64,000 nt of DNA from contig CAJQUW010008753.1 in NCBI GenBank assembly GCA_907163375.1, forward strand, positions 1 to 64,000, written 5' to 3'. The notes under the pieces were generated by a model, which had not been told where the DNA came from, did not search any database, and saw nothing but the letters and a program-made list of their open reading frames with translations. The DNA comes from Prostheceraeus crozeri (Eukaryota > Platyhelminthes > Polycladida > Euryleptidae). Made by a program: the position numbers and the translations under genes. Numbering within the stretch: position 1 is the first letter of the stretch; each line of letters begins with the position of its first letter. Below, one piece after another: positions 1 to 64,000 of this stretch.

Positions 1-2868
1 TAATAAGATATCTAAGGAGAATCGTGTCAACTACCCATAACCATGTACTGGACTGTGAGGCACAGTGACCAAGACTTGATGACTGTAGTTTGTGCACATC
101 TGGATAAAACCGTTAAATAAGTAGTAAACAATATCCAGAAGTACTCTGATACGCTCATTTCATACAGGGAATATGCTGTTGAAAAATGGAAAGAAAAGAG
201 ATTCTGTGACAGTCAGAAGTGACTAAAGAATTACAAAAGTCCAACAAGAATAAGCAGCTGCAATATCAACTGCTAGTGATTGAAATTGTTCACCTACGGC
301 ATGCGGCATCAATGGCTATTGGTGTAGATTCTGTACATTATGTACATTATATACATGCTTTGGGAAAATCGATTCAGTTGTGCATTTTCGGAGATTGTGC
401 ATTTCCTTTGCTAAAAGCAGTAATGGACTAAGTGATAACTGATCAGTGATGATTTTACTTGCTACTACAATCATCGCAACAATATGTCCATGCCTTATTA
501 ATTGTTATACAAGGGGAAAAGACATGATTAAAATCTAAAGAAAATCTACCGATGATGCAATCAGAAACAAAAAACAAATTGAAGCGTCAAAAATTGATAA
601 TGATATTATTGGTAAAACTAATGAAAATGTTGAAAATTAAGCAAGAATCGTTTGAAAATCCATTCCTTCGGAAGATCCTTTATCAAGATTTATGTGGAAA
701 AGCGCAACTGTTGTTGTCCCTCCAAGTTCGCCTCCTCGTAATGAGTGGCTACCGATGTCAATATATTTTTTTCTCTTATCAGACATCTCGTGATTATAGA
801 GCATCACCTGTAAGGCCTTCAAATTATAATCAAACTCCGAGGAACAAATAAAATGTGATGATGATGTCAGTGAGTCATAAAAACGCGTAAGAATCATATT
901 GAATAAAAGCAAACCAAGCCGCTGGTGATTATAATGGATCGGTTGACTTTCACGATTTTACGGTCCCACCATATTGGGCAATTCATGAACAGCTTTGATA
1001 AGGATCTAAGTTGATTACGAAATCCGCCTAAATTTCGTCGCTGAATGTGAAAACATTCAGGCATCACTTTGATAAGAAATTATGGCTATCATTTTTTCGT
1101 TTTAATGGAAAAGTTGAGTAATTCAAGGCCGGAAATAAATCACACATGCTATATAGCTTCATTGCTCTTGAATTCTCGAATGAAGTCCAACAGTGGTCCA
1201 AATAATTATACACGAGTTTCAGAGAAGACAATGAGAAAATCAATGAAAGTAGAAAGTCACAATATATCTGAAATTGATCATTGATGATATGCTTGTACAT
1301 GTACACTGCACAGATTCTTTCGACAATTTCTCTGCAAGAATGGGCCGGGCGTATTAATTAGTATGTACAGCAATCAATTCAGCTGGATTCTAATGTACTT
1401 TACAATAATGAAGTGAATTGTATACCACTTGTTCCATGGTTTTATCCAGATACACACTATCGTCATTAATCAATTTTATCGAAGTCACTGGCCTCCAGTC
1501 CAGTACAGGGTATGGGCGTTGAACGTCCCTTAGATATCTTATATTAATCATAGATGTCCCTCTGATTATACATGCTGTAGATCTATCTATGTGCCCGTAG
1601 ATAGTAAATCAGTACTGATGCTCAAATGAAAATTTGAATGGGATGTTCTAGACAACGTAATTTGCGATATTCACTGATTTGTTTCCTATGAGATGGAGTT
1701 TCATGAAACAAAACATCAAAAGATGAACCTCTGCTCATTTGTAATAAATTATGCCTCCATTATTGACAGAAAGAGGAACGTTTAAAACACATTGGAAATG
1801 TGCTGGGCAGTTGCATGATTGTACCGAAGTTTGCTGAATGTACTGACAAATACGCTCCCCCCCCCCCCCCCAGTAAGTACCGGTAGTAAGGGTTGGTAGT
1901 AGGGTGTGTGGAGTTAGTAGTATCACGGGATGATTTAAAGCGTGCCAAACTAAGCAACCATCGCTCCCTAACAGTACATCACACAAGTAATAAAATCAAA
2001 AGTTCAATAACGTTAATTTCTTATTTGTAACACGTGATGCAATATGATGATGATATAAATTAATGAAATGGTTATTGTACAATGCAACGCGAGAAGAGGC
2101 AGATGAGATGTATATAATTACGATGTCTTGATAAACGAAGTCGAAAAGAAGAGGATTATAAACTTTATATCATACATGTAATTTATCATGCAAATTTGTT
2201 ATTGAAGACATTCAATATCATTAGGATTACTTTGTGAAGACATGTCTTAATATCCATGTCAGGACAAGTTTTAGTTATAACATTAGGATTTACTCTGGGT
2301 TTATTTCTCGTTCGTACAACAATCACAGTTTATTTAAAAATTTTATTAATACAGGTAGCATGCAATTAATTATGAAGCTAAGAAGTAAATCACGAATCGA
2401 TAATGATGAAATTCAAGTCTCTCCAATGTTTTCGTTGATTAGTTTCGCAATTGACTGGGTAGAGAATTTACTTACAATCTATTTTGTATATCGGCAGTGA
2501 TATTAACATGTAATCGATATTGTTTGCGGTCGTTTACATTTGCATTGTTGGAAGAAGTTTCGTAGATATTCTCAGTAGTGTTCAATCCGGTTTGATGTAA
2601 ACTCAAACAATAAGAAGTATGAAATATCAATTATATCGTCTTTTCCATTTCTTGCATTTCCAATGGATTCCTCTTACTTATTTGCCCCGATTTCAAGTTT
2701 GGGACAATTAGGCCTCTTCGCTCATCGGTTTTGGAATGGCGTCATCCATCTCCACTTTGTAAATCATCATGAGATACAGCAATTGGAAGAAAACCTGGGT
2801 TAATTGAAGGGATATCAATCTCAGCATATAGGCAATTATCGCCTTTTACATCAAAAGTAGCTAAGGAT
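1..2868. other. No convincing gene
   Basis: I see only short open frames without recognisable domains or clean splice signals. Around 640-1000 a few conceptual stretches look as if they might once have been coding, but they are full of stops and match nothing I know. A run of 15 C bases lies at 1857-1871. Confidence 0.5.
1857..1871. repeat. Poly-C run (15 bp)
   Basis: Fifteen consecutive C bases. The length of such a homopolymer is usually uncertain in an assembly. Confidence 0.9.
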
Positions 2869-3160
2869 TCCACAAGAATCAGTATAAAAACTCCCTTAAG
2901 TTTTGGTCGAGGTTTGTAATTTTATATGATGAAAAAATTAAAAACACGCTTCAAGGACCGGGCCCATCGGCGTCCCGCGCCTTCTATCGGCGATGGGTTC
3001 CCCCAACTCCATCGGTTTTATCTAGGTCAGTTTTACCATCGACGATAGAAGGCACAGGACGCCGAAAAGGCTGCGCCGTCTGACGCGTGTTTTTACTTTT
3101 TCACTCAAAATTATAAACCTCGACCAAACCTTGGGGAGTTTTACTGATGCGACTTGTGGA
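2869..3160. repeat. Foldback MITE-like inverted repeat
   Basis: The two ends are inverted copies of each other for about 85 bp (left end begins TCCACAAG, right end finishes CTTGTGGA). They contain the shared blocks AAAACTCCC and TTGGTCGAGGTTT in opposite orientation, and a run around AAAACACGC. Inside them a second, GC-richer inverted pair is visible (CTTCTATCGGCGATGG against CATCGACGATAGAAG), so the whole 292 bp could fold into one long hairpin. No coding capacity. A non-autonomous DNA transposon is the likely origin; I did not find a clear target-site duplication. Confidence 0.7.
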
Positions 3161-3269
3161 AACATAAAATGATCTCCCATCAACTGGTCAATTATGAGTA
3201 GCTATGGTGCTTTGCAAAAAAATTCTAGACGATTTTCTATTGTTCTGGCGAAACGACGAACAGACCGCA

Positions 3270-3512
3270 TTTCAAATTACAATCACAGTTTTTTCGTGTG
3301 CGCGAATCTGTATAAAACAGCAATATGTCTGGCATTCGATATATTCATGGGGCCTCACTGCCATCTCATGGTGGAGAATCACGGCATGAATGAAAAATTT
3401 ACATTTACAGCACAAATGCTACGATTGACGAGGTACATATCATGTGTCGCTGAAGAGCGGACGGATATGGACCCACGTGACACGTCGATCATTAAAACAT
3501 GACATAACACAT
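3270..3512 (-). repeat. Left inverted flank of Penelope-like element
   Basis: Reverse complement of 5529-5728 with small indels; shared blocks include GTCCGCTCTTCAGCGACAC and GCATTTGTGCTGTAAATGTA. In the right copy this sequence directly follows the GIY-YIG coding region, so it is the element's 3' untranslated part. Confidence 0.8.
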
Positions 3513-3589
3513 CGTTTCGAATTGTAGCGATAACCTAATTTAGATTAATCAGATTTATCTTCTGATATTGGCTTCTCAGCTAAAGTCAA

Positions 3590-3785
3590 CTGAGGTCTTC
3601 TCTGTACGAAACCATGTAGTCGCATATAATGTCAATCGTTTCACGTAAAGGGATATTAGTGAAGAGGCTAGAGATGTCAAGAGAAGTCATGACCATGTCG
3701 TCTGGGTCGAACTTGACCTACTAAATTAGGTGATCTTACATTCGAACGATGTCTTTGATTGTACTTGATGTAAACATTGAAAGAA

Positions 3786-3825
<40 letters not shown>

Positions 3826-3900
3826 TTTTGGCTTTTTTTATTTTTTTTTTTTTTTTCTTTTTTTTTTTTTTTGTTTTTCTTTTTTTTTTTTTGTTTTTAA

Positions 3901-3937
<37 letters not shown>

Positions 3938-4533
3938 GTTTTAAATCAACACTTTATCATCAAGATGTTTCGCCAAAGTATGATAGTTCGAGTCGATCAT
4001 CGAGATTATTGGTCGGAAAGGACAGCCTGCTTTATGAATCTTTGGGAGACCATACATACACGGGATTGAAGCGCCCGGTGGAACAAAGTCTTGAGCCTCT
4101 TTAGGTAATTCTCCAGCCTTCATGAGTCGTTTCACGAGTTGAAGCAATTGTTTATGACCTTTACAGTCACTCCAGTCGATATCCCCGTGACTGACTGGAA
4201 TTTGCTTTTATCACATAAGATTCTATTCATCTTCTCGGCAAATTGTACCTGAGTACATACCACTGAGGCATTGCCTTTATCTGTTTTGAAGATCAACAGT
4301 TTGCGTTGTTTCATGTCTCGAATAGCTTTCTTTTGCTTGATGGAAAATTCATCCATTGGAATAGTAGCTCGTCCAAGTTGAATTTGAGCTGAGAAGCCAA
4401 TATAAGAAGATAATCTGCGGACATTGCTTTTAGCCGTCACTGAGCACGTTCCTTTTGTCGTTAATAGAAAGCCATATATACAGAAAAATGGGCTGGCTAT
4501 GGGAAGCCCTTTAAGTGGATCTTTTGCGAACAT
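3590..4533 (-). pseudogene. Penelope-like reverse transcriptase, N-terminal fragment
   Basis: Reading down from 4533 the minus strand encodes the lysine-rich N-terminal part of a Penelope-like RT (block LIFKTDKGNASVV). In a second frame (3941-4147) come MYGLPKIHKAGCPFRPIIS and a following LAKHLDD, the typical fingers motifs of this family (usual form LYGLPKIHK..G.PLRPI.S). After a 150-bp T-rich interruption the motif A region appears at about 3610-3715 as TSLDISSLFTNIPLRET. Frame changes, the poly-T insert and loss of the palm from motif B onward make it non-functional. The start is arbitrary because the true N-terminus is not visible. Confidence 0.75.
3787..3936. repeat. Poly-T / T-rich low-complexity tract
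   Basis: About 150 bp of almost pure T, broken by single C, G or A bases. It lies inside the minus-strand Penelope-like RT, between its fingers motif and motif A. It could be an inserted poly(A)-derived tract on the minus strand or an assembly artefact. Confidence 0.9.
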
Positions 4534-4586
4534 CTTCGTTGGATATCACGAACAAATGATCATTTTTTGAATGTGATTACATCCAT

Positions 4587-5451
4587 TCATATCTTCGATA
4601 TGTAGATGACAGTCATGTGATTCTTCCGAAAGTGAAATTGCACCACTTCCTCTCAAAGTTGAACAGTATGCATCCCAACATTCAATTCACTGAGGACACG
4701 GGATATCACTTCCTTGACGTGAAGATTCTTACATCCACTGATGGTGCTATCACGACGTCGATTTACCGCCAACCTACCTTTTCCGGTCTGTATACGAACT
4801 ATAATGCTTTTTGTCCTAAATCGTACAAAAATCAACTTGTACAATCTCTTTTTCACCGTGCTCGTCGCTTGTGTTCACCGCAGCATCTTGACGCAGAAGA
4901 AGAGAAACTCCGTGAAGTATTAGCCAGCAATGGCTGTCCTGCATGGTTTATCCGAAAGTATTCAGCCGAATGTACCCGTCCAACACTCGCCTCAGCAGAC
5001 AAGGAGGTGATTTTCTTCCGCTTACCATACTATGGGAAGGCCAGAGAAGACGAATCCCACAAAATCAAGAAAGCGATTGAACGTGCATACCTCCATGTCA
5101 AACCGATCCGATTCTTTACTACATGTCGTCTAGCCAGCAATGGAGTCAAAGACCAGGTGCCTCCTCTCAACCGAACCAACGTTGTCTACATTTTGACTGT
5201 GTCTGCGGAGCAGATTGCGTTGGGAGGACGGCTCGACCTTTGACACGACGCATCGACGAGCATGTCCCGAAATGGTTGAGAGAAAATCGAAGCAGCAGGT
5301 CCGCTCCATCATCGGCAATCACCCGTCACTTCCTTGCCTGTCCTCGAAGAGAGTATAAGTTCACAACTCTCAATGCTGCCGTGGGAAGTTTGAACTCTCG
5401 ACTGCTGAGGCCGTCGCCATACACTTTCGCCATCCGTCCTTGTGTGTACAG
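4587..5451 (+). pseudogene. Penelope-like RT C-terminal half with GIY-YIG endonuclease
   Basis: The plus-strand frame opens with YLRYVDDSHV, the catalytic YVDD box (4599-4610). The thumb-region signature follows: FLDVKI, SIYRQPTFSGLYTNYNAF and KIKKAIERAY. A frame change near 5190 then leads into a GIY-YIG-type nuclease block, VCGADCVGRTARPLTRRIDE with HVPKW after it, where the usual form is CGASYIGRTER.L..R..EH. The product would copy RNA and cut target DNA for retrotransposition. There is no N-terminal half in this orientation, so the copy is 5'-truncated, and the frameshift separates RT and nuclease. The stop is near 5549 in the nuclease frame, but similarity ends around 5451. Confidence 0.8.
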
Positions 5452-5528
5452 AAGAAATTTGTTTTTAATTTATCTCTTCTCTAATTTGACTTTAATTTTT
5501 ATTGTCTTACTCAGGCCACCGACATACC

Positions 5529-5728
5529 GCGTGCTATGTCATGTTTTATGATCACGTGTCACGTGTCCATTCCGTCCGCTCTTCAGCGACACATGATATG
5601 TACTCGTGCATTTGTGCTGTAAATGTAATTTTCATTCTGCCGTGATTCTCCATGAGATGCAGCGAGGCCCAGAATATATCGATGCCAGACATATTGCAAT
5701 CACAGTTTTCTCAAAATGACTGTATGTA
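5529..5728 (+). repeat. Right inverted flank of Penelope-like element
   Basis: Directly downstream of the nuclease coding region; inverted copy of 3270-3512. It would be the 3' non-coding end of the plus-strand copy. Confidence 0.8.
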
Positions 5729-8041
5729 TGTCGCTAATTGCGTTTTGTATTCAGACTTTTCAACTGCAAATAGTGTGTGTTCAATTAAATTCTGTAAGTA
5801 ATGATATGGGTTAACTACTTCTTCATCCACTAGTTTTCTATTTTAGAAAAGTTTTACAAAAACGGTTTTTCAATGATGATTGTTGTCCTATATGAGAATC
5901 AGTTCTCCAGCTGTCTGTTTGGCCAGGCATCATCATTTCTCCAGCACACTTTTCCATTCCTTTCTCAGTGATAAATGTTATACCCTGGCTTCATTTATTG
6001 AAATTGTAACCTCTCCATTTTAGTTAGTTAAACTCACGGGCGTCTGATTTCTATGCTGATGAATTGAAATTTAGCAAGTCCAACATGCTGAATTCATAAT
6101 CTCCTACAATAATTACGTTAGTAATTTTACGGTCTTTTATTAATAATAAGTAGAATGTAAAACATGTATGTAAGGACAAGAGAGTGAAATACTGCTGGTT
6201 TCTGCGTCTAACAATACTACAGTTTGTTCGTCTGGATACACGCACCGGCTGTGGAATGGGTTTTAATCAACGATTGGTTAAGGGACACAAGGTAATGGTA
6301 CTGCATTTCCAAACACAGCTGCTCCGTCAGCTGTTCGAGGTTTCTCTGTTGGCATCATACCGCATCCACCGTCCCTACCGTGATCTCGACCGAGCTACCA
6401 TCCTTAGCAGAAATTATCAGAAATTAGTTGAATTTCAATAGATTGATTGCTCAGTAGTTCCACTTTCGATTGATTAATGCCATGATACTCCATCTGTGAT
6501 TATTTTAGCTCTATCATATATTGCTTCTTCAGACTGTGAAATTCAATGGAATACTCATTTGATTATGTTTTATCATCGACCCCATTATTGCTATCCAATT
6601 TTGGAAGAAAAGCGCTTTGAATTTCAAATACACATCACATTTGGAAAGCTACATCAATCTCTACGTAAATTAATTGATTGGCGCAAATTCTTACTGTTGT
6701 TTGCACATATAGAAATTTCTGTTTGATTGTCTGGAAATATGTTTCAGTCACTTGTTGGACTACATCACTCGGTAGATTGATGTCAGGGGCAGGGGCACTC
6801 ACGAGCGACTGCATCATATGCCTTTGGAGAAGGAACGCCATACACATATATGCAGACCCCTCTATTTTGAGGATATTGATAATTTTCAACAACTGTTACA
6901 ACAAATAGCAAGGCTATCAGTTGCAAGGTGTCCAATCTCTGCTCAACTGGAACATTATCACCATGGATTCTTCAACCAATTATTTACGCATACGTGTGCA
7001 AAATTATGGTAGGAAATCAGCAGGGATCATCAGAAATTGATTGACGATTGAATATTATCAATTAAAAGAATAGGGGAGGGGGTAGATTGAGCAGGCCATG
7101 ATGAGACATTTGAGATATTTTCAGATATTTTTTGAGATTTATATTCATATTCAATATACATGTATATTCAATGAGATATTTGAGATATTTTTCAATTGAA
7201 TTTTGCCTCGATGAATTTTTACATCAATGAAAAGAATAGTAAAATTGCACTCAATTTCTAATAATCTTTTATTCTTAAATGCACTCCTCCTTCAACCAAA
7301 AGGAGGTGTGATTTTTTGTTGACTTTGAATACAATGAAGACTTTTCTATTGTTGAATTATCAAATTGGATAATATTTTTCAAGTGAAGAAGCAGACTATT
7401 GATTTTCCATCTTTACAAAGTAGCCTACACCGAGAAGCTGCCAGTGTCTTCCTGTTGTCAACCACTGGTAGCCGTCATCGCTAGGCCACCGTTGTCATCA
7501 CAGCGCATGTCCACGACGTTCTATTGTTTTCAATGTCCATGGTCATTCTAGTCCTTTGATCACAGATGACTCCCTGGCACATTGGTTACGTGCTTGGCCG
7601 AGCGATCTTTCGGTCCAGAGGTGAAGCCCCAAAAGTGTCATTGGAAGTCGGCAGGAAAGGCATCCTGACTAAAAGTCTGACGATGTCAGCACCGTCCAAG
7701 CCCCAAGTATGGAGAGTAGTGACGTTGACTCTATCAGGACCGGGCGATTTTTAGCGTTGTAGGAACGGAGTTGAGGGTACAAAGTGCCACCCACCCTCAA
7801 ATTTCCCATGTTCCGATGGATAAACTTGTTGAGAACCTGAGTTACTACATATTTCCAGTCTCTTCTTTCGAATGGCAGTGCCTAGCTTGTATGATTCGAA
7901 GTCCTTCATACCAAAAATTTTAAATCAAAATTTGTATTTTCCATTTTTTATCTGATTTCTATGGGTGATACTTAAATATTGAACCAATGTAATTCTGGAA
8001 AACGAAATTATTCATTACCATATAATAAACAATCTGAGGTT
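5729..8041. other. No convincing gene
   Basis: AT-rich DNA with short open frames on both strands and no recognisable domain. Around 7085-7200 a motif close to GAGATATTTGAGATATTTT is repeated. One minus-strand frame at 6635-6892 looks slightly protein-like but has no match I recognise and no support from splice sites. Confidence 0.5.
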
Positions 8042-8042
8042 T

Positions 8043-8048
8043 TTTATT
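8043..8048 (-). terminator. Polyadenylation signal AATAAA of the metalloprotease gene
   Basis: On the minus strand AATAAA lies 14 bases past the TGA stop (8062-8064) of the last exon. This is a canonical animal poly(A) signal in the expected place. Confidence 0.6.
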
Positions 8049-8061
8049 ATAGCAGTTAAAA

Positions 8062-8476
8062 TCATGAAACAGCCTCCAAATACAACTGATTGAAAAAGTC
8101 AATAAAAGTACTTACATATTCCCTGTTGTTTAGGATCATGCGCCGATACATATTTGAAGGTCGCATACCGGCCATTTCAAGGTCAGTAAATCTTGGGGGA
8201 ACTTCAAATCCTCTGCGTGCATTGTTACACATATCATTCAGGATCTTCTTTTTCTCCGGACTTGAAAGCATGTCGTTAGGGGCATATTCACCACAACCCC
8301 ATTTTAGACAGGTAAATTCTTTTTCATCTTTGAATCTGTTGTTTATTCGATTTTTTGAGAATAAGGACCAATCAGAATCAGCAGCACCTGGAGAGCCCAT
8401 TATTACGTCGCCGCTTGGTTTTCCACAGTTCTGACCACCAATATTGTTGCAGTCACTTTCCTCAATGAGACCAAAC
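8062..8476 (-). CDS. Exon H of metalloprotease: end of zinc site, Met-turn, C-terminus
   Basis: 415 bp, acceptor TTTCAG at 8477-8482, stop TGA at 8062-8064. It begins FGLIEESDCNNIGGQNCG, completing HExxHxxGxx with Glu in the place of the third His, and has VIMGSPGAADSDWSLFS as the Met-turn plus the following helix. The last 85 residues are charged, contain two Cys, and end NQLYLEAVS; no membrane segment or extra domain is seen. The AATAAA 14 bases downstream supports it as the terminal exon. Confidence 0.85.
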
Positions 8477-11400
8477 CTGAAAGTTTTCAGGAGGCCTGAG
8501 AGCTTTGAATCAATTTAAGAAGAAGCGGAGGGCTTTCGATAAGAGCATGGGGATGAATGAACACAGTCCTTGTCTAAAAAGTTCTCTCCCCAGTGGAAAA
8601 AATATTGACCGGCCGGGCGGCGGCCCAATGCCTGCATGACGGGAATGTTCCGTGCCGTCCTATCTAAAGTGATGAATAGACAATTACGCGAAGGGGTACA
8701 AGTTCACCGAGCATGGGTAGTTCGTCTATCTAATTGCAATGATGTTCAAATTGCACCATTTTCATGCTTTTGGAGAAAGGATTCGAACACAAAACCTAAT
8801 CTCCTGTTCACTTATCTGCTTCTGTATGGAAGTAGTGAATCGGGGTTTTTGGTCGTCTGGCGGATGCCTACAGGATGCTGACGGGCGATGATACACTGCC
8901 ACCGAGTCGGCATACATGCGACGAGACACCGTCGTCAGCGGGTCCGTCTAGGATCAACGTAGCCGACCGGGGACCGGATGACTTTCATCCAGTGGGTCTT
9001 ACAGTACATAGTTTTCAGACTGTTTGTGCAATTTGGTATTTGTTTGGTCAATCGATTGCCTCATTAACTATAAAATAAAGAGAATGTTAAGAGAATGCAA
9101 TGTTCAAGGGTAAAATTATCCACGAAGAAAGGTAATTTCTTGGAGTTACCTACCTGCTGCTAACAATATGACAATTTTCAGAATTTCAAAAATATTGAAT
9201 GAACTTTGATTCATGATTTGAATAATGAATTGAAGAATTAGCTTTCTGTAGGCGACAGACTACATGCAGTGAAAAATAGCTAATAGCCTTTCAGATTTAC
9301 GTTTAGCATTTTGATGACCGTTCTACTGCTTTTTGGAATAACTGTAGAGAGTTGAGTGATAATCAGCTTTCAACTTTGACGTCAACAATCATCAAATTAT
9401 GAAGTCTTCATGTATAATTGTATACCGGTGGTCTGTGAAGCCTATTATCACTTTGTCCTCATGTTTTGCAAAGTGTTAACGAGAATCTACGTATGACGAT
9501 TGTGATGCAATACGCGTTGACGCCATTTTACCACAAGGCAATGACTCCATGTGGATCATATTGACTGTCACGTACAAGAGCAACTTCCGCACTACGCTGT
9601 CATCTCTGAGTCTTAAATAACTATACGTCTATGCAAGTTCTTTTATTAATAGCTTGAAGAAATCTACAATTTTGTGATAACAAGTTTAAACCTCAACATA
9701 ATCCAACAGAAGGATTCAAAAATGAAATTATGACAGCGAATACCGGCAATCATTTGAATAACTTTAACCTTAATAATTAAATCAATGTTAATCCTAGGGG
9801 TATAAACAACGTTATAGGGGTAACAGCAATTGAAATAATTATATAAACACTCAACAATATCATTACGAATTGGAAAAAATCACCTCAGAAAGCAAAACTT
9901 ACATGTGGCCAATCTCATGAGCCCACAACTTTGGGAAAATGTTGAATACACTTGCATCGCTGGAAGAGTTGAGTAGGATGCCACAATTGTAGTTCTCTGA
10001 GCACACGGCTGGGGTATTTGCTACAGCGCCTGTGGTTCCATATATTCGCCCATTTCTAAAACAAAGAAAAACTGACTGAATGCTAACAGAATTTCTCCTA
10101 CTTTTTTCTGAGAAATCAGGTTTTTGGTTCTCATGCCGCTAACTCATCAAGCAATGTTCCACGATTCACTGTTAAGTGTTCTGAGTTGGTATTGGCATTG
10201 AAATCCAATCATTCATTACATATCCCTAGCTCAAAGTGTTATACAAACTTCTGCATGAAATTATATTATTCAAAGATGTGGAATGATTCTACTACAGACA
10301 GACAAAGGAATACACAATTGTATATGTAAATACATACAGGATTCTTGAAATTGCATTTGAGATTTAGCTAACAATATTATCTCAATTTGAGAATTAGGAA
10401 ATATATGCGAGTATGGGGGTATGGTGAAGGGATAGTGCAGAGGCGGATTGTATATTCATCATATAACGATTGCACATTTATGGGAATCAAGAATGAAAAT
10501 TGTTTGTTTACTTGTGGGAATCGAAAATAGCACAGATTGATGTTAAGAATTTGTTTACATTTGTGGATTACAAAATCGATGTCTTATTTATAGATGGGAT
10601 GAATTCAAGGACATCCTGAGTTTACATGTGGGAAACGCAACATTTGTATGATGTCTGACGTATACCTCTGACATATTTTTCCAAAAATATCAGTTGAATA
10701 TTTGAATATTCAAGTTTGAACAATGAATATTGAATATTTTGTCGCTAAAATGTGTGCCGCTCTATAATTTTGCGCTAGTCTGGGTCTAAATGTTTAGGTA
10801 ATGAGTCGAACTGCAATCAGACAAGTATCTGCTAATGACTGACGGACTGCGGTATTATATATAATATCCGGGTCAAACCGCTAATTGGTTGCACAGACGT
10901 AAAATTTCAAATCATTTTTTGACGAATTTTGGCGATTACCATAATATAATACATAGTCTAAGGTTCAGATGTGTGCCAACTGAGGAGCTGAAACAGATGA
11001 AAAGAGCATAGATGAAAATAGGGTAATTTAAAACTATTACATAAGTTTCAGTTAGGTCCCTATTTTATTGGCTGTGTGATTCAATGCATTTTTACATGAA
11101 AATGCCAATAACTGTTGAAAAATCGTTTATGATGCTAAAAGATTCAAAAAGAATATCGCATCATAGAGATTGTTGATTTTCCAAACAATGTTGCACAACA
11201 GGGTCTTCCGTACTACCTCCAATCTTAAGACTATAGTAGCATTACTCATGAGTAGTGCTAGAAATATCAAGTTTTCTTTTTTACTGGTTATTGGGAAAAA
11301 CTGATCAATTTCAATTCGTTGCCACCATTAAGCTACATTGAGCTCTTTAAAGAACTGATTAATCCAATAGTGACAACAGCATTGCATTTGCACACCTGCG

Positions 11401-14400
11401 GATTGGAGGACGCTATAACTCCTCATCAAGACTACTTCAATTAATTAATCAAATTAGTAAGTATTATATTATACTATAAATGACTGCTGGGATGATTTTC
11501 ATCTTCCTATAAGAATTAATATTTTGCAGCATTTTAGAGGTGAAAATGTTCTTCGACGCTTATAAACGTTTTATTACATGCAAAGGAAACCAATATTTCG
11601 CGACCTTTCAGGCAGACTTTTATAAACGTCGAAGAACATTACCACTTCTATCATCCAACGTCCTACGATGTTCTCAACATTTAAGAAGCTCTTCACAATC
11701 ACATCATTTACTCTTAAATCATGTTAAATTTACATGCTCTCATGATGCCGTAATTCCTTTGACTGACTAGAAGTCGATTCCAGAGTGAATGTCGTCAACA
11801 ATCGACATAGGCACAAGACAAGTATATGTAGTCGGGTCGGGGAGGGGTTGTTAAAATCGACTGGTTCCAACCTTGAAATCAGGCCTTGAATTCACAAAGG
11901 AGGCGTCGCCTCACTTAGCCTTTTGTTACTCAAGGAGAGCATCTTACATACACTGCAAAGTGTGTATGTTTGCATGTAGCTAAAGACCACTAAAATGGCC
12001 GATAAGTTTATCAGAAAATATCCGTTAGTATCAGATAGATTTGATGGCGCCACAATTAAAAACATTTAAAAACAGAATTGAACAGTAGGCCTAAATGTTT
12101 AGACGCATATTGCCTGCGGTCAGCCAATGTCCAACATTTATATTTTCGCTGCTAACCCTTTGACTGCGGTGCTTATTTCACTACCGAATTTCAGTGATCC
12201 CGAGTTAACTCGCATCGAGACGGCAAGACAATATCACTGAACCAATTTAGGTAATTCTCTATGTGTCTCTGAAAGGTTTCTGTTACTTCATACAAATCAC
12301 GAGTTAACTCGGTATTCGTGAAATTGGAACACCCCATCAGCCCAAGTTAAGTCGGGATTCGTGAACAGTAATGAAAAGGAAAAATTTATCTGTCAGTGAT
12401 AGTTGCCTGCTCTGCCGATACGAGTTAAGTCGGTCTCAGTTTCCTACTGTACTCCATTGTCACCGTCACCAGTGAACTGCTGATAGCGCTCGATACGAGT
12501 TTAACTCGGGCTCAGTTTCCTAATGTACTCCATTGTCACCGTCACCAGTTGAACTGCTGATAGCGCTCGATACGAGTTAACTCGGGCTCAGTTTCCTACT
12601 GCAATCCATTGTCACCGTCACCAATGAACTGCTGATAGCGCTCGATACGAGCTAACTCGCGGGCTCCTCGGTCGCGTGGCTCAGTTTCCTAATGTACTCC
12701 ATTGTCAACGTCACCAGTGAACTGCTGATAGCGCTCGATACGAGTTAACTCGGGCTCAGTTTCCTACTGTACTCCATTGTCACCGTCACCAGTCAACTGC
12801 TGATAGCGCTCGATACGAGTTAAGTCGGACACAGCCGTTAGAGGGTGAATATCATCGTTTTTTAATGTACACAGTTTACAACGGAGTCTCAAAAAATAAT
12901 GAAGATCCACTTACTCGCTTGTGAAAAGAAATGCAACGTCCCTATTCACGTCTGCCCTGGTTGCTTGAGAGTTCGTGAAACTGGGACAGAAGTTCATGGC
13001 AGACCTGAATAGACTTCCAGCTTGCAAAACGTTAGCCTTGATTACTGGAATTGATTACAAAGAGAGCAGTGTAAATTTTAGACTTGCAAAAATTAAAAAC
13101 ATCAAACACACTTACCACTTTTGAATTTTAAGACTTAAAAATTTTTCTGCTTTATGTCAGCCGGATCTATAGAAATCTCAATTCTATTTCCAAAACCAAT
13201 TTTCTCAGGCGTGAACCATTTGTTCACCTGAAATGAAAAAAAGGGGAGGAAATATTGTTGGACTCGGCAACGACAGAGAAGGATGGATGGAGCTGGGTGA
13301 GAACAGAGTGAGTATATTGATAAAATAAAAAACATAAATGATAATTAATAGAATAGGAAACAAAAAAATTATGAGTAAATAACAAGCGACAGGTTGGGAA
13401 ATGGATGTCATCTAACAATATCCCAATTCGAGAGGATTAGTGAATATGTACCTCACCAAGTCTGTGAAACTCAAACTAGTCTCTTGGTTTCTGCAAACCT
13501 GACGATTTCTTGAGGGGGGGGGGGGTTTAAGATCGAAGAGATAGATGTTTTTTGGCCCAGGTTCGGATGCTACTATTCGGATTTATGCCTTTAATCGCGT
13601 CTACGCAGAGCTTGATTCGTCGGCTGTACCATAAGAAAACAATAATGACAACAATTATTGTGCTTATGCTTTGCAATTGCTGTCACAAAGGACACGCTTG
13701 AAAATGGGAGCTAGCCATCTTTGTCAATATGCCATTTTGCACCTTCATCTAGACAGGCTTTTTTTAGACTTTTTTTCCACATTCCGCAAAACCCTCAAAG
13801 TCTAGTCTTAAATCCCCACCAACAAAATATTCGACATTGATCAAGTTTTATTGACAAGAACGCGACTTTTCGGGTCTGTTAATTTCCTGTATGTCCTGGT
13901 CCTATTTACAGCAGCTATTACAAACAGCAAGCTATATATATGGAAAAATTCCAAACTTTTGAGTACATGTAAGTTCATATATTTACAAAGGATTTGTGTG
14001 ACACATCGACATTAATCTTTAAAAAAATAACCTCTCTTAACAAGAACAAGAATATTTGCATATACAATCTTTTGTTCCCTTTCGACAACATATTGAAGAT
14101 GCGAGCAAATACGTGAAATTCTAGATATTTGGCTCCTGAACACATGAATGTCCATCTTTCGGGGGATGAGAATATCAGGAAAAGTCATCAACAGAACAGG
14201 AAAATACATGTAGTCTGCTTTGTGATATACTGACGTGAGTAAGGAATTTAAAACAATATTGATTGGACTTATCATTATCACCAATTCTTTCGGCATGAGG
14301 TCACTAGGATATATTTTGGGTACATTGCATTTTTCAACAATGTGTCATGTAAATTTTATCTCGCTAAAATTTGAAGAAATCAATAGAAAATCAGTAAATG

Positions 14401-17400
14401 TCAGAAACTTTGATTAGTCCGTTGGATGATTTGGGTTGCTATATTTTTCTTCATTTTGGTAACATAATATCGCAGATATATTTTGAAGAAGAACATATAT
14501 TTGAAATTTTATATCAGGCAAGAGAATATAATTATCTTCTACAACACGACCGAAACAGAAATACCAACAAAAAAAGCGTAATTAACTACTCACGGTGTCC
14601 CCGAACAAGGTTGAACCCTCAAAAAATTGTACACAACTTTTGTCAACGGTTTTAGTTATGTTAGTTCCTGTTTAAAGTTATGTAATTTTAAAATATTCTA
14701 TTGAGGGCTCTTGAAGAAAAATCGATTTTTCGAAATTCAACTTCCATATATGGAAGGTAGAGGTGAAATAAACGCTCATTTACACATCTGTCATTGTATA
14801 AATCAGATTTCATCTTTTCTAAGGTTATTGGAACCATTTTATATAAATTTTGCAAAAAAGTAAGCTATCACTGATTTTTACTATATTTTCAGGTCCTCTT
14901 GATATGCTATACACGATATTGATGCTTCGGATTCAAAAGTTGGATCGGTTCTGTCATCTGAATAGAACTTTTTGTTGCTCATTGACATTTTGAGTTGAAC
15001 AACGAGCTTGTTCACAGTGTTAATTGCTTCATGTTTATATTTTGCGATTACATAGTGATGAACAAAATACGACTGCCTAAACATTGTGATCGCGTTTGCT
15101 TTCCGTTTTTTTAAGTAAACGAAAATTGAGTTATTGCAGAAGTCGATTTAAATATTTGTTCTAATGCTTCAACTCCTCAAACGACATGGTAAGCACACAC
15201 TGTAAACCGTCAGTCATCAAATGAAACAAATTTCGCTGCGAATCCAACTCATACTTCTTCCCAAATGAAGATAGTTTGGCTCTCTTGCTACCAGACCGTG
15301 TTCATCTGGTAGCAGCCGCCTGGGTGAAATCTGACGGTCTGGTAGGTAATCTGATACCAAACCTTAATGCAGCTACCAGATCACCTTGAATTTTATTGAT
15401 TGCTATCTGATTTCTTTTGTTATCATTTCGCAGCAATGAATAACTGCTGGTAGCCATGGTCTTAAATTTTACCGGAACTTGCTATATTTGGTTTATATTG
15501 AACACTACTGATAGATTAACTGAACAGTAGCTTATTCACAACATATTTTCGAGCGATAGTCATAATTTCCTACGTTGTTTAACAAGTATGGTGTATATTA
15601 CTTCGAAGTCAAGTGGAATAGACATCGCTTCTATTCGTTAACCTTAACACGACAACGAATTCGCTCAAAATTCAGAACGATTCATTCAATTCATTTCAAT
15701 AGACGGATAACTGCATAATGCATGTACTGCATAACCGGGTAGTTATGCTACTACAATAATAGTATAACTAGTTGCGAAGGTCGATCCAGATAGCGAAGGT
15801 TGCCGAAAGAGAAAGCGATGTCGTTCCCTTAGCTATCACTGGAAACCAATTTTTCTCTTGTTGGGCGCGAGCACATCGAATTACGCATCCATCAAATCTT
15901 AAAGTGTTGTAGATGTGCAAAACAGCACTAAGAGCCAGGCGCGAACATTTAAGTTTCAAGCTATTTTGAAATGCTGAAAAGAATAGTTGTCCTATAATTG
16001 CGTTACGAGCATGTGATCTCATACACCACTATGGCTGAACAATGAAGCGCAAGAATTAGCGCAAGTTCATTCCTTTTGTTCATTCCTTCGCAAGTTCCAA
16101 CCGAATCGGTCGTCATGACTATCGTCACTCGCTTTATTATTATGAGCACATATATTTTTTCAAAATGGAGATCATTAGGTACAAGTCATGAATACAGAAT
16201 TAAGTCAGAGTCAAAGTCAGGGGGGTGGGGGGGGGGGAATTACAACAAATCATTAAACAATTTTGACATATATGATATGAAGGACTTCTGTCTATGTGCT
16301 GTAGAGCAAAGAGGCAGTCTACTGCGACCACTTGGAAGCACATCGGGAATGATGTGATGAAGGGGATTCTCCACCTGTGTTTTTGCTTTTCGAAATAATC
16401 GCATGCACTGTCTTTCCTGGACCTCAAAAATGTCAGGTAAGTAAGGCAATCTGCAAAACCTCCCACAGATGATACGGTGGCAGCGCCCCACGAATTTCTC
16501 AATCAACATCTTGTCTTTTCGGAGTAAACTGCCTACATACAATGGACAGCCATAGCTCAGGGTACTAATCACCAGTGAACCATATACCGGGATCAGATCT
16601 TCTTTCGGTGACATTTTTCAGTACTCTAAACATATATAAAAGTTTGCTAGATTTTTTGAGTCTGTCATTGATATGAGTGGACCAATTCATCGCTTTGTTG
16701 AAGTGAATGCCAAGAATCTGCATGTTATCTTTTGTGAAAGAAACTCATTGAAAAAGTTTCTACGGAAAGGGTTTTTATTACGTTATTGTTGCAAATTTTG
16801 TATGACCTTGTATCTCTGCTTAAACTTACTTAAACTGTACCTTCTTCTGAAAACAATGTATCTGAAGATTTTCATTCTATTCACAAATATACACTATGCA
16901 ACTACTGCCATAAAGATAAAGATTGCCCAGAGCTCTAGTTCACCTGGACATGGAATAGAAAGATTTCCTTCAGGCTTGGGCAAATTAAGCATGAAAATTC
17001 CTTGGCAGATTCTTAGTCATATGGTATACAACTTTGTGGGAAGCATCAAAAGTGGGGTGTCGGCATCGTTCCATGCAGAAACTCGTGCAGACAGTTGGAC
17101 TGTAATGTCGTATTTAAAACAATTAATTCGAATCTTCTTTTAAAACTCGTGTTATGTTTTTCCGCCTTATCTTGTTTTCTGACCGGAAAATGAGTATCAG
17201 TAGAGATGCTTTCAAATTTCCTCGTCGGAAGAAGAGAGACTTATCATAATCAACGTATTCATTTTCCGCCGTTATTCTTTTGTCGTCCTAAGGTTCTTTT
17301 TTTAGTCAACTCAGTTACTGTGTAGACTCTGCAGATCTATCATCTGTAAGATTTGCAGATTGACATCGATTTTAGCCGCTGATGATGTGGTGCCTATGCT

Positions 17401-20400
17401 TCTTTCCAATATCTTCCAATATTTTTTGAACCATTCTCAACGCGTGACGGTTAACGTATCACTAATTTTAAGTGCACTAATCACTAATTTAAAAATAAAG
17501 TGTGGACGGATCAGGGTTAGAACCGGCCGCCAGCCGCCCGCGTCGGTTAATTTAATTAGATCCATGTCGGCCTTCGACGATATTCAGTCTATATCTGCGC
17601 GCATGTTTTGTGATATAAGTATTATGAACTGTTCTTTAAACAGTTAAAGAATGATTACTGACAACTAATGCATGTACATGTAGCTCAAAACCTTACTTTA
17701 TCTCAAAGAAAGTTTTCAGAATCATGTATTCTATCCTGTTTGATTTTTGGAAGCATTGTGTATTCCTCAACCTATCTATTATTCCACATCTTGAATAATT
17801 TCAATCAATGGGATAGTTTTAATAACACGTGGAGCATTGAGGTACAATGAGTAGTGGACTTCAATGCAACCTGTGGCTTACTACCACAGAAGAAGTGGTG
17901 AAGAAGTAATCTCACTTCAGTGAATCACTTTAAATCAAGTTTGCACGTCGCAGACAAAACATTTCACAACATCAGCACAGTCAATGATCAAATATTCCAT
18001 CACAGAACTTTTATCGTCAGAAAAACTTTTATTACATTGGAACTTAGTAGAATTTGCTGACCGCTTAAAGCTTTCTTGTGGAGGTGGGATAATAATCCTT
18101 TATTGATAAACTCACAGAAACAACTCGCGAGTCGAGCGGAGCCTTAACAAGTCTGTACCCTAATAGGACTCTGTGAGGGTGCTGGACTTATATAGTTATA
18201 ATGACGTCACACATAGCGAATCATAAAAAAAAAGTGACGTTTTTTCTATGACGTAAAGACAGAACACGTCAAAAGAATGACGCGTCAGAAGTGACGAAGA
18301 CAAGCCAAGTCATGCACAATATGCTGAATAGAGTCCTCGAAAGCTGATAGGAACATAATCGCTCCGTCGACCGCTGAACAACACTGGTTAAAACGAACAA
18401 TTCATGATACAATGCGAAGGGTTCCAGGTAAAAGATCCCTCCCCCGCTCCACCAGCGTGAAGGAAAGCCATCCGCCAAATTACAAGACGTACAAAACAAA
18501 TCTTGAGATTAAATATTAAGAGCAAAGAGAGAAAGGCACCTTCAGCGGCTGACCAAAAGGGGTGCACTTACCCTGGAGGAGTAACACAGAAAACATTATC
18601 TACAAGACTCCGTACGGTTACGACCAAAGCGAGCACACTGCCCGATTTTCTTAGCTGACCGCTTAAGCCTTTCTTGTGGAGGGGGGTGGGTAATAATCTT
18701 TATTGCTAAACTCACAGAAAACAAACTCGCGAGGTCGAGCGGAGCCTTACACGTGTTCTTAATAGTTGAGGTGTGGCTTATATAGTTATGAATGAAGACG
18801 TACCAAGAATAAATAGAAAAAAAAGTGACGTTTTTATTGAGTCAGAGAAACGTCAAGAAGCTTGACGTCAGTGAGAGAGTAAGTAAGCCAAGTCAAGGAA
18901 TATGCTGAATGAGTCTCAAGTGTAGGAACTATCGTGCTCCGTCGACCGCTGAAAAAACACTGGTTAGAAGAACAATTCAGATACAATGCGAAGGTTTCAG
19001 GTAAAGATCCTCCCCGCCCGCGTGAAGGCCAGTCGCCAAATTACAAGAGTCCAAACAAATTTGAGATTATATAAGCAAAGCGGGGAAAAGGCCTTCACGG
19101 TGAGCCAAAAGGGCCTTACCTGGAGAGTAAGCACAGCACATTATTACAAGATAGTCGGTTAGACCAAGCGGACATGGCCCGTTTTTGCTGACGACAAAGC
19201 GAGACACTGCCGTTTGCTGACCGCTTAAGCTTTCTTGTGGAGGCGGGATAATATTCCTTTATTGATAAACTCACAGAAACAACTCGCGAGTCGAGCTAGC
19301 CTTACAAACTGTTCCCTTAATTAGTTGAGTGCTGCTTATATAGTTAAGAATGACGTCCACAAGAATCAATAGAAAAAAAATGACGTTTCTATTGACGAAA
19401 AGAAAAAAGTCAAAGAAGATGACGAGAGTGACTAAAAAGCCAAGACATGCACATATGCTGCATAGAGACTCAAGCTGTAGGAACTAAGCGCTCCTGTCGA
19501 CCGCTGAACAAACACTGGTTAGAAGAACAATTCATGATACAATGCGAAGGGTTCCAGGTAAAAGATCCCTCCCCCGCCCACCGTGAAGGCCAGTCCGCCA
19601 AATTACAAGACGTACAAACAAATTTGAGATTAATATTAAGCAAAGAGAGAAAGGCCTTCACGTGACCCAAAGGGGGCCTTACCCGAGATAAAGCACAGTA
19701 CATTACTACAAGATACTACGTTACACCAAAGCGCGACCTGCCCTTTTTCTGACCGCTTAAAGCTTTCTTGTGGAGGCGGGATATAGATCTCTATATAGCT
19801 AATATTATTATTATATCAGTGTTATTATTACATCAATGCCCGTTTGGGTCATTATCTTGATTATCTGTTTTCAATTTGCTTGTGTTTGATTGATTTTGAA
19901 AATGCAGTTTACATTATCATAAATTATAAAGTCGGCCTACAACTCATTAGACTAGCAAATAAGTTAATCAGCGCAAAAACATGTTATCAGAGTGCGAATA
20001 ACTGAATTGTGTAATTTTGCATTGTAATAGGTAACTCTTACTTATCCGGAGTACCAGACGGCCAATCATTTATGCATTTCATGTATGCTATGTGGAAATT
20101 GAATAATGTCTAACGGCATAAGTTGACCAAATAATGTCTGATGATCAAAGTCGTCACCTACCTCAAAGTCAGTCACAGTCCCATGCCCTGAGCGGTCGGT
20201 TTTTAATAAGCCGACCACTGGCGCGGTTCAACCCTGGGACGTATTGTTCTTTTCTCTGTATGTGCTGTGTTTAATATTCTACGCATAAGAGTTAGAGCTC
20301 ATATGAAAGTGCATGGTGCCGCATTTGACATTGAAGTACTACCTTCTGCACTGAAGGGGTTGAATTAAACTTTTGCCTCTCAATATTTACATCACACAAG

Positions 20401-23400
20401 AAACTACTGTCGCATCATACATCTTGGCTTACCTCTCTGCCCAGCTTCTGTATAGCTGGAATAGGATTTCGACTTCCTGATCGGCTGCTCCAGTAATCCA
20501 GCATCTTCTCAGTGTAATAAATTCCAATACGCAATTTTTTATGGCGGTAGGATTCTGCGGGACAGTTCACTGAAAACATGAAAGAGTAGCAGAATAATTG
20601 ATAGTTTCCTTTCCAAAAGAAATTACGTTTAAGGGTGTTCTATGTTGTGGCATTTGAAAATACAAAAATAGTCACAGTGATAATTAGAAATGAATAAGAT
20701 TACCGCTAGCAGAAGATTTTTCATGGTGAATCAAAAGTACGTGGAGATGTCTTCTTAAAGAGCTGATTGGCTAAAAATTGTAATTAATAGCTGGTTCGAA
20801 AAGCCTTATCACTCCGGCACCGCTTTACGTTTAGATAGTTACACTCTTAGCCACGATAAAAGCAACTATCTAAAGAATATGGCAGAATATGTACAAAAAG
20901 ACACAGGTCTCCAGCTTCTTGTGATAGTGCTAAGAGCAATCGGTTTCCACACAACAGCACTAGGCAACATGTCACGCTCAATTACATGTAATTCAAGTGT
21001 AAACTGCGCGTAATTACGCATGTCCCTAAACGTCCGTGGCTACGCGTAACATTACTGTAGCACATGCGGCAGTCCGTAATGTGACACACCCACTTATATA
21101 GACTTTGCGTCTCATGTGTCTGTGAGGCTAAACAATGTGATAGGACCTAAAGTTCATGCTCAGGAAGACAGAACATGCTTAGCGATTCATCCGTGGTTCA
21201 AGCGGCAACGCAGACAACCGTAGACGACGAGCAAACTATAAACGCTCACCCGCGCGTATTCATAAATATTCCCCGTTTTGATAGCATCATCAAGTGATTT
21301 CTGACTCTTAGTGCAACGCGTATGACGCGTGTAGAAGTATAAACCGCAGATACCTTGCAGTTATACCTTGCAGAGATAGGACAAATAGTCGTGCGTCCCT
21401 TGCGGATCGCTGTGAATTCCTGCAAAATGCTCCAATCGCCACGATTCCTTCAGATTCGAAGAATTCAGATCATCACGCAAAAGTTTTCTTGATAATGTTG
21501 GTACCCCGGTCTTTATTAAAAAAGTTAGCAGGCGCACGAAAAAGAGTTCACAAACTTCTCTGAAGAACTTGAACATCGTCTGTGTCTCTTCGCTGTGTGA
21601 TCCGGTTGGCAACAGTCACTGAAACTTCGCACAATTTGGCGTGCTAAATGTTGAACTGGCTGCTTATTGTTCGATTACTATCGTATTATGTCAGCAGATA
21701 GTGCCATTTCAAAGCATTACATGTTCCAATGCTTCCTTTCTAGTCAAAGAGAAGAACAGACTAACGGTCTAATTCTGTGTGTTCAACATTAAACACGCCA
21801 AATTGTGAGAAGTTTCAGTGACTGTTATCAGCCGGATCACACAGCAAAGAGACACAGTCGATTTCAAATTCTACAGAGAAGCTTGTGAACGTTTTTTCGT
21901 GCGCCTGCTAACTTTCTAAATAGAGATCGGAGGACCAACATTATCGTGAAAACTTTTGCGTGATGATCTGAATTCTTCGAATCTGAAGGAATCGTTGCAA
22001 TCGGAGCATTTTGAAGGAATTCACAGCAATCCGCAAGCGGCGCCCGACTATTATTCAGATCTCTTCAAGGCATTGAAAAATTCATTTTGTCCACTTAGTA
22101 AGTTCATGTATGTGCCATCTGTTTGAATCAGTTTGCACTTCTAGCAAAGTGATGCGCTTAAACAATCTATTTCTGTGCACACAACAGTGGAAGATGAGAC
22201 AAGGATTGTAAGAATAAAATATTGAAACTAGAAATCACCAGCCAGTTTTCGCAGATTATTCTCATAACTACAGCTCCATACTTTATTATGAATAATTGGC
22301 AAATATGTGACTGCTTCGAAAAAAGTGAATATCAACGCCTTGGTATATTACCTGCATTAACTGTTGGTGCAGCTCGACGGCTGGAACTGATGGCAGGTTG
22401 TTGAGAACATAATTTGACAATAATTTTCGCAGTTGTTCCTCTAATGTCAATTTTCAAGAAAGCAACTCTCTTTTGAATAAGATACTGGTTTCCATTAACA
22501 GCATTTACAGCAGTCTGATGATTCTTATCGTCAAGAAGATAAGCGACTGCGACCTTGCTATTGTTCTGAGAAACTACGGTTACCTGAAAAATAAGTAAAC
22601 ATGCAGGTAAGGCACCTGCTCATAGGAGATTGAAAATCATGCATCATTTGAAACACATGGATAACATAATATATATCAAGTAAGTGCTGGCATGTATAAT
22701 CATCCATGATAACAATATATATCCAAATACTGATCGCATTTGGAATGCTAAAATGCTTGCTACGTAGTATGTAATATAATGTAATATCAATAAAAGACAC
22801 GACACGAGGCCAAATTCAGGAAGTCAGTTATACATATACATTCGGTATATGACTGCGCACGCTTCGTTCTGGCTAATAGACTTTTTATCTAGTCTTTCCA
22901 ACTGAGAGAGACGATCACGAGTGCGCATTTTCGACAGTGATGAACACCGACTGTGGAAAGGCAACCCAATAACAGGCGCCTCTCGACAAGGCAACACATA
23001 GTTCGGCAAGTCTATAGTTTCAGCAGCTAAGAAACAAGAAATGATCCTGCAAACCAAACTGCGACATTTCATCGACTTTCTATTAATGATCCTAAGAGAT
23101 CAATTTGGATCAAAAGCACTCATCAAACTGACTTTGTTCTGACGGCATATACACGCGTATGTTCCTTTTACTTCAATAATGATGATTATAAAACCGAATC
23201 AACCGATTTGCGCATTCTCCGCGTGGACATGTTTTCATTACCTCTGGCACATGAAAATTGTCATTTTTGTAATCGTGAACGGTAAGGTGCTAATTTGCAA
23301 AAAAGTTCAAAGACGATGAAGTATGAATTCTAAGATGTTGCTTTAATTTTAAAATTTATACTATCAGCAGTTGCTGACTGAAACTGACTGTTTTAATTGA

Positions 23401-26400
23401 CTTAGCCTATTATAATTTCTTCTTGTGCGACCATCTCCATATGCATTTGAAAACGCGGAAACTCATTGCGATACTTTGTATTACCCGAACTTTGACCAGT
23501 CACGCTGTCTCTTTGAAGAGCAAGTAAGTTCGTCGAGTAAGAGCATCATCGTAAGTTACACACGGAACGCAATTCACTGGATGGTCAAATGCTGTAAAAG
23601 CAAAATAACAACTATGCAACGGTACTGATAAAAAAAAATAAGTAGTTAAATAAAAATTAAGAAAAGCGCGACAGAACAAAAATGGACAAGATATTAGCAG
23701 AAGCTCAAAAACTAAGGTCATGCAATCGTCCAGCAAGTAGACATACATGAACGAGACTAGGGAATAGGCCTACAAGAGTACGTGAAGTCCTTCTGTATGC
23801 ACAAAGAAGGCTTGGTAAGGCGTATGAAGACAGCCTCACCAATCCCCAGATCAGATTTGTTTCTGAATTGTCTCACCACTTTGAAGGCACTTCTCAACGC
23901 TGGGTGAGGACAAGAAAGGTAGTGTTGAGTAATGGAAGAAGTAGGCGGCTGCTTGGACCTTAGCCTCTGCTTCTTTTGCTCGCACCACTTCGGGATGTGT
24001 TCTTTGGCTCTCAGCTCCAGCGTCCTTTCCGTCCGCCCCACATAACTCGCTCCGCAAGCATAGTCATATGAGTAAATCACAAGTGTTTCTGGGTCGGCGG
24101 AATGGAGTCTTTGGGTGCGTTGCCAGCGACTTTCCGTGTTCTATACCACGCCATGGCCTTGAGGTGAGGGTATGCGCCTTCGATAGCCTTCTTGATGCGT
24201 TGTGCTTCACTTGTTGCTACTTCACCGACATATTGAACTCCAAACATGATGAGCTTCTTCTCCACGGTTGGCACTTTGTTGACTGGTTTTTCAACACTGA
24301 ACTTGTCTATAAACCAGTGTGGATATCCATTGTTGGACAAGATGTACCGCAGATAAATGGCTTCATCTGAGAAGAGTTCCTTTGAGTACAGTTTGCGCCC
24401 CCGATCGAAAAGGCACCTCACCAGATTGATTTTGTTCTGCTTGGGACAGAATGCATTGTAGTTCGTGTAGAGCCCCGTGAATTATTAGCCTATTATGTAG
24501 TAGGCATATAGAAACCCTTGTATAAAGTCTGCATATTTCCTCTTCCCAAGAGTATATGTCAACCTCGTTAGATCCTAACTGTAATTCAATGTATTCTGCT
24601 TTTAATCATTTCTTCAAGATAGATGTAATTTAATCGATCCAAATGCTTTCGTGTTTAACTGCCACAGTAGTTATTATGGGATACAGAGGGTTTGATATGC
24701 CGTATGGCATTTATCGACTAGTGGGGTGCTAGTCCTATGTAGCTCAGTAAATGAGTACTAAAATGAGCACAGATTAAGTAGTGTGCTTTCGAAATCAAAG
24801 AGTAATAGGTTTTGGGACTCTTTCCTTAGTCATAGTTAATACGCTGGTTCAGTACTGTTTCTAGTATGCCCCACTTATTTGGGACTTAATGAATAACAGT
24901 GTATACTTGAAATCAGGTTTTAAACTATTTTGCGTGTGAAAATTGATTTCGAATGTTCAGATTCTTAGATTTTGTTCGTTTTATTGCTAGATAGACTCTT
25001 ATGTCAAATACTGAATATTATGGAAGTATAGGATCAAAATCACGAGCAACTCCTTGAGAAATAAGCGCCACCTTATGCCAACTTGCGGATTAGTGTGTCG
25101 GTCATAGTTCCTGAGCACGTGGGAATCACTATAGACATTTTCAACGGCATTAGCCACCTTGCTTTCTGAAGCAGGACATTTTGATGTAAATTATATAGAT
25201 TTATGCTTATTTATGGATTACTAAACTGCTTTCTCTTTCATGTCCTTCAACTATGATGCGAGCATTCACCAGTATAACATTCAGTTAATAATTGAGGTTC
25301 AAATATGAGGTATAGTTACATTCTTACAGCATAATAATTCAATAAGATCTGCATGACTGTTCATGATTCTCTAATTATATTTGATTCCTCACTGCTAAAT
25401 TGCATTTGACTAATCAATCATTGTTACATTTTCTATCAACCGAAGTGATATTTGAAATGACACGTTGCATTTAATGCAGTGGTTCTCATACTTTTCAAAA
25501 TTTGTTAGTTGACGGTCTCAAAATTATTTCTCAATGATTCGTGGTTCCGGCTAGCATTTAGGACAGTGAAACAAAGATATTCTTTGGTGAACAATTATTT
25601 ATTTCAAATCGATAAATTCAATCTCATTTCAAATCTCAACATTTATCAATTTTACGGTCAGTTCAATGAGATGGGTGCACCTGCTTCGTCTTCAACAGTT
25701 CTTCCACGTTGGGCTGTGGTATGGATAGTGCAACTCTCATGTCATGCGTCACATCCATGTTTTGAGATTTTGTTTTCATCGCAAGTAGAGTTGAAAGCGC
25801 TCTCTCACACTCATATGTGGTTGAACATGGAATCAGCACTTTAAGAGCCATCTTTCTGACATTGGGACAAGATTGAGCCATTTCAATTCAAAAGTCACTG
25901 CGAGCCATCTTTTTGACATTGGGACAAGATTGAGCCATTTCAATTCAAAAGTCACTGCGAGCCATCTTTTTGACATTGGGATAAGATTGAGCCATTTCAA
26001 TTCAAAAGTCAATGCGAGCCATCTTTCTGACATTGGGATAAGATTGAGCCATTTCAATTCAAAAGTCAATGTGAGCCATCTTTCTGACATTGGGATAAGA
26101 TTGAGCCATTTCAATTCAAAAGTCAATGCGAGCCATCTTTCTGACATTGGGATAAGATTGAGCCATTTCAGTTCAAAAGTCAATGCGAGCCATCTTTCTG
26201 ACATTGGGATAAGATTGAGACATTTCAATTCAAAAGTCACTGCGAGCCATCTTTCTGACATTGGGATAAGATTGAGCCATTTCAGTTCAAAAGTCAATGC
26301 GAGCCATCTTTCTGACATTGGGATAAGATTGAGCCATTTCAATTCAAAAGTCACTGCGAGCCATCTTTCTGACATTGGGATAAGATTGAGCCATTTCAAT

Positions 26401-29400
26401 TCAAAAGTCACTGCGAGCCATCTTTTTGACATTGGGATAAGATTGAGCTGCGAGCCATCTTTTTGACATTGGGATAAGATTGAGCCATTTCAATTCAACA
26501 GCCACTGCGACACATTTCACGAAAAACAAGCTTTGAACCCTCATCATGCACCAAGTCGATAAACTGATCTTTAATGAAATTTTCCTCTGAAGGCAGGTCA
26601 CTAAGGGTGAGTCCAAACGGGTTGTTGATAGCATTTTTCAAATTCATGTAGATCGGGAAAGTACCAACAAATTTCTTCGCTTAGAATTGAAACGTGGTGT
26701 TTCATCACCTCAAGAATATCGTAATCGATGTAGAATTCGCTCTCCTTGATGAATTTGTTCAGATGTGGAAATAGTGCAAAGTTTGTCTTTTGCCAACCAC
26801 TGGACGCTGACAAACGCACATTTCTTTTCATTCATTTAGGGAAGAGTCATAGCTGTCCCTTTCATCGGACCCTAGTTTGAGAACCACTGATTTAATGTCT
26901 TATATGTGAGCGTGTTTCATTGCTTTTGTCTATGTTACATCTGATTTCAACAAGTGCTATATTTGATCGGAAAAACCTAATAATAAGAAGTATGTATACT
27001 AGTATAATTGCAAATTAGTTGCCAAGTCTTGATTTGCATCGTCAACTTTGAACCATTGATCTACTTATTGCTATTGTATCTTATTGTATCTAAAATGTCT
27101 CAGCATTATAGATGTGAAGGATATTCAATTCTGCTTGGTGTAGATTACAGAGATAAATTGCCGTGTGAGATGACTTTCCTCACTGCTGATAGTCACGGCA
27201 AGAAGATCAATTTTCCATTGAACGTAATTCAAATTCAAGTCTGAATTCAGACGAACCAGAAGAATATTGACAACACATTGAACTGTTCCGGTCAGTAAAT
27301 TCACATCGTGAACAGTCGAACAGAATGAATCACAAAATCAGAAAGGTCGTCTCTTTTTCTGTTTGACTAGAATGGAAGCATTGGAACATATAGCGTTAAT
27401 GAAATGGCACAAACTGCTGACATAATACCATAGCAATCGAACAATTAACAGCCAGTTCAACATCAAACACGCCAAATTGTGCGAAGTTTCAGTGACTGTT
27501 ATCAACCGGATCACACAGCAATGAGACGCAGTCGATGTCAAGTTCTACAGAGAAGTTTGTGAACTCTTTTTCGTGTATGGAGATGTAATCCGCTGTTTGC
27601 TGGCGGTTGTTAACACTGATCAATAACGCTGAGACAAGAAAATGATTTCATTTAATTAAACAATTGAGTAATTGAATACCATTATGGAAGACTTTACAGT
27701 TACTTAGCACAAGACGAAGAAACTAATTAAATACCTTTCGCAAATACAACTTTCCGTTATATTCAGCAGAGTGATTAATTTTTGGCTGATGCACTTTTAT
27801 CATTAATGCCTCTACATGAATATAACCGAATGTCGTATTTGCGAAAGGTATTTAATTATTTTCTTCGTCTTGTGCTAAGTAACTGTAAAGTCTCCCATAA
27901 TGGTATTCAATTACGCAATTGTTTAATTAAATCAGACTTTTTCGTGTATTTGCTAACCTTTTTGATGATGATCGGAAACAATCTAATTCTGCGATGTGAA
28001 TAATACTTCCATTTGACGAATTTATCACGGAGAAAAATTGAGTTATAGATTATGCACTTTTCACTTGACAGGCCTGACTGCAATCTGATCATTGAGGTTC
28101 GTGTGTTCGATGATGAGAGCCACTTCTGCAATGCGCACGCTTGGCCAATCACACAAGCCAAAGAGAGACGGATATCTATGCTGCCATTGCATGCAATTGC
28201 TGGGATAGAATTAGCCTACGTCCACTCTAGACTAACCACACGCAAATAAATCTTTCTCTGTGGTGTAGATGACATCTATGTAATGCTCAGTTCTTTCTGA
28301 CGCTCGCACTATGAGACAGCGTGGTGGCCACTGCATGTCAATATAACTGCGTCACAGGAATTTCTTCATTCTCAAATATTTTGCAAAACGCACAGAATTA
28401 GATTGTTTAATCGTATCACTTTGCTAGAAGTGCAAACTGATTCAAACATATGGCACATACAGGAACTTAATAAGTGGGCAAAAAAGAAATTTTTAATACC
28501 TTACAGAGATAGGAAAAATAGTCGTGCGTCGCTTGCGGATTTCTCTGAATTCCTTCAAAATGCTCCGATCGCCATTTCCTTCAGATTCGAAGAATTCAGA
28601 TCATTGAGCAAAAGTTTTCTCGATAATGCTGGTCCCTCCGATCTTTATTAAAAAAGTTAGCAGGCGCACGAAAAAACGTTCACAAACTTCTCTGCAGAAC
28701 TTGACATCGTCTGTGTTTCTTCGCTGTGTGATCCGGTTGATAACAGTCACTGAAGCTTCGCACAATTTGGCGTGTTTGATGTTGAACTGGCTGCTCATTG
28801 TTCGATTGCTATGGTATTATGTCAGCAGATTGTGCCATTTCATTTATGTTACATGTTCCAATGTTTCCTTTCTAGTCAAACGGAAGAAGAGACGACCTGT
28901 CTAATTCTGTGGCAAAACGAATATACAAAATGCTCTCAAAAATGTATTACACATATTGATTTTAACTCAAGTTCTCATCCAGGAATTGCCTTCCCACTAA
29001 TTATCATTGCAATTCACTAGATTGTTAATTATTTTTCGATTGTATTGAAATTGGTTTTTGGGATTGCTTCCTTTTATTTCGACGCTATTGAAATTCTAGA
29101 TGTTTTTTTGCGTTGAAGATCTTTGAGAATAGCAAGCAATTGCAATCCCAATATTCCAGTTGTATTCATTAATGATTGACTTGAACCATTTGTGAGAGAA
29201 ATCACATTTTCTCAAGATAAGAGGGGAGATGATAATCAAACATCAAAAGTAAGTTGTGTGCTTGCATGATGTGAGTTCTCACACACAGAAATTAATAAAT
29301 GCAATAGATAAAATCTAACATCTCTATTGAGAAAATAATGTGAAGACATGAACTTTCAGTGCAACAAGATTGAAAAATTGATTTTAATGTGATAATTAAT

Positions 29401-32400
29401 GTTCATTTTGACTGCGTCCGCAACGTGCTCTCCAAAGTTGTCGAGAGAAAATTAATCTTTCTCTCACGTTATCCTGTGAAAAGCAATTTAAAGTGTTTGT
29501 ATAAATATGCTTGATGCATGTGAATGTATAATGCCGGAAATTGTATTTCATATATTTGACATATCTGAAACATCATTGAAATACATGTGTAAATGGCAGT
29601 GTATTGCAAAATTGCTTTGTTAGTCATAGCACTATCAGGTAAGCTTTCCGGAATCATGCACATGTGACACTACATTGTAAACTGTCAGACAAATCGATAT
29701 TTTGGTTGATATAGTATCGGACAAATTTCCATTGCAGGAACTAATTTGTATAGTTACGTTTGCCCCACATCATGTTACTTATAACTAGCGAATATACTTT
29801 TATCAAAATTGGATATTTTTCTTGGTTTTCAATTATATGCAATGGATAAAAAAAGTAGCTGCGGTTTCTTTTAAACCTAGAGTATGACTATTTTAATTCT
29901 GAATAACTAATTCAGTTTTGAATATGTTCTATAAAATATTTGGCTGTATATACATGTATACAAGAGACGATTGACAATTGATATTAAATATGCCTCGAAG
30001 AGTGAGGAGAGTCAGATCTGTGTTACTGACTTTTCCAAGCATAGAAAACGATATTAGATATATGTTTTACCTCTACCGCAACTGTTCTGAAGCAAATGGA
30101 ATACAAAAACAGCACTTGTATTAATAGCTTTATCCTATTTAAATCGAAGGATATCAGGTGCGGCATTAATTTTTTGGGTTTGTGTATACTTACTCTGTGG
30201 TTTAAATGTCATACCTCACTTTCATTTGTTTCTTTTATCGACCGCAACCACTCGATGAAAAATACCCTCCTTGTCAATTTCGTGCATGCATATACTCTAA
30301 TTATCGTCTTTTTATTCCAGAGAGGTACTCAATAACATATGGCTTTTATCTCACCGCACTAAAACACTATCAGAATCAAATGAGAATCAATCGAGCCTAT
30401 GCAAATTTTTTCAATCCGAGAAATGGACGTTTCGGGGGAAATTTCCCGTTTTGGTCATTGCGTGGTCCACCTTTGAATCACTATGACCATAATGGGTTCA
30501 ATCAAATTGGGCTTAATTTTCCACAGCAAAACCAATATGGCTTCAATTTTCAACAGCATGGTGATAATCGAAATGGTAATGATTTTCATCGACATGGTGA
30601 CAACGAAAATGATAATTATGATCGACGTCATGGTGACAACGAAAATGATAATTATGATCGACGTCATGGTGACAACGAAAATGATAATTATGATCGGCAT
30701 CATGGTGACAACGAAAATGATAATTATGTTCGACGTTATGGTGACAACGAAAATGATAATTATTATCGGCGTCACTTAAATCGTCAACGTGGTGATTATT
30801 ACCGCCAAAATGGTGATTACTATCGGCATTATAAAAATAATAGAAATGGTGATCACGGAGACTTTTATCAACATGGTGGTGACTAATAGCGTGGTTGAAA
30901 CGGCTTTCACATGACAACTAAAGATCCCTAGATTTGATATGTCATAATCATTGACAATCAGCGTAAGCACATTTAGTGCGAATTTACCTTCTTCACTGTC
31001 CCATGGCAAAAGTTAGTCGCATATTGCACGTGTACTCACTGCAGTAATTAGTAAGGCAACCCAAGTAACATGCATTGATATGAAGTAGCATAAAGTGATA
31101 TGCTCGTATAATTAAATATGTATAAAGTCACAATCTATGTGTAAGGTGAAATAAAATATTTTTTTCGAAAATCGAATGTCTGTGATTGGGGCTGTGATAA
31201 AATGGTCTCATAATGGATGATTCTTTTGAAACAATGACAAGCATTAATAGTACGGCAGGCAGAACGAGTTTCTGCAGGGAACGAGGCCGGAAATGAGACC
31301 TTCACAGAATTATGTACACCCACGACTCTGTGCATCTACCGAGCTCTAGTGATAGTGAGCTCTAGTCTTCTTGTCAGACAGGATCAAAGACAAACATACA
31401 TGTACGTTCATACAATGGGATGCAGGTTGCAGTTTTTGGCAAGATGAAATTTACTTTATCAGTTCTTTGTCAGCTAAAAAGTGATCAAAACTAGAGTCAA
31501 AATTTTTGACATGGAATGCCTTCAGGGGCCGTATTAATAGAGATAGCACTAGCCTAGCACTACCCTAGTGCTAGACTAGCAGCAACTTCCGTATTAATAA
31601 AGGTAGCAAAAGGGTAGCACTAGGCTAGCACTATGTCTGAGACCTACCGCTGGGGCCATATTAATAAAGGTAGCACTAGCCTAGTGCTAGCCTAGCTGCA
31701 ATTTCCGTATTAATAAAGGTAGCAAGAGGGTAGCGCTAGGCTAGCACTATGTCTGAGACCTAGCGCTAGGCTGTCGTATTAATAAAGATAGTAACTATCC
31801 TAGTGCTAGCCTAGCACTACCCTAGCGCTATGTCCAAAATCTGGCAAATTCCCTAGCAAGGTCTCGACCTTGCTAGGGATGATGCTAGATTGAATATTTA
31901 AGAGCAATATTGAAGGATATCTAATGTGATGTTTACAGCATGGTAATGTTGAGCGCATTGGCTTCAAGATAGTGTGAGATTTTTCTATTTTGAATAAACA
32001 TGTCGAATCACAAACTGCAATTATAAAAGTTATTCCATAACTGAATAACTCTTGCGCTAAAATGGAATTTAAGCGGCACAGTCTATTTGTGCATTACACT
32101 TTTGCACTAGACGTCCTGATAAATGGATAGTTATTTTCAACATTTAGATAACCAATATTCCTATTTATGAATTTCACTTAAGGACGACAAAATAGATTAT
32201 CATTGGTACCAATTGCTTGCGTATGAAGTAATACAACGGTGCAAAAATTCCGTGATTTGCATAGCTACTGAATTTACTGAATCGTAGGTTTGCTATTTTA
32301 GAATCTCAAGCGCATTTTTGAATATCCCTACAAGCGCATTTCAAATTGCTTGACATTCACAATCGTTGGTAAATTTGTATGATAATGAAATTGTGATGAA

Positions 32401-35400
32401 ATAGTGTGCTTAAAATTGATAAGTAATCGAATTGTAATTTTTTATCTCAGTAGCCTGATAAGAACCAAGATGTATTAGCGATAAATTGACAAACATTTTT
32501 CTCTCCAAAAGGCTTTAGAAAGTAATTCGGAAATAATTCAGATAACAGAAGAAATTCAGAGAGTAAGAAGAAAACTCCTTATCAATACATCTGGCACTGC
32601 TAGTGATTTGATCAAAAGCGTTCAAGATAGGAATTACAATAATGCATCATTTTTTATTTACATGTAGTGACTTGTTCACACTTGTCAGACAATTCGAGGG
32701 ATTTATTTTCTGATATTTCATTCTCAGTTTTTAACGTATGCTTTAGATTCATAATTAGAGCAATCGTAGCATGAGAGGATCCAATACCTACCGAAATAAT
32801 GAGACTGAGACCACACATTGAGTTGCATTGCCATTGATCCATCTTGTGCGGTAGGAGGGACGTCATAATTGTTCACTTACTGAGAGGAGAGAACCTTGGC
32901 AACATATTATAAAAATTATATTCTAAATTGTTTCTACATTTCTAAATTTAGCTAATTATTATGTCACATTAATGATCGGAAGATCATACCGATTGGAATG
33001 AGCCCCATTTCATGCATCGAATTATTCATAAGCAAGGATTTACATATTTGATGTTTTATCTTCTCTGAATGATAAGTGTCAACAGCCGGGCGGGAGAGAC
33101 GATAATCGCTTTGATCTCCGACAACCAGACTTATATTGTTAACGCTAAACGCGCCCGCATGTACAAATTTTCTCTCGAAGTGATCGTCTAATTGTCAGAT
33201 TTCCATATTCCACATTTTCGCTACAGTTCGGCCTCCTCGTAATCCAGGAAAATTATAGGGATTGTTTTAAAATTTCGTTGAGTTAGTTCAAGTTTGTTAT
33301 TACAGTAATCATAATTGGGAGTTCACTGCACGTGCGGAGATGTCAAGTGGCTAAAATTCTTAAATTCATCCTTTCAACCGCAAATAGTTCGCTGCTGATA
33401 CTCGCGTTACATTTCACTCTATTGAGTAGGACGTTGAACACCGCAAGCTAAGGACGTCATCATATTCATTTACTGTGAAGAATGCATTCTTTTTTTCATA
33501 ACTTGCAAAATTAGTTCATTCTGATGTCATATTGAAGATCGGGAGATGATGTCGATTAAAATGAGCCCCTTCATATATTAAACTATTTGACAATCGTTCA
33601 TTAGCAAGACAGTTATCATTTCGATGTTTTATCTTCTCTGAATGAAGAGTCAACAGGCGGGAATGAAGGAAATGGCTTTGATCTCCGACATTCACACTTG
33701 TATTGTTAACACTGAACGCGCGCGCTTCAATATATTTTCACTCGGAATGTGCGTCGAATTGCCAGATTTCTATGACTCGATTGCCGGGCGCACAGAAATA
33801 GATTGTTTATCTGAAGTTGACTAGAATGGAAATTGACTCAAGGTCGCGGCACATCCGGGGGAACTAAGTTGGGGCATGAATGACCAATTAAAAGCTTAGA
33901 ATTGCACACGTGACTATGGCCTGGCGTGAGAGCAGGTGGTGAATGAAGCTGCGTGCTGAATCGGCGCGTCAATGAAACTTGATCTAGCATTAACTGGCGC
34001 CGGAGTTGACGCTAGGCCTTCTCTATTAATACGGAACTCAAGTTGCTACTGCCCCTAGTAGCAACTTGCCTAGCGCTACCCCTAGGAAATGCTATATCAA
34101 ATGCTGGCTCTATTAATACCGAAGTTGCTGCTAGGCTAGCACTAGGGTAGTGCTAGGCTAGTGATGTCTCTATTAATACGGCCCCAGGTCATTTCCTATC
34201 ATGTATTGTCATGCTTCTGATCGGCGATATATGCAAGAATGTGGCTTATTGTGGATGAAGTGGGTCTACATGTTGGTGTTTGCCGACAGTAGGAGGCTTG
34301 CCAAATCTGAATTAATGTAGTTTCATACAGGGCTGCATGAACATGATAAGAAATGACCCGAAAATATTCCATGTCACAAATGATGGCTCAAGTTTTAATA
34401 ATTTTCTGCTGACAAAGAACTGATAGAAAATTTCATATTAACCAAAAACTGCATCTGTGTCCAATTGGATTTACATGTACTTTTCTTTGATCCTGTCTGA
34501 CAAGAAGAGGAACGAACTAGAACTCAGCAGACGTGGAGATTCGTAGTGTGCATAGGTTGTACATCATTCTGTGAAAGTCTCATTTTCGGCCTCGTTCCCT
34601 GCAAAAACTCGCTCTGGCTGCCGGACTATTAAACGGTAGCGGCATCGCATGAAAATTATTGCAACGGCTAATTCGCCCATATCGTCGCAGTGTGGCAATG
34701 GCGCCTTCTAATTTATCGCTGACCTGCAGCATCAAGTCGATGAATCAAGCAGATTCCATAGAGCGACTCATTTGTGCTGATAAAGTCAAAGCATGCGCAA
34801 TTGAATCGCATGATGGAGTCCGCCTTCTACATTTTTGCAGATGTGCTTAACGCGACTTGAGGGAATTCACACTTGAAAATGACGGCTGTAACACATGTTC
34901 AAATGATTGATATCCCAGTCAACTACGAGTGTGACTACTCTATTCCTCTTGCTTTGCTTCGGACACAGGCCAGCTCGATTTCAGTTGAAAGAAGCCTCAG
35001 AATACTAAGAAAACTTTTGAGAAGTGATGAAGCACTTCAAGAAATTCAGTTTGCAATTGAGTCAAAGATTTGTTTTATAACAGTATTTGCCATGAAAATA
35101 ATTTGTACAAAGAAATTCGCATATTTGACTGAAAAAACTTTAATTCAAAGAGTACAGTTTATGATTGGGGTCCTTTAGGCCGGAGGTACACACGATTAGC
35201 CGTAAGCAATAAGCCACAACCAGAAATCCGCCTTTGATTGCGGGGGCACACAGGATAAGACTATTCGATTATTGTTAGAACGCAAACGGTTGAATAATGA
35301 TTACTTTCAGTTCGATAAATTGCTAACGGCCTATTGCAGAACTCGGAGTTAAGTAACTGCCAGTTAAATTTAACATCGGTAGGTTGACACCAGAAAGAAG

Positions 35401-38400
35401 CTGCAAGTAGGACGGTTCAGATTCCTCTTCGTCCTTTTCCCTCTGCACACGAGTTCTCATGGCAGAAATCAGCGCCATTTGAGCAGCATGCAGCTCTCTT
35501 TGCTGAACAATCTTCTCCTCCAGAAGTTGAATCTGTAGTTGTTTGGCAGTCTTCTTGATAGAATCCTTCACCGAATCTGGAGCAGGTCGCAGATCTTCGT
35601 CTGAGATTTCATCATCGTCTGGAACATGTGGTAGTGGCTCCATAACTGCTTATTTCTTCCATCGGTGGCTGAGATGGTTCTCTTCCAGTAGCGAAGTTCG
35701 ATCGTCGTTGAGCCGCGCGATCTTTCTTGGCTTTTTTTCTCAAGTTTGCCCAAAGATCTTACAGCTGCTTCATGTCCTGGTTTCTCTGACTATCTGAGTT
35801 GAATTTTATTTCAATTTCAATCCAGGTCTTCTTCTTCTTCAAAGTCTCCGCATCCTTCATTTTGCTTTCTATGATGTCGGCCAGTTGAGACTCTTCAACA
35901 ATATCCATAAGACGATTCTTTTCTGCATCGTTGTAGTTGTCACTGCGCTTTCGCTTGCTCATCTTGTACAGGTACGTATTCTCCTGGTTTCACTGAACAA
36001 TTTATTCTTCTCGGGCAGTGAAATGTGCTCAGCTATGCACCAAACTTTGCTAACACATAGCCAACCAGAGATACCAGACGAGAGCAGAGACGTTATCACT
36101 CGCCTATTGTTATGGAAACAGTGACGTCAAATTGTGCTAACTTGGTCAACCATGTGTGTGCAAGGGAACTCCATGTTTAACTGCCAGTTATTTTAACTGC
36201 GACTTCTGCAACGCGTTCGCAGTTGCTGTTGTAACTGCCAGTTAAATAAGAGAAGGTTAATTTGACTCGCAGTTATGCTTACCCCGAGTTCTGCAATAGG
36301 CCGTAAGTTAATTTGGTATCTTCAATTTCTGTATGTCATAATTGCTGTACTCATACCGGCTTCGATGCATCACACACACACGAGTGACGACAAGAGAAAA
36401 GTGTGTATTGTTGAAGGTTGAATTACATCTCATTGACATGATGATGAAATCAGTAAAATAGATTGAAGCATTTTGAACGCTAAATTTCTGATAAGCAACA
36501 CTATCATCACTATAAAGTGAACGCCAATCTTCATTTACTACCAACCTCATTGCAAATGTAGGTGAGATTGACATTAATGAATGAATTTTGCAATAAAAAA
36601 CAACTCATGTTTCATGGTGACCATGCATTATTAGGTGATTTTTTCATGTTAAATCAGTGCTATTTGTGATAATTTTGCACAACAAGCTTCACTGAACTCT
36701 CAAGATGAAATACAACAAGACTGAAATGGTTACAAATCTTCACATTCTTGATGAAAAAGTGGTAATACAACATTTTCAGTCAAGAAAGTTAATATTTTGC
36801 GATAACTTCACATTATCACTAATGTTTTCCTAATTCACCGATTTTGATGACCACTGCATCAGAAGAGAGCTCAGAAAATGCTCGTTTTCTCCGTTCCTGG
36901 TTCATTTTTATACTCACATGTTTTCTTATTGAAAAATTACAACTTGTAAATTGAGTGATTTTCATATTCTGACAACTGCTCAGCAAATACAATAACGGAT
37001 GCAAGTCTATCGTAGTTCATTTTAAAGCTGAAAATGCCAGCACTCGAATGATGTATGGCACGCGTGCCATATCATACGTGCACGTGGATGTGTAATAAGA
37101 CTGGAACATGTGAGAATCGATTGAATTTCAGCGGTGTCTAGGTGGGGTCCGTTTTTTATGATCAGGGCTGTATGCGATGTAATGCGCATACCACTCAGAA
37201 TGTCCACAGTCTGTGTGTATAATATGATTGGTCAAATAGATGTTATAGAATGTGAAGATTCATAACCATTTCAGTCTTGTTGCATTCAAGAGAACAAGCG
37301 TGGCCATGAAACATGAGTTGCTTCCAATTGTTCAAGCCCACAAGGTCTCACCAACAAATAATATATTTCATGAATGAGATGCAAAAATTTGACCAGGTCT
37401 GTCACTGAACGAACCGGAGTTATCTGGAACGAATATTTACGTCAGAAAAATCATTCTATAATCGCAAGTTTAGTAACTGCTTGAAAAGTGAGGAATGATG
37501 TGCTCAGGCAATGGGCACAAAAGAAATTGGTAGTTGGAGAAAAACAAAACTTGTCTATCAAGCAGTGAGAATGATTCAAATAAAGCACAACCCCCAGACT
37601 GTCCCAAAGTACAATTCGTCCTTTGTACTAGACTTCGATTTACGTGTGAGAATCGAAGAGTCTTAAAAATTTCCAATTAAGACTGAATAGGTGTGAATAT
37701 GAGAAAACATAAATGGAACATGCAATTGATATGCTCATTTACATCATGAATCAACGATTTGGCTGAGAATATCACAGCTCATTTGCACTAAGAATGAAAA
37801 CTGTTATTTTTACGCGAAAAGAGCTTAATTAAAAGTAAATAAATTACTATTGTAATAGATATTGAATCCTCAAACCGTCACTCCGTTGAGGTATTTTCCC
37901 TAACGCGCTCCGTTTTTATTGGTTAATAGTCCCAACGCTTTCTGGAAGTGTTCACGACTTACAATTAATTGTTTATTCAGACGACTCTCTCTTCAACACC
38001 TAAACTTTTGCACTCTCTCGTGTGCAAGTTATACTAAGGGCTCATTCATAACTAAGCAAGTATTTGCTTCAGAATTCGTAGCAAAGAGTGGACACTTTCA
38101 TGTTATGCAGCCCAATAGTATACATCATGCATTCTTATAATTTCCATCTGTATGTACATGTAAATGCACGTTTTATGATCTTTGTTGTTGTGATGAATGT
38201 GCGTGCTACGTGCTGCGTACTGAAGCAGGCAGAATAATAATTAGGGCGCTTGGTATAATGGCTTGAATAGGAGGCGATTTGTACCAAGCGCCCTCCAATG
38301 GGAGTCGTTATTGTATGTAGCGCCCTCCCATTTTCATTTGATATCTATGATGAATTGAAACTCCATGTTACTTGCGCATGTGGGGCTAGTTGTCCTTTAT

Positions 38401-41400
38401 CTATAATTACAAAATGTATTGATAATCTGTGCTATCTGTGCTGTTTTATCGACATGATTGAATAAAAAAGTTATAATAAAATTATAGGGTTCTCCGTACA
38501 ATTTCAATAAAATACAAGAAAGTTATCTCCAGAAAAGTTTCTCCCTTATCCCTATTAACTATTCGCATTAAACCAACCTTATTTCTGAGAAATCTATCGT
38601 CTTCTAAATTTTCCGCATGCTACCAGCGATTATGTTGATTAGTGGGACCATCATACAAAAATAGAAATGACTCGTCATGGTGACAGTGATTTTATCAAGA
38701 TGGAACAATGCATACTGGCAAAACGTGACAGCTAGTAGCAAATAAATTGAAGCCAAAGAGCCAATGACTTGTCCTTCATTGATGATCTCATCATTTGGGT
38801 CATAGGAAGCATATGAAGTTTAATATGAAATATAAGAATATTTAAGAAATATAAAGACACTTTGAATCAATCGTTTTAGAATTGCTGCATAGAAATCATT
38901 TTTGTTTAGTTCAAGATTATGGACATAACAAGTAAACTTAAGATTTTATCACGTGATGCATTATTGTTGATAGATAAATCTAGAGTAGATTGCACTTGAG
39001 TAAACAAAATCAAACTTTAATGCAATTATAAAAATCACGGTCTAATACAAACATTGATATTTTTCTTTTAAAAGGCTTGCAGCTGAGGTTATAGACCCAA
39101 TTCCTTTTTCCTTCAACACTTACCGCAAAATAAGTTCTGAGTTAGCCTCATGTGATACAAGAATCTATATAAGAATTATAAAAAATCACATGATAGAATA
39201 TTCTATATATTGCAGCTGTTTTGATCATTTTAATAAGGGCGCTTGGTACCCCAACTGTACCAAGCGTCCCCATTGAAACTTCAAAATTTAAATATATTCA
39301 ATTTTATTGCATACGTTTTAGTGATATACACAGCGATGAGTAATAGACTGAGAGCTGGGAAAACAATCCAAATATCCTCAAGAGGAAATTCGCATCTGTG
39401 GACCACGGATAATTGAGAGCACTGAAAGTTGTTTTGCACGTAGACGCAAACTCCCCCTCCTTTACGCCCATCATAGAGATCACAGCGGTATGGTATATTG
39501 TATCCAGGAAGAATAATAAGATGATTTTCTACACTCTCACTCAGCCAAGACTCGCAAATGACTATCACATTCGGATAAATAGGCTGACAATCGCTGACAG
39601 TTCATCAATTTTTGGTAGTAACGACTGAGCATTGGCAAGGTAAATAGACATGAGAAATGCGATCAGTTAAAAGATTTAATGAAAACCCTGAATGGAAGAT
39701 TTCTCAGTTACTCTATCGCGATAGATGACCGCATCCTCACCATTTCTACGTGTTTCTCGAAACTCTGATAGAAGTACATTTCTCTTTTTCTGTTGATGGA
39801 TAGTTAGATCTCGATTTATATATGTCGAAGGGTAGTCTGGATTGCTGCGCAGTGCTTTGGAACTTTTCAGTATAATATTTCTATCGTGAATTGATTTTAA
39901 TTTGACTTGCAATAAACGCTTTCCATCGACTTTTGACCTTCCTAAACGGCGTGTTTCAAGAACTACAAGTTGATCAATTCCGACTGCTGTCGACAGCTTC
40001 CTAAGTTGCTGAAGATCATGGCAAAAGCGCTCATTAACATCCCCATCCAGTTTTTCTGGTAAGCCTGATATGACTACATTACATTCTCTGCTGCGACGTT
40101 GTTATAATTCCTGCAATATGTCTTCATCAGACATACAATTACAATAATTAATATTAGACTTTAGATTGTTCAAATCAGTTCGAAAAGAGTCATATTTTTC
40201 CTCAAGGGATCGTTGTTTTTCAGTAATAGCCTTCAAACTGTCGATCACAGGTGTCAATTTCTCAGTTAACTTTGCATCCAAAATTGTGGAAAATTTCTCA
40301 AATGATGAATCGACATTTACAGGTGAGTGCTGTTGATCACGCAAATAAACGACAGCCTTGATCAAATCATGCTTTGTTATGCTATTCTTACGATTCTGCA
40401 GATCAGACTCCGTCATCGCAATAACGTCAGTAACTGAAGTAATACTTAGTTTATGGGTCAAAAAATGAAAGCAAGCGAGCCTGAATTCGACACTAATACC
40501 ACGAGTTCAATAGTCCAAAAACAACGCCACACGACCAGCAGAACAACAGTTTTGCAAGCTATTCTCCTGCTGGTATTCCAAAATCTATGGTATTTCAGCG
40601 CAATGACACCTGCAGAAATGAAATTCTTGCTCGATTGACAAAGCTATGGCGGACTGAACAGTTATCAGCCAAGGGGAAGCACAGTAAGTACATCACTCCA
40701 AAATGGAATAGCCAACACATCAAATCCAAGACTGATGCCAGATACGTATTGTCAAGAGCACGAGGAAAACGATGATACAATTTTTATGTGAATCCGACTG
40801 ATAGTTGCAACTGTATTCCAGAAAAACAGTACGTCGTTGCGAGAGACAGCACGAACACGACCGTCACGATGTAAGTCACAAGTAATAATAACCTTCATTG
40901 CTTAGTTCACAAGTATTTGCATACATTCAGTGATCACAATTGTAAAACACAAGAGGCACAAGATTTGTGACGTTGATGCGGAACATCACATTGATAAGGA
41001 TTGCCATCTATCGTCCATGTAATCGTTAAAAGCGAGTTCATTAACCGGTCACGGATGCAGGCGATTCTCATTATGTGGTCACAAATTCAGAAGGAACAAA
41101 GATACGTAGCTGCTTCAGAACACACCATAATGAATCCTGTAGCGTTGAAGTGCGTGGAATGATTTAAAAGTATCTTGATCAAGTTATGAACAGTTAATAT
41201 GCTGAATATTGGATGCAAAAGAATATTGGAAGTAATTAGCAGTAACACAGCAAATCAAGTCAAGCAGCAAAGCCACAGAATTAGATTGTTTAAGTGCTTC
41301 ACTTTGCTAGAAGTGCAAACTGATGGCAGATGCAGGAACTTATTAAGTGGCAAAAGGAAATTTTTAATACCTTGCAGAGATAGGAAAAATGGTCGTGTGT

Positions 41401-44400
41401 CGCTTGCGGATTGCTCTGAATTCTTTCAAAATGCTCCGATCGCCACGATTCCTTCAGATTCGAAGAATTCAGATCATTGAGCAAAAGTTTTCTCGATAAT
41501 GTTGGGCAGTCCGATCATTATCAAAAAAGTTAGCAGGCGCACGAAAAAACGTTCACAAACTTCTCTGTAGAACTTGACATCGTCTGTGTTTCTTCGCTGT
41601 GTGATCCGGTTGATAACAGTCACTGAAGCTTCGCACAATTTGGCGTGTTTAATGTTGAACTGGCTGCTCATTGTTCGATTGCTATGGTATTATGTCAGCA
41701 GATTGTGCCATTTCATTTATGTTACATGTTCCAATGTTTCCTTTCTAGTCAAACGGAAGAAGAGACGACCTGTCTAATTCTGTGGGCAAAGTAAGAAGCA
41801 TGGTGGAGACAGGAGGCGTGCAACATGCGTCCGCACGCCAGCCTGCTAGGCGAGAGGAGGATGATGAAATCCCTACGACTGTCCGTGACAGCGATCAATA
41901 AATGTCAGATCTGATCATAAAAAATATCACCGAAATCTAGCCAAACTTCAATCGATTATCATGGCATTCATTATCAGTTCTGCAGCTGCATGCACTTCAG
42001 ATATTCACCTAATGCAAAATTTAGTAATTCTTTCTGCTTACTTTGTTGACCAATTCCATCGGTTTGGTATCTGCTTTTGTTAGATCAAGCATGAGAATTC
42101 CAGAGCCACTGTATTGATTTGTTTGTTCATTGAAATTCAAACGTCGTGTGTATATTTTGAAATAGTTGGTATCTCTAGTCCCTTTAACGGTAACACTTCG
42201 TAAAGTATTTTGACATATCTCTGAAAGTAAAGACATTTGATTGATGATCAAGTTGTGTTCTTAGTGTCGGACTACTTTTTTCAAAAAAGGGCTAAGTGGA
42301 TATCGGAAGTATCACAGAAAATTTGTTAGAAAATTCTGTGCTCAATTACTTGCAGTGTCCTGCTTTTAGCTTTGAACGTATGAAAATCAACGTACCAAAC
42401 AGAGATTGTGCAATTAGCAAATGTCTTTCAAATTATGTTTTTACTTAATTAAAATCATTTGATGCTAAAATATTCACATGCAGAAATTTTATGTAGGCCC
42501 TACACTAATTATGTCATCATAAAATAACAATGCGATGTCCAAACCTTCTTTTTGAGAAATTACTGTGATTAACACGAAAAGTAATTTCAAATTGATAATG
42601 TTACAACAATGATGATTAGCAATGACCATGGACATGCAACCAAGCGATGATATTATAAGTGAAGGATATATTTTGACAAATGTAATAATAGCCATTATAA
42701 CATGCGTCAATAGACACTAAGGGAAATCAAAATAAACAGGCCTACAGTGTAAATGTTTTCTTAGTTCACTTCTGTGGTTATTTTTTGCAACTGATATTAG
42801 AGTTAGCTTACATCTAAACACAATTTCCCTGCTGATGCTGCAATTGTAATTCACTGTAAATCGCTGGATGCGAAAATGGCATACAAATTGATACCAAATT
42901 CACATACAATTTGAAACTAACAATTTATGGGAGATTCGCGTATAGTTACAGAGATCTAACATGTTTTCCAAACGAACATATTCGTACACATTTCGTACAT
43001 ATTCGTAAGTGTTTGGTAAGTGTTTGCAACGATGAGAACAACTCTATCTGTGATTGGCTGATTAAAAACAACATGACAAAATATATTTTGGCATCCATCC
43101 TTCGTATGCGTTTGGTAGTTAACTGCTTGCAGTGCATAATGCAAACTCTTGTTTTTAAAAATTGAAATCTCCGTTTAGTATTATTAATATTCTAATAGTC
43201 CTTCCCGGAGGGATTGTGAATTAACAAATAAATTAACTTAACCTGCTCGCATGCTGCATATTTTGCACTTATCCAACCAAAACATTTTTACAACATGGTT
43301 GATCACCTCGTCTCGCTCCCTGTCGTATTTTTGTTGTGAGCCTTTTGAAATTAATCCGCTCAATCTACGCTCTTGTGATTTTCAGCTACCGTGCATTTTC
43401 AAATTTATAGGTCACGTCAATGACCTATTTTAAAAGTTCATTATTTTCTTGTAAAGTGTGAATTATGCCACTTTTTCCAAAAAAACATTTTGAGAACATC
43501 TTGCATCGATAAGCCGCAAGTGTCAATATGAGTGCAATATTTGATAAGTATGAGTCAGATGATCACCTATTATACCACAAGCATCGAATTGACCGTTGGA
43601 ATTTCATATGTTGTGCTTATGCCAAAATTTTAAGTAGTAGCGGCACACATATGTCGTCATCTTTGTGTAGTTTCCTGATCATTTGAATTCTCTGGACAAG
43701 TTTTTGTAATAACATTCGAACCTACCATGAATACTGTGGCAAAGATATACATTAATTTTTCCGTTTACCCTGCCTTTATGAATGAAATTACTTAAACTAT
43801 TTGCCTAACACCGTAATTCAAAATAATGTATTCGTCAAGCTGAAGTTCGTCTGGATAAAAGCTACATGAAATTGAATAAGACCAACTCTTATAGAGTACG
43901 GCAGAGGCGTAGCGTCCATTGGGGAATTCGGGCAGTGCCCCGAATGTATTTTTAAATAAATTCCGCAACATATTTTAATCATGTACAATGTGCATCAGTG
44001 ACCAAACGCTACATCTTATGTTAAATTTTATTCATCGTTTCAACGGATGCATGTATGACTGTCGGTGGTTTTATCTCTCTTCCTCTCTCAGGGGCAGTCG
44101 CCGGAGTGTCGCCGAGATTGCACCGATTGGCCAAAATCTAACACAAGCCACACATGATCAGCAATGGCTCGTTGATGTCATCGACAACTCAGCCAATCTA
44201 CCCATGTGCCGTTCACACGTCTTTTCGCCGTTCTTTCAGCTCGTCGCGGCCACTACATGCAACCCAAGGAGAAGCAATCCATCCCGGACGAAGACAGGGA
44301 ATTCTTTACGAGTGACCCTTGACACACACTGACTGGCTAACAACACACTCTGACAAACTCGTAGCTAATTGTCTACACATGCATACCTTCACTTCTTCAT

Positions 44401-46040
44401 TATTTCATATTATTTGAAAACATCAAAGTGACTTCTAGATTAGAACCCACCGGGAACTTTGCTAACATGCTGCATGCTGTAAGGTATACCGATGTCAAGA
44501 CTGACTTTACCCCCGGAAACGGTTTGAAGCACGCTACGCCACTGGAGTACGGTATGCAGAATTGTGCGGTATGGGGGTAGCATGCCACTTTGCAATGCTG
44601 AAAAATATATTAGTACTTGAGTAAGGAATCGTCTAATCCATGTGGACAGCAGATGTGTGGAGGGGGCTTTACAGTGCTGCCCAGTATCTGTCCATGTGAA
44701 GGACTTAGAAGAAAAATGTCAACATTATTGTTATACGTATGCACCATAAATCTACATTTTACCATTTGACAGTAATGAGATATCTTGATCAATGCCTGGT
44801 TTGAGATTTTCGAATACCGGAAAGTAGGCACCTCAAAAATTGTACCTAGTCGACCATGTTTCATTAAGAACTTTGTTGATTCAAGGACATCTGGAGAAAG
44901 TCCTTCCAATTGCCCATGGCTGATTGGTAGGAGCAGTCTGATGTTTGATGGATGAGTGAAACTGACATAGTGCAAATTCTGTGCGTTTTGTGTGAAAGAA
45001 AGTTTCATGAAGCTGGATTATCCACTGTTCTTGTCGGGGGAACTTGCCTGATCACCCCATTCATTCAATTATTCCACTTATTCGCGACCTAAGTGTATCC
45101 GTCCCATACTCACGAATAAATGGACGGCGAAATTGTTTCACCATGTTTTCGACTATCGTATACAATCATATTCCTACATTTTAATTGGAAATATTAACTA
45201 CACATCAACTACATTATGCACTCACGAAACTGTGTTTCTTCTGTGTCTTTCTCAGTTACCCTCGCATGGATTATGATTTGAATTTTTCATTGAAAATAAG
45301 AGCCATATTATTTTTATTATCGAATATTCACCAAGAATATAATTTAGCACTGCATCCACACCGTATATGCCCATAAATACAGATTAGTAAAGTTGAATTC
45401 ATATCCACAATATATCCACAATGAATATCAGTAATTTTCCACTATCCAATAGACCGGGGGGTGGGGGAGATGGTGTGGGCCAGTGTCCAAGAATTGTCCA
45501 TTAGGGGGGAGTCCGATTTTGTCCCACGTGGAGTATAGACGATCCATAAGCTGTTAATTATTTATTGATCTTAAATAATCTTCCTCTCGTTGAAAGCTTA
45601 AATTTAATTTTTCAATGCATTCTCCAAAATTCATGGCACTAGAAATATCTATTTATTACCATGGTTATTCTCAGATTCTTTTGTTTTATAGACGGCTTTG
45701 AAACCATTTTCCTCTTCATTTGAATCGGTGTTGAATGTAATTGTCAAAGCTTTTGATGACGATATTATTGCTCTCGGACGATTCGAGTTGCAATACTTTC
45801 CCATCAGCGGCGAAAACGTTGATGGCCCGTCATAAACTTTGACAGCATCATATGAACACGTGCTACCAGCTTCTACTGAAAACGACTCAAACTGTAATTC
45901 CACCTGTCCGTTATTGCTGCGAATTATCCATTTACACCGACTGCTACTGTCATACAAGTTGCGGCCATTCCAATCAGCGTGAGAATAAAATGATCCAGTT
46001 CCATTTAGATTTCTGTTGCCACCACATCCTGATTGTTGCT
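8062..46040 (-). CDS. CUB-domain M12-like zinc metalloprotease, eight exons (5' end not found)
   Basis: Eight minus-strand exons (46040-45660, 42220-42042, 22583-22352, 20569-20433, 13227-13116, 13044-12915, 10055-9903, 8476-8062) join with every splice phase consistent and GT-AG introns, giving 1739 coding bases, about 579 residues. In order: a CUB domain (about residues 5-120); a linker without a domain I recognise; the start of a protease domain (KLRIGIYYTEKMLDYW); a strand with RDVAFLFTS; the zinc site HEIGHMFGLIEE across the exon G/H junction; a Met-turn-like VIMGS; and a C-terminal tail. This suits a secreted M12 (reprolysin/ADAM-like) protease, although CUB before the protease is unusual because tolloid-type enzymes have it after. 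The first exon starts in phase 1, so signal-peptide exons must lie upstream. Odd: exon E contains an in-frame TAA, and the third zinc ligand is Glu. Either could mean a pseudogene or an inactive homologue; a sequencing error could explain the stop. Confidence 0.8.
8477..9902. other. Intron G-H; nothing recognised
   Basis: Short open frames only; a slightly GC-richer patch at 8600-9000. No domain, RNA gene or clear repeat boundary seen. Confidence 0.5.
9903..10055 (-). CDS. Exon G of metalloprotease: active-site helix with HEIGH
   Basis: 153 bp, acceptor TTTTAG, donor CAT|GTAAGT. It encodes NGRIYGTTGAVANTPAVCSE, then a second Cys-containing segment, and ends in PKLWAHEIGHM. HEIGH is the zinc-binding HExxH helix; Glu is the general base in active members. 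The layout G..YG..G.A...PAVC...NCGI upstream of the helix is typical of M12 proteases. Confidence 0.9.
11545..11640. repeat. Short inverted repeat (AATGTTCTTCGACG arms)
   Basis: The 14-bp arms are exact inverted copies; just inside each arm the sequence TTATAAACG occurs in the same orientation. The 96-bp unit may be a tiny foldback element or regulatory hairpin; function unknown. Confidence 0.6.
12195..12840. repeat. Tandem array of about 75-bp units with palindrome CGAGTTAACTCG
   Basis: From about 12414 to 12830 a unit of about 75 bp repeats five to six times (blocks GCTCAGTTTCCTACTGTACT, TTGTCACCGTCACCAGT, AACTGCTGATAGCGCT). Each unit has a version of the 12-bp perfect palindrome CGAGTTAACTCG. 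Upstream (12195-12414) the same palindrome recurs three times without the rest of the unit. At least nine versions are present. The array lies in the intron between exons G and F, ending about 75 bp before exon F. Confidence 0.9.
12915..13044 (-). CDS. Exon F of metalloprotease: catalytic domain core strand
   Basis: 130 bp, acceptor TTCCAG, donor GA|GTAAGT, phase 1 to phase 2. It encodes IKANVLQAGSLFRSAMNFC and ends with DVNRDVAFLFTS, matching the strand 'hD.A.LFT' that precedes the active-site helix in M12 metalloproteases. Confidence 0.85.
13116..13227 (-). pseudogene. Exon E of metalloprotease, with an in-frame TAA
   Basis: 112 bp, acceptor TTTCAG, donor GTG|GTAAGT; enters in phase 0 and leaves in phase 1, which fits both neighbours. 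Translation starts VNKWFTPEKIGFGNR and runs 30 codons to a TAA at 13135-13137. The six codons after it (VLKFKS) stay in the frame required to join exon F. No alternative donor before the stop has both GT and a convincing consensus. The stop sits next to A and T runs. It would truncate the enzyme before the zinc site. Confidence 0.75.
13228..16239. other. Intron D-E, upstream part; nothing recognised
   Basis: AT-rich intron DNA. A poly-G run lies near 13514-13525. Repeats of CTACCAGA in both orientations occur at 15290-15390. Open frames are short and unrecognised. Confidence 0.5.
16240..16735 (-). pseudogene. LINE (CR1/L2/Jockey-type) reverse transcriptase 3' fragment
   Basis: Reading down from about 16735 the minus strand gives MQILGIHFNKAMNWSTHI and LYMFRVLKNV, the post-palm block (usual form LG..F...L.W..H) of non-LTR RTs. 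After a frameshift near 16610 it continues YGSLVISTLSYGCPLYVGSL and FVGRCHRIICGR, the C-terminal thumb/connection region, ending FNDLL at 16240. It is the last 160 or so residues of a LINE ORF2, 5'-truncated as usual for such elements, and related in layout to the larger LINE at 55969-57880. Confidence 0.8.
16736..18055. other. Intron sequence; nothing firmly recognised
   Basis: The longest plus-strand frame (16673-17143) starts antisense to the LINE fragment and is not believable as a gene. A short stretch near 17060-17090 (TTCCATGCAGAAACTCGT) resembles the end of the foldback element at 31243-34632. Confidence 0.4.
18056..19790 (-). repeat. Three and a part tandem LTR-like units with TGACG arrays
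   Basis: A unit beginning GCTGACCGCTTAAAGCTTTC on the plus strand recurs at about 18056, 18653, 19217 and (partial) 19748, period 530-600 bp. On the minus strand each unit reads: a basic region, several TGACG/TGACGT half-sites within about 100 bp, a TATATAAG box, then about 100 bp later AATAAAGGA. That is the promoter, R region and poly(A)-signal layout of a retroviral-type LTR. No internal retroelement genes lie between units. Differences between units are mostly single-base gaps, so some may be base-calling errors. Confidence 0.65.
20172..20240 (+). repeat. tRNA-like SINE head (tentative)
   Basis: About 65 bp with GTCCCA at one end and TGGGAC at the other able to pair, a 6-bp stem GGTCGG/CCGACC, an A-box-like TGCCCTGAGCGG and a B-box-like GGTTCAACCC. 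It does not fold into a proper tRNA (11-base anticodon loop, poor T stem), so a tRNA-derived SINE fragment or pseudogene is more likely than a working tRNA. Confidence 0.35.
20433..20569 (-). CDS. Exon D of metalloprotease: N-terminal strand of the catalytic domain
   Basis: 137 bp, acceptor TTTTCAG, donor GAG|GTAAGC, phase 1 to phase 0. It encodes NCPAESYRHKKLRIGIYYTE and continues KMLDYWSSRSG, resembling the first beta strand and helix of M12 metalloprotease domains (pattern K.L.I.V.YT..M). Confidence 0.8.
21365..22177. mobile_element. hAT-type MITE, two copies in inverted orientation
   Basis: 21365-21781 is a plus-orientation copy lacking its left end; from 21782 the same family continues in the opposite orientation up to 22177, where its left terminal repeat (rc of CACAGAAATAGATTG) is seen. 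The junction joins the right terminus of one copy directly to an internal point of the other. Family as described at 28391-28911. Confidence 0.8.
22352..22583 (-). CDS. Exon C of metalloprotease: linker region before the catalytic domain
   Basis: 232 bp, acceptor TTTCAG, donor GCAG|GTAATA, phase 0 to phase 1. It encodes VTVVSQNNSKVAVAYLLDD and a Cys-containing stretch IIVKLCSQQ, then a Ser/Arg-rich linker (SSSRRAAPTV) that could be a proprotein cleavage region. The single Cys might act like the cysteine switch of related proteases; that is inference. The intron before it (22584-42041) is about 19.5 kb. Confidence 0.8.
23763..24477 (-). pseudogene. Second Penelope-like element: RT thumb and GIY-YIG nuclease
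   Basis: From 24477 down the minus strand encodes LYTNYNAFCPKQNKINLVRC, then RYILSNNGYPHWFIDKF and RIKKAIEGAYPHLKAM, the region after the RT palm. After a frame change at about 24080 come ACGASYVGRTERTLELRAKE and HIPKW, a GIY-YIG-type nuclease with intact GASYVGRTER core, and a short C-terminus ending at 23757. The palm and N-terminus are missing, so it is 5'-truncated. It parallels 4587-5451 but differs enough to be a separate insertion or subfamily. Confidence 0.8.
24478..25468. other. Intron sequence; nothing recognised
   Basis: AT-rich, only short open frames and no clear repeats noted. Confidence 0.5.
25663..26831 (-). pseudogene. hAT transposase C-terminal fragments (ZBED5-like)
   Basis: The upstream part (26601-26831) reads FALFPHLNKFIKESEF and YFPDLHEFEKCYQQPVWTHP, and after a frame change continues toward 26510. 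The downstream part (25663-25881) reads STTYECERALSTLLAMKTK, HDMRVALSIPQPN and ends KQVHPSH. This is the dimerisation/C-terminal region shared by ZBED5/FAM200-like hAT proteins (usual STTYLCE..FSTLLAIKTK). Between the halves the segment AQSCPNVRKMAL was multiplied into the tandem array, whose copies contain TGA in this frame. Not functional. Confidence 0.8.
25846..26508. repeat. 57-bp tandem repeat, about 11 copies
   Basis: Unit GAGCCATCTTTCTGACATTG followed by GGATAAGATTGAGCCATTTC and AATTCAAAAGTCAATGC; copies differ by few bases and one near 26440 is shortened. Because 57 is divisible by three, open frames of about 197 codons exist on both strands; these are by-products of the repeat, not genes. 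The unit derives from the transposase segment around PNVRKMA. Confidence 0.9.
27331..27993 (-). mobile_element. hAT-type MITE copy (minus), interrupted by a hairpin insert
   Basis: Starts at 27331 with CACAAAATCAGAAAGGTCG (variant of the family's right end) and follows the consensus to about 27577. An inserted inverted repeat occupies 27578-27935; the family sequence resumes with TTTTTCGTGTATTTGCTAAC and ends near CTAATTCTG at about 27993 after an internal deletion. Confidence 0.75.
27578..27935. repeat. Nested inverted-repeat element inside the MITE
   Basis: Arms of about 98 bp (27651-27748 and 27834-27931) are inverted copies with few mismatches; shared block TTTACAGTTACTTAGCACAA. The bases CTTTTTCGTGTAT occur on both sides of the insert, consistent with a target duplication of up to 13 bp. 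No coding capacity. Confidence 0.75.
28391..28911 (+). mobile_element. hAT-type MITE, best-preserved copy (521 bp)
   Basis: Terminal repeats CACAGAATTAGA / TCTAATTCTGTG and an exact 8-bp flanking duplication GCAAAACG (28383-28390, 28912-28919) mark a complete element of hAT type. Other copies: 21365-22177 (two), 27331-27993, 41274-41784, 46478-46998. A minus-strand frame of about 65 codons (from MSSQFNIKHAKLCEASVTV) stays open in several copies and may be the remnant of a parental transposase; I do not recognise it. Confidence 0.85.
29500..29507 (+). promoter_or_regulatory. TATA box of the secreted repeat-protein gene
   Basis: TATAAATA lies 93 bases before the ATG at 29593, leaving room for a start site near 29530 and a 5' leader of about 60 bases. 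Confidence 0.55.
29593..29638 (+). CDS. Exon 1: signal peptide of the secreted repeat protein
   Basis: 46 bp. First ATG after the TATA box; hydrophobic core IALLVIAL; donor GTAAGC matches consensus. Phase 1 matches the acceptor at 30320. Confidence 0.7.
29593..30886 (+). CDS. Secreted Asn/Asp/His/Arg-rich repeat protein, two exons
   Basis: Exon 1 (29593-29638) encodes MAVYCKIALLVIALS, a compact signal peptide, and ends at donor G|GTAAGC in phase 1. Exon 2 (30321-30886, acceptor TTCCAG) restores the frame with ERYSITYGFYLTALKHYQNQ and runs to TAA at 30884-30886; total 203 residues. The middle holds a Phe/Asn/Gly/Gln-rich stretch (NFPFWSLRGPP, NQIGLNFPQQNQYGFN), then about six 12-residue repeats of the type HGDNENDNYDRR, then a Tyr/Arg/His-rich tail (RGDYYRQNGDYYRHYKNN). 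No enzyme domain, no Cys in the mature part. Such composition suits an extracellular matrix, secretion or metal-binding protein, but the role is unknown. The gene lies within a 19.5-kb intron of the protease, on the opposite strand. TATA box at 29500, AATAAA at 31150. Confidence 0.75.
30321..30886 (+). CDS. Exon 2: repeat domain of the secreted protein
   Basis: 566 bp, entered in phase 1 after a T-rich tract and TTCCAG. The open frame also extends upstream of the acceptor (an ATG at 30206), but that stretch lacks a signal peptide and has a composition unlike the repeat region; splicing from exon 1 gives the better model. Confidence 0.75.
30558..30774 (+). repeat. 36-bp in-frame tandem repeat (six units)
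   Basis: Unit CATGGTGACAACGAAAATGA followed by TAATTATGATCGACGT. The first unit is diverged (HGDNRNGNDFHR), the next four are almost identical, the last begins with Tyr. All other frames are also kept open by the repeat length, which explains the long shadow frames on both strands. Confidence 0.9.
31150..31155 (+). terminator. Polyadenylation signal AATAAA
   Basis: 264 bases after the stop of the secreted repeat protein, the first AATAAA downstream that I see. Confidence 0.45.
31531..31850. repeat. GTATTAATAAAGGTAGCA / CTAGCCTAGCACTA internal repeats
   Basis: Five occurrences of TATTAATA followed by a run of alternating CTAGCACTAGGCTAG-type words, each local stretch itself nearly palindromic. 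They form the inner part of the left arm; a shorter inverted version is at 34010-34187. Confidence 0.8.
32960..33785. repeat. Pair of diverged direct repeats within the foldback element
   Basis: About 32960-33200 and 33520-33785 share, in the same order, ATGAGCCCC, GATGTTTTATCTTCTCTGAA, CTTTGATCTCCGACA and TATTGTTAAC followed by GAACGCG/AAACGCG. Likely subterminal repeats or a tandem duplication of a non-coding module. Confidence 0.65.
34640..35322. other. Intergenic/intron stretch with one unrecognised ORF
   Basis: A plus-strand frame at 34873-35178 (101 codons, with SSISVERSLRILRKLLRSDE) faintly recalls the C-terminal hAT block 'SVERSFS.L', but the rest does not match and I do not call it. 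Confidence 0.3.
35323..35962 (-). pseudogene. Harbinger-associated Myb/SANT-like protein, decayed
   Basis: Starts MSKRKRSDNYNDAEKNRLMD and continues IVEESQLADIIESK and TWIEIEIKFNS, the first helices of the Myb/SANT-like DNA-binding protein that Harbinger elements encode next to their transposase. At 35756-35758 an in-frame TAA interrupts the frame; after it the frame continues DLWANLRKKAKKD. Then a frameshift near 35650 leads to MEPLPHVPDDDEISDEDLRP and a coiled-coil-like tail rich in Gln/Glu/Arg (KQLQIQLLEEKIVQQRELHA). In intact elements this protein binds the termini and helps the transposase enter the nucleus. The end of the frame runs into the left terminal repeat. Confidence 0.75.
35327..36303 (-). 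mobile_element. Non-autonomous PIF/Harbinger element (977 bp) with TAA duplication
   Basis: Terminal repeats CGGCCTATTGCAGAACTCGG (left) and its inverse (right) are flanked by TAA on both sides (35324-35326, 36304-36306), the 3-bp target typical of PIF/Harbinger. A second inverted pair (AACTGCCAGTTAAAT) lies just inside. The only coding capacity is a decayed Myb/SANT-like protein on the minus strand; there is no DDE transposase. Confidence 0.85.
36601..37320. mobile_element. Inverted-repeat element, 720 bp
   Basis: Ends CAACTCATGTTTCATGG at both termini in opposite orientation, with a second matching block farther in (CAACAAGACTGAAATGGTTA, followed by ATCTTCACATTC) on both sides. No target duplication or ORF recognised; probably a non-autonomous DNA transposon. 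Confidence 0.65.
38243..38294. repeat. Hairpin AGGGCGCTTGGTA / TACCAAGCGCCCT, copy 1
   Basis: Perfect 13-bp inverted arms with a 26-bp spacer. A second copy of the same hairpin with a 9-bp spacer and one mismatch is at 39236-39270. Confidence 0.8.
38295..39235. other. Intron sequence; nothing recognised
   Basis: AT-rich; no gene or repeat boundary seen apart from the hairpins at either side. Confidence 0.4.
39236..39270. repeat. Hairpin AGGGCGCTTGGTA, copy 2
   Basis: AGGGCGCTTGGTA and TACCAAGCGTCCC around a 9-bp spacer, ending 7 bases before the LINE fragment at 39277. Confidence 0.8.
39277..39650 (-). pseudogene. LINE ORF2 endonuclease N-terminal fragment
   Basis: Reads YLANAQSLLPKIDELSAIV, then after a frameshift VIVICESWLSESVENHLI, GYNIPYRCD and GRKGGGVCVYVQ, the EEP-type endonuclease signatures (N.RSL..K.DEL; I..SETWL; R.D...GGGV..Y). 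It ends with SLLLIAVYI, after which similarity stops. Confidence 0.8.
39676..40461 (-). pseudogene. LINE ORF1 protein (coiled coil and RRM-like)
   Basis: Starts MTHKLSITSVTDVIAMTESD; residues 40-110 form a heptad-rich coiled coil (LTEKLTPVIDSLKAITEKQR). An in-frame TAA at 40102-40104 interrupts the frame (CAA to TAA would explain it), after which the same frame gives ECNVVISGLPEKLDGDVNE, the RRM-like core, and SIHDRNIILKSSKALR with YINRDLTIHQQKKRN, the C-terminal RNA-binding domain. ORF1 proteins package LINE RNA. Confidence 0.75.
40462..41273. other. Intron sequence; unrecognised
   Basis: A plus-strand frame at 40587-40775 looks mildly protein-like (basic C-terminus) but nothing supports it. 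Confidence 0.35.
41274..41784 (+). mobile_element. hAT-type MITE copy
   Basis: Termini CACAGAATTAGA / TCTAATTCTGTG; flanks AGCAAAGC and GGCAAAGT match in six of eight bases, a decayed target duplication. About 500 bases alignable by eye with the 28391-28911 copy. Confidence 0.85.
42042..42220 (-). CDS. Exon B of metalloprotease: linker / prodomain-like
   Basis: 179 bp, acceptor TTTCAG, donor AAA|GTAAGC, entered in phase 1 and left in phase 0. The 59 residues (from ICQNTLRSVTVKGT to KPMELVNK) contain no domain I recognise; predicted beta strands alternate with polar loops. It joins the CUB exon to exon C with matching phase. Confidence 0.8.
43902..44544. mobile_element. Non-autonomous hAT element (643 bp)
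   Basis: Ends CAGAGGCGTAGCGT and ACGCTACGCCACTG, flanked by the exact 8-bp duplication GAGTACGG (43894-43901, 44545-44552). The left end continues GGGGAATTCGGGCAGTGCCC, a common sub-terminal word in such elements. The internal open frame (43988-44332) resembles nothing I know. Confidence 0.85.
44610..45008 (-). CDS. Unrecognised 132-codon ORF in the exon A-B intron
   Basis: Open from MKLSFTQNAQNLHYVSFTHP to a stop at 44610. Not part of the protease, because exon A splices directly to exon B with matched phase. Amino-acid use looks ordinary; no motif is recognised. It could be a fragment of a mobile-element protein or chance. Confidence 0.2.
   Translation of the reverse strand: MKLSFTQNAQNLHYVSFTHPSNIRLLLPISHGQLEGLSPDVLESTKFLMKHGRLGTIFEVPTFRYSKISNQALIKISHYCQMVKCRFMVHTYNNNVDIFLLSPSHGQILGSTVKPPPHICCPHGLDDSLLKY
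45660..46040 (-). CDS. Exon A of metalloprotease: CUB domain
   Basis: Acceptor TTTTAG at 46041-46046, donor G|GTAATA at 45660/45659; 381 bp, entered and left in phase 1. It encodes one complete CUB domain of about 115 residues: it begins SGCGGNRNLNGTGSF and has the paired-cysteine pattern typical of CUB, with CKWII, STCSYDAVKVYDG and MGKYCNSNRP, then LTITFNTDSNEEENGFKAVY. The YDAVKVYDG block holds the acidic residues that usually bind calcium in CUB domains. Reading on past the donor hits a stop a few codons later, but splicing to exon B keeps the frame open. CUB domains mediate extracellular protein contacts. Confidence 0.85.
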
Positions 46041-46477
46041 CTAAAATGTTGAATATATCTCAGTGATGATAGGAATGATCGACCATTCAATCCCAGTTGT
46101 TAGTTATACATGGTGCGTTATACATGATTGCAATTAACTTTAAAAGATGTAAAAGGGTCCACATTACTATTCAGATTCAAGAAATGAAGCATAAATTTAG
46201 TGAATGATGAAATCACACCGATGAAAATTGAAATTGAATTGAAAACTTGAAATTTTAGACAAGAAATCTGCTTGACACTTTCGTCGCAATTGTATTTTGA
46301 AAACCTCAACAAATGTTCAACATATTTGTCGAATTTCGCACTATTTTCACTTTCAATGTTGTAAGTGTCCTTGTTAATCCTGTGTTTATTTATTTCTGGC
46401 TAAGCTGCTGCTGCCTCTTTTAAGCGGGACAAAGAAGAAACTGAATTGCACAATACGGCAGTATGAAGTTCTCAACA
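46041..46477. other. Upstream of protease exon A; no further exon recognised
   Basis: The gene must continue upstream because exon A starts in mid-codon, but I could not identify the previous exon here or farther right in this window. Confidence 0.4.
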
Positions 46478-46998
46478 CACATAATTAGATTGGTTAAGCG
46501 TATCACTTTGCTAGAAGTGCAAACTGATTAAAAACGATGGCACATGCAGGAACCTACTAAGTGGGCAAGGAGAAATTTTAATACCTTGCAGAGGTAGGAA
46601 AAATAGTCGTGCGCCGCTTGCAAAATGCTGTGAATTCCTTCAAAATGCTCCGATCGCCACTTTTCCTTCAGATTCGAGGAATTCAGATCATTGCGCAAAA
46701 GTTTTCTCGATAATGTTGGGTCCTCCGATCATTATTAAAAAAGTTAGCAGGCGCACGAAAAAACGTTCACAAACTTCTCTGCAGAACTTGACATCGTCTG
46801 TGATTCTTCGCTGTGTGATCCGGTTGATAACAGTCACTGAAGCTTCGCACAATTTGGCGTGTTTAATGTTGAACTGGCTGCTCATTGTTCGATTGCTATG
46901 GTATTATGTCAGCAGATTGTGCCATTTCATTTATGTTACATGTTCGAATGCTTCCTTTATAGTCAAACAGAAGAAGTGACGACCTGTCTAATTCTGTG
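46478..46998 (+). mobile_element. hAT-type MITE copy
   Basis: Left end CACATAATTAGATTGG, right end TCTAATTCTGTG; same family as 28391-28911. No matching 8-bp flanks remain. Confidence 0.8.
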
Positions 46999-47866
46999 TG
47001 TCTATTTCTGTAATTCAACTGGTTACCTGATAATTCGTCCTCTGTAATTCAGCGCCTTGTCTCTTGAAATCCATGTCATGATTGACTATCTCGAATGATC
47101 CATCCAGATTCATTAAGTCCTCCGTTCACCGTCTTTCCAGTGTCGTTAACAACGCCCAAGCTCTTTGCTCTTTACCTCTTTGCCTCTTATTCACCATCAC
47201 ACATCTAAAAGGCAGGCCTGTATCTTACCTCTAATCCAATCTGACTCAGTTTACGGCAGATGGTTTCGTAGAGGTCCAGCGTTGGGCGCGATTCCGAATC
47301 GTGCGACTCAGCCCACGATTAATCGAAAATTGCGCGATTCTTAATGTTGAGAGACTAAGTGACTAGACGTTTACAGTTTATCTAGCTTACATTATTTCTC
47401 ATTTCTAGACCATTTTTCATTAAAAGTTTGATGATTTCTATTAAAATTGAAAGCATTTGACACTCATAGTCTATTTAGACTGAAATTATATCTGCGCTAT
47501 CAATCAATGCGAAGCTCTATTTGTTAATGTCTGGGAAAACAGCATAATAATTCAGAACACATAAAAGTCGCAAACAAGGCATGAAAAGTCTTGATTATCT
47601 ATTTATAACATTCTACCGAAAATCTGCTATCATAGAAGTACCACAAGTACTACATCATGTACATGTAGTGTGAATGTACTAATATTTTTCTTTCCCAGAT
47701 TTGGTTCTTTCGGTCTTTATCAATTATGTTTCATCGAACATAGCTGTAGGAGTGTAGGTTTTGCCTTTCCTCCATCAGCCCTGAGATAAGCATAATTATG
47801 CATCAATTAAGTCAAACTATTTAGACTTGTAACATTTGCAAAACATTAGGCAAATCTAATAGAGAG

Positions 47867-48212
47867 GTGTCCTCAGACTTGAACAGTTTTAAACACAAAA
47901 TTTTTTGATAGCCTTAGACACTTGCGCTTCGCCTTACAAAGGTTCGTCAGCACTGCTCAGAATGGCCCAGACTGACTTAAAACATACAGAATTGGCAGTC
48001 TATCATCTCTATGATCATCATAGCCAGGATATATAAACACAGAAGAGCCCGCTGTATAGTCCCTTGCTCAGCCATTCCAGGTATCTTAAGCTACTTTGGG
48101 CAATTCGGAGCTAGCCGTACTGACGAGCCCCTGTAGGTAGAGAAATGCATCGTCCACTGCTTCCATGGAATTCTTGTGATTTTGTGCTTAAATAGTTCAA
48201 GTCTGAGGACAT
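47867..48212. mobile_element. MITE with TGTCCTCAGACTTGAAC ends
   Basis: Both ends carry TGTCCTCAGACTTGAAC in opposite orientation with a similar 10 bases further inward (GTTTTAAACAC against TATTTAAGCAC). About 345 bp, no coding capacity. Confidence 0.7.
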
Positions 48213-48366
48213 CTTTCTATGCTATCCACAAGCGAACTGGAACTCTACAATCTTCATAAAGTGCAATTGTTTCCGGGATATGTTCATAGTATGCCCGTTA
48301 ATCATCACTGTTAGTGTGTTTGTTATTGCTATCAATGTACTTATGTGATTTCAATGCAGAGATATA

Positions 48367-50199
48367 GAGTACTTAGACCTAATTTCGGCAAAGTCCTTAA
48401 TTCGGCGCATTTGCTAGTTCTAGTGTAAAATAAAATGCTGGAACCGCCTTTTTGTCATGGATTGTTGTAAATCACTTAGAGACGATGAGGCATCATGTTT
48501 GTTTCATCTCGATTTGCTTTTGTTGTCCAATAACACTGTCCGAAGAATTTCATGACAGCGCACATAAAAAAATTATCGATAAAATTACTTGTGATGATAA
48601 TATGATAACTCGATATTCTACATGATGTCAAGTATCATGTGTGCTGTATTTGATATTAAGTGAAGCCAATGAAGCCCTGTGACAGGTAGTGGAGTCACCA
48701 GATCGATATCTGCATCATTTATTCTTCCCTGATAGATTATTGAAATGCGCCGAATTAAGGATCAACGAAAATTCAGTTGCCCTTATTTCGGCGTATTGTG
48801 TTTGACAGCGAAATTCACTCAACAATGACCTTCTACTTGTCTCCAAACTTTCTCACCATGTTAGATATCTATCAATGACTCATCGATGAGCTAGCAGTGT
48901 GAGAATTTGAATACGCGAATACGGAGCATCCAATAAGAAAACTTTTAACTCTGTTCGGTTGCTTTCTGAGCTAAGGATGGGATAGTGCAACCATTTTGTT
49001 AACGTTATCCTGACTGATATGGCGCGTCGCCCAAGGCATGAATACTCGGACACTGATTTGAAGAGTGCCATTCATCTTGTGAGGAAAGGTTCGAGCATAT
49101 ACAAGGCAGACAAACGCTTCAAAATACCCAGACAGACATTGAGTGACAAGGTTCATGGCAAACATTCTGGCTCCATTGGCAAACCGACAACTTTTACGAA
49201 AGAAGAAGAAAGCAAAATGTCGACTTACGGAATTACCATGGCTAAAATGGGATTCGGCGTGACGACCCGCGATTTATCTTCTTTGGCCTCCAAAATCGTG
49301 ACGAAGAATCCACGACAAAATCGTTTCAAGGAGGGAAAACCAGGTAAATATTCATGTTGATATTATCTGTGTAGGCTATGCTTTGTAAATCCCAGGAGCT
49401 ATGTTGTGATTTTTCAACTTATTTTTAAGCAATAAAAAGAGAGCTTGTATGTTCAAGTAACGCTGTCAAAGATCTGAAAACTCATTTAACATGTTATTCA
49501 TGTCTCTGCTTTTCTGTTGCAGGCTATCGGTGGATCAGTGGATTCCTCAAGCGCAATAAGAACCTTAGTCTGCGACATGCTTCTCGAGTCACGACTGGTA
49601 TGGCTAATGTGACGGAAAGCGGCATTAGAGCATGGTTCTCACAAATGAAGGAGCGAGTTGCGGAATTCCCAGGAACTGACAGCATCTTCGAGCAACCCGA
49701 GAGGATCCTGAATTCGATGAGAAAGAAAGCATTCGATGAGTTGATGAGTGATCTCAACATAAGTGATAAAGACCTAAGTGAAGCTGGACCCTCAAAGAAA
49801 AAAAGACAGTAAGTTGTCTTCTTCTCTTTCATTTGGAATAAAAAAATCCTTTCACAGCGGATGTTTTTACTTAATTGTATACCAAAATAGATGAATTTCA
49901 TTTCCTGTTGAGATCTACATTGCATTCTTAGCTTAATGAATGATAATTTGCTTTATTCTGATATACGCCGAATTGAGGGACAAATGCGCCGAAATTAAGG
50001 CAATTTTCATTTTTTGCAAATTGGTGGTTCCTAAAAAGTAAACAGCAGTTGCCAGTCTCGGCGCAACTGTGATACATACTTCAGATACCATACTTCTAGA
50101 AAGAGTCGGATAGAAGCATAGAGCTTCTTTATACTACATGAAAAATATTGATTTATTGTTTAGTCGCCGACAATACGCCGAATTTAGGGCAAAGTACTC
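48367..50199 (+). mobile_element. Tigger/pogo-type element lacking the DDE nuclease (1.83 kb)
   Basis: Terminal repeats GAGTACTTAGACCTAATTTC and the inverse of GAGTACTTTGCCCTAAATTC lie inside a TA dinucleotide on each side, as expected for Tc1/mariner/pogo. Near both ends the word CGCCGAA(A)TTAAGG recurs at 48403-48410, 48747-48790, 49965-50000 and 50174-50188, probably binding sites for the encoded protein. Inside is one two-exon gene with DNA-binding domains only. Confidence 0.8.
49019..49812 (+). CDS. Tigger-like DNA-binding protein (psq + CENP-B HTH, no DDE domain)
   Basis: Exon 1 (49019-49343) encodes a pipsqueak-type helix-turn-helix (DLKSAIHLVRKGSSIYKADK, then FKIPRQTLSDKVHGKHSG), then TFTKEEESKM and a CENP-B-type region. 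The donor CCAG|GTAAAT (phase 1) joins exon 2 (49523-49812, acceptor TTGCAG) with YRWISGFLKRNKNLSLRHAS, the end of the CENP-B HTH. Where Tigger transposases have '..ILN.DETG..' and the DDE core, this frame goes from PERILN straight to SMRKKAFDELMSDLNI and a basic tail PSKKKRQ, so the nuclease is cleanly absent. Total 204 residues. A perfect donor CAG|GTAAGT overlaps the stop, so a further exon cannot be excluded. A repressor derived from a transposase, or an internally deleted element, are both possible. Confidence 0.75.
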
Positions 50200-50345
50200 T
50201 AATATCATAGGGACCTACGTTTGACTGCCATAGCAGCATGTCATGTCTATTATTCGCATAAAATTGTGTACCTGGCATGCGAACGTGTTTAATGCCATGT
50301 GGGGATGTTCAATAGAGATTTTACACGGCAACTCTGTCTTGTATA

Positions 50346-50530
50346 CTTGGGTTGATCGGAAAGTTCCCGGACTCCGCCTGCTATGTCTATGTTACTGACC
50401 TGATACTGAGTGATGCAATTATTTTCTAATTCTTAATACTTTTTTCATTCCTGGAATATATCTCCTACTTCGATTTATGTAGCACACGAAAAATACAGCA
50501 TCAGTCCGGGAAATTTCGGATCAACCCACG
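50346..50530. mobile_element. Mariner-type MITE (185 bp) with TA duplication
   Basis: Ends CTTGGGTTGATCGGAAAGTT and the inverse of CGTGGGTTGATCCGAAATTT, TA on both sides. No ORF. Confidence 0.8.
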
Positions 50531-50539
50531 TACATGATC

Positions 50540-50803
50540 TCAGCAACGAGCATCCGCTTGTGGTCACAGAGATGATCTATTTTGAGGAACAGAACCTCTT
50601 AGGGGCGCTTCTTCATCGTCTTCTGAAATGTTATCAGAATTTCCATTGTCTAATTCTTGACGAATATCAGCAACGTGTACCTCTTATGCTCCTTCGTTAT
50701 TATCACTTTCACTGCCATCTTCATTGTCACTTTCATCTTCGTTCAGTGTAAAAATGCGAGCAAGAGGACGTTGCGCAGTCAGCCGTTGTCGTCTAGCTGC
50801 CAT
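50540..50803 (-). pseudogene. Acidic N-terminal transposase-like fragment (possibly piggyBac)
   Basis: From ATG at 50803 down: MAARRQRLTAQRPLARIFTL, then an acidic Asp/Ser/Glu/Asn stretch (NEDESDNEDGSESDNN), a TAA at 50684-50686, and in the same frame more acidic residues (ISEDDEEAPL). PiggyBac-like transposases start with such acidic leaders, but no catalytic part remains, so the family is a guess. Confidence 0.3.
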
Positions 50804-52709
50804 GAAAAATCTTGTTGAATGAAGATAGAAGGATTTTGTAGTGTTCAATGCGACTGAGATGAATTTTAAACACTCTAATTACAAGCATAAATCGACCGAA
50901 TCTTGAGACAGACATCCAAAAGCCACCCTCCGGTTGTGTGTGCGCACGTGCGGCGTGTGTGCATGTGTGAGAGAGTCTGATAGCCTTGGAAATCGGAGAG
51001 AATCCATTTGTGGGCACCTGATCATGGCTTCTCAGTCCGTGCAACGCGACATTGGTGTTTCATCATTCACTAAGAGTAGTCAAGTATACCTCCGTTCCGT
51101 TAAAATAGTAAAATACAAAAATTTAAGAGGTCCTCGTACAAAGTCAAACTATTGATATAAGGGAAACTGAGTCATGATTCGATAGATTCGATAAAATATA
51201 AGTCATTAAATGAATTGTCTCAAACACTTATGCCTCGTATTAAATTTAAATTTGTTTTCAAAGGTGATCAATTGATCACACGTTGGCCGTTCTAGGGTTA
51301 ACACAAGACTTCCCACAAACAGAAAAAGTTAAAAAAGCAAAATAATGAGGTTATTGATAGTAAAGAATGATGAACAAAAGATAACAGGGAAGGGAGTAAT
51401 TATTTAGAAACGAGTAAAAAAATAATACCAATCAGAAACTAATAAAAGGCTAACAATAATCAAGTGAAGATATTTTTCAAGAAAACAAAGATGCGAAAGA
51501 TTATAGCAAACAAATAAGCATACACGACAGAAAAAAGGAAAGAAAATAATTGAAAAAAAAGGAAAATCTTTTTGCAAGCATAACTCTGTTGAGATAAGAA
51601 TGACACGAATTATCAGTTAACCTGTTGAATACCTCACACTGTTGTATTATGCATTTCAGTTTTTGCCGTGGTCCCGCTAGGAAGAAGGTGTGAGAGCTTA
51701 GCGAGAAATAAATAAGCGCATGAATGTCTTCCGCCTTCACAACGCATTGTTCAGATTTGTACACTCAAAGAAGGCTTGTTAATCTTGAAACAATTCGAAT
51801 TTATAAAAGAAAGTGCTATCATGTCAATTTGAACAGTACACTGTAAACCATAAATCCACTGTAAATTCTATTTAGACATCGATGTTTTGAATTCAAAATT
51901 TAAAGTTGTAAAGTGCATACTGCAAACTTACCAGTATTAATTGGTGGAGTGTACTCCGAATAAGCCGGACCGGACGGTTTGGAAGTGAGAATTCTCTCCC
52001 GCTTAAACTTAGCAAAAATTTTCCAAGCTCATAGCCCGAATTATCACTATGTGAGCTAAATTTTCGTTATTTTATTGATAGTAACTCTTGTACATGGGGT
52101 TACAGGCTCTCATTACCATCCCGTTTCAGGGTATAAGATAGAAAAGCATTTGTGTATATTTTATTCATTCTGAATATGAAAAGCAATCTATAATTCATGC
52201 ATTTGTTAAAAAGAGTTGTAAAAGCACGGAACATTAGTTAAAGTTCATTTGTCAGCAATGAAACGAAATCAAACTTCAATTAAAAAAAAGGAATCTAATG
52301 TCCACTGTTTTTGTATCTTTCGCTACTTGAGGAATTTGAGAAACCCCGATGAGTTTGCCGTCTCCTCAAAACAGAGCGCGTGCTAATTCGCTGACACACT
52401 GCGCTGTGAAGTGATGCATAAATGAATTTCTAGAAATTCTGCATGAGTTGATGAACAGCAATTGCTTGAAAAAAATAGATGCATTCGACTGCTTCTTAGT
52501 GATGAAAAGAAAAACGACGAAGCTCTTCTCGTCTGATGCATCTGTGTCTTGGAGGGGGAATGATTAATTTTTTACGTCGCTAATTTCCAGATCATATATC
52601 ATGCCAAACCGTGGCTAACTAAGCTGGCTGAAGCCTTATTCATCAAAGAATTCAACTCCGACGACCTATTGAATGTCCAGACCCGAGCTGCGCAATACGA
52701 ACTACTCTG
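50804..52709. other. No gene recognised
   Basis: AT-rich DNA with a GT-rich microsatellite-like stretch around 50932-50985 and A-rich low-complexity DNA at 51300-51560. Confidence 0.5.
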
Positions 52710-52907
52710 TAATTTAATCCAAAAAGCCTTGCTGTTATTTATATGGCATTTATTGCCCAAATTTTCGCCTACTCAGGCCGCTTCAGGGGTGAAAAGGAGG
52801 ATATTCTACAAACACTTAAAATTTTCACCCCTGAAGCGGCCTGAGTAGGCGAAAATTTGGGCAATAAATGCCATATAAATAACAGCAAGGCTTTTTGGAT
52901 TAAATTA
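52710..52907. repeat. Perfect palindrome, 86-bp arms, 26-bp loop
   Basis: 52710-52795 and 52822-52907 are exact reverse complements (ends TAATTTAATCCAAAAAGCC; inner block CGCCTACTCAGGCCGCTTCA). On both sides, at different distances, the word CGAACTACTCTGTA occurs. A young foldback MITE is likely; a library or assembly hairpin artefact is possible. Confidence 0.9.
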
Positions 52908-52985
52908 TAGACAACATGCTGTTCAAGCGGAATTACAAAATTTTATGCGAACTACTCTGTATATAAAAACTGTAAATTGCATGTA

Positions 52986-54362
52986 TATACTCATCAACAT
53001 AATTAATGAAACAAACTATCATTGGCTTGAATTGAAGTTTGTTTCATTTTTTTCTCAGGTAAGATGCAATATCTCGCTTTCTATGTGTTACCATTCAACA
53101 CATTAGAAAATGGAGAAAGATCTATGGCGGTCAAATTTCAAATTTTGATATCGATACAACTGTTACAATTGCTTTTACAAATTGAACATAAACGTGAACT
53201 GAAATCCAGCTTTTGTAAAATAAAATGGCACACGATCAGTTTACCAGAGGTATGGCTATTGGAATGATTCGTTGTGGTAGAAGTTGTGCGAGTGTTGCCG
53301 AAGAGCTGCAACTAGCGAGAGTCGTTGTTTGGAGGTGGTGGTGTCGATGGAAAGTAGAAGATGTTAAAAAGAAGAAGGGATCTGGTTGACCAAGAAAGTC
53401 TGCAGGAAGGACAGACGCACGTCTAGTTTTAGCTGCAAAGAGGAATAAATTTGTATCAGTCCCAATAGTCGTGCACTGGAAGAGTGCCTCAAATATAAAC
53501 TGTAGCGTTCGAGCGGCTTACCGAAGATTGCGAGAAGCTGGAATTCAATCGCGACGACCAGCTGTCCTAATTCCATTGAGTTTTGAGCACCGTAGAAGAC
53601 GAGTTTCCTGGTGTGATGCCCATCGCTCATGGAATAACCATCACTGGCAGAAAGTCTTGTGGACTGATGAATCGAGATTCACTCTGGATTTCAATGACGG
53701 TCGTGTTAGAGTGCATCGTCTTCCAGGTGAGCGCTTTGCCCCATGCTGTATTAAAGAACACGACAGATATGGTGGTGGAAGTGTTATGCTGTGGGGTGGC
53801 ATTTGGCATGGCAGACGAACGACAGCAGTCATAATCAAAGGCACGTTTGAAATTGTGCTTCCTGTTGTTGCCCCAGTGGTCAGGGTGGAGGATCTCGTCT
53901 TCCAAGACGACAACGCAAGACCACATCGCTCCTCGGCTGTCATTGCCACTGTTAGGAGATTGAATCAAACCCTTGACTGGCCTGCACGCTCACCTGACTT
54001 GTCACCCATTGAACAAGTCTGGGACGAGCTTAGATGGCGAGTGAGAGACCGCTATTCAGTTCTACCAGTGTCCCTGAAGATTCTCTCTGAAAGACTGATA
54101 GAGGAGTGGCTTCTCCTTGAAACATCCTTCATTCAGAAACTTTGTGAATCCATGCCATCTCGGATTACTGAATGTATTGTAGCTAGAGGGGGCACACGCG
54201 CTATTAAAGTTGAATCTGCTACATGCGTTGTTTTTCTGTGCTAGCGACTTGGTGGAGATTGTGACTAAACTGTCAAGGTATCATACATACATGCATATAT
54301 ACTATTGAAGACTGAAAGAAGTTAAAGAAGTAAATGTTTCAAAAATTTTGTCAATGAGTATA
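52986..54362 (+). mobile_element. Tc1-type transposon (about 1.38 kb)
   Basis: Short imperfect terminal repeats TATATACTCATCAACATAAT (left) and the inverse of TATATACTCATTGACAAAAT (right), both followed by ATGAAACA/TTGAAACA, in a TA context. Contains one transposase frame broken by a single TGA. Confidence 0.85.
53225..54244 (+). pseudogene. Tc1-type DDE transposase, one in-frame TGA
   Basis: Frame of 339 residues, the usual Tc1 length. The N-terminal HTH reads MAHDQFTRGMAIGMIRCGRS with CASVAEELQL and VVWRWWCRW; a TGA at 53387-53389 then interrupts, and the same frame continues PRKSAGRTDARLVL, the second HTH, and AAYRRLREAGIQSRRP. Catalytic residues are all in place: D in VLWTDESRF, D in VFQDDNARPH, E in SPDLSPIEQVWDEL, spaced as in the DD34E class (33 or 34 residues depending on which D of DD is counted). 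One C-to-T change at a CGA codon explains the stop, so this is a recently inactivated copy. It would cut and paste DNA at TA sites. Confidence 0.9.
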
Positions 54363-54374
54363 TATTGTTCTCTG

Positions 54375-54425
54375 ATTTGTACACTGATGAAGGGCGGTCA
54401 ATCCACTCGAAACATGTATGGTTGT
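54375..54425 (+). ncRNA. Hammerhead-ribozyme-like core, probably a Penelope relic
   Basis: CTGATGA (54384-54390) and GAAAC (54409-54413) are the two conserved core boxes of a hammerhead, separated by AGGGCGGTCAATCCACTC, which can form a stem II of GGGCGG with CCACTC (one wobble, one mismatch). Penelope-like elements are known to carry such ribozymes. Stems I and III and the cleavage site are not clearly formed, so self-cleavage is doubtful here. It abuts the right end of the Tc1 element. Confidence 0.4.
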
Positions 54426-54556
54426 TTCCACAGGAGTCGTTCTTCCTTAAAATATGATTACTTTTTGTTACACTGTACTGCCAGTGCGAGAACAACAGGT
54501 GGTAAGAATATAGATACGGTTTTAGTTGAACCATGAACAAAAATTATTTAATGCAG

Positions 54557-54790
54557 AACTGGCGCTGTGGCCTTGTGGTAGAGTGTTCGCTCTGCGTCCG
54601 GGAGACCTTGGTTCAAATCTTGGTCGAGTCAAACCTAAGACTTCTGAAATAGGTACACTCTGCATTCTTGGTAAACACTCCGCACAAAAAGAATGAGAGT
54701 GGGATAAATAGCAACTTGGCCACGTGGAAGAATGGCTGTGTACCTAATGTACTTCCGAGTATAAACAACGTTCATTCATTCATTCATATC
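54557..54790 (+). repeat. tRNA-derived SINE with (ATTC)n tail
   Basis: Begins with a tRNA-like head: an A-box-like TGGCCTTGTGGTAGAG, then CTCTGCGTCCGGGAGACC and the B box GGTTCAAATC (54610-54619). A unique body of about 150 bp follows and ends in CATTCATTCATTCAT. This is the layout of SINEs moved by LINEs that recognise a short-repeat tail. RNA polymerase III would transcribe an active copy. Confidence 0.75.
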
Positions 54791-55968
54791 CAGCTATCCA
54801 CAAAAAATAGCCAAATTATTGAAAATACAAAAAATTATCCCCCTTACGGCGCATTTTAGTACATGTGTTGGAAATGTTTCTTGAGTTTCTCCCCCTCATC
54901 CGAAGTGCAGTGTATCTCTAATCTCAGCGCTTTACTTATTGCACATCTTTTTTGTCCTGCTTCATGCTAAAATTCGAGCTTCCTTTCAAATGATGGAAGC
55001 AGTACCTATTGTTGCATATTTTATAGAAAATTCGTACAAAGTGATCTTTACATACATTAGTCTATGATACATGTATGTATACATGTAATGAATACATTTC
55101 TAAACTTTGACCTTAATTTTGACTTCAACAATGATCTTGAATTTCAAAACGAAGACAATTTTCTGACTCCTCATGATGACATCTTTCTTTTGATGTCTTC
55201 CGTTTTGAAATCCGTCATGTGCTTACTGAGATTCGGGCAAGAAATGGCAGTTTTTCTTGCAGAGATCAGAAATGATAACAGTAGAAACTCGATTTGACAG
55301 TCGTACTGCTATTCATTGATGATGTGAAAACCAAAAATCAATTCCATTTCATCACTTTTCCTGACAACTACAAAGGCAACATGAAAGGTGTAAAAATAAC
55401 ACTTTTGACTTATTTAATTAATAAGTCCGTTATGTGTGCATGTGCTTCGATTTGAAGCACAGGGTGCCCAGTGAAAATCGACACTTTTTAACATGATTGC
55501 TTATGTCCTTCGCAGGAAGTGAAATAACGTGTATCTGTTGCGTAATAGGTAACTCTTGATTGTTCAATGTATCGTGTAAAGCTTACTCAGTCAATGAATA
55601 AAGCAGGTCACTGTCTTTCATCTACACTTGCACGAACAGAATTTCTCATCTAACGGACTTTCAGCGATAAGTTATCGTCATGTTCAAGCGAGAACAGCCA
55701 ACATGGGGATTAGAAAAATGTCGTCAGATAATGCCTGGTTTCTTTGGTAATATCAGTAAAACTCAATTGGACCGTGTATATCAGAATTAGAAGTGAGACG
55801 TTTATTCATGAACACAATAGAAATCATTCAATTAATGTCATATACAAGAAAACCATTATTGTTTAAAAATTTATGGGCTCTTTTAGTAAAAAGTCGTTTT
55901 GCGTATGCATCATCAGTGACGTGCGCGTTGATACGTAAATAAAAATATTTGTGATAAGCAATCTAAAA
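54791..55968. other. No gene recognised
   Basis: Short open frames only; the part nearest 55968 is probably the 3' untranslated region of the LINE on the minus strand. Confidence 0.4.
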
Positions 55969-57900
55969 TCAATCTGTAAAAATGTTATTAAAGATAATAC
56001 ACAATTTCGGAAAAAATGAGTTTCTTCTTCGGTTAGTTTTGCAATAAGGGACTACAAAGCGGTTTGATCGGCCTGAAAGAGGTGGGCATAGTCCATGGAG
56101 CATGTTATCGGGATCTTTCGAAATTGAAATTAACATTTTGGATGCTGCCCTTTCACGTCTGTCGTCCAAGTTCGTGAATCTGCCACATCCACACTCGCTA
56201 GTGCCACATATCAGGCGGTGTGCTCGACGCTGAAGTTTGTCCAGAGCGGCCTTATTTTGTTCGGACAACCCAACTGTCAAGGGAGCACAGTATTCCATAA
56301 TTGATCTGATCAAACTGTTGTAGACGTTGATCGTCTGATCACTATGCAGAATCGGTTTCAGAAGGCGTATAGCATAGAATCGTTGTGAGGCTATTCTATT
56401 GATGTGTTCCATATGTCTATTCCACTTCAGGTCTGAAGACAAGTAGACACCAAGAAGCTTTGCATCGTTTACACTGGCGACATTTTGGATCAATGGTGCA
56501 GGGAAATTTTGTGTTTCAGGCATCCACTGGAGTTTACATTTCGACAAGTTCAGTCGTAGACCATTTGACGATGACCAGCTCAACATGGTTTGGTGCTCTT
56601 TCTGGAGGATGTCAACGCTTTGGCTGGTTATGGGCACAATGAAGGTACAATCGTCAATGTATTTGACGACCGTAGTTCCACTGTGCTTCGGTACTAGCGA
56701 GCTAATAACCAGATTGAACAAATAGGGCCCAAATATCGATCCTTGTGGTATTCCGGATTTGATTGGGCGCTCAAGACTTCTAGCATCAAGTAGCTTCACC
56801 GATTGAGCACGTTTGCTCAGATAGTCTGAGATCCATTGCACAAATTCGGTTGGGAACTTTTTCTTGTCAAGTGAGTCCATGATCGTTCTATGACTCAATT
56901 GGTCAAATGCCTTGCTTAAGTCATAGGTAACCACTGCCACACCCTTTGTTTCACTTTCGTCAAGGGCAGATGTCACTCTGTCATGCAAATAAATAAGTGC
57001 AGTGTTCGTCGATGACTTTGGCATATTTCCAAATTGCAATTTGCCAGCTTCTTCTCTGAGTCTTTGTCCGATGCCTGACTGTAAGATGGCCTTTTCACAA
57101 ATTTTTGATAGTGCGGGGAGTAGTGAGATGGGGCGTAAATCATCTTTCGATACGGGATATGATTTGGGAACCGGTGTAATAACTGCCTGTTTCCACGTGC
57201 GAGGAAAACTTCTGCTGATTATGGACATATTTATTACATGTGTCAAAAGAGCTGCTACGATGTCCGCAGCAATCTTATAGATGACAGTAGGGATGTTTTC
57301 TATTCCTGGCGCTTTCTTCGCCTTCATTGATGAAATCAACCGATGAACTGTCTCGACTTCTATCACAGGAGACCATCCATCCATCATAGCAGAGCTGTCT
57401 TGGGATAATACAGGCGCTTCGTGGTCAACTTGGTAGGACAAGAAGGTTGAGTTGATTCCCTCTACAGCTGCGCCCAAAGATGGAAAGCACTTTGCGAGCC
57501 TATCCATGGCAGACAATCGAGTTGATTTCGTACCCTTTAAAACATGTACAACATTCCAGAGTTCTTTTGCTCCATTTTTTGCTTTATTTGCCCATTCCAG
57601 CTTTGATTTGTATATCATTCTTTTGACTTTCTCATTAAGGTGTCTGTACGTTTCGAAATTTCGCGCTCGATAGGATAACCATCGTTGATTAATGAGGGAC
57701 TTTATGAGCGGAGTGATGAATGGCTTGTCACGTGGAGTCATGACTACATTTAAGCTTGGGATCGCTCTAGAAAATGACGATTGTATGGTCTCCATCAGCA
57801 AGATACATTTCTCATCCAAAGACAATGCCATATCATAAATTGCCGAAATGTTAGAGTTGCTTGAATCTCTCAAAAGGCTTGATGGTGAGACTCAAGAAGA
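55969..57900 (-). CDS. LINE ORF2: reverse transcriptase (CR1/L2/Jockey-type)
   Basis: Open for 634 codons from the first ATG at 57873; similarity starts a little upstream. RT blocks in order: KKAPGIENIPTVIYK, WKQAVITPVPK, LRPISLLPALSKICEKAI, VVTYDLSKAFDQLSH (motif A), GIPQGSIFGPYLFNLVI (motif B), VVKYIDDCTFI (motif C, YIDD in place of the usual Y/FADD), NLSKCKLQW, AKLLGVYLSSDLKWNRHMEH, and the C-terminal LQRRAHRLICG. The frame ends IFNNIFTD. It copies LINE RNA at a nicked target. The long intact frame suggests a young copy, but the endonuclease is truncated and in another frame, so it cannot move by itself. Confidence 0.9.
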
Positions 57901-58140
57901 TTGTAAACGGTGCATACTTTCGTGTTTGGCACGGCATGTTCTGACAGAGGGAGAAGCAGTACCGATAAATGGTCTGAGGTGGCAACTGGAGGCCCGATTT
58001 CGACTTTATAATCATCGACCATTTCTGTGGAAACAAGGATTAGGTCTAGAATCGCGGTGCCCCTTGTAGGTTCAACAACAATGTTTTGAAGATTAAACGA
58101 TGCAGATAAGTAGTAACCCCGTGCCAAAGTAAAGCGCAAA
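57870..58140 (-). pseudogene. LINE endonuclease C-terminal remnant
   Basis: In a different frame from the RT: VVEPTRGTAILDLILVS and SDHLSVLLLP, the last blocks of an EEP-type endonuclease (PTRG...LDLV...SDH.SV), then LLESHHQAF and a stop. A frameshift at the junction around 57880 separates it from the RT. Upstream of about 58140 the similarity ends and other sequence begins. Confidence 0.8.
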
Positions 58141-58263
58141 ATGGGCAACGTTGAGTTATCATGCTGACTCAGCCCCCCTCTGGAAGGAAGTATGAAGGGA
58201 GGTGGCCAACGATGTGCTGGGAGGAATGGGTCCGTGAGGAGAAAACTGTTCCTTACCCCCCCC

Positions 58264-59520
58264 CCTCTGGAAGGAGGGAAGGAAGGCGGCAAGGGTAGGA
58301 ATGTGGGAAGGATAGAGTGAGAAAAGCTGGGTTTTGGTGATTTTGGGATGAGTAAGGTCGTTTTTCGGGCAGAAGGCGGGTTCGGATGGGAAATTGGAGT
58401 TCAGATTCGGAGTCTACGTGGAATGCTGGGTTGGGAAGGATGGAAAGAGGAGTTTTCCTGTGAGGTAAGGGTAGGAATCCCTGAAAACGGCAGAGTTAGA
58501 AAACGGTGGGTTTTGGTCATTTTGGGATGAGAAAGGCTGGAATTCGGCATGAAGGAGGCCTCGGATGGGAAATTGGACGGCAGATTCGGAATCTACGTGA
58601 AATGTTGGGTTAGCAAGGTTGTTTCCAGCGGAATCGGAGAGAAAACATTTTTGGGACGTCCCCACCCCTCTGGACGAGACTTCCAACTTTGGTTCTAGAG
58701 ATCGGAGAAAGTCGTGTGATAGCTCATTTGAAAGCTAAGAGTGAGAAAAATGCAGTGGAAAGCTCACTTTGGCCCCATCTTCTTGGGTTTAGAGAGGAAA
58801 ATGGCAGGAAAACGTCAGAGTTAGAAAAGGTGGGTTTTGGACGTTTTGGGATGGGATAGGCCGTTTTTCGGCATAAAGGAGGCCTCGGATAGGAAAACGA
58901 AGAGCAAACTCGGACTTTTTGGCCAATTTTGGGTCTAGGGACTTGTTTCCAGCTCAATCGGAGAGAAACAGTTCTAACCCCCCCCCATCTGGAACGAGAC
59001 TTCCAACTTTGGTTCTAGAGATCGTAGAAAGTCGTGTGATAGCTCATTTGAAAGCTGAGAGTGAGAAAAATGCAGTGGAAAGCTCAATTTGGCCCCATCT
59101 TCCTGGGTTTAGAGAGGAAATTCTCTGAAAATTGCCAGAGTTAGAAAAGGTGGGTTTTGGTCGTTCTGGGACGAGAAGAGTCGTTCTTCGGCATAAAGGA
59201 GGCCTCGGATGGGAAAACGAAGAGCAAACTCGGACTTTTTGGCCAATTTTGGGTCTAGGGACTTGTTTCCAGCTCAATCGGAGAGAAAAAGTTCTGACCA
59301 CCCCCCATCTGGAACGAGACTTCCAACTTTGGTTCTAGAGATCGTAGAAAGCTCTCAATCTGCAATAGCTCATTTGAAAGCTAAGAGTGACACAAATTCA
59401 GTGGAAGAAACGGCTGGTTCACATCTGCTTTTGTTTAGATGTGAGACGCCATTGAAAATTTTGGAAATTGTCGAAAAAGTGAAAGAGTTGGAATTTTTAC
59501 GAAAATCGCACTAGCGGGTG
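58264..59520. repeat. 320-bp tandem array, about 3.5-4 copies
   Basis: Block TTCCAACTTTGGTTCTAGAG falls at 58681, 59001 and 59321, period exactly 320. Other shared blocks: GTGGGTTTTGG, AAGGAGGCCTCGGATGGGAA, GACTTGTTTCCAGCTCAATC. A more diverged copy precedes 58681 and a partial one follows 59321. Open frames here are repeat by-products. The array separates the LINE from the ORF cluster. Confidence 0.9.
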
Positions 59521-59607
59521 AACGAACCTTGGATGGGCAAATAAAGACCAGATTTGAAATCAGCCTGACATTTTACACCTGAATGTCATTCATGCTATGT
59601 CTGCGAA

Positions 59608-59999
59608 GTGATAGGAAGAAAGATGACAGATGCAGTAGAGTTTACGAATGAATTTTGTTCACTACGTTTTCATCGACAAAGTCTTAGTGGTGTGATTGGG
59701 GACTACATCATCTCATTTCATCATGAAAAGGTAGACTTAGAATTTGCTATCGCTAAAGGTTACTTCGTTTTCCAACAACTCATGGTCAGTTTGATGAATA
59801 AGATGTGAAAGGACGATTAGTTGCAGAGATTGAATTTGAGAAAGTGACTGATGAACATGCAGGTGAACGTGTAGTGTTTCATTTTGCATCCTATTCTGCA
59901 GAGACGATACATGATCCCAAAGATTTCTATCAGCGACACATGGTTAAAATTGCATCTCGACTAGATTCATTTCAAGAACATGGATACAACTTTCTCTGA
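59608..59999 (+). pseudogene. A1: unrecognised protein, paralogue of A2, broken
   Basis: A first frame (59608-59808) and a second (to 59999) together parallel A2. The match is clear around VKGRLVAEIEF against VKGRLVAYIEL, and later DFYQRHMVKIASRL against QFYVRHMEKIMERI. The two frames are separated by a frameshift near 59780 and a TAA at 59799-59801 just before the conserved VKGRLV block; the end is also shorter than A2. No domain recognised. The aligned region is rich in charged residues with predicted alternating strands and a C-terminal helix. Confidence 0.55.
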
Positions 60000-60143
60000 T
60001 GTCGCATAAAACACATTCATATTCAACTCAATGTGCTAAACTAGATTTGACTACAAGATTTGGGAGAAGCAATCATGAGTCAGTCGTCCGCGTGCCTCCT
60101 TTTCCCTGCCGCAACGAAGTCAGGGGAGAAACGGAGGTCTCTG

Positions 60144-60148
60144 ATTGG
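60144..60148 (+). promoter_or_regulatory. CCAAT-type box (ATTGG)
   Basis: CTGATTGGCT, an inverted CCAAT box, 35 bases upstream of the TATA box at 60183; the pair resembles strong animal or viral promoters. Confidence 0.5.
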
Positions 60149-60182
60149 CTCTCATATTGTGAAATGTGGATTCGCAGGAGAC

Positions 60183-60190
60183 TATAAAAG
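60183..60190 (+). promoter_or_regulatory. TATA box for B1
   Basis: TATAAAAG in GGAGACTATAAAAGCAGACG. A transcript starting near 60213 would contain a leader with donor CAA|GTGAGT at 60309 and an acceptor TTCGTTACAG ending at 60630, followed by ATG at 60637. Confidence 0.6.
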
Positions 60191-60316
60191 CAGACGTCTC
60201 CCCATTTTCTCTTCATTTCATTCTCTTGACTTGGAAAGCGTGTGCGACTTGCTCAAGCAATTCTCCGTCTCAATTTTGTCTGATTCAATCCTGTTTCCAA
60301 ATTTACAAGTGAGTGT

Positions 60317-60513
60317 CATGACGGTGTGGCCTAAACGCAGCAGAGTGTGTGCTGCAAGCCGATTTTGTTGAATCATCACCACCGCCACCTCCACCACCTA
60401 GACGCTTCACCTTTAAGTCTTTTAAGGAATTGAAACTTAATTCGGGGCCTAAGCCCATGACATTTAATTTACTGGACAATGACGAAGACTTGGACTTTGG
60501 TGATAATCTTTAA
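60317..60513 (+). CDS. Small proline-run acidic ORF, no ATG near its start
   Basis: 65 codons open between a TGA and the TAA at 60511-60513. Contains a run of seven prolines (SSPPPPPPPRRF), a basic stretch (TFKSFKELKL) and an acidic end LLDNDEDLDFGDNL. The first ATG in frame is late (MTFNLL), so it would need splicing from an upstream exon. The low-entropy design looks like a real disordered protein or tail, but function is unknown. Confidence 0.35.
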
Positions 60514-60516
60514 ATC

Positions 60517-61320
60517 ATGTTAACGCCCCAAAAGGTCCTCTTAAGGGCCACCTCATATGTCACTGCTAAGCTAACAATTTTCTTTTCTCTGATGATCATG
60601 AATGTACTTAGTGGTATTCTTTCGTTACAGACTGCCATGGCCATGAATCCTACTCCAACTGCTGCATTGCTGAATCCTCAACATCTCGAGCTGTGGAATC
60701 CGAAAATTGAAAAAGTATTTCACGGCTATCCTACCTACAAACAACAAGTGCGCTACAGCGGTGTTCGACTCTATTTTCAAACGCCGGCGGTATACTTACC
60801 AAAAGTGGATACGCAAGTAAATCGTTGCGGTGAAAACCTGAGTATCCCTATTAATAAGTGGTTGCGCCAGCAGCTTGAAATTTTAGAAGACGTTGTGAGG
60901 CAAAAGGCTCTTATTCCTACTGAACTATTACAGTTGTGGCCAGAAAAGAAAACTTCTTATTATAAACCATTGTATCGCGGCACTCGCTGCTATATTTTGC
61001 AAAGCAAGTATTGTAAAGTCACTTCAGGAGTGACAGTTGAACAGTCAGTTGAAACAGAATTGTCATCGCTAGGTGCAGGCTTTCATTCCTTTCATATAGA
61101 GGTGCCTGCTGTTTATGTAGGACCTCATCAATCTGACGGTAATTTGATTTCTCTCAATTTGCGTGTTGCTCAAATTCATCATCAACCTGAGTTAACAGGT
61201 CTTGATCACATTGAGAAAGTCATTGATTCTTGTGTCAAAGAATGTCAAGAACCTGTCACCAAATCTAAACGCCGTCGCGCATCAAAGAAAGTTGGTGCTA
61301 CCACCAAAAAGAAATCTTAA
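60517..61320 (+). CDS. B1: unrecognised basic-tailed protein, intact
   Basis: Open for 267 codons from 60517. A better start is probably ATG 60637 (MAMNPTPTAALLNPQ), because an excellent 3' splice site ends at 60630 and a donor lies downstream of the TATA box; this gives 227 residues. Conserved with B2 around GAGFHSFHIEVPAVYVGP (B2: RKGFYSFEIKIQTIYMGP). The C-terminus TKSKRRRASKKVGATTKKKS is strongly basic, like a nuclear-localisation or nucleic-acid-binding tail. A predicted mix of beta strands and one helix (INKWLRQQLEILEDVV) precedes it. I know no family match. Confidence 0.65.
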   Translation: MLTPQKVLLRATSYVTAKLTIFFSLMIMNVLSGILSLQTAMAMNPTPTAALLNPQHLELWNPKIEKVFHGYPTYKQQVRYSGVRLYFQTPAVYLPKVDTQVNRCGENLSIPINKWLRQQLEILEDVVRQKALIPTELLQLWPEKKTSYYKPLYRGTRCYILQSKYCKVTSGVTVEQSVETELSSLGAGFHSFHIEVPAVYVGPHQSDGNLISLNLRVAQIHHQPELTGLDHIEKVIDSCVKECQEPVTKSKRRRASKKVGATTKKKS

Positions 61321-61474
61321 GTATTGTAATCAGTTAGTATGTAGTGAATGTGGAAAACACGGTCTTGCGCGTTATGTTCAATTAAAACATTGTAATCATG
61401 TTGTATGTTTCTTTTGTTTTGTAAAGGACAGACATCCTTATGAAGTTCCTGCTCAATGTATTATTTTGCAATGA
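61202..61474 (+). CDS. C: small RING-like zinc-binding ORF
   Basis: The 3' part encodes CSECGKHGLARYVQLKHCNH followed by VVCFFC, i.e. C-x2-C-x13-C-x-H-x2-C-x2-C, the first six ligands of a RING finger, and one later Cys (PAQC); the eighth ligand is missing. The frame overlaps the end of B1 (to 61320) in another reading frame; the only ATG is at 61202 inside B1. An acceptor-like ATTGTAATCAG at 61332 would allow a spliced start instead. RING proteins act as ubiquitin ligases and are common in large DNA viruses. Confidence 0.5.
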   Translation: MITLRKSLILVSKNVKNLSPNLNAVAHQRKLVLPPKRNLKYCNQLVCSECGKHGLARYVQLKHCNHVVCFFCFVKDRHPYEVPAQCIILQ

Positions 61475-61526
61475 AGTCTTTTTGATATTGTAGGTTGTCA
61501 TCATCATAGACAGTGAGGGCGCACCC

Positions 61527-62057
61527 ATGCAGGAGTTGAGAGCTATTCCAATGAGGGAAAGTGATCAAACTGTTGTTAGTGTATATCATAGATTTGCCTA
61601 CTGTCTTCCACAAAAAGGCGAATGGTCACGGCGTCATGTGCATGGACTTGATCCTTCTATTTTAATTCATATTGGATTTGTAAATGAAACGTATTTGATA
61701 AGTGATTTCAAGCGGTGGCTGTCAGGTTTTCATATTGTTAGAATATTAGGAAATGATTTTGAACGAGAAGCAGCAACACTTCAGTTGCACATTGATAATT
61801 TATATTTACCATGTTGGGTAGATCGTGTAAGACAAGACTTTCATATACATTGTGATCAAAAGAAGTTTAGAGATGAAATGATTTTTGATATGGCTGTATG
61901 TTTCGGTGAGAGACATCACCTTTACAGACCACCATCCCATTGTAATACTAGAAATAAAGCCACCTACATTGCAAAACTCTCTTCACGCTGCCACTGTAGT
62001 CTCTATGACGTTTATGAACTGTATCTATATTATTGTCAACAGCATGGGTCTATGTAA
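61527..62057 (+). CDS. D: unrecognised 176-residue protein, intact
   Basis: ATG at 61527 is the first in frame, preceded by a short spacer after ORF C; stop at 62055-62057, AATAAA at 62139-62144. Sequence starts MQELRAIPMRESDQTVVSVY. It has an aromatic-rich middle (DFKRWLSGFHIVRILG) and a Cys/His-rich second half (CWVDRVRQDFHIHCDQKK, later CNTR, RCHC, YYCQQHG) that could bind metal. No known family recognised. Codon use looks coding throughout and no break is seen. Confidence 0.65.
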   Translation: MQELRAIPMRESDQTVVSVYHRFAYCLPQKGEWSRRHVHGLDPSILIHIGFVNETYLISDFKRWLSGFHIVRILGNDFEREAATLQLHIDNLYLPCWVDRVRQDFHIHCDQKKFRDEMIFDMAVCFGERHHLYRPPSHCNTRNKATYIAKLSSRCHCSLYDVYELYLYYCQQHGSM

Positions 62058-62138
62058 AACATGTTTTTTACTCCTTATGAATGAGTGATGATCATTTCAT
62101 GAAGTGTATTCTGTACTTGTGAATTTTGACTGATGCTG

Positions 62139-62144
62139 AATAAA
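62139..62144 (+). terminator. AATAAA after D
   Basis: 82 bases after the D stop codon. Confidence 0.5.
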
Positions 62145-62204
62145 CTTACACAGGAACATGATTGTTATTTCTGTTTTATTCATAGTGTAAGTCATTGAAG
62201 CAAT

Positions 62205-62651
62205 ATGGAATCTATACTCACAACGTTTATGATGGCGCATCGTACCTTAGCCAACCACATGTGTCATTTGACACTTGATTAACAAGGATTCGATGGAATT
62301 TTACAAGATTGCAAACTTACATTTAAAATGAAGATGAATGATATGAAAGTAGTGGTAACTGAAAGCCTTCCTCTCTTCAAAAGATTGATAGAGAGTTTAC
62401 AACCTCAAGTTGTGAAGGGTAGACTCGTTGCATATATAGAGTTGAAAGATTTGCAAAAACCACTTCGTTTTGGATCTTATTGCACAGAATGGATTACTCT
62501 TAGTGATCAATTTTATGTACGTCATATGGAGAAAATTATGGAGAGAATAGAAGAGACGATGGAAGGAAATGCATACGTTGTTCAACATATCATGATTCAA
62601 CTGAGTGTGTTTACATCAACGACTTTGTTTGATGGCCGACATGTTGTGTAG
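62205..62651 (+). pseudogene. A2: unrecognised protein, paralogue of A1, one in-frame TAA
   Basis: Frame of 149 codons starting at ATG 62205 with a TAA at 62280-62282; after it the frame is open from ATG 62328 (107 codons) to the stop at 62651. Aligns with A1 before and after the TAA, so translation once probably ran through this point. If 62328 is used as start the protein is simply shorter. Contains VKGRLVAYIELKD, QFYVRHMEKIMERIEETMEG and a C-terminal beta stretch. AATAAA at 62656-62661 follows the stop directly. Confidence 0.55.
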
Positions 62652-62655
62652 ATGC

Positions 62656-62661
62656 AATAAA
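62656..62661 (+). terminator. AATAAA after A2
   Basis: Five bases past the A2 stop, very tight spacing as in compact viral genomes. Confidence 0.55.
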
Positions 62662-62705
62662 GACTTCTTTTAACTGAGTATTTTGTAATGGCGTATAGAG
62701 TAACA

Positions 62706-62840
62706 TGAGTCATTGCACTTTGTTAGATAAATGAATGCGTCTTTGTTCGAGAGGGGCGTGACACAAAATGAGTCATTGCGCTTTGTGCATTACTATCAGG
62801 CTCTTTGTTAGATAAATAAATGGGTCTTTTCTTCGCTAGA
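62706..62840 (+). repeat. Direct repeat GAGTCATTGC..CTTTGTTAGATAAAT
   Basis: Two copies about 60-90 bases apart share GAGTCATTGC, CTTTGTTAGATAAAT and GTCTT plus a trailing GGGGCGTG/GGGGTGTG. They lie between A2 and B2; possibly regulatory. Confidence 0.55.
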
Positions 62841-63009
62841 AGGGGTGTGTCACTAACGTCTTTGTGAGGACTAGAACGACTTTGTAAGAGGGTTGTCAGT
62901 CATAGGGAAGGTTTCCACCCACGCAGTCAAAAGTTCACGTGTGATAGATAACTCTTTGTCACGCAACAAAGACAGGGAAAACATGAAAAGGGAAACGCAT
63001 TGGGTACAC

Positions 63010-63513
63010 TGAACTCCCTTACTTTAGCATCGAGTACAAATGCTTTCAATCAAAAGATAACTCATCATGGAGAAGCCGTGACCATAAAAACACCAGGTTA
63101 TCGGACGGCTTGTCTAAAGGTCATGTCAACAAAGTATGGACTGGCCATGTGTGTACCGTTAGACTATTAGACACCATTGCAATTCAATACTCTTGAAACA
63201 TTCCTGAAAGAAAATCTCACCATTCCCAAAGAAGTTGTTCGACACAATGAGAAGCGGCCACAAGTTTCCATCATGGAAAGACGATACATGTATGTTCATA
63301 TGGATAGACACTGAAAAGGAGAGGAGCGAATTCGACTTACTCAATTGCAAACCTCTCCCCACTTTGCGAAAAGGATTCTACTCCTTCGAAATTAAAATTC
63401 AAACCATCTACATGGGTCCGAGTAGGGACGGAAGGTCGTTTACGTTGAATCCCTATCTTGTCTCCATAACCTTTAAAGATGATGTCTATGTTGATGATGA
63501 TCAACTACAGTAA
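63010..63513 (+). pseudogene. B2: paralogue of B1, broken
   Basis: A frame open from about 63010 through LKVMSTKYGLAMCVPLDY meets a TAG at 63167-63169 and continues FLKENLTIPKEVVRHNEK to a stop near 63313. A frameshift around 63300 leads into the frame 63235-63513 with WIDTEKERSEF, KGFYSFEIKIQTIYMGP and a C-terminus ending DDDQLQ. Matches B1 in order and spacing but lacks B1's basic tail. Confidence 0.5.
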
Positions 63514-63669
63514 CACTCTCCACACACTGAGAACGCACCATCGGTCTTTATGAGACCAAGGCCTAACGGACACCTTATCAAGAAAGAAAATGTACACTCA
63601 CCATGCCACACATGAACATGACTCTCTCCTCCTTTCTTAGGCATACCATTCTTCACTCAGGTTCGAATC

Positions 63670-64000
63670 ATGTGGAAATTATCAGCATGTCTCTATGTAT
63701 CATGGAAAAATCAGTATGTTACATTTCATGATATGAAACGTCAACTTCATATAACTCTAGAATGCTTTCAACTACAAAGGTTGCATCGCGCAATCCTATC
63801 CAACTCTTGCCGTGTCATTAATGTAGGAGACGGCATTGTATTTATTCGCATTCAAGAGATGATTCTACATAATGATCACTGCTACATCGTGATTCCAAAA
63901 CCCTCATGGGAAAAGTATAAAAGGGAAAGTATAAAAAGAATCAACCCTCATGTATTCTGTGAATCATGCTCCCCATCCGCATCATCAACGCCATGCGCGA
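63670..64000 (+). CDS. E: open frame running off the window end
   Basis: From ATG at 63670 the frame stays open for 110 codons to the window edge: MWKLSACLYVSWKNQYVTFH, then CRVINVGDGIVFIRIQE and YIVIPKPSWEKYKR. Composition looks coding. Two TATA boxes lie inside it, so its last part may instead be the promoter of a gene to the right. Not recognised. Confidence 0.4.
   Translation, partial: MWKLSACLYVSWKNQYVTFHDMKRQLHITLECFQLQRLHRAILSNSCRVINVGDGIVFIRIQEMILHNDHCYIVIPKPSWEKYKRESIKRINPHVFCESCSPSASSTPCA
63916..63937 (+). promoter_or_regulatory. Twin TATA boxes near the right edge
   Basis: TATAAAAG at 63916-63923 and TATAAAAA at 63930-63937, like the box at 60183, followed by CAACCCTCATG. Probably the promoter of the next cluster gene outside the window. 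Confidence 0.5.

Follow-up and report, generated by a model that had tools for sequence, protein, structure and literature searches.

Polinton/Maverick elements and adintoviruses have a family B DNA polymerase (PolB) with an endonuclease VII-like part, terminal inverted repeats (TIRs) and 6-bp target duplications, and duplications of this size are of the Polinton type. We find that a mobile element in the flatworm Prostheceraeus crozeri shares these features and is similar to Polinton/Maverick elements in length. It departs from Polintons in that an RVE integrase, capsid proteins, a packaging ATPase and a protease were not recognised, and in what it carries: a TATA-binding protein (TBP), a predicted DEDDh exonuclease bearing E-C-H-C residues, the PolB N-domain as three free-standing copies, and TIRs with internal tandem repeats. 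The heliorhodopsin-containing mobile elements of Cymbomonas are likewise repeated and virus-like, with sporadic TBP and exonuclease genes; unlike the present element, they belong to a green alga, carry a Mirusvirus-type capsid gene and, in the accessible text of the report, have no identified DNA polymerase (PMC10675990). In the open literature that we searched, as far as its accessible text goes and with Repbase and subscription papers outside the scope, we noticed no Polinton-type element with both its own TBP and a DNA polymerase B.

In the animal germline, transposon silencing is aided by the protein Maelstrom. The MAEL domain of this piRNA pathway protein has an EHHCHC signature (accessible part of PMC2628886), and animal versions are reported to be inactive, without the nuclease catalytic residues of their ancestors (accessible part of PMC4408791).

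Extent, ends and copies of the element

The window is the whole stretch of 64,000 nucleotides analysed here. Near its right edge lie genes in the order A1-B1-C-D-A2-B2-E on one strand, an order described in the earlier note that the reading frames bear out and that recurs in further copies of this genome (C3198, C3633, C382 and C4349). This cluster is part of a many-copy mobile DNA element and not a complete unit. The earlier note had started it at 59608, whereas inverted repeats and a 6-bp target duplication delimit a 17.6-kb copy at contig positions 58109-75747; the cluster is its left third, and the element continues 11.7 kb beyond the window to its right end. The duplicated sequence, CAGATA, occupies 58103..58108 and has its partner directly after 75747. 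The left TIR (58109..59611), which begins AGTAGTAACCCC, matches the TIR of C3198 at about 79% and contains a tandem repeat of about 320 bp (58483-59406, 2.9 copies).

TIRs with a 6-bp target duplication were found in 7 of the 8 two-ended copies examined, and gene D and the TBP gene each have at least 150 close copies in the 2.05-Gb host genome. With these repeats, duplications and copy numbers, and with a polymerase that has a homologue in a Polinton-like virus, the cluster holds its place as the window's best candidate for a virus-like or mobile system. The ranking of D copies followed their similarity to the protein of the window, so that counts of intact copies and dN/dS values are biased. 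Decay is evident in the window copy, where A1, A2, B2 and the polymerase are broken; B1, D and TBP are open there. Element ends on C514 are 61.5 kb apart.

Polymerase, TBP and the smaller genes

The part of the element outside the window includes genes for a family B DNA polymerase, in which we recognise the Exo I-III and Pol A-C motifs by eye, and for a coiled-coil protein, as well as a third A gene (A3). On C3633 and C1213 a Polinton-like virus adjoins the element at a distance of 1.4-3 kb. This neighbour has its own PolB, capsid-like genes recognised by eye and an ATPase-like gene (Pfam ATPase_2, 0.0014, below the cut-off). The two polymerases are homologous (28% identity over 993 columns, E = 4e-87); neither matched a Pfam PolB model. 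Rightward extension, from which the earlier note had hoped for hallmark genes, thus yielded the polymerase and terminal repeats, but capsid, ATPase and integrase gave no recognisable match. No capsid protein, packaging ATPase or protease appeared among the proteins scanned against Pfam, NCBIfam and PHROGs, a scan that diverged capsid genes could escape. Nor did any scanned element protein match an RVE integrase in Pfam, the small remaining frames of C3198 having been read by eye. As no integrase or transposase is recognised, no known gene of the element accounts for the joining step.

The TBP gene lies just beyond the window, with its start at contig position 64002, and its product has two repeats over its full length (Pfam, 2 stretches, 3.9e-21; NCBIfam, residues 4-173; PDB TBPs matched). 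Neither this gene nor a Maelstrom/arenavirus-type exonuclease was foreseen in the earlier note. The genes inside the window, the TATA boxes and the splice-donor-like site are on the plus strand. One TATA box, TATAAAAG (60183..60190), lies upstream of H, B1, C and D, and a second (63916..63923) lies upstream of the TBP gene. Counted on both strands, TATAAAAG occurs 2 times in the 5.9-kb element part against 4 times in the other 58.1 kb, in keeping with the suggestion that TATA boxes set the cluster apart. Poly(A) signals, which had been thought distinctive too, are not: AATAAA has a density of 0.85 per kb on the plus strand of the element and 0.87 per kb per strand elsewhere. A splice-donor-like site, ACAAGTGAGT (60305..60314), ends a putative leader exon and is also present in C3198, C382 and C3633, and not in C1213. 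Acceptor-like sequences precede B1 (TTTCGTTACAG, 60620-60630) and the D frame (TTTTGATATTGTAG, 61480-61493), and we infer from these sites that the leader exon may be spliced.

Analysis of the A and B genes both confirms and widens the internal duplication seen earlier. Using phmmer on proteins from less decayed copies, with database size set to 10, we find that A1 is homologous to A2 (1.4e-18) and to A3 (2.8e-29), and B1 to B2 (2.9e-18). Both duplications are thus real, but with A3 and the A domain of the polymerase added, the "A-B pair" belongs to a wider A family. A1, A2 and A3 are homologous to the N-terminal domain of the element's own PolB and form with it a PolB N-domain family. Domain A does not match the N-terminal PolB piece of the neighbour virus (E = 0.05 or worse), so the link between A and PolB runs through the element's own polymerase. 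A3 has a dN/dS of 0.72. Some of the genes are broken in the window copy but open in others: A1 (59623..59996) by a frame change near 59805; A2, whose open part is 62283..62651, by an in-frame stop that cuts its N-terminal part; and B2 (62952..63513), which lies in pieces at 62952-63167, 63171-63311 and 63208-63513.

B1 (60637..61320) is intact, with a basic C-terminal tail. Our protein-collection searches covered B1, D and the D profile, and B1 had a single, near-identical match. It was unmatched in phage records and, in a pattern-based scan, in viral contigs. Its AF2 model from 10 sequences is unusable (pLDDT 36.6). Overlapping the end of B1 in another frame is C (61196..61474), a small cysteine/histidine-rich frame that looks RING-like to the eye and matches nothing in Pfam at E <= 1. 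The open stretch H (60322..60510) combines a run of prolines with an acidic tail, DEDLDF, and, judged by eye, begins in another frame than in C3198. E (63670..64000) runs off the window and, again judged by eye, is in another frame than the other copies in its 3' part. We found no convincing family match for E, B, G or H, the matches of G being weak and of coiled-coil type (NCBIfam archaeal SMC-related, 5e-4).

Gene D and its exonuclease relatives

Gene D (61494..62057) is intact; its frame opens before the first ATG, and the D-x-E-G motif lies within it. The outcomes that the earlier note had set against its reading, host genes with introns elsewhere or a lack of both homologues and selection, were not borne out: D has 145 matches in the protein collection at E <= 1, of which 120 are listed. 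Relatives of D lie on contigs of 10-21 kb. The family has the features of a DEDDh exonuclease: the Exo I D-x-E, an Exo II acid that is probably E92 (82/82 members), the Exo III H-x4-D and an RNase H-like fold. Together with these catalytic residues, it keeps the EHHCHC residues of the MAEL domain in order (E14 in 68/68 members; H32, H50, C136, H141 and C168 each in 82/82), as matched by their order and not by alignment to MAEL sequences. Four of them, E-C-H-C, are candidate zinc ligands.

The predicted structure of D (pLDDT 96) best fits arenavirus nucleoprotein (NP) exonucleases, which take the first 24 of the best 50 rows in VIA-align. The best of these rows score 14.5 versus 12.3 for DnaQ, the lower ones tie with DnaQ (Z within 1), and MAEL structures are absent from the best 50. 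Foldseek in the PDB ranked RNase T first. None of the 82 family members matches a Pfam Maelstrom or arenavirus model, the D profile matched no PDB sequence, and pattern-based scans of viral contigs and GTDB contigs gave no relatives. Together with the B1 searches, these scans show no sign of a phage or bacterial origin. The window's own D matches no Pfam exonuclease, and the exonuclease link therefore runs through its relatives and the fold.

Judged by residues and model, D is a predicted DEDDh exonuclease of the arenavirus-NP/Maelstrom type, and it resembles an enzymatically intact cousin of Maelstrom with predicted nuclease activity. Maelstrom has the same invariant E-H-H-C-H-C order and RNase H-like nuclease fold. 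Unlike the animal protein as described in the accessible part of PMC4408791, D keeps the catalytic DEDDh residues; it is also short, shows no HMG box, is carried on a mobile element and has a Cx4H spacing where Bombyx Maelstrom has Cx2H. Unlike the C-terminal exonuclease of the arenavirus nucleoprotein, D is a free-standing protein of a DNA element, with 14-17% identity and no nucleoprotein domain.

A possible life cycle and its alternatives

The reading that we favour, with somewhat more confidence than doubt, is that the element is a Polinton-related self-replicating transposon of about 18 kb, or a capsid-less virus-like element, which uses an integrase in trans and directs D against RNA silencing. 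Replication by PolB would be protein-primed and start at the ends of the element, the element's own TBP would aid transcription, and the leader exon would be spliced to B1 or D. For integration the element would depend on an RVE-type integrase provided in trans; the probable provider is a Polinton-like virus with a capsid in this genome. As an RNA 3'-5' exonuclease, D may remove dsRNA or small-RNA precursors and so blunt RNAi/piRNA silencing; the copy number would then be easier to understand.

For D, a role in replication or end processing (end trimming, primer removal or proofreading) in place of anti-silencing seems to us unlikely, though worth keeping in mind: PolB already has Exo I-III motifs, the best arenavirus rows outscore DnaQ, and both the E-C-H-C tetrad and the glycine that follows D-x-E are in line with RNA exonucleases. 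We counted against our favoured explanation that D could still serve replication despite the polymerase's own motifs. As to the whole element, it might be a satellite of the capsid-bearing virus, replicating itself and taking from it the integrase and perhaps the capsid. The Polinton type of the 6-bp duplications, the nearness of a virus with PolB, ATPase-like and capsid-like genes, and the element's want of a recognised integrase or capsid make this a serious contender, if on balance an improbable one; the virus pieces compared share no terminal sequence with the element, and neither the virus ends nor any integrase of its own were seen in those pieces. Full autonomy, with E, B, G or H being an integrase diverged past recognition, is a little more doubtful still. 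Precise 6-bp duplications require some integrase and these four proteins lack convincing family matches, but those of G are weak and of coiled-coil type. An ordinary host gene cluster, or a chance set of open frames, has only its location in host DNA to recommend it; high copy number, target duplications, inverted repeats and protein families conserved beyond this genome speak against it, and we reject the host cluster on the first three, giving this reading almost no credence.

Returning to the trans-integrated transposon that we favour, we suggest, as a bolder and rather unlikely extension, that it represents a distinct lineage with a Polinton-type polymerase, its own TBP, a borrowed integrase and a catalytically intact Maelstrom-type RNA exonuclease turned against piRNA/RNAi, and that the D family is a candidate source of the arenavirus exonuclease. 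D bears on the origin of that enzyme, for which the authors of a structural comparison propose a Maelstrom-like cellular source (accessible part of PMC7968707). If D is active, a transposon family would put an active enzyme of Maelstrom type on the opposing side, an arms-race hypothesis. Finally, with a PolB transposon that has its own TBP and no recognised integrase, the question of who integrates the element becomes testable.

Anatomy and copies of the element

The gene order A1-B1-C-D-A2-B2-E is present in the window just as the earlier note had read it, and the likeness it saw within the A and within the B genes is homology. In phmmer comparisons with the database size set to 10 sequences, A1 matches A2 at 1.4e-18 and A3, a further gene of the element, at 2.8e-29, and B1 matches B2 at 2.9e-18; A1 also matches residues 191-325 of the element's family B DNA polymerase (PolB; 2.8e-12), and A2 alone gives no match to the polymerase (0.33). 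Rather than standing alone, the cluster makes up the left third of a longer element, which in the window copy ends at 58109 and 75747 and is flanked by the target duplication CAGATA.

A search of the genome (2.05 Gb, 14,165 contigs) with D returned 10,420 first-look candidates. Among the best-scoring 150 of these, which were scored, identity is 91-94% (100% for the window itself) and 145/150 are stop-free. We retrieved element copies at seven other places (contigs C5615, C3633, C1213, C1621, C4349, C382 and C3198). Both ends are readable in C3198 (155755-173789, 18.0 kb), C3633 and C4349; the remaining copies are rearranged or incomplete in the stretch examined. The end sequence is AGTAGTAA, and using its outermost 60 bases as a query brought up four extra end pairs. 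A perfect 6-bp target duplication flanks six of seven copies other than the window's, C4255 being the sole exception, or 7/8 once the window copy is included. Tandem units of ~320-344 bp lie inside the inverted repeats. When the outermost parts of the left and right repeats are compared, 124/124 aligned positions are identical in C3198 (12 gap positions), 129/130 in C3633 (0 gap positions), 127/129 in C4349 (2 gap positions) and 122/140 in the window copy (10 gaps), which is therefore older. Six contigs (C1213, C1621, C7358, C10564, C12494 and C13366) each hold two D genes that face opposite ways at a distance of 1.6-14 kb. Mirror-image copies, confirmed in the retrieved sequence of C1213 and C1621, would fit an origin from replication intermediates of the hairpin or head-to-head type.

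Gene content and the nuclease D

Copies whose frames are open encode A1, H, B1, C, D, A2, B2, E and a TATA-binding protein (TBP) on one strand, the 1361-aa PolB on the opposite strand, and A3 and G. C is RING-like, H has a proline run and an acidic tail, and G is a coiled-coil type protein of ~400 aa. TBP matches the Pfam TBP model at 3.9e-21 in two stretches, and NCBIfam TBP models cover its residues 4-173. The gene is numerous: of the best 150 of 11,260 candidates, which were scored, 148 lack a stop. Among the best 150 listed matches of each gene, 60 of the 64 TBP places sharing a contig with a listed D lie on the same strand, 2.5-4.3 kb downstream of D. PolB carries Exo I-III and Pol A-C motifs, read by eye, and an endonuclease VII-like part (1.8e-6). 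A Polinton-like virus near the C1213 copy has a homologous PolB, 28% identical to it across 993 columns (E 4e-87); the Pfam matches include no PolB model for either polymerase. Of the features the earlier note had proposed to look for, a polymerase and terminal inverted repeats are found; no integrase, capsid or ATPase, nor a protease, is recognised among the element proteins scanned, with the small remaining C3198 ORFs read by eye.

D has the fold and residues of a DEDDh exonuclease. RNase T and DnaQ also fit this fold, models of Maelstrom (MAEL, an animal piRNA pathway protein) or the arenavirus nucleoprotein give no match by sequence, and MAEL structures are absent among the structure-comparison rows listed. 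The evidence supports D working like a MAEL/arenavirus-type RNA exonuclease; we do not claim membership in Maelstrom. In NCBI, one D relative (P0084) sits on a 17-kb contig assigned to a Pseudomonadota MAG; this is likely DNA of a eukaryotic element that was mis-binned into a bacterial genome.

Constraint and expression signals

For the window copy against others, dN/dS is 0.31 for D (19 copies; means 0.031/0.098), 0.32 and 0.36 for B1, 0.34 for A2, 0.72 for A3 and 0.29 for TBP, and it is 0.09 over 167 pairs among the other D copies; these figures are rough, since the ranking of the D copies rested on protein similarity and an inserted copy goes on to decay neutrally.

In the window, TATAAAAG lies upstream of the B1-C-D unit and upstream of TBP, and the occurrence ahead of B1-C-D is matched in C3198, C382, C3633 and C1213. 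Splice-acceptor-like sequences stand directly 5' of B1 and D in the window and in the same four contigs; of these contigs, only C1213 has no match to the donor-like site. Judged from sequence, transcripts may be spliced at these sites. The D frame opens 5' of its first ATG and includes the D-x-E-G motif only with that upstream part; a later-methionine start is also seen in many D relatives of the alignment.

Proposed mechanism and relation to known systems

We propose that the element is replicated from its ends by protein priming, that its own TBP would aid transcription, and that D may be an RNA nuclease acting against silencing. Given the 6-bp duplications and the Polinton-like virus beside element copies, integration could be performed by a Polinton-type integrase supplied in trans. 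This virus (L028:5975-9431, L030:7532-10000, L050 and L051) has a PolB of its own, a gene resembling an ATPase and genes that look capsid-like by eye. It adjoins two of the eight element copies examined, whose flanks were covered in part: on both C3633 and C1213 it lies 1.4-3 kb right of the element, a position that may reflect either chance or preferred insertion.

Among the publications consulted, the nearest designs are Polintons, which carry a polymerase and an integrase (PMC6431247), and Cymbomonas elements, which sporadically bear TBP and an exonuclease without a polymerase (PMC10675990). The element is a genuine Polinton-type variant that bears an unexpected nuclease. We found no prior description of such an element in the open-access papers searched.

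The window also holds further candidate mobile-element traces. Directly left of the element, a minus-strand reverse transcriptase ORF (55969-57831; Pfam RVT_1, 7.3e-28) is probably a non-LTR retroelement. By eye, open frames at 4132-5551 and 24077-24481 resemble Penelope-like reverse transcriptase/GIY-YIG elements, and one at 53390-54244 resembles a Tc1/mariner transposase. A repetitive frame at 25825-26489, with both strands open over ~640 bases, is probably a minisatellite.
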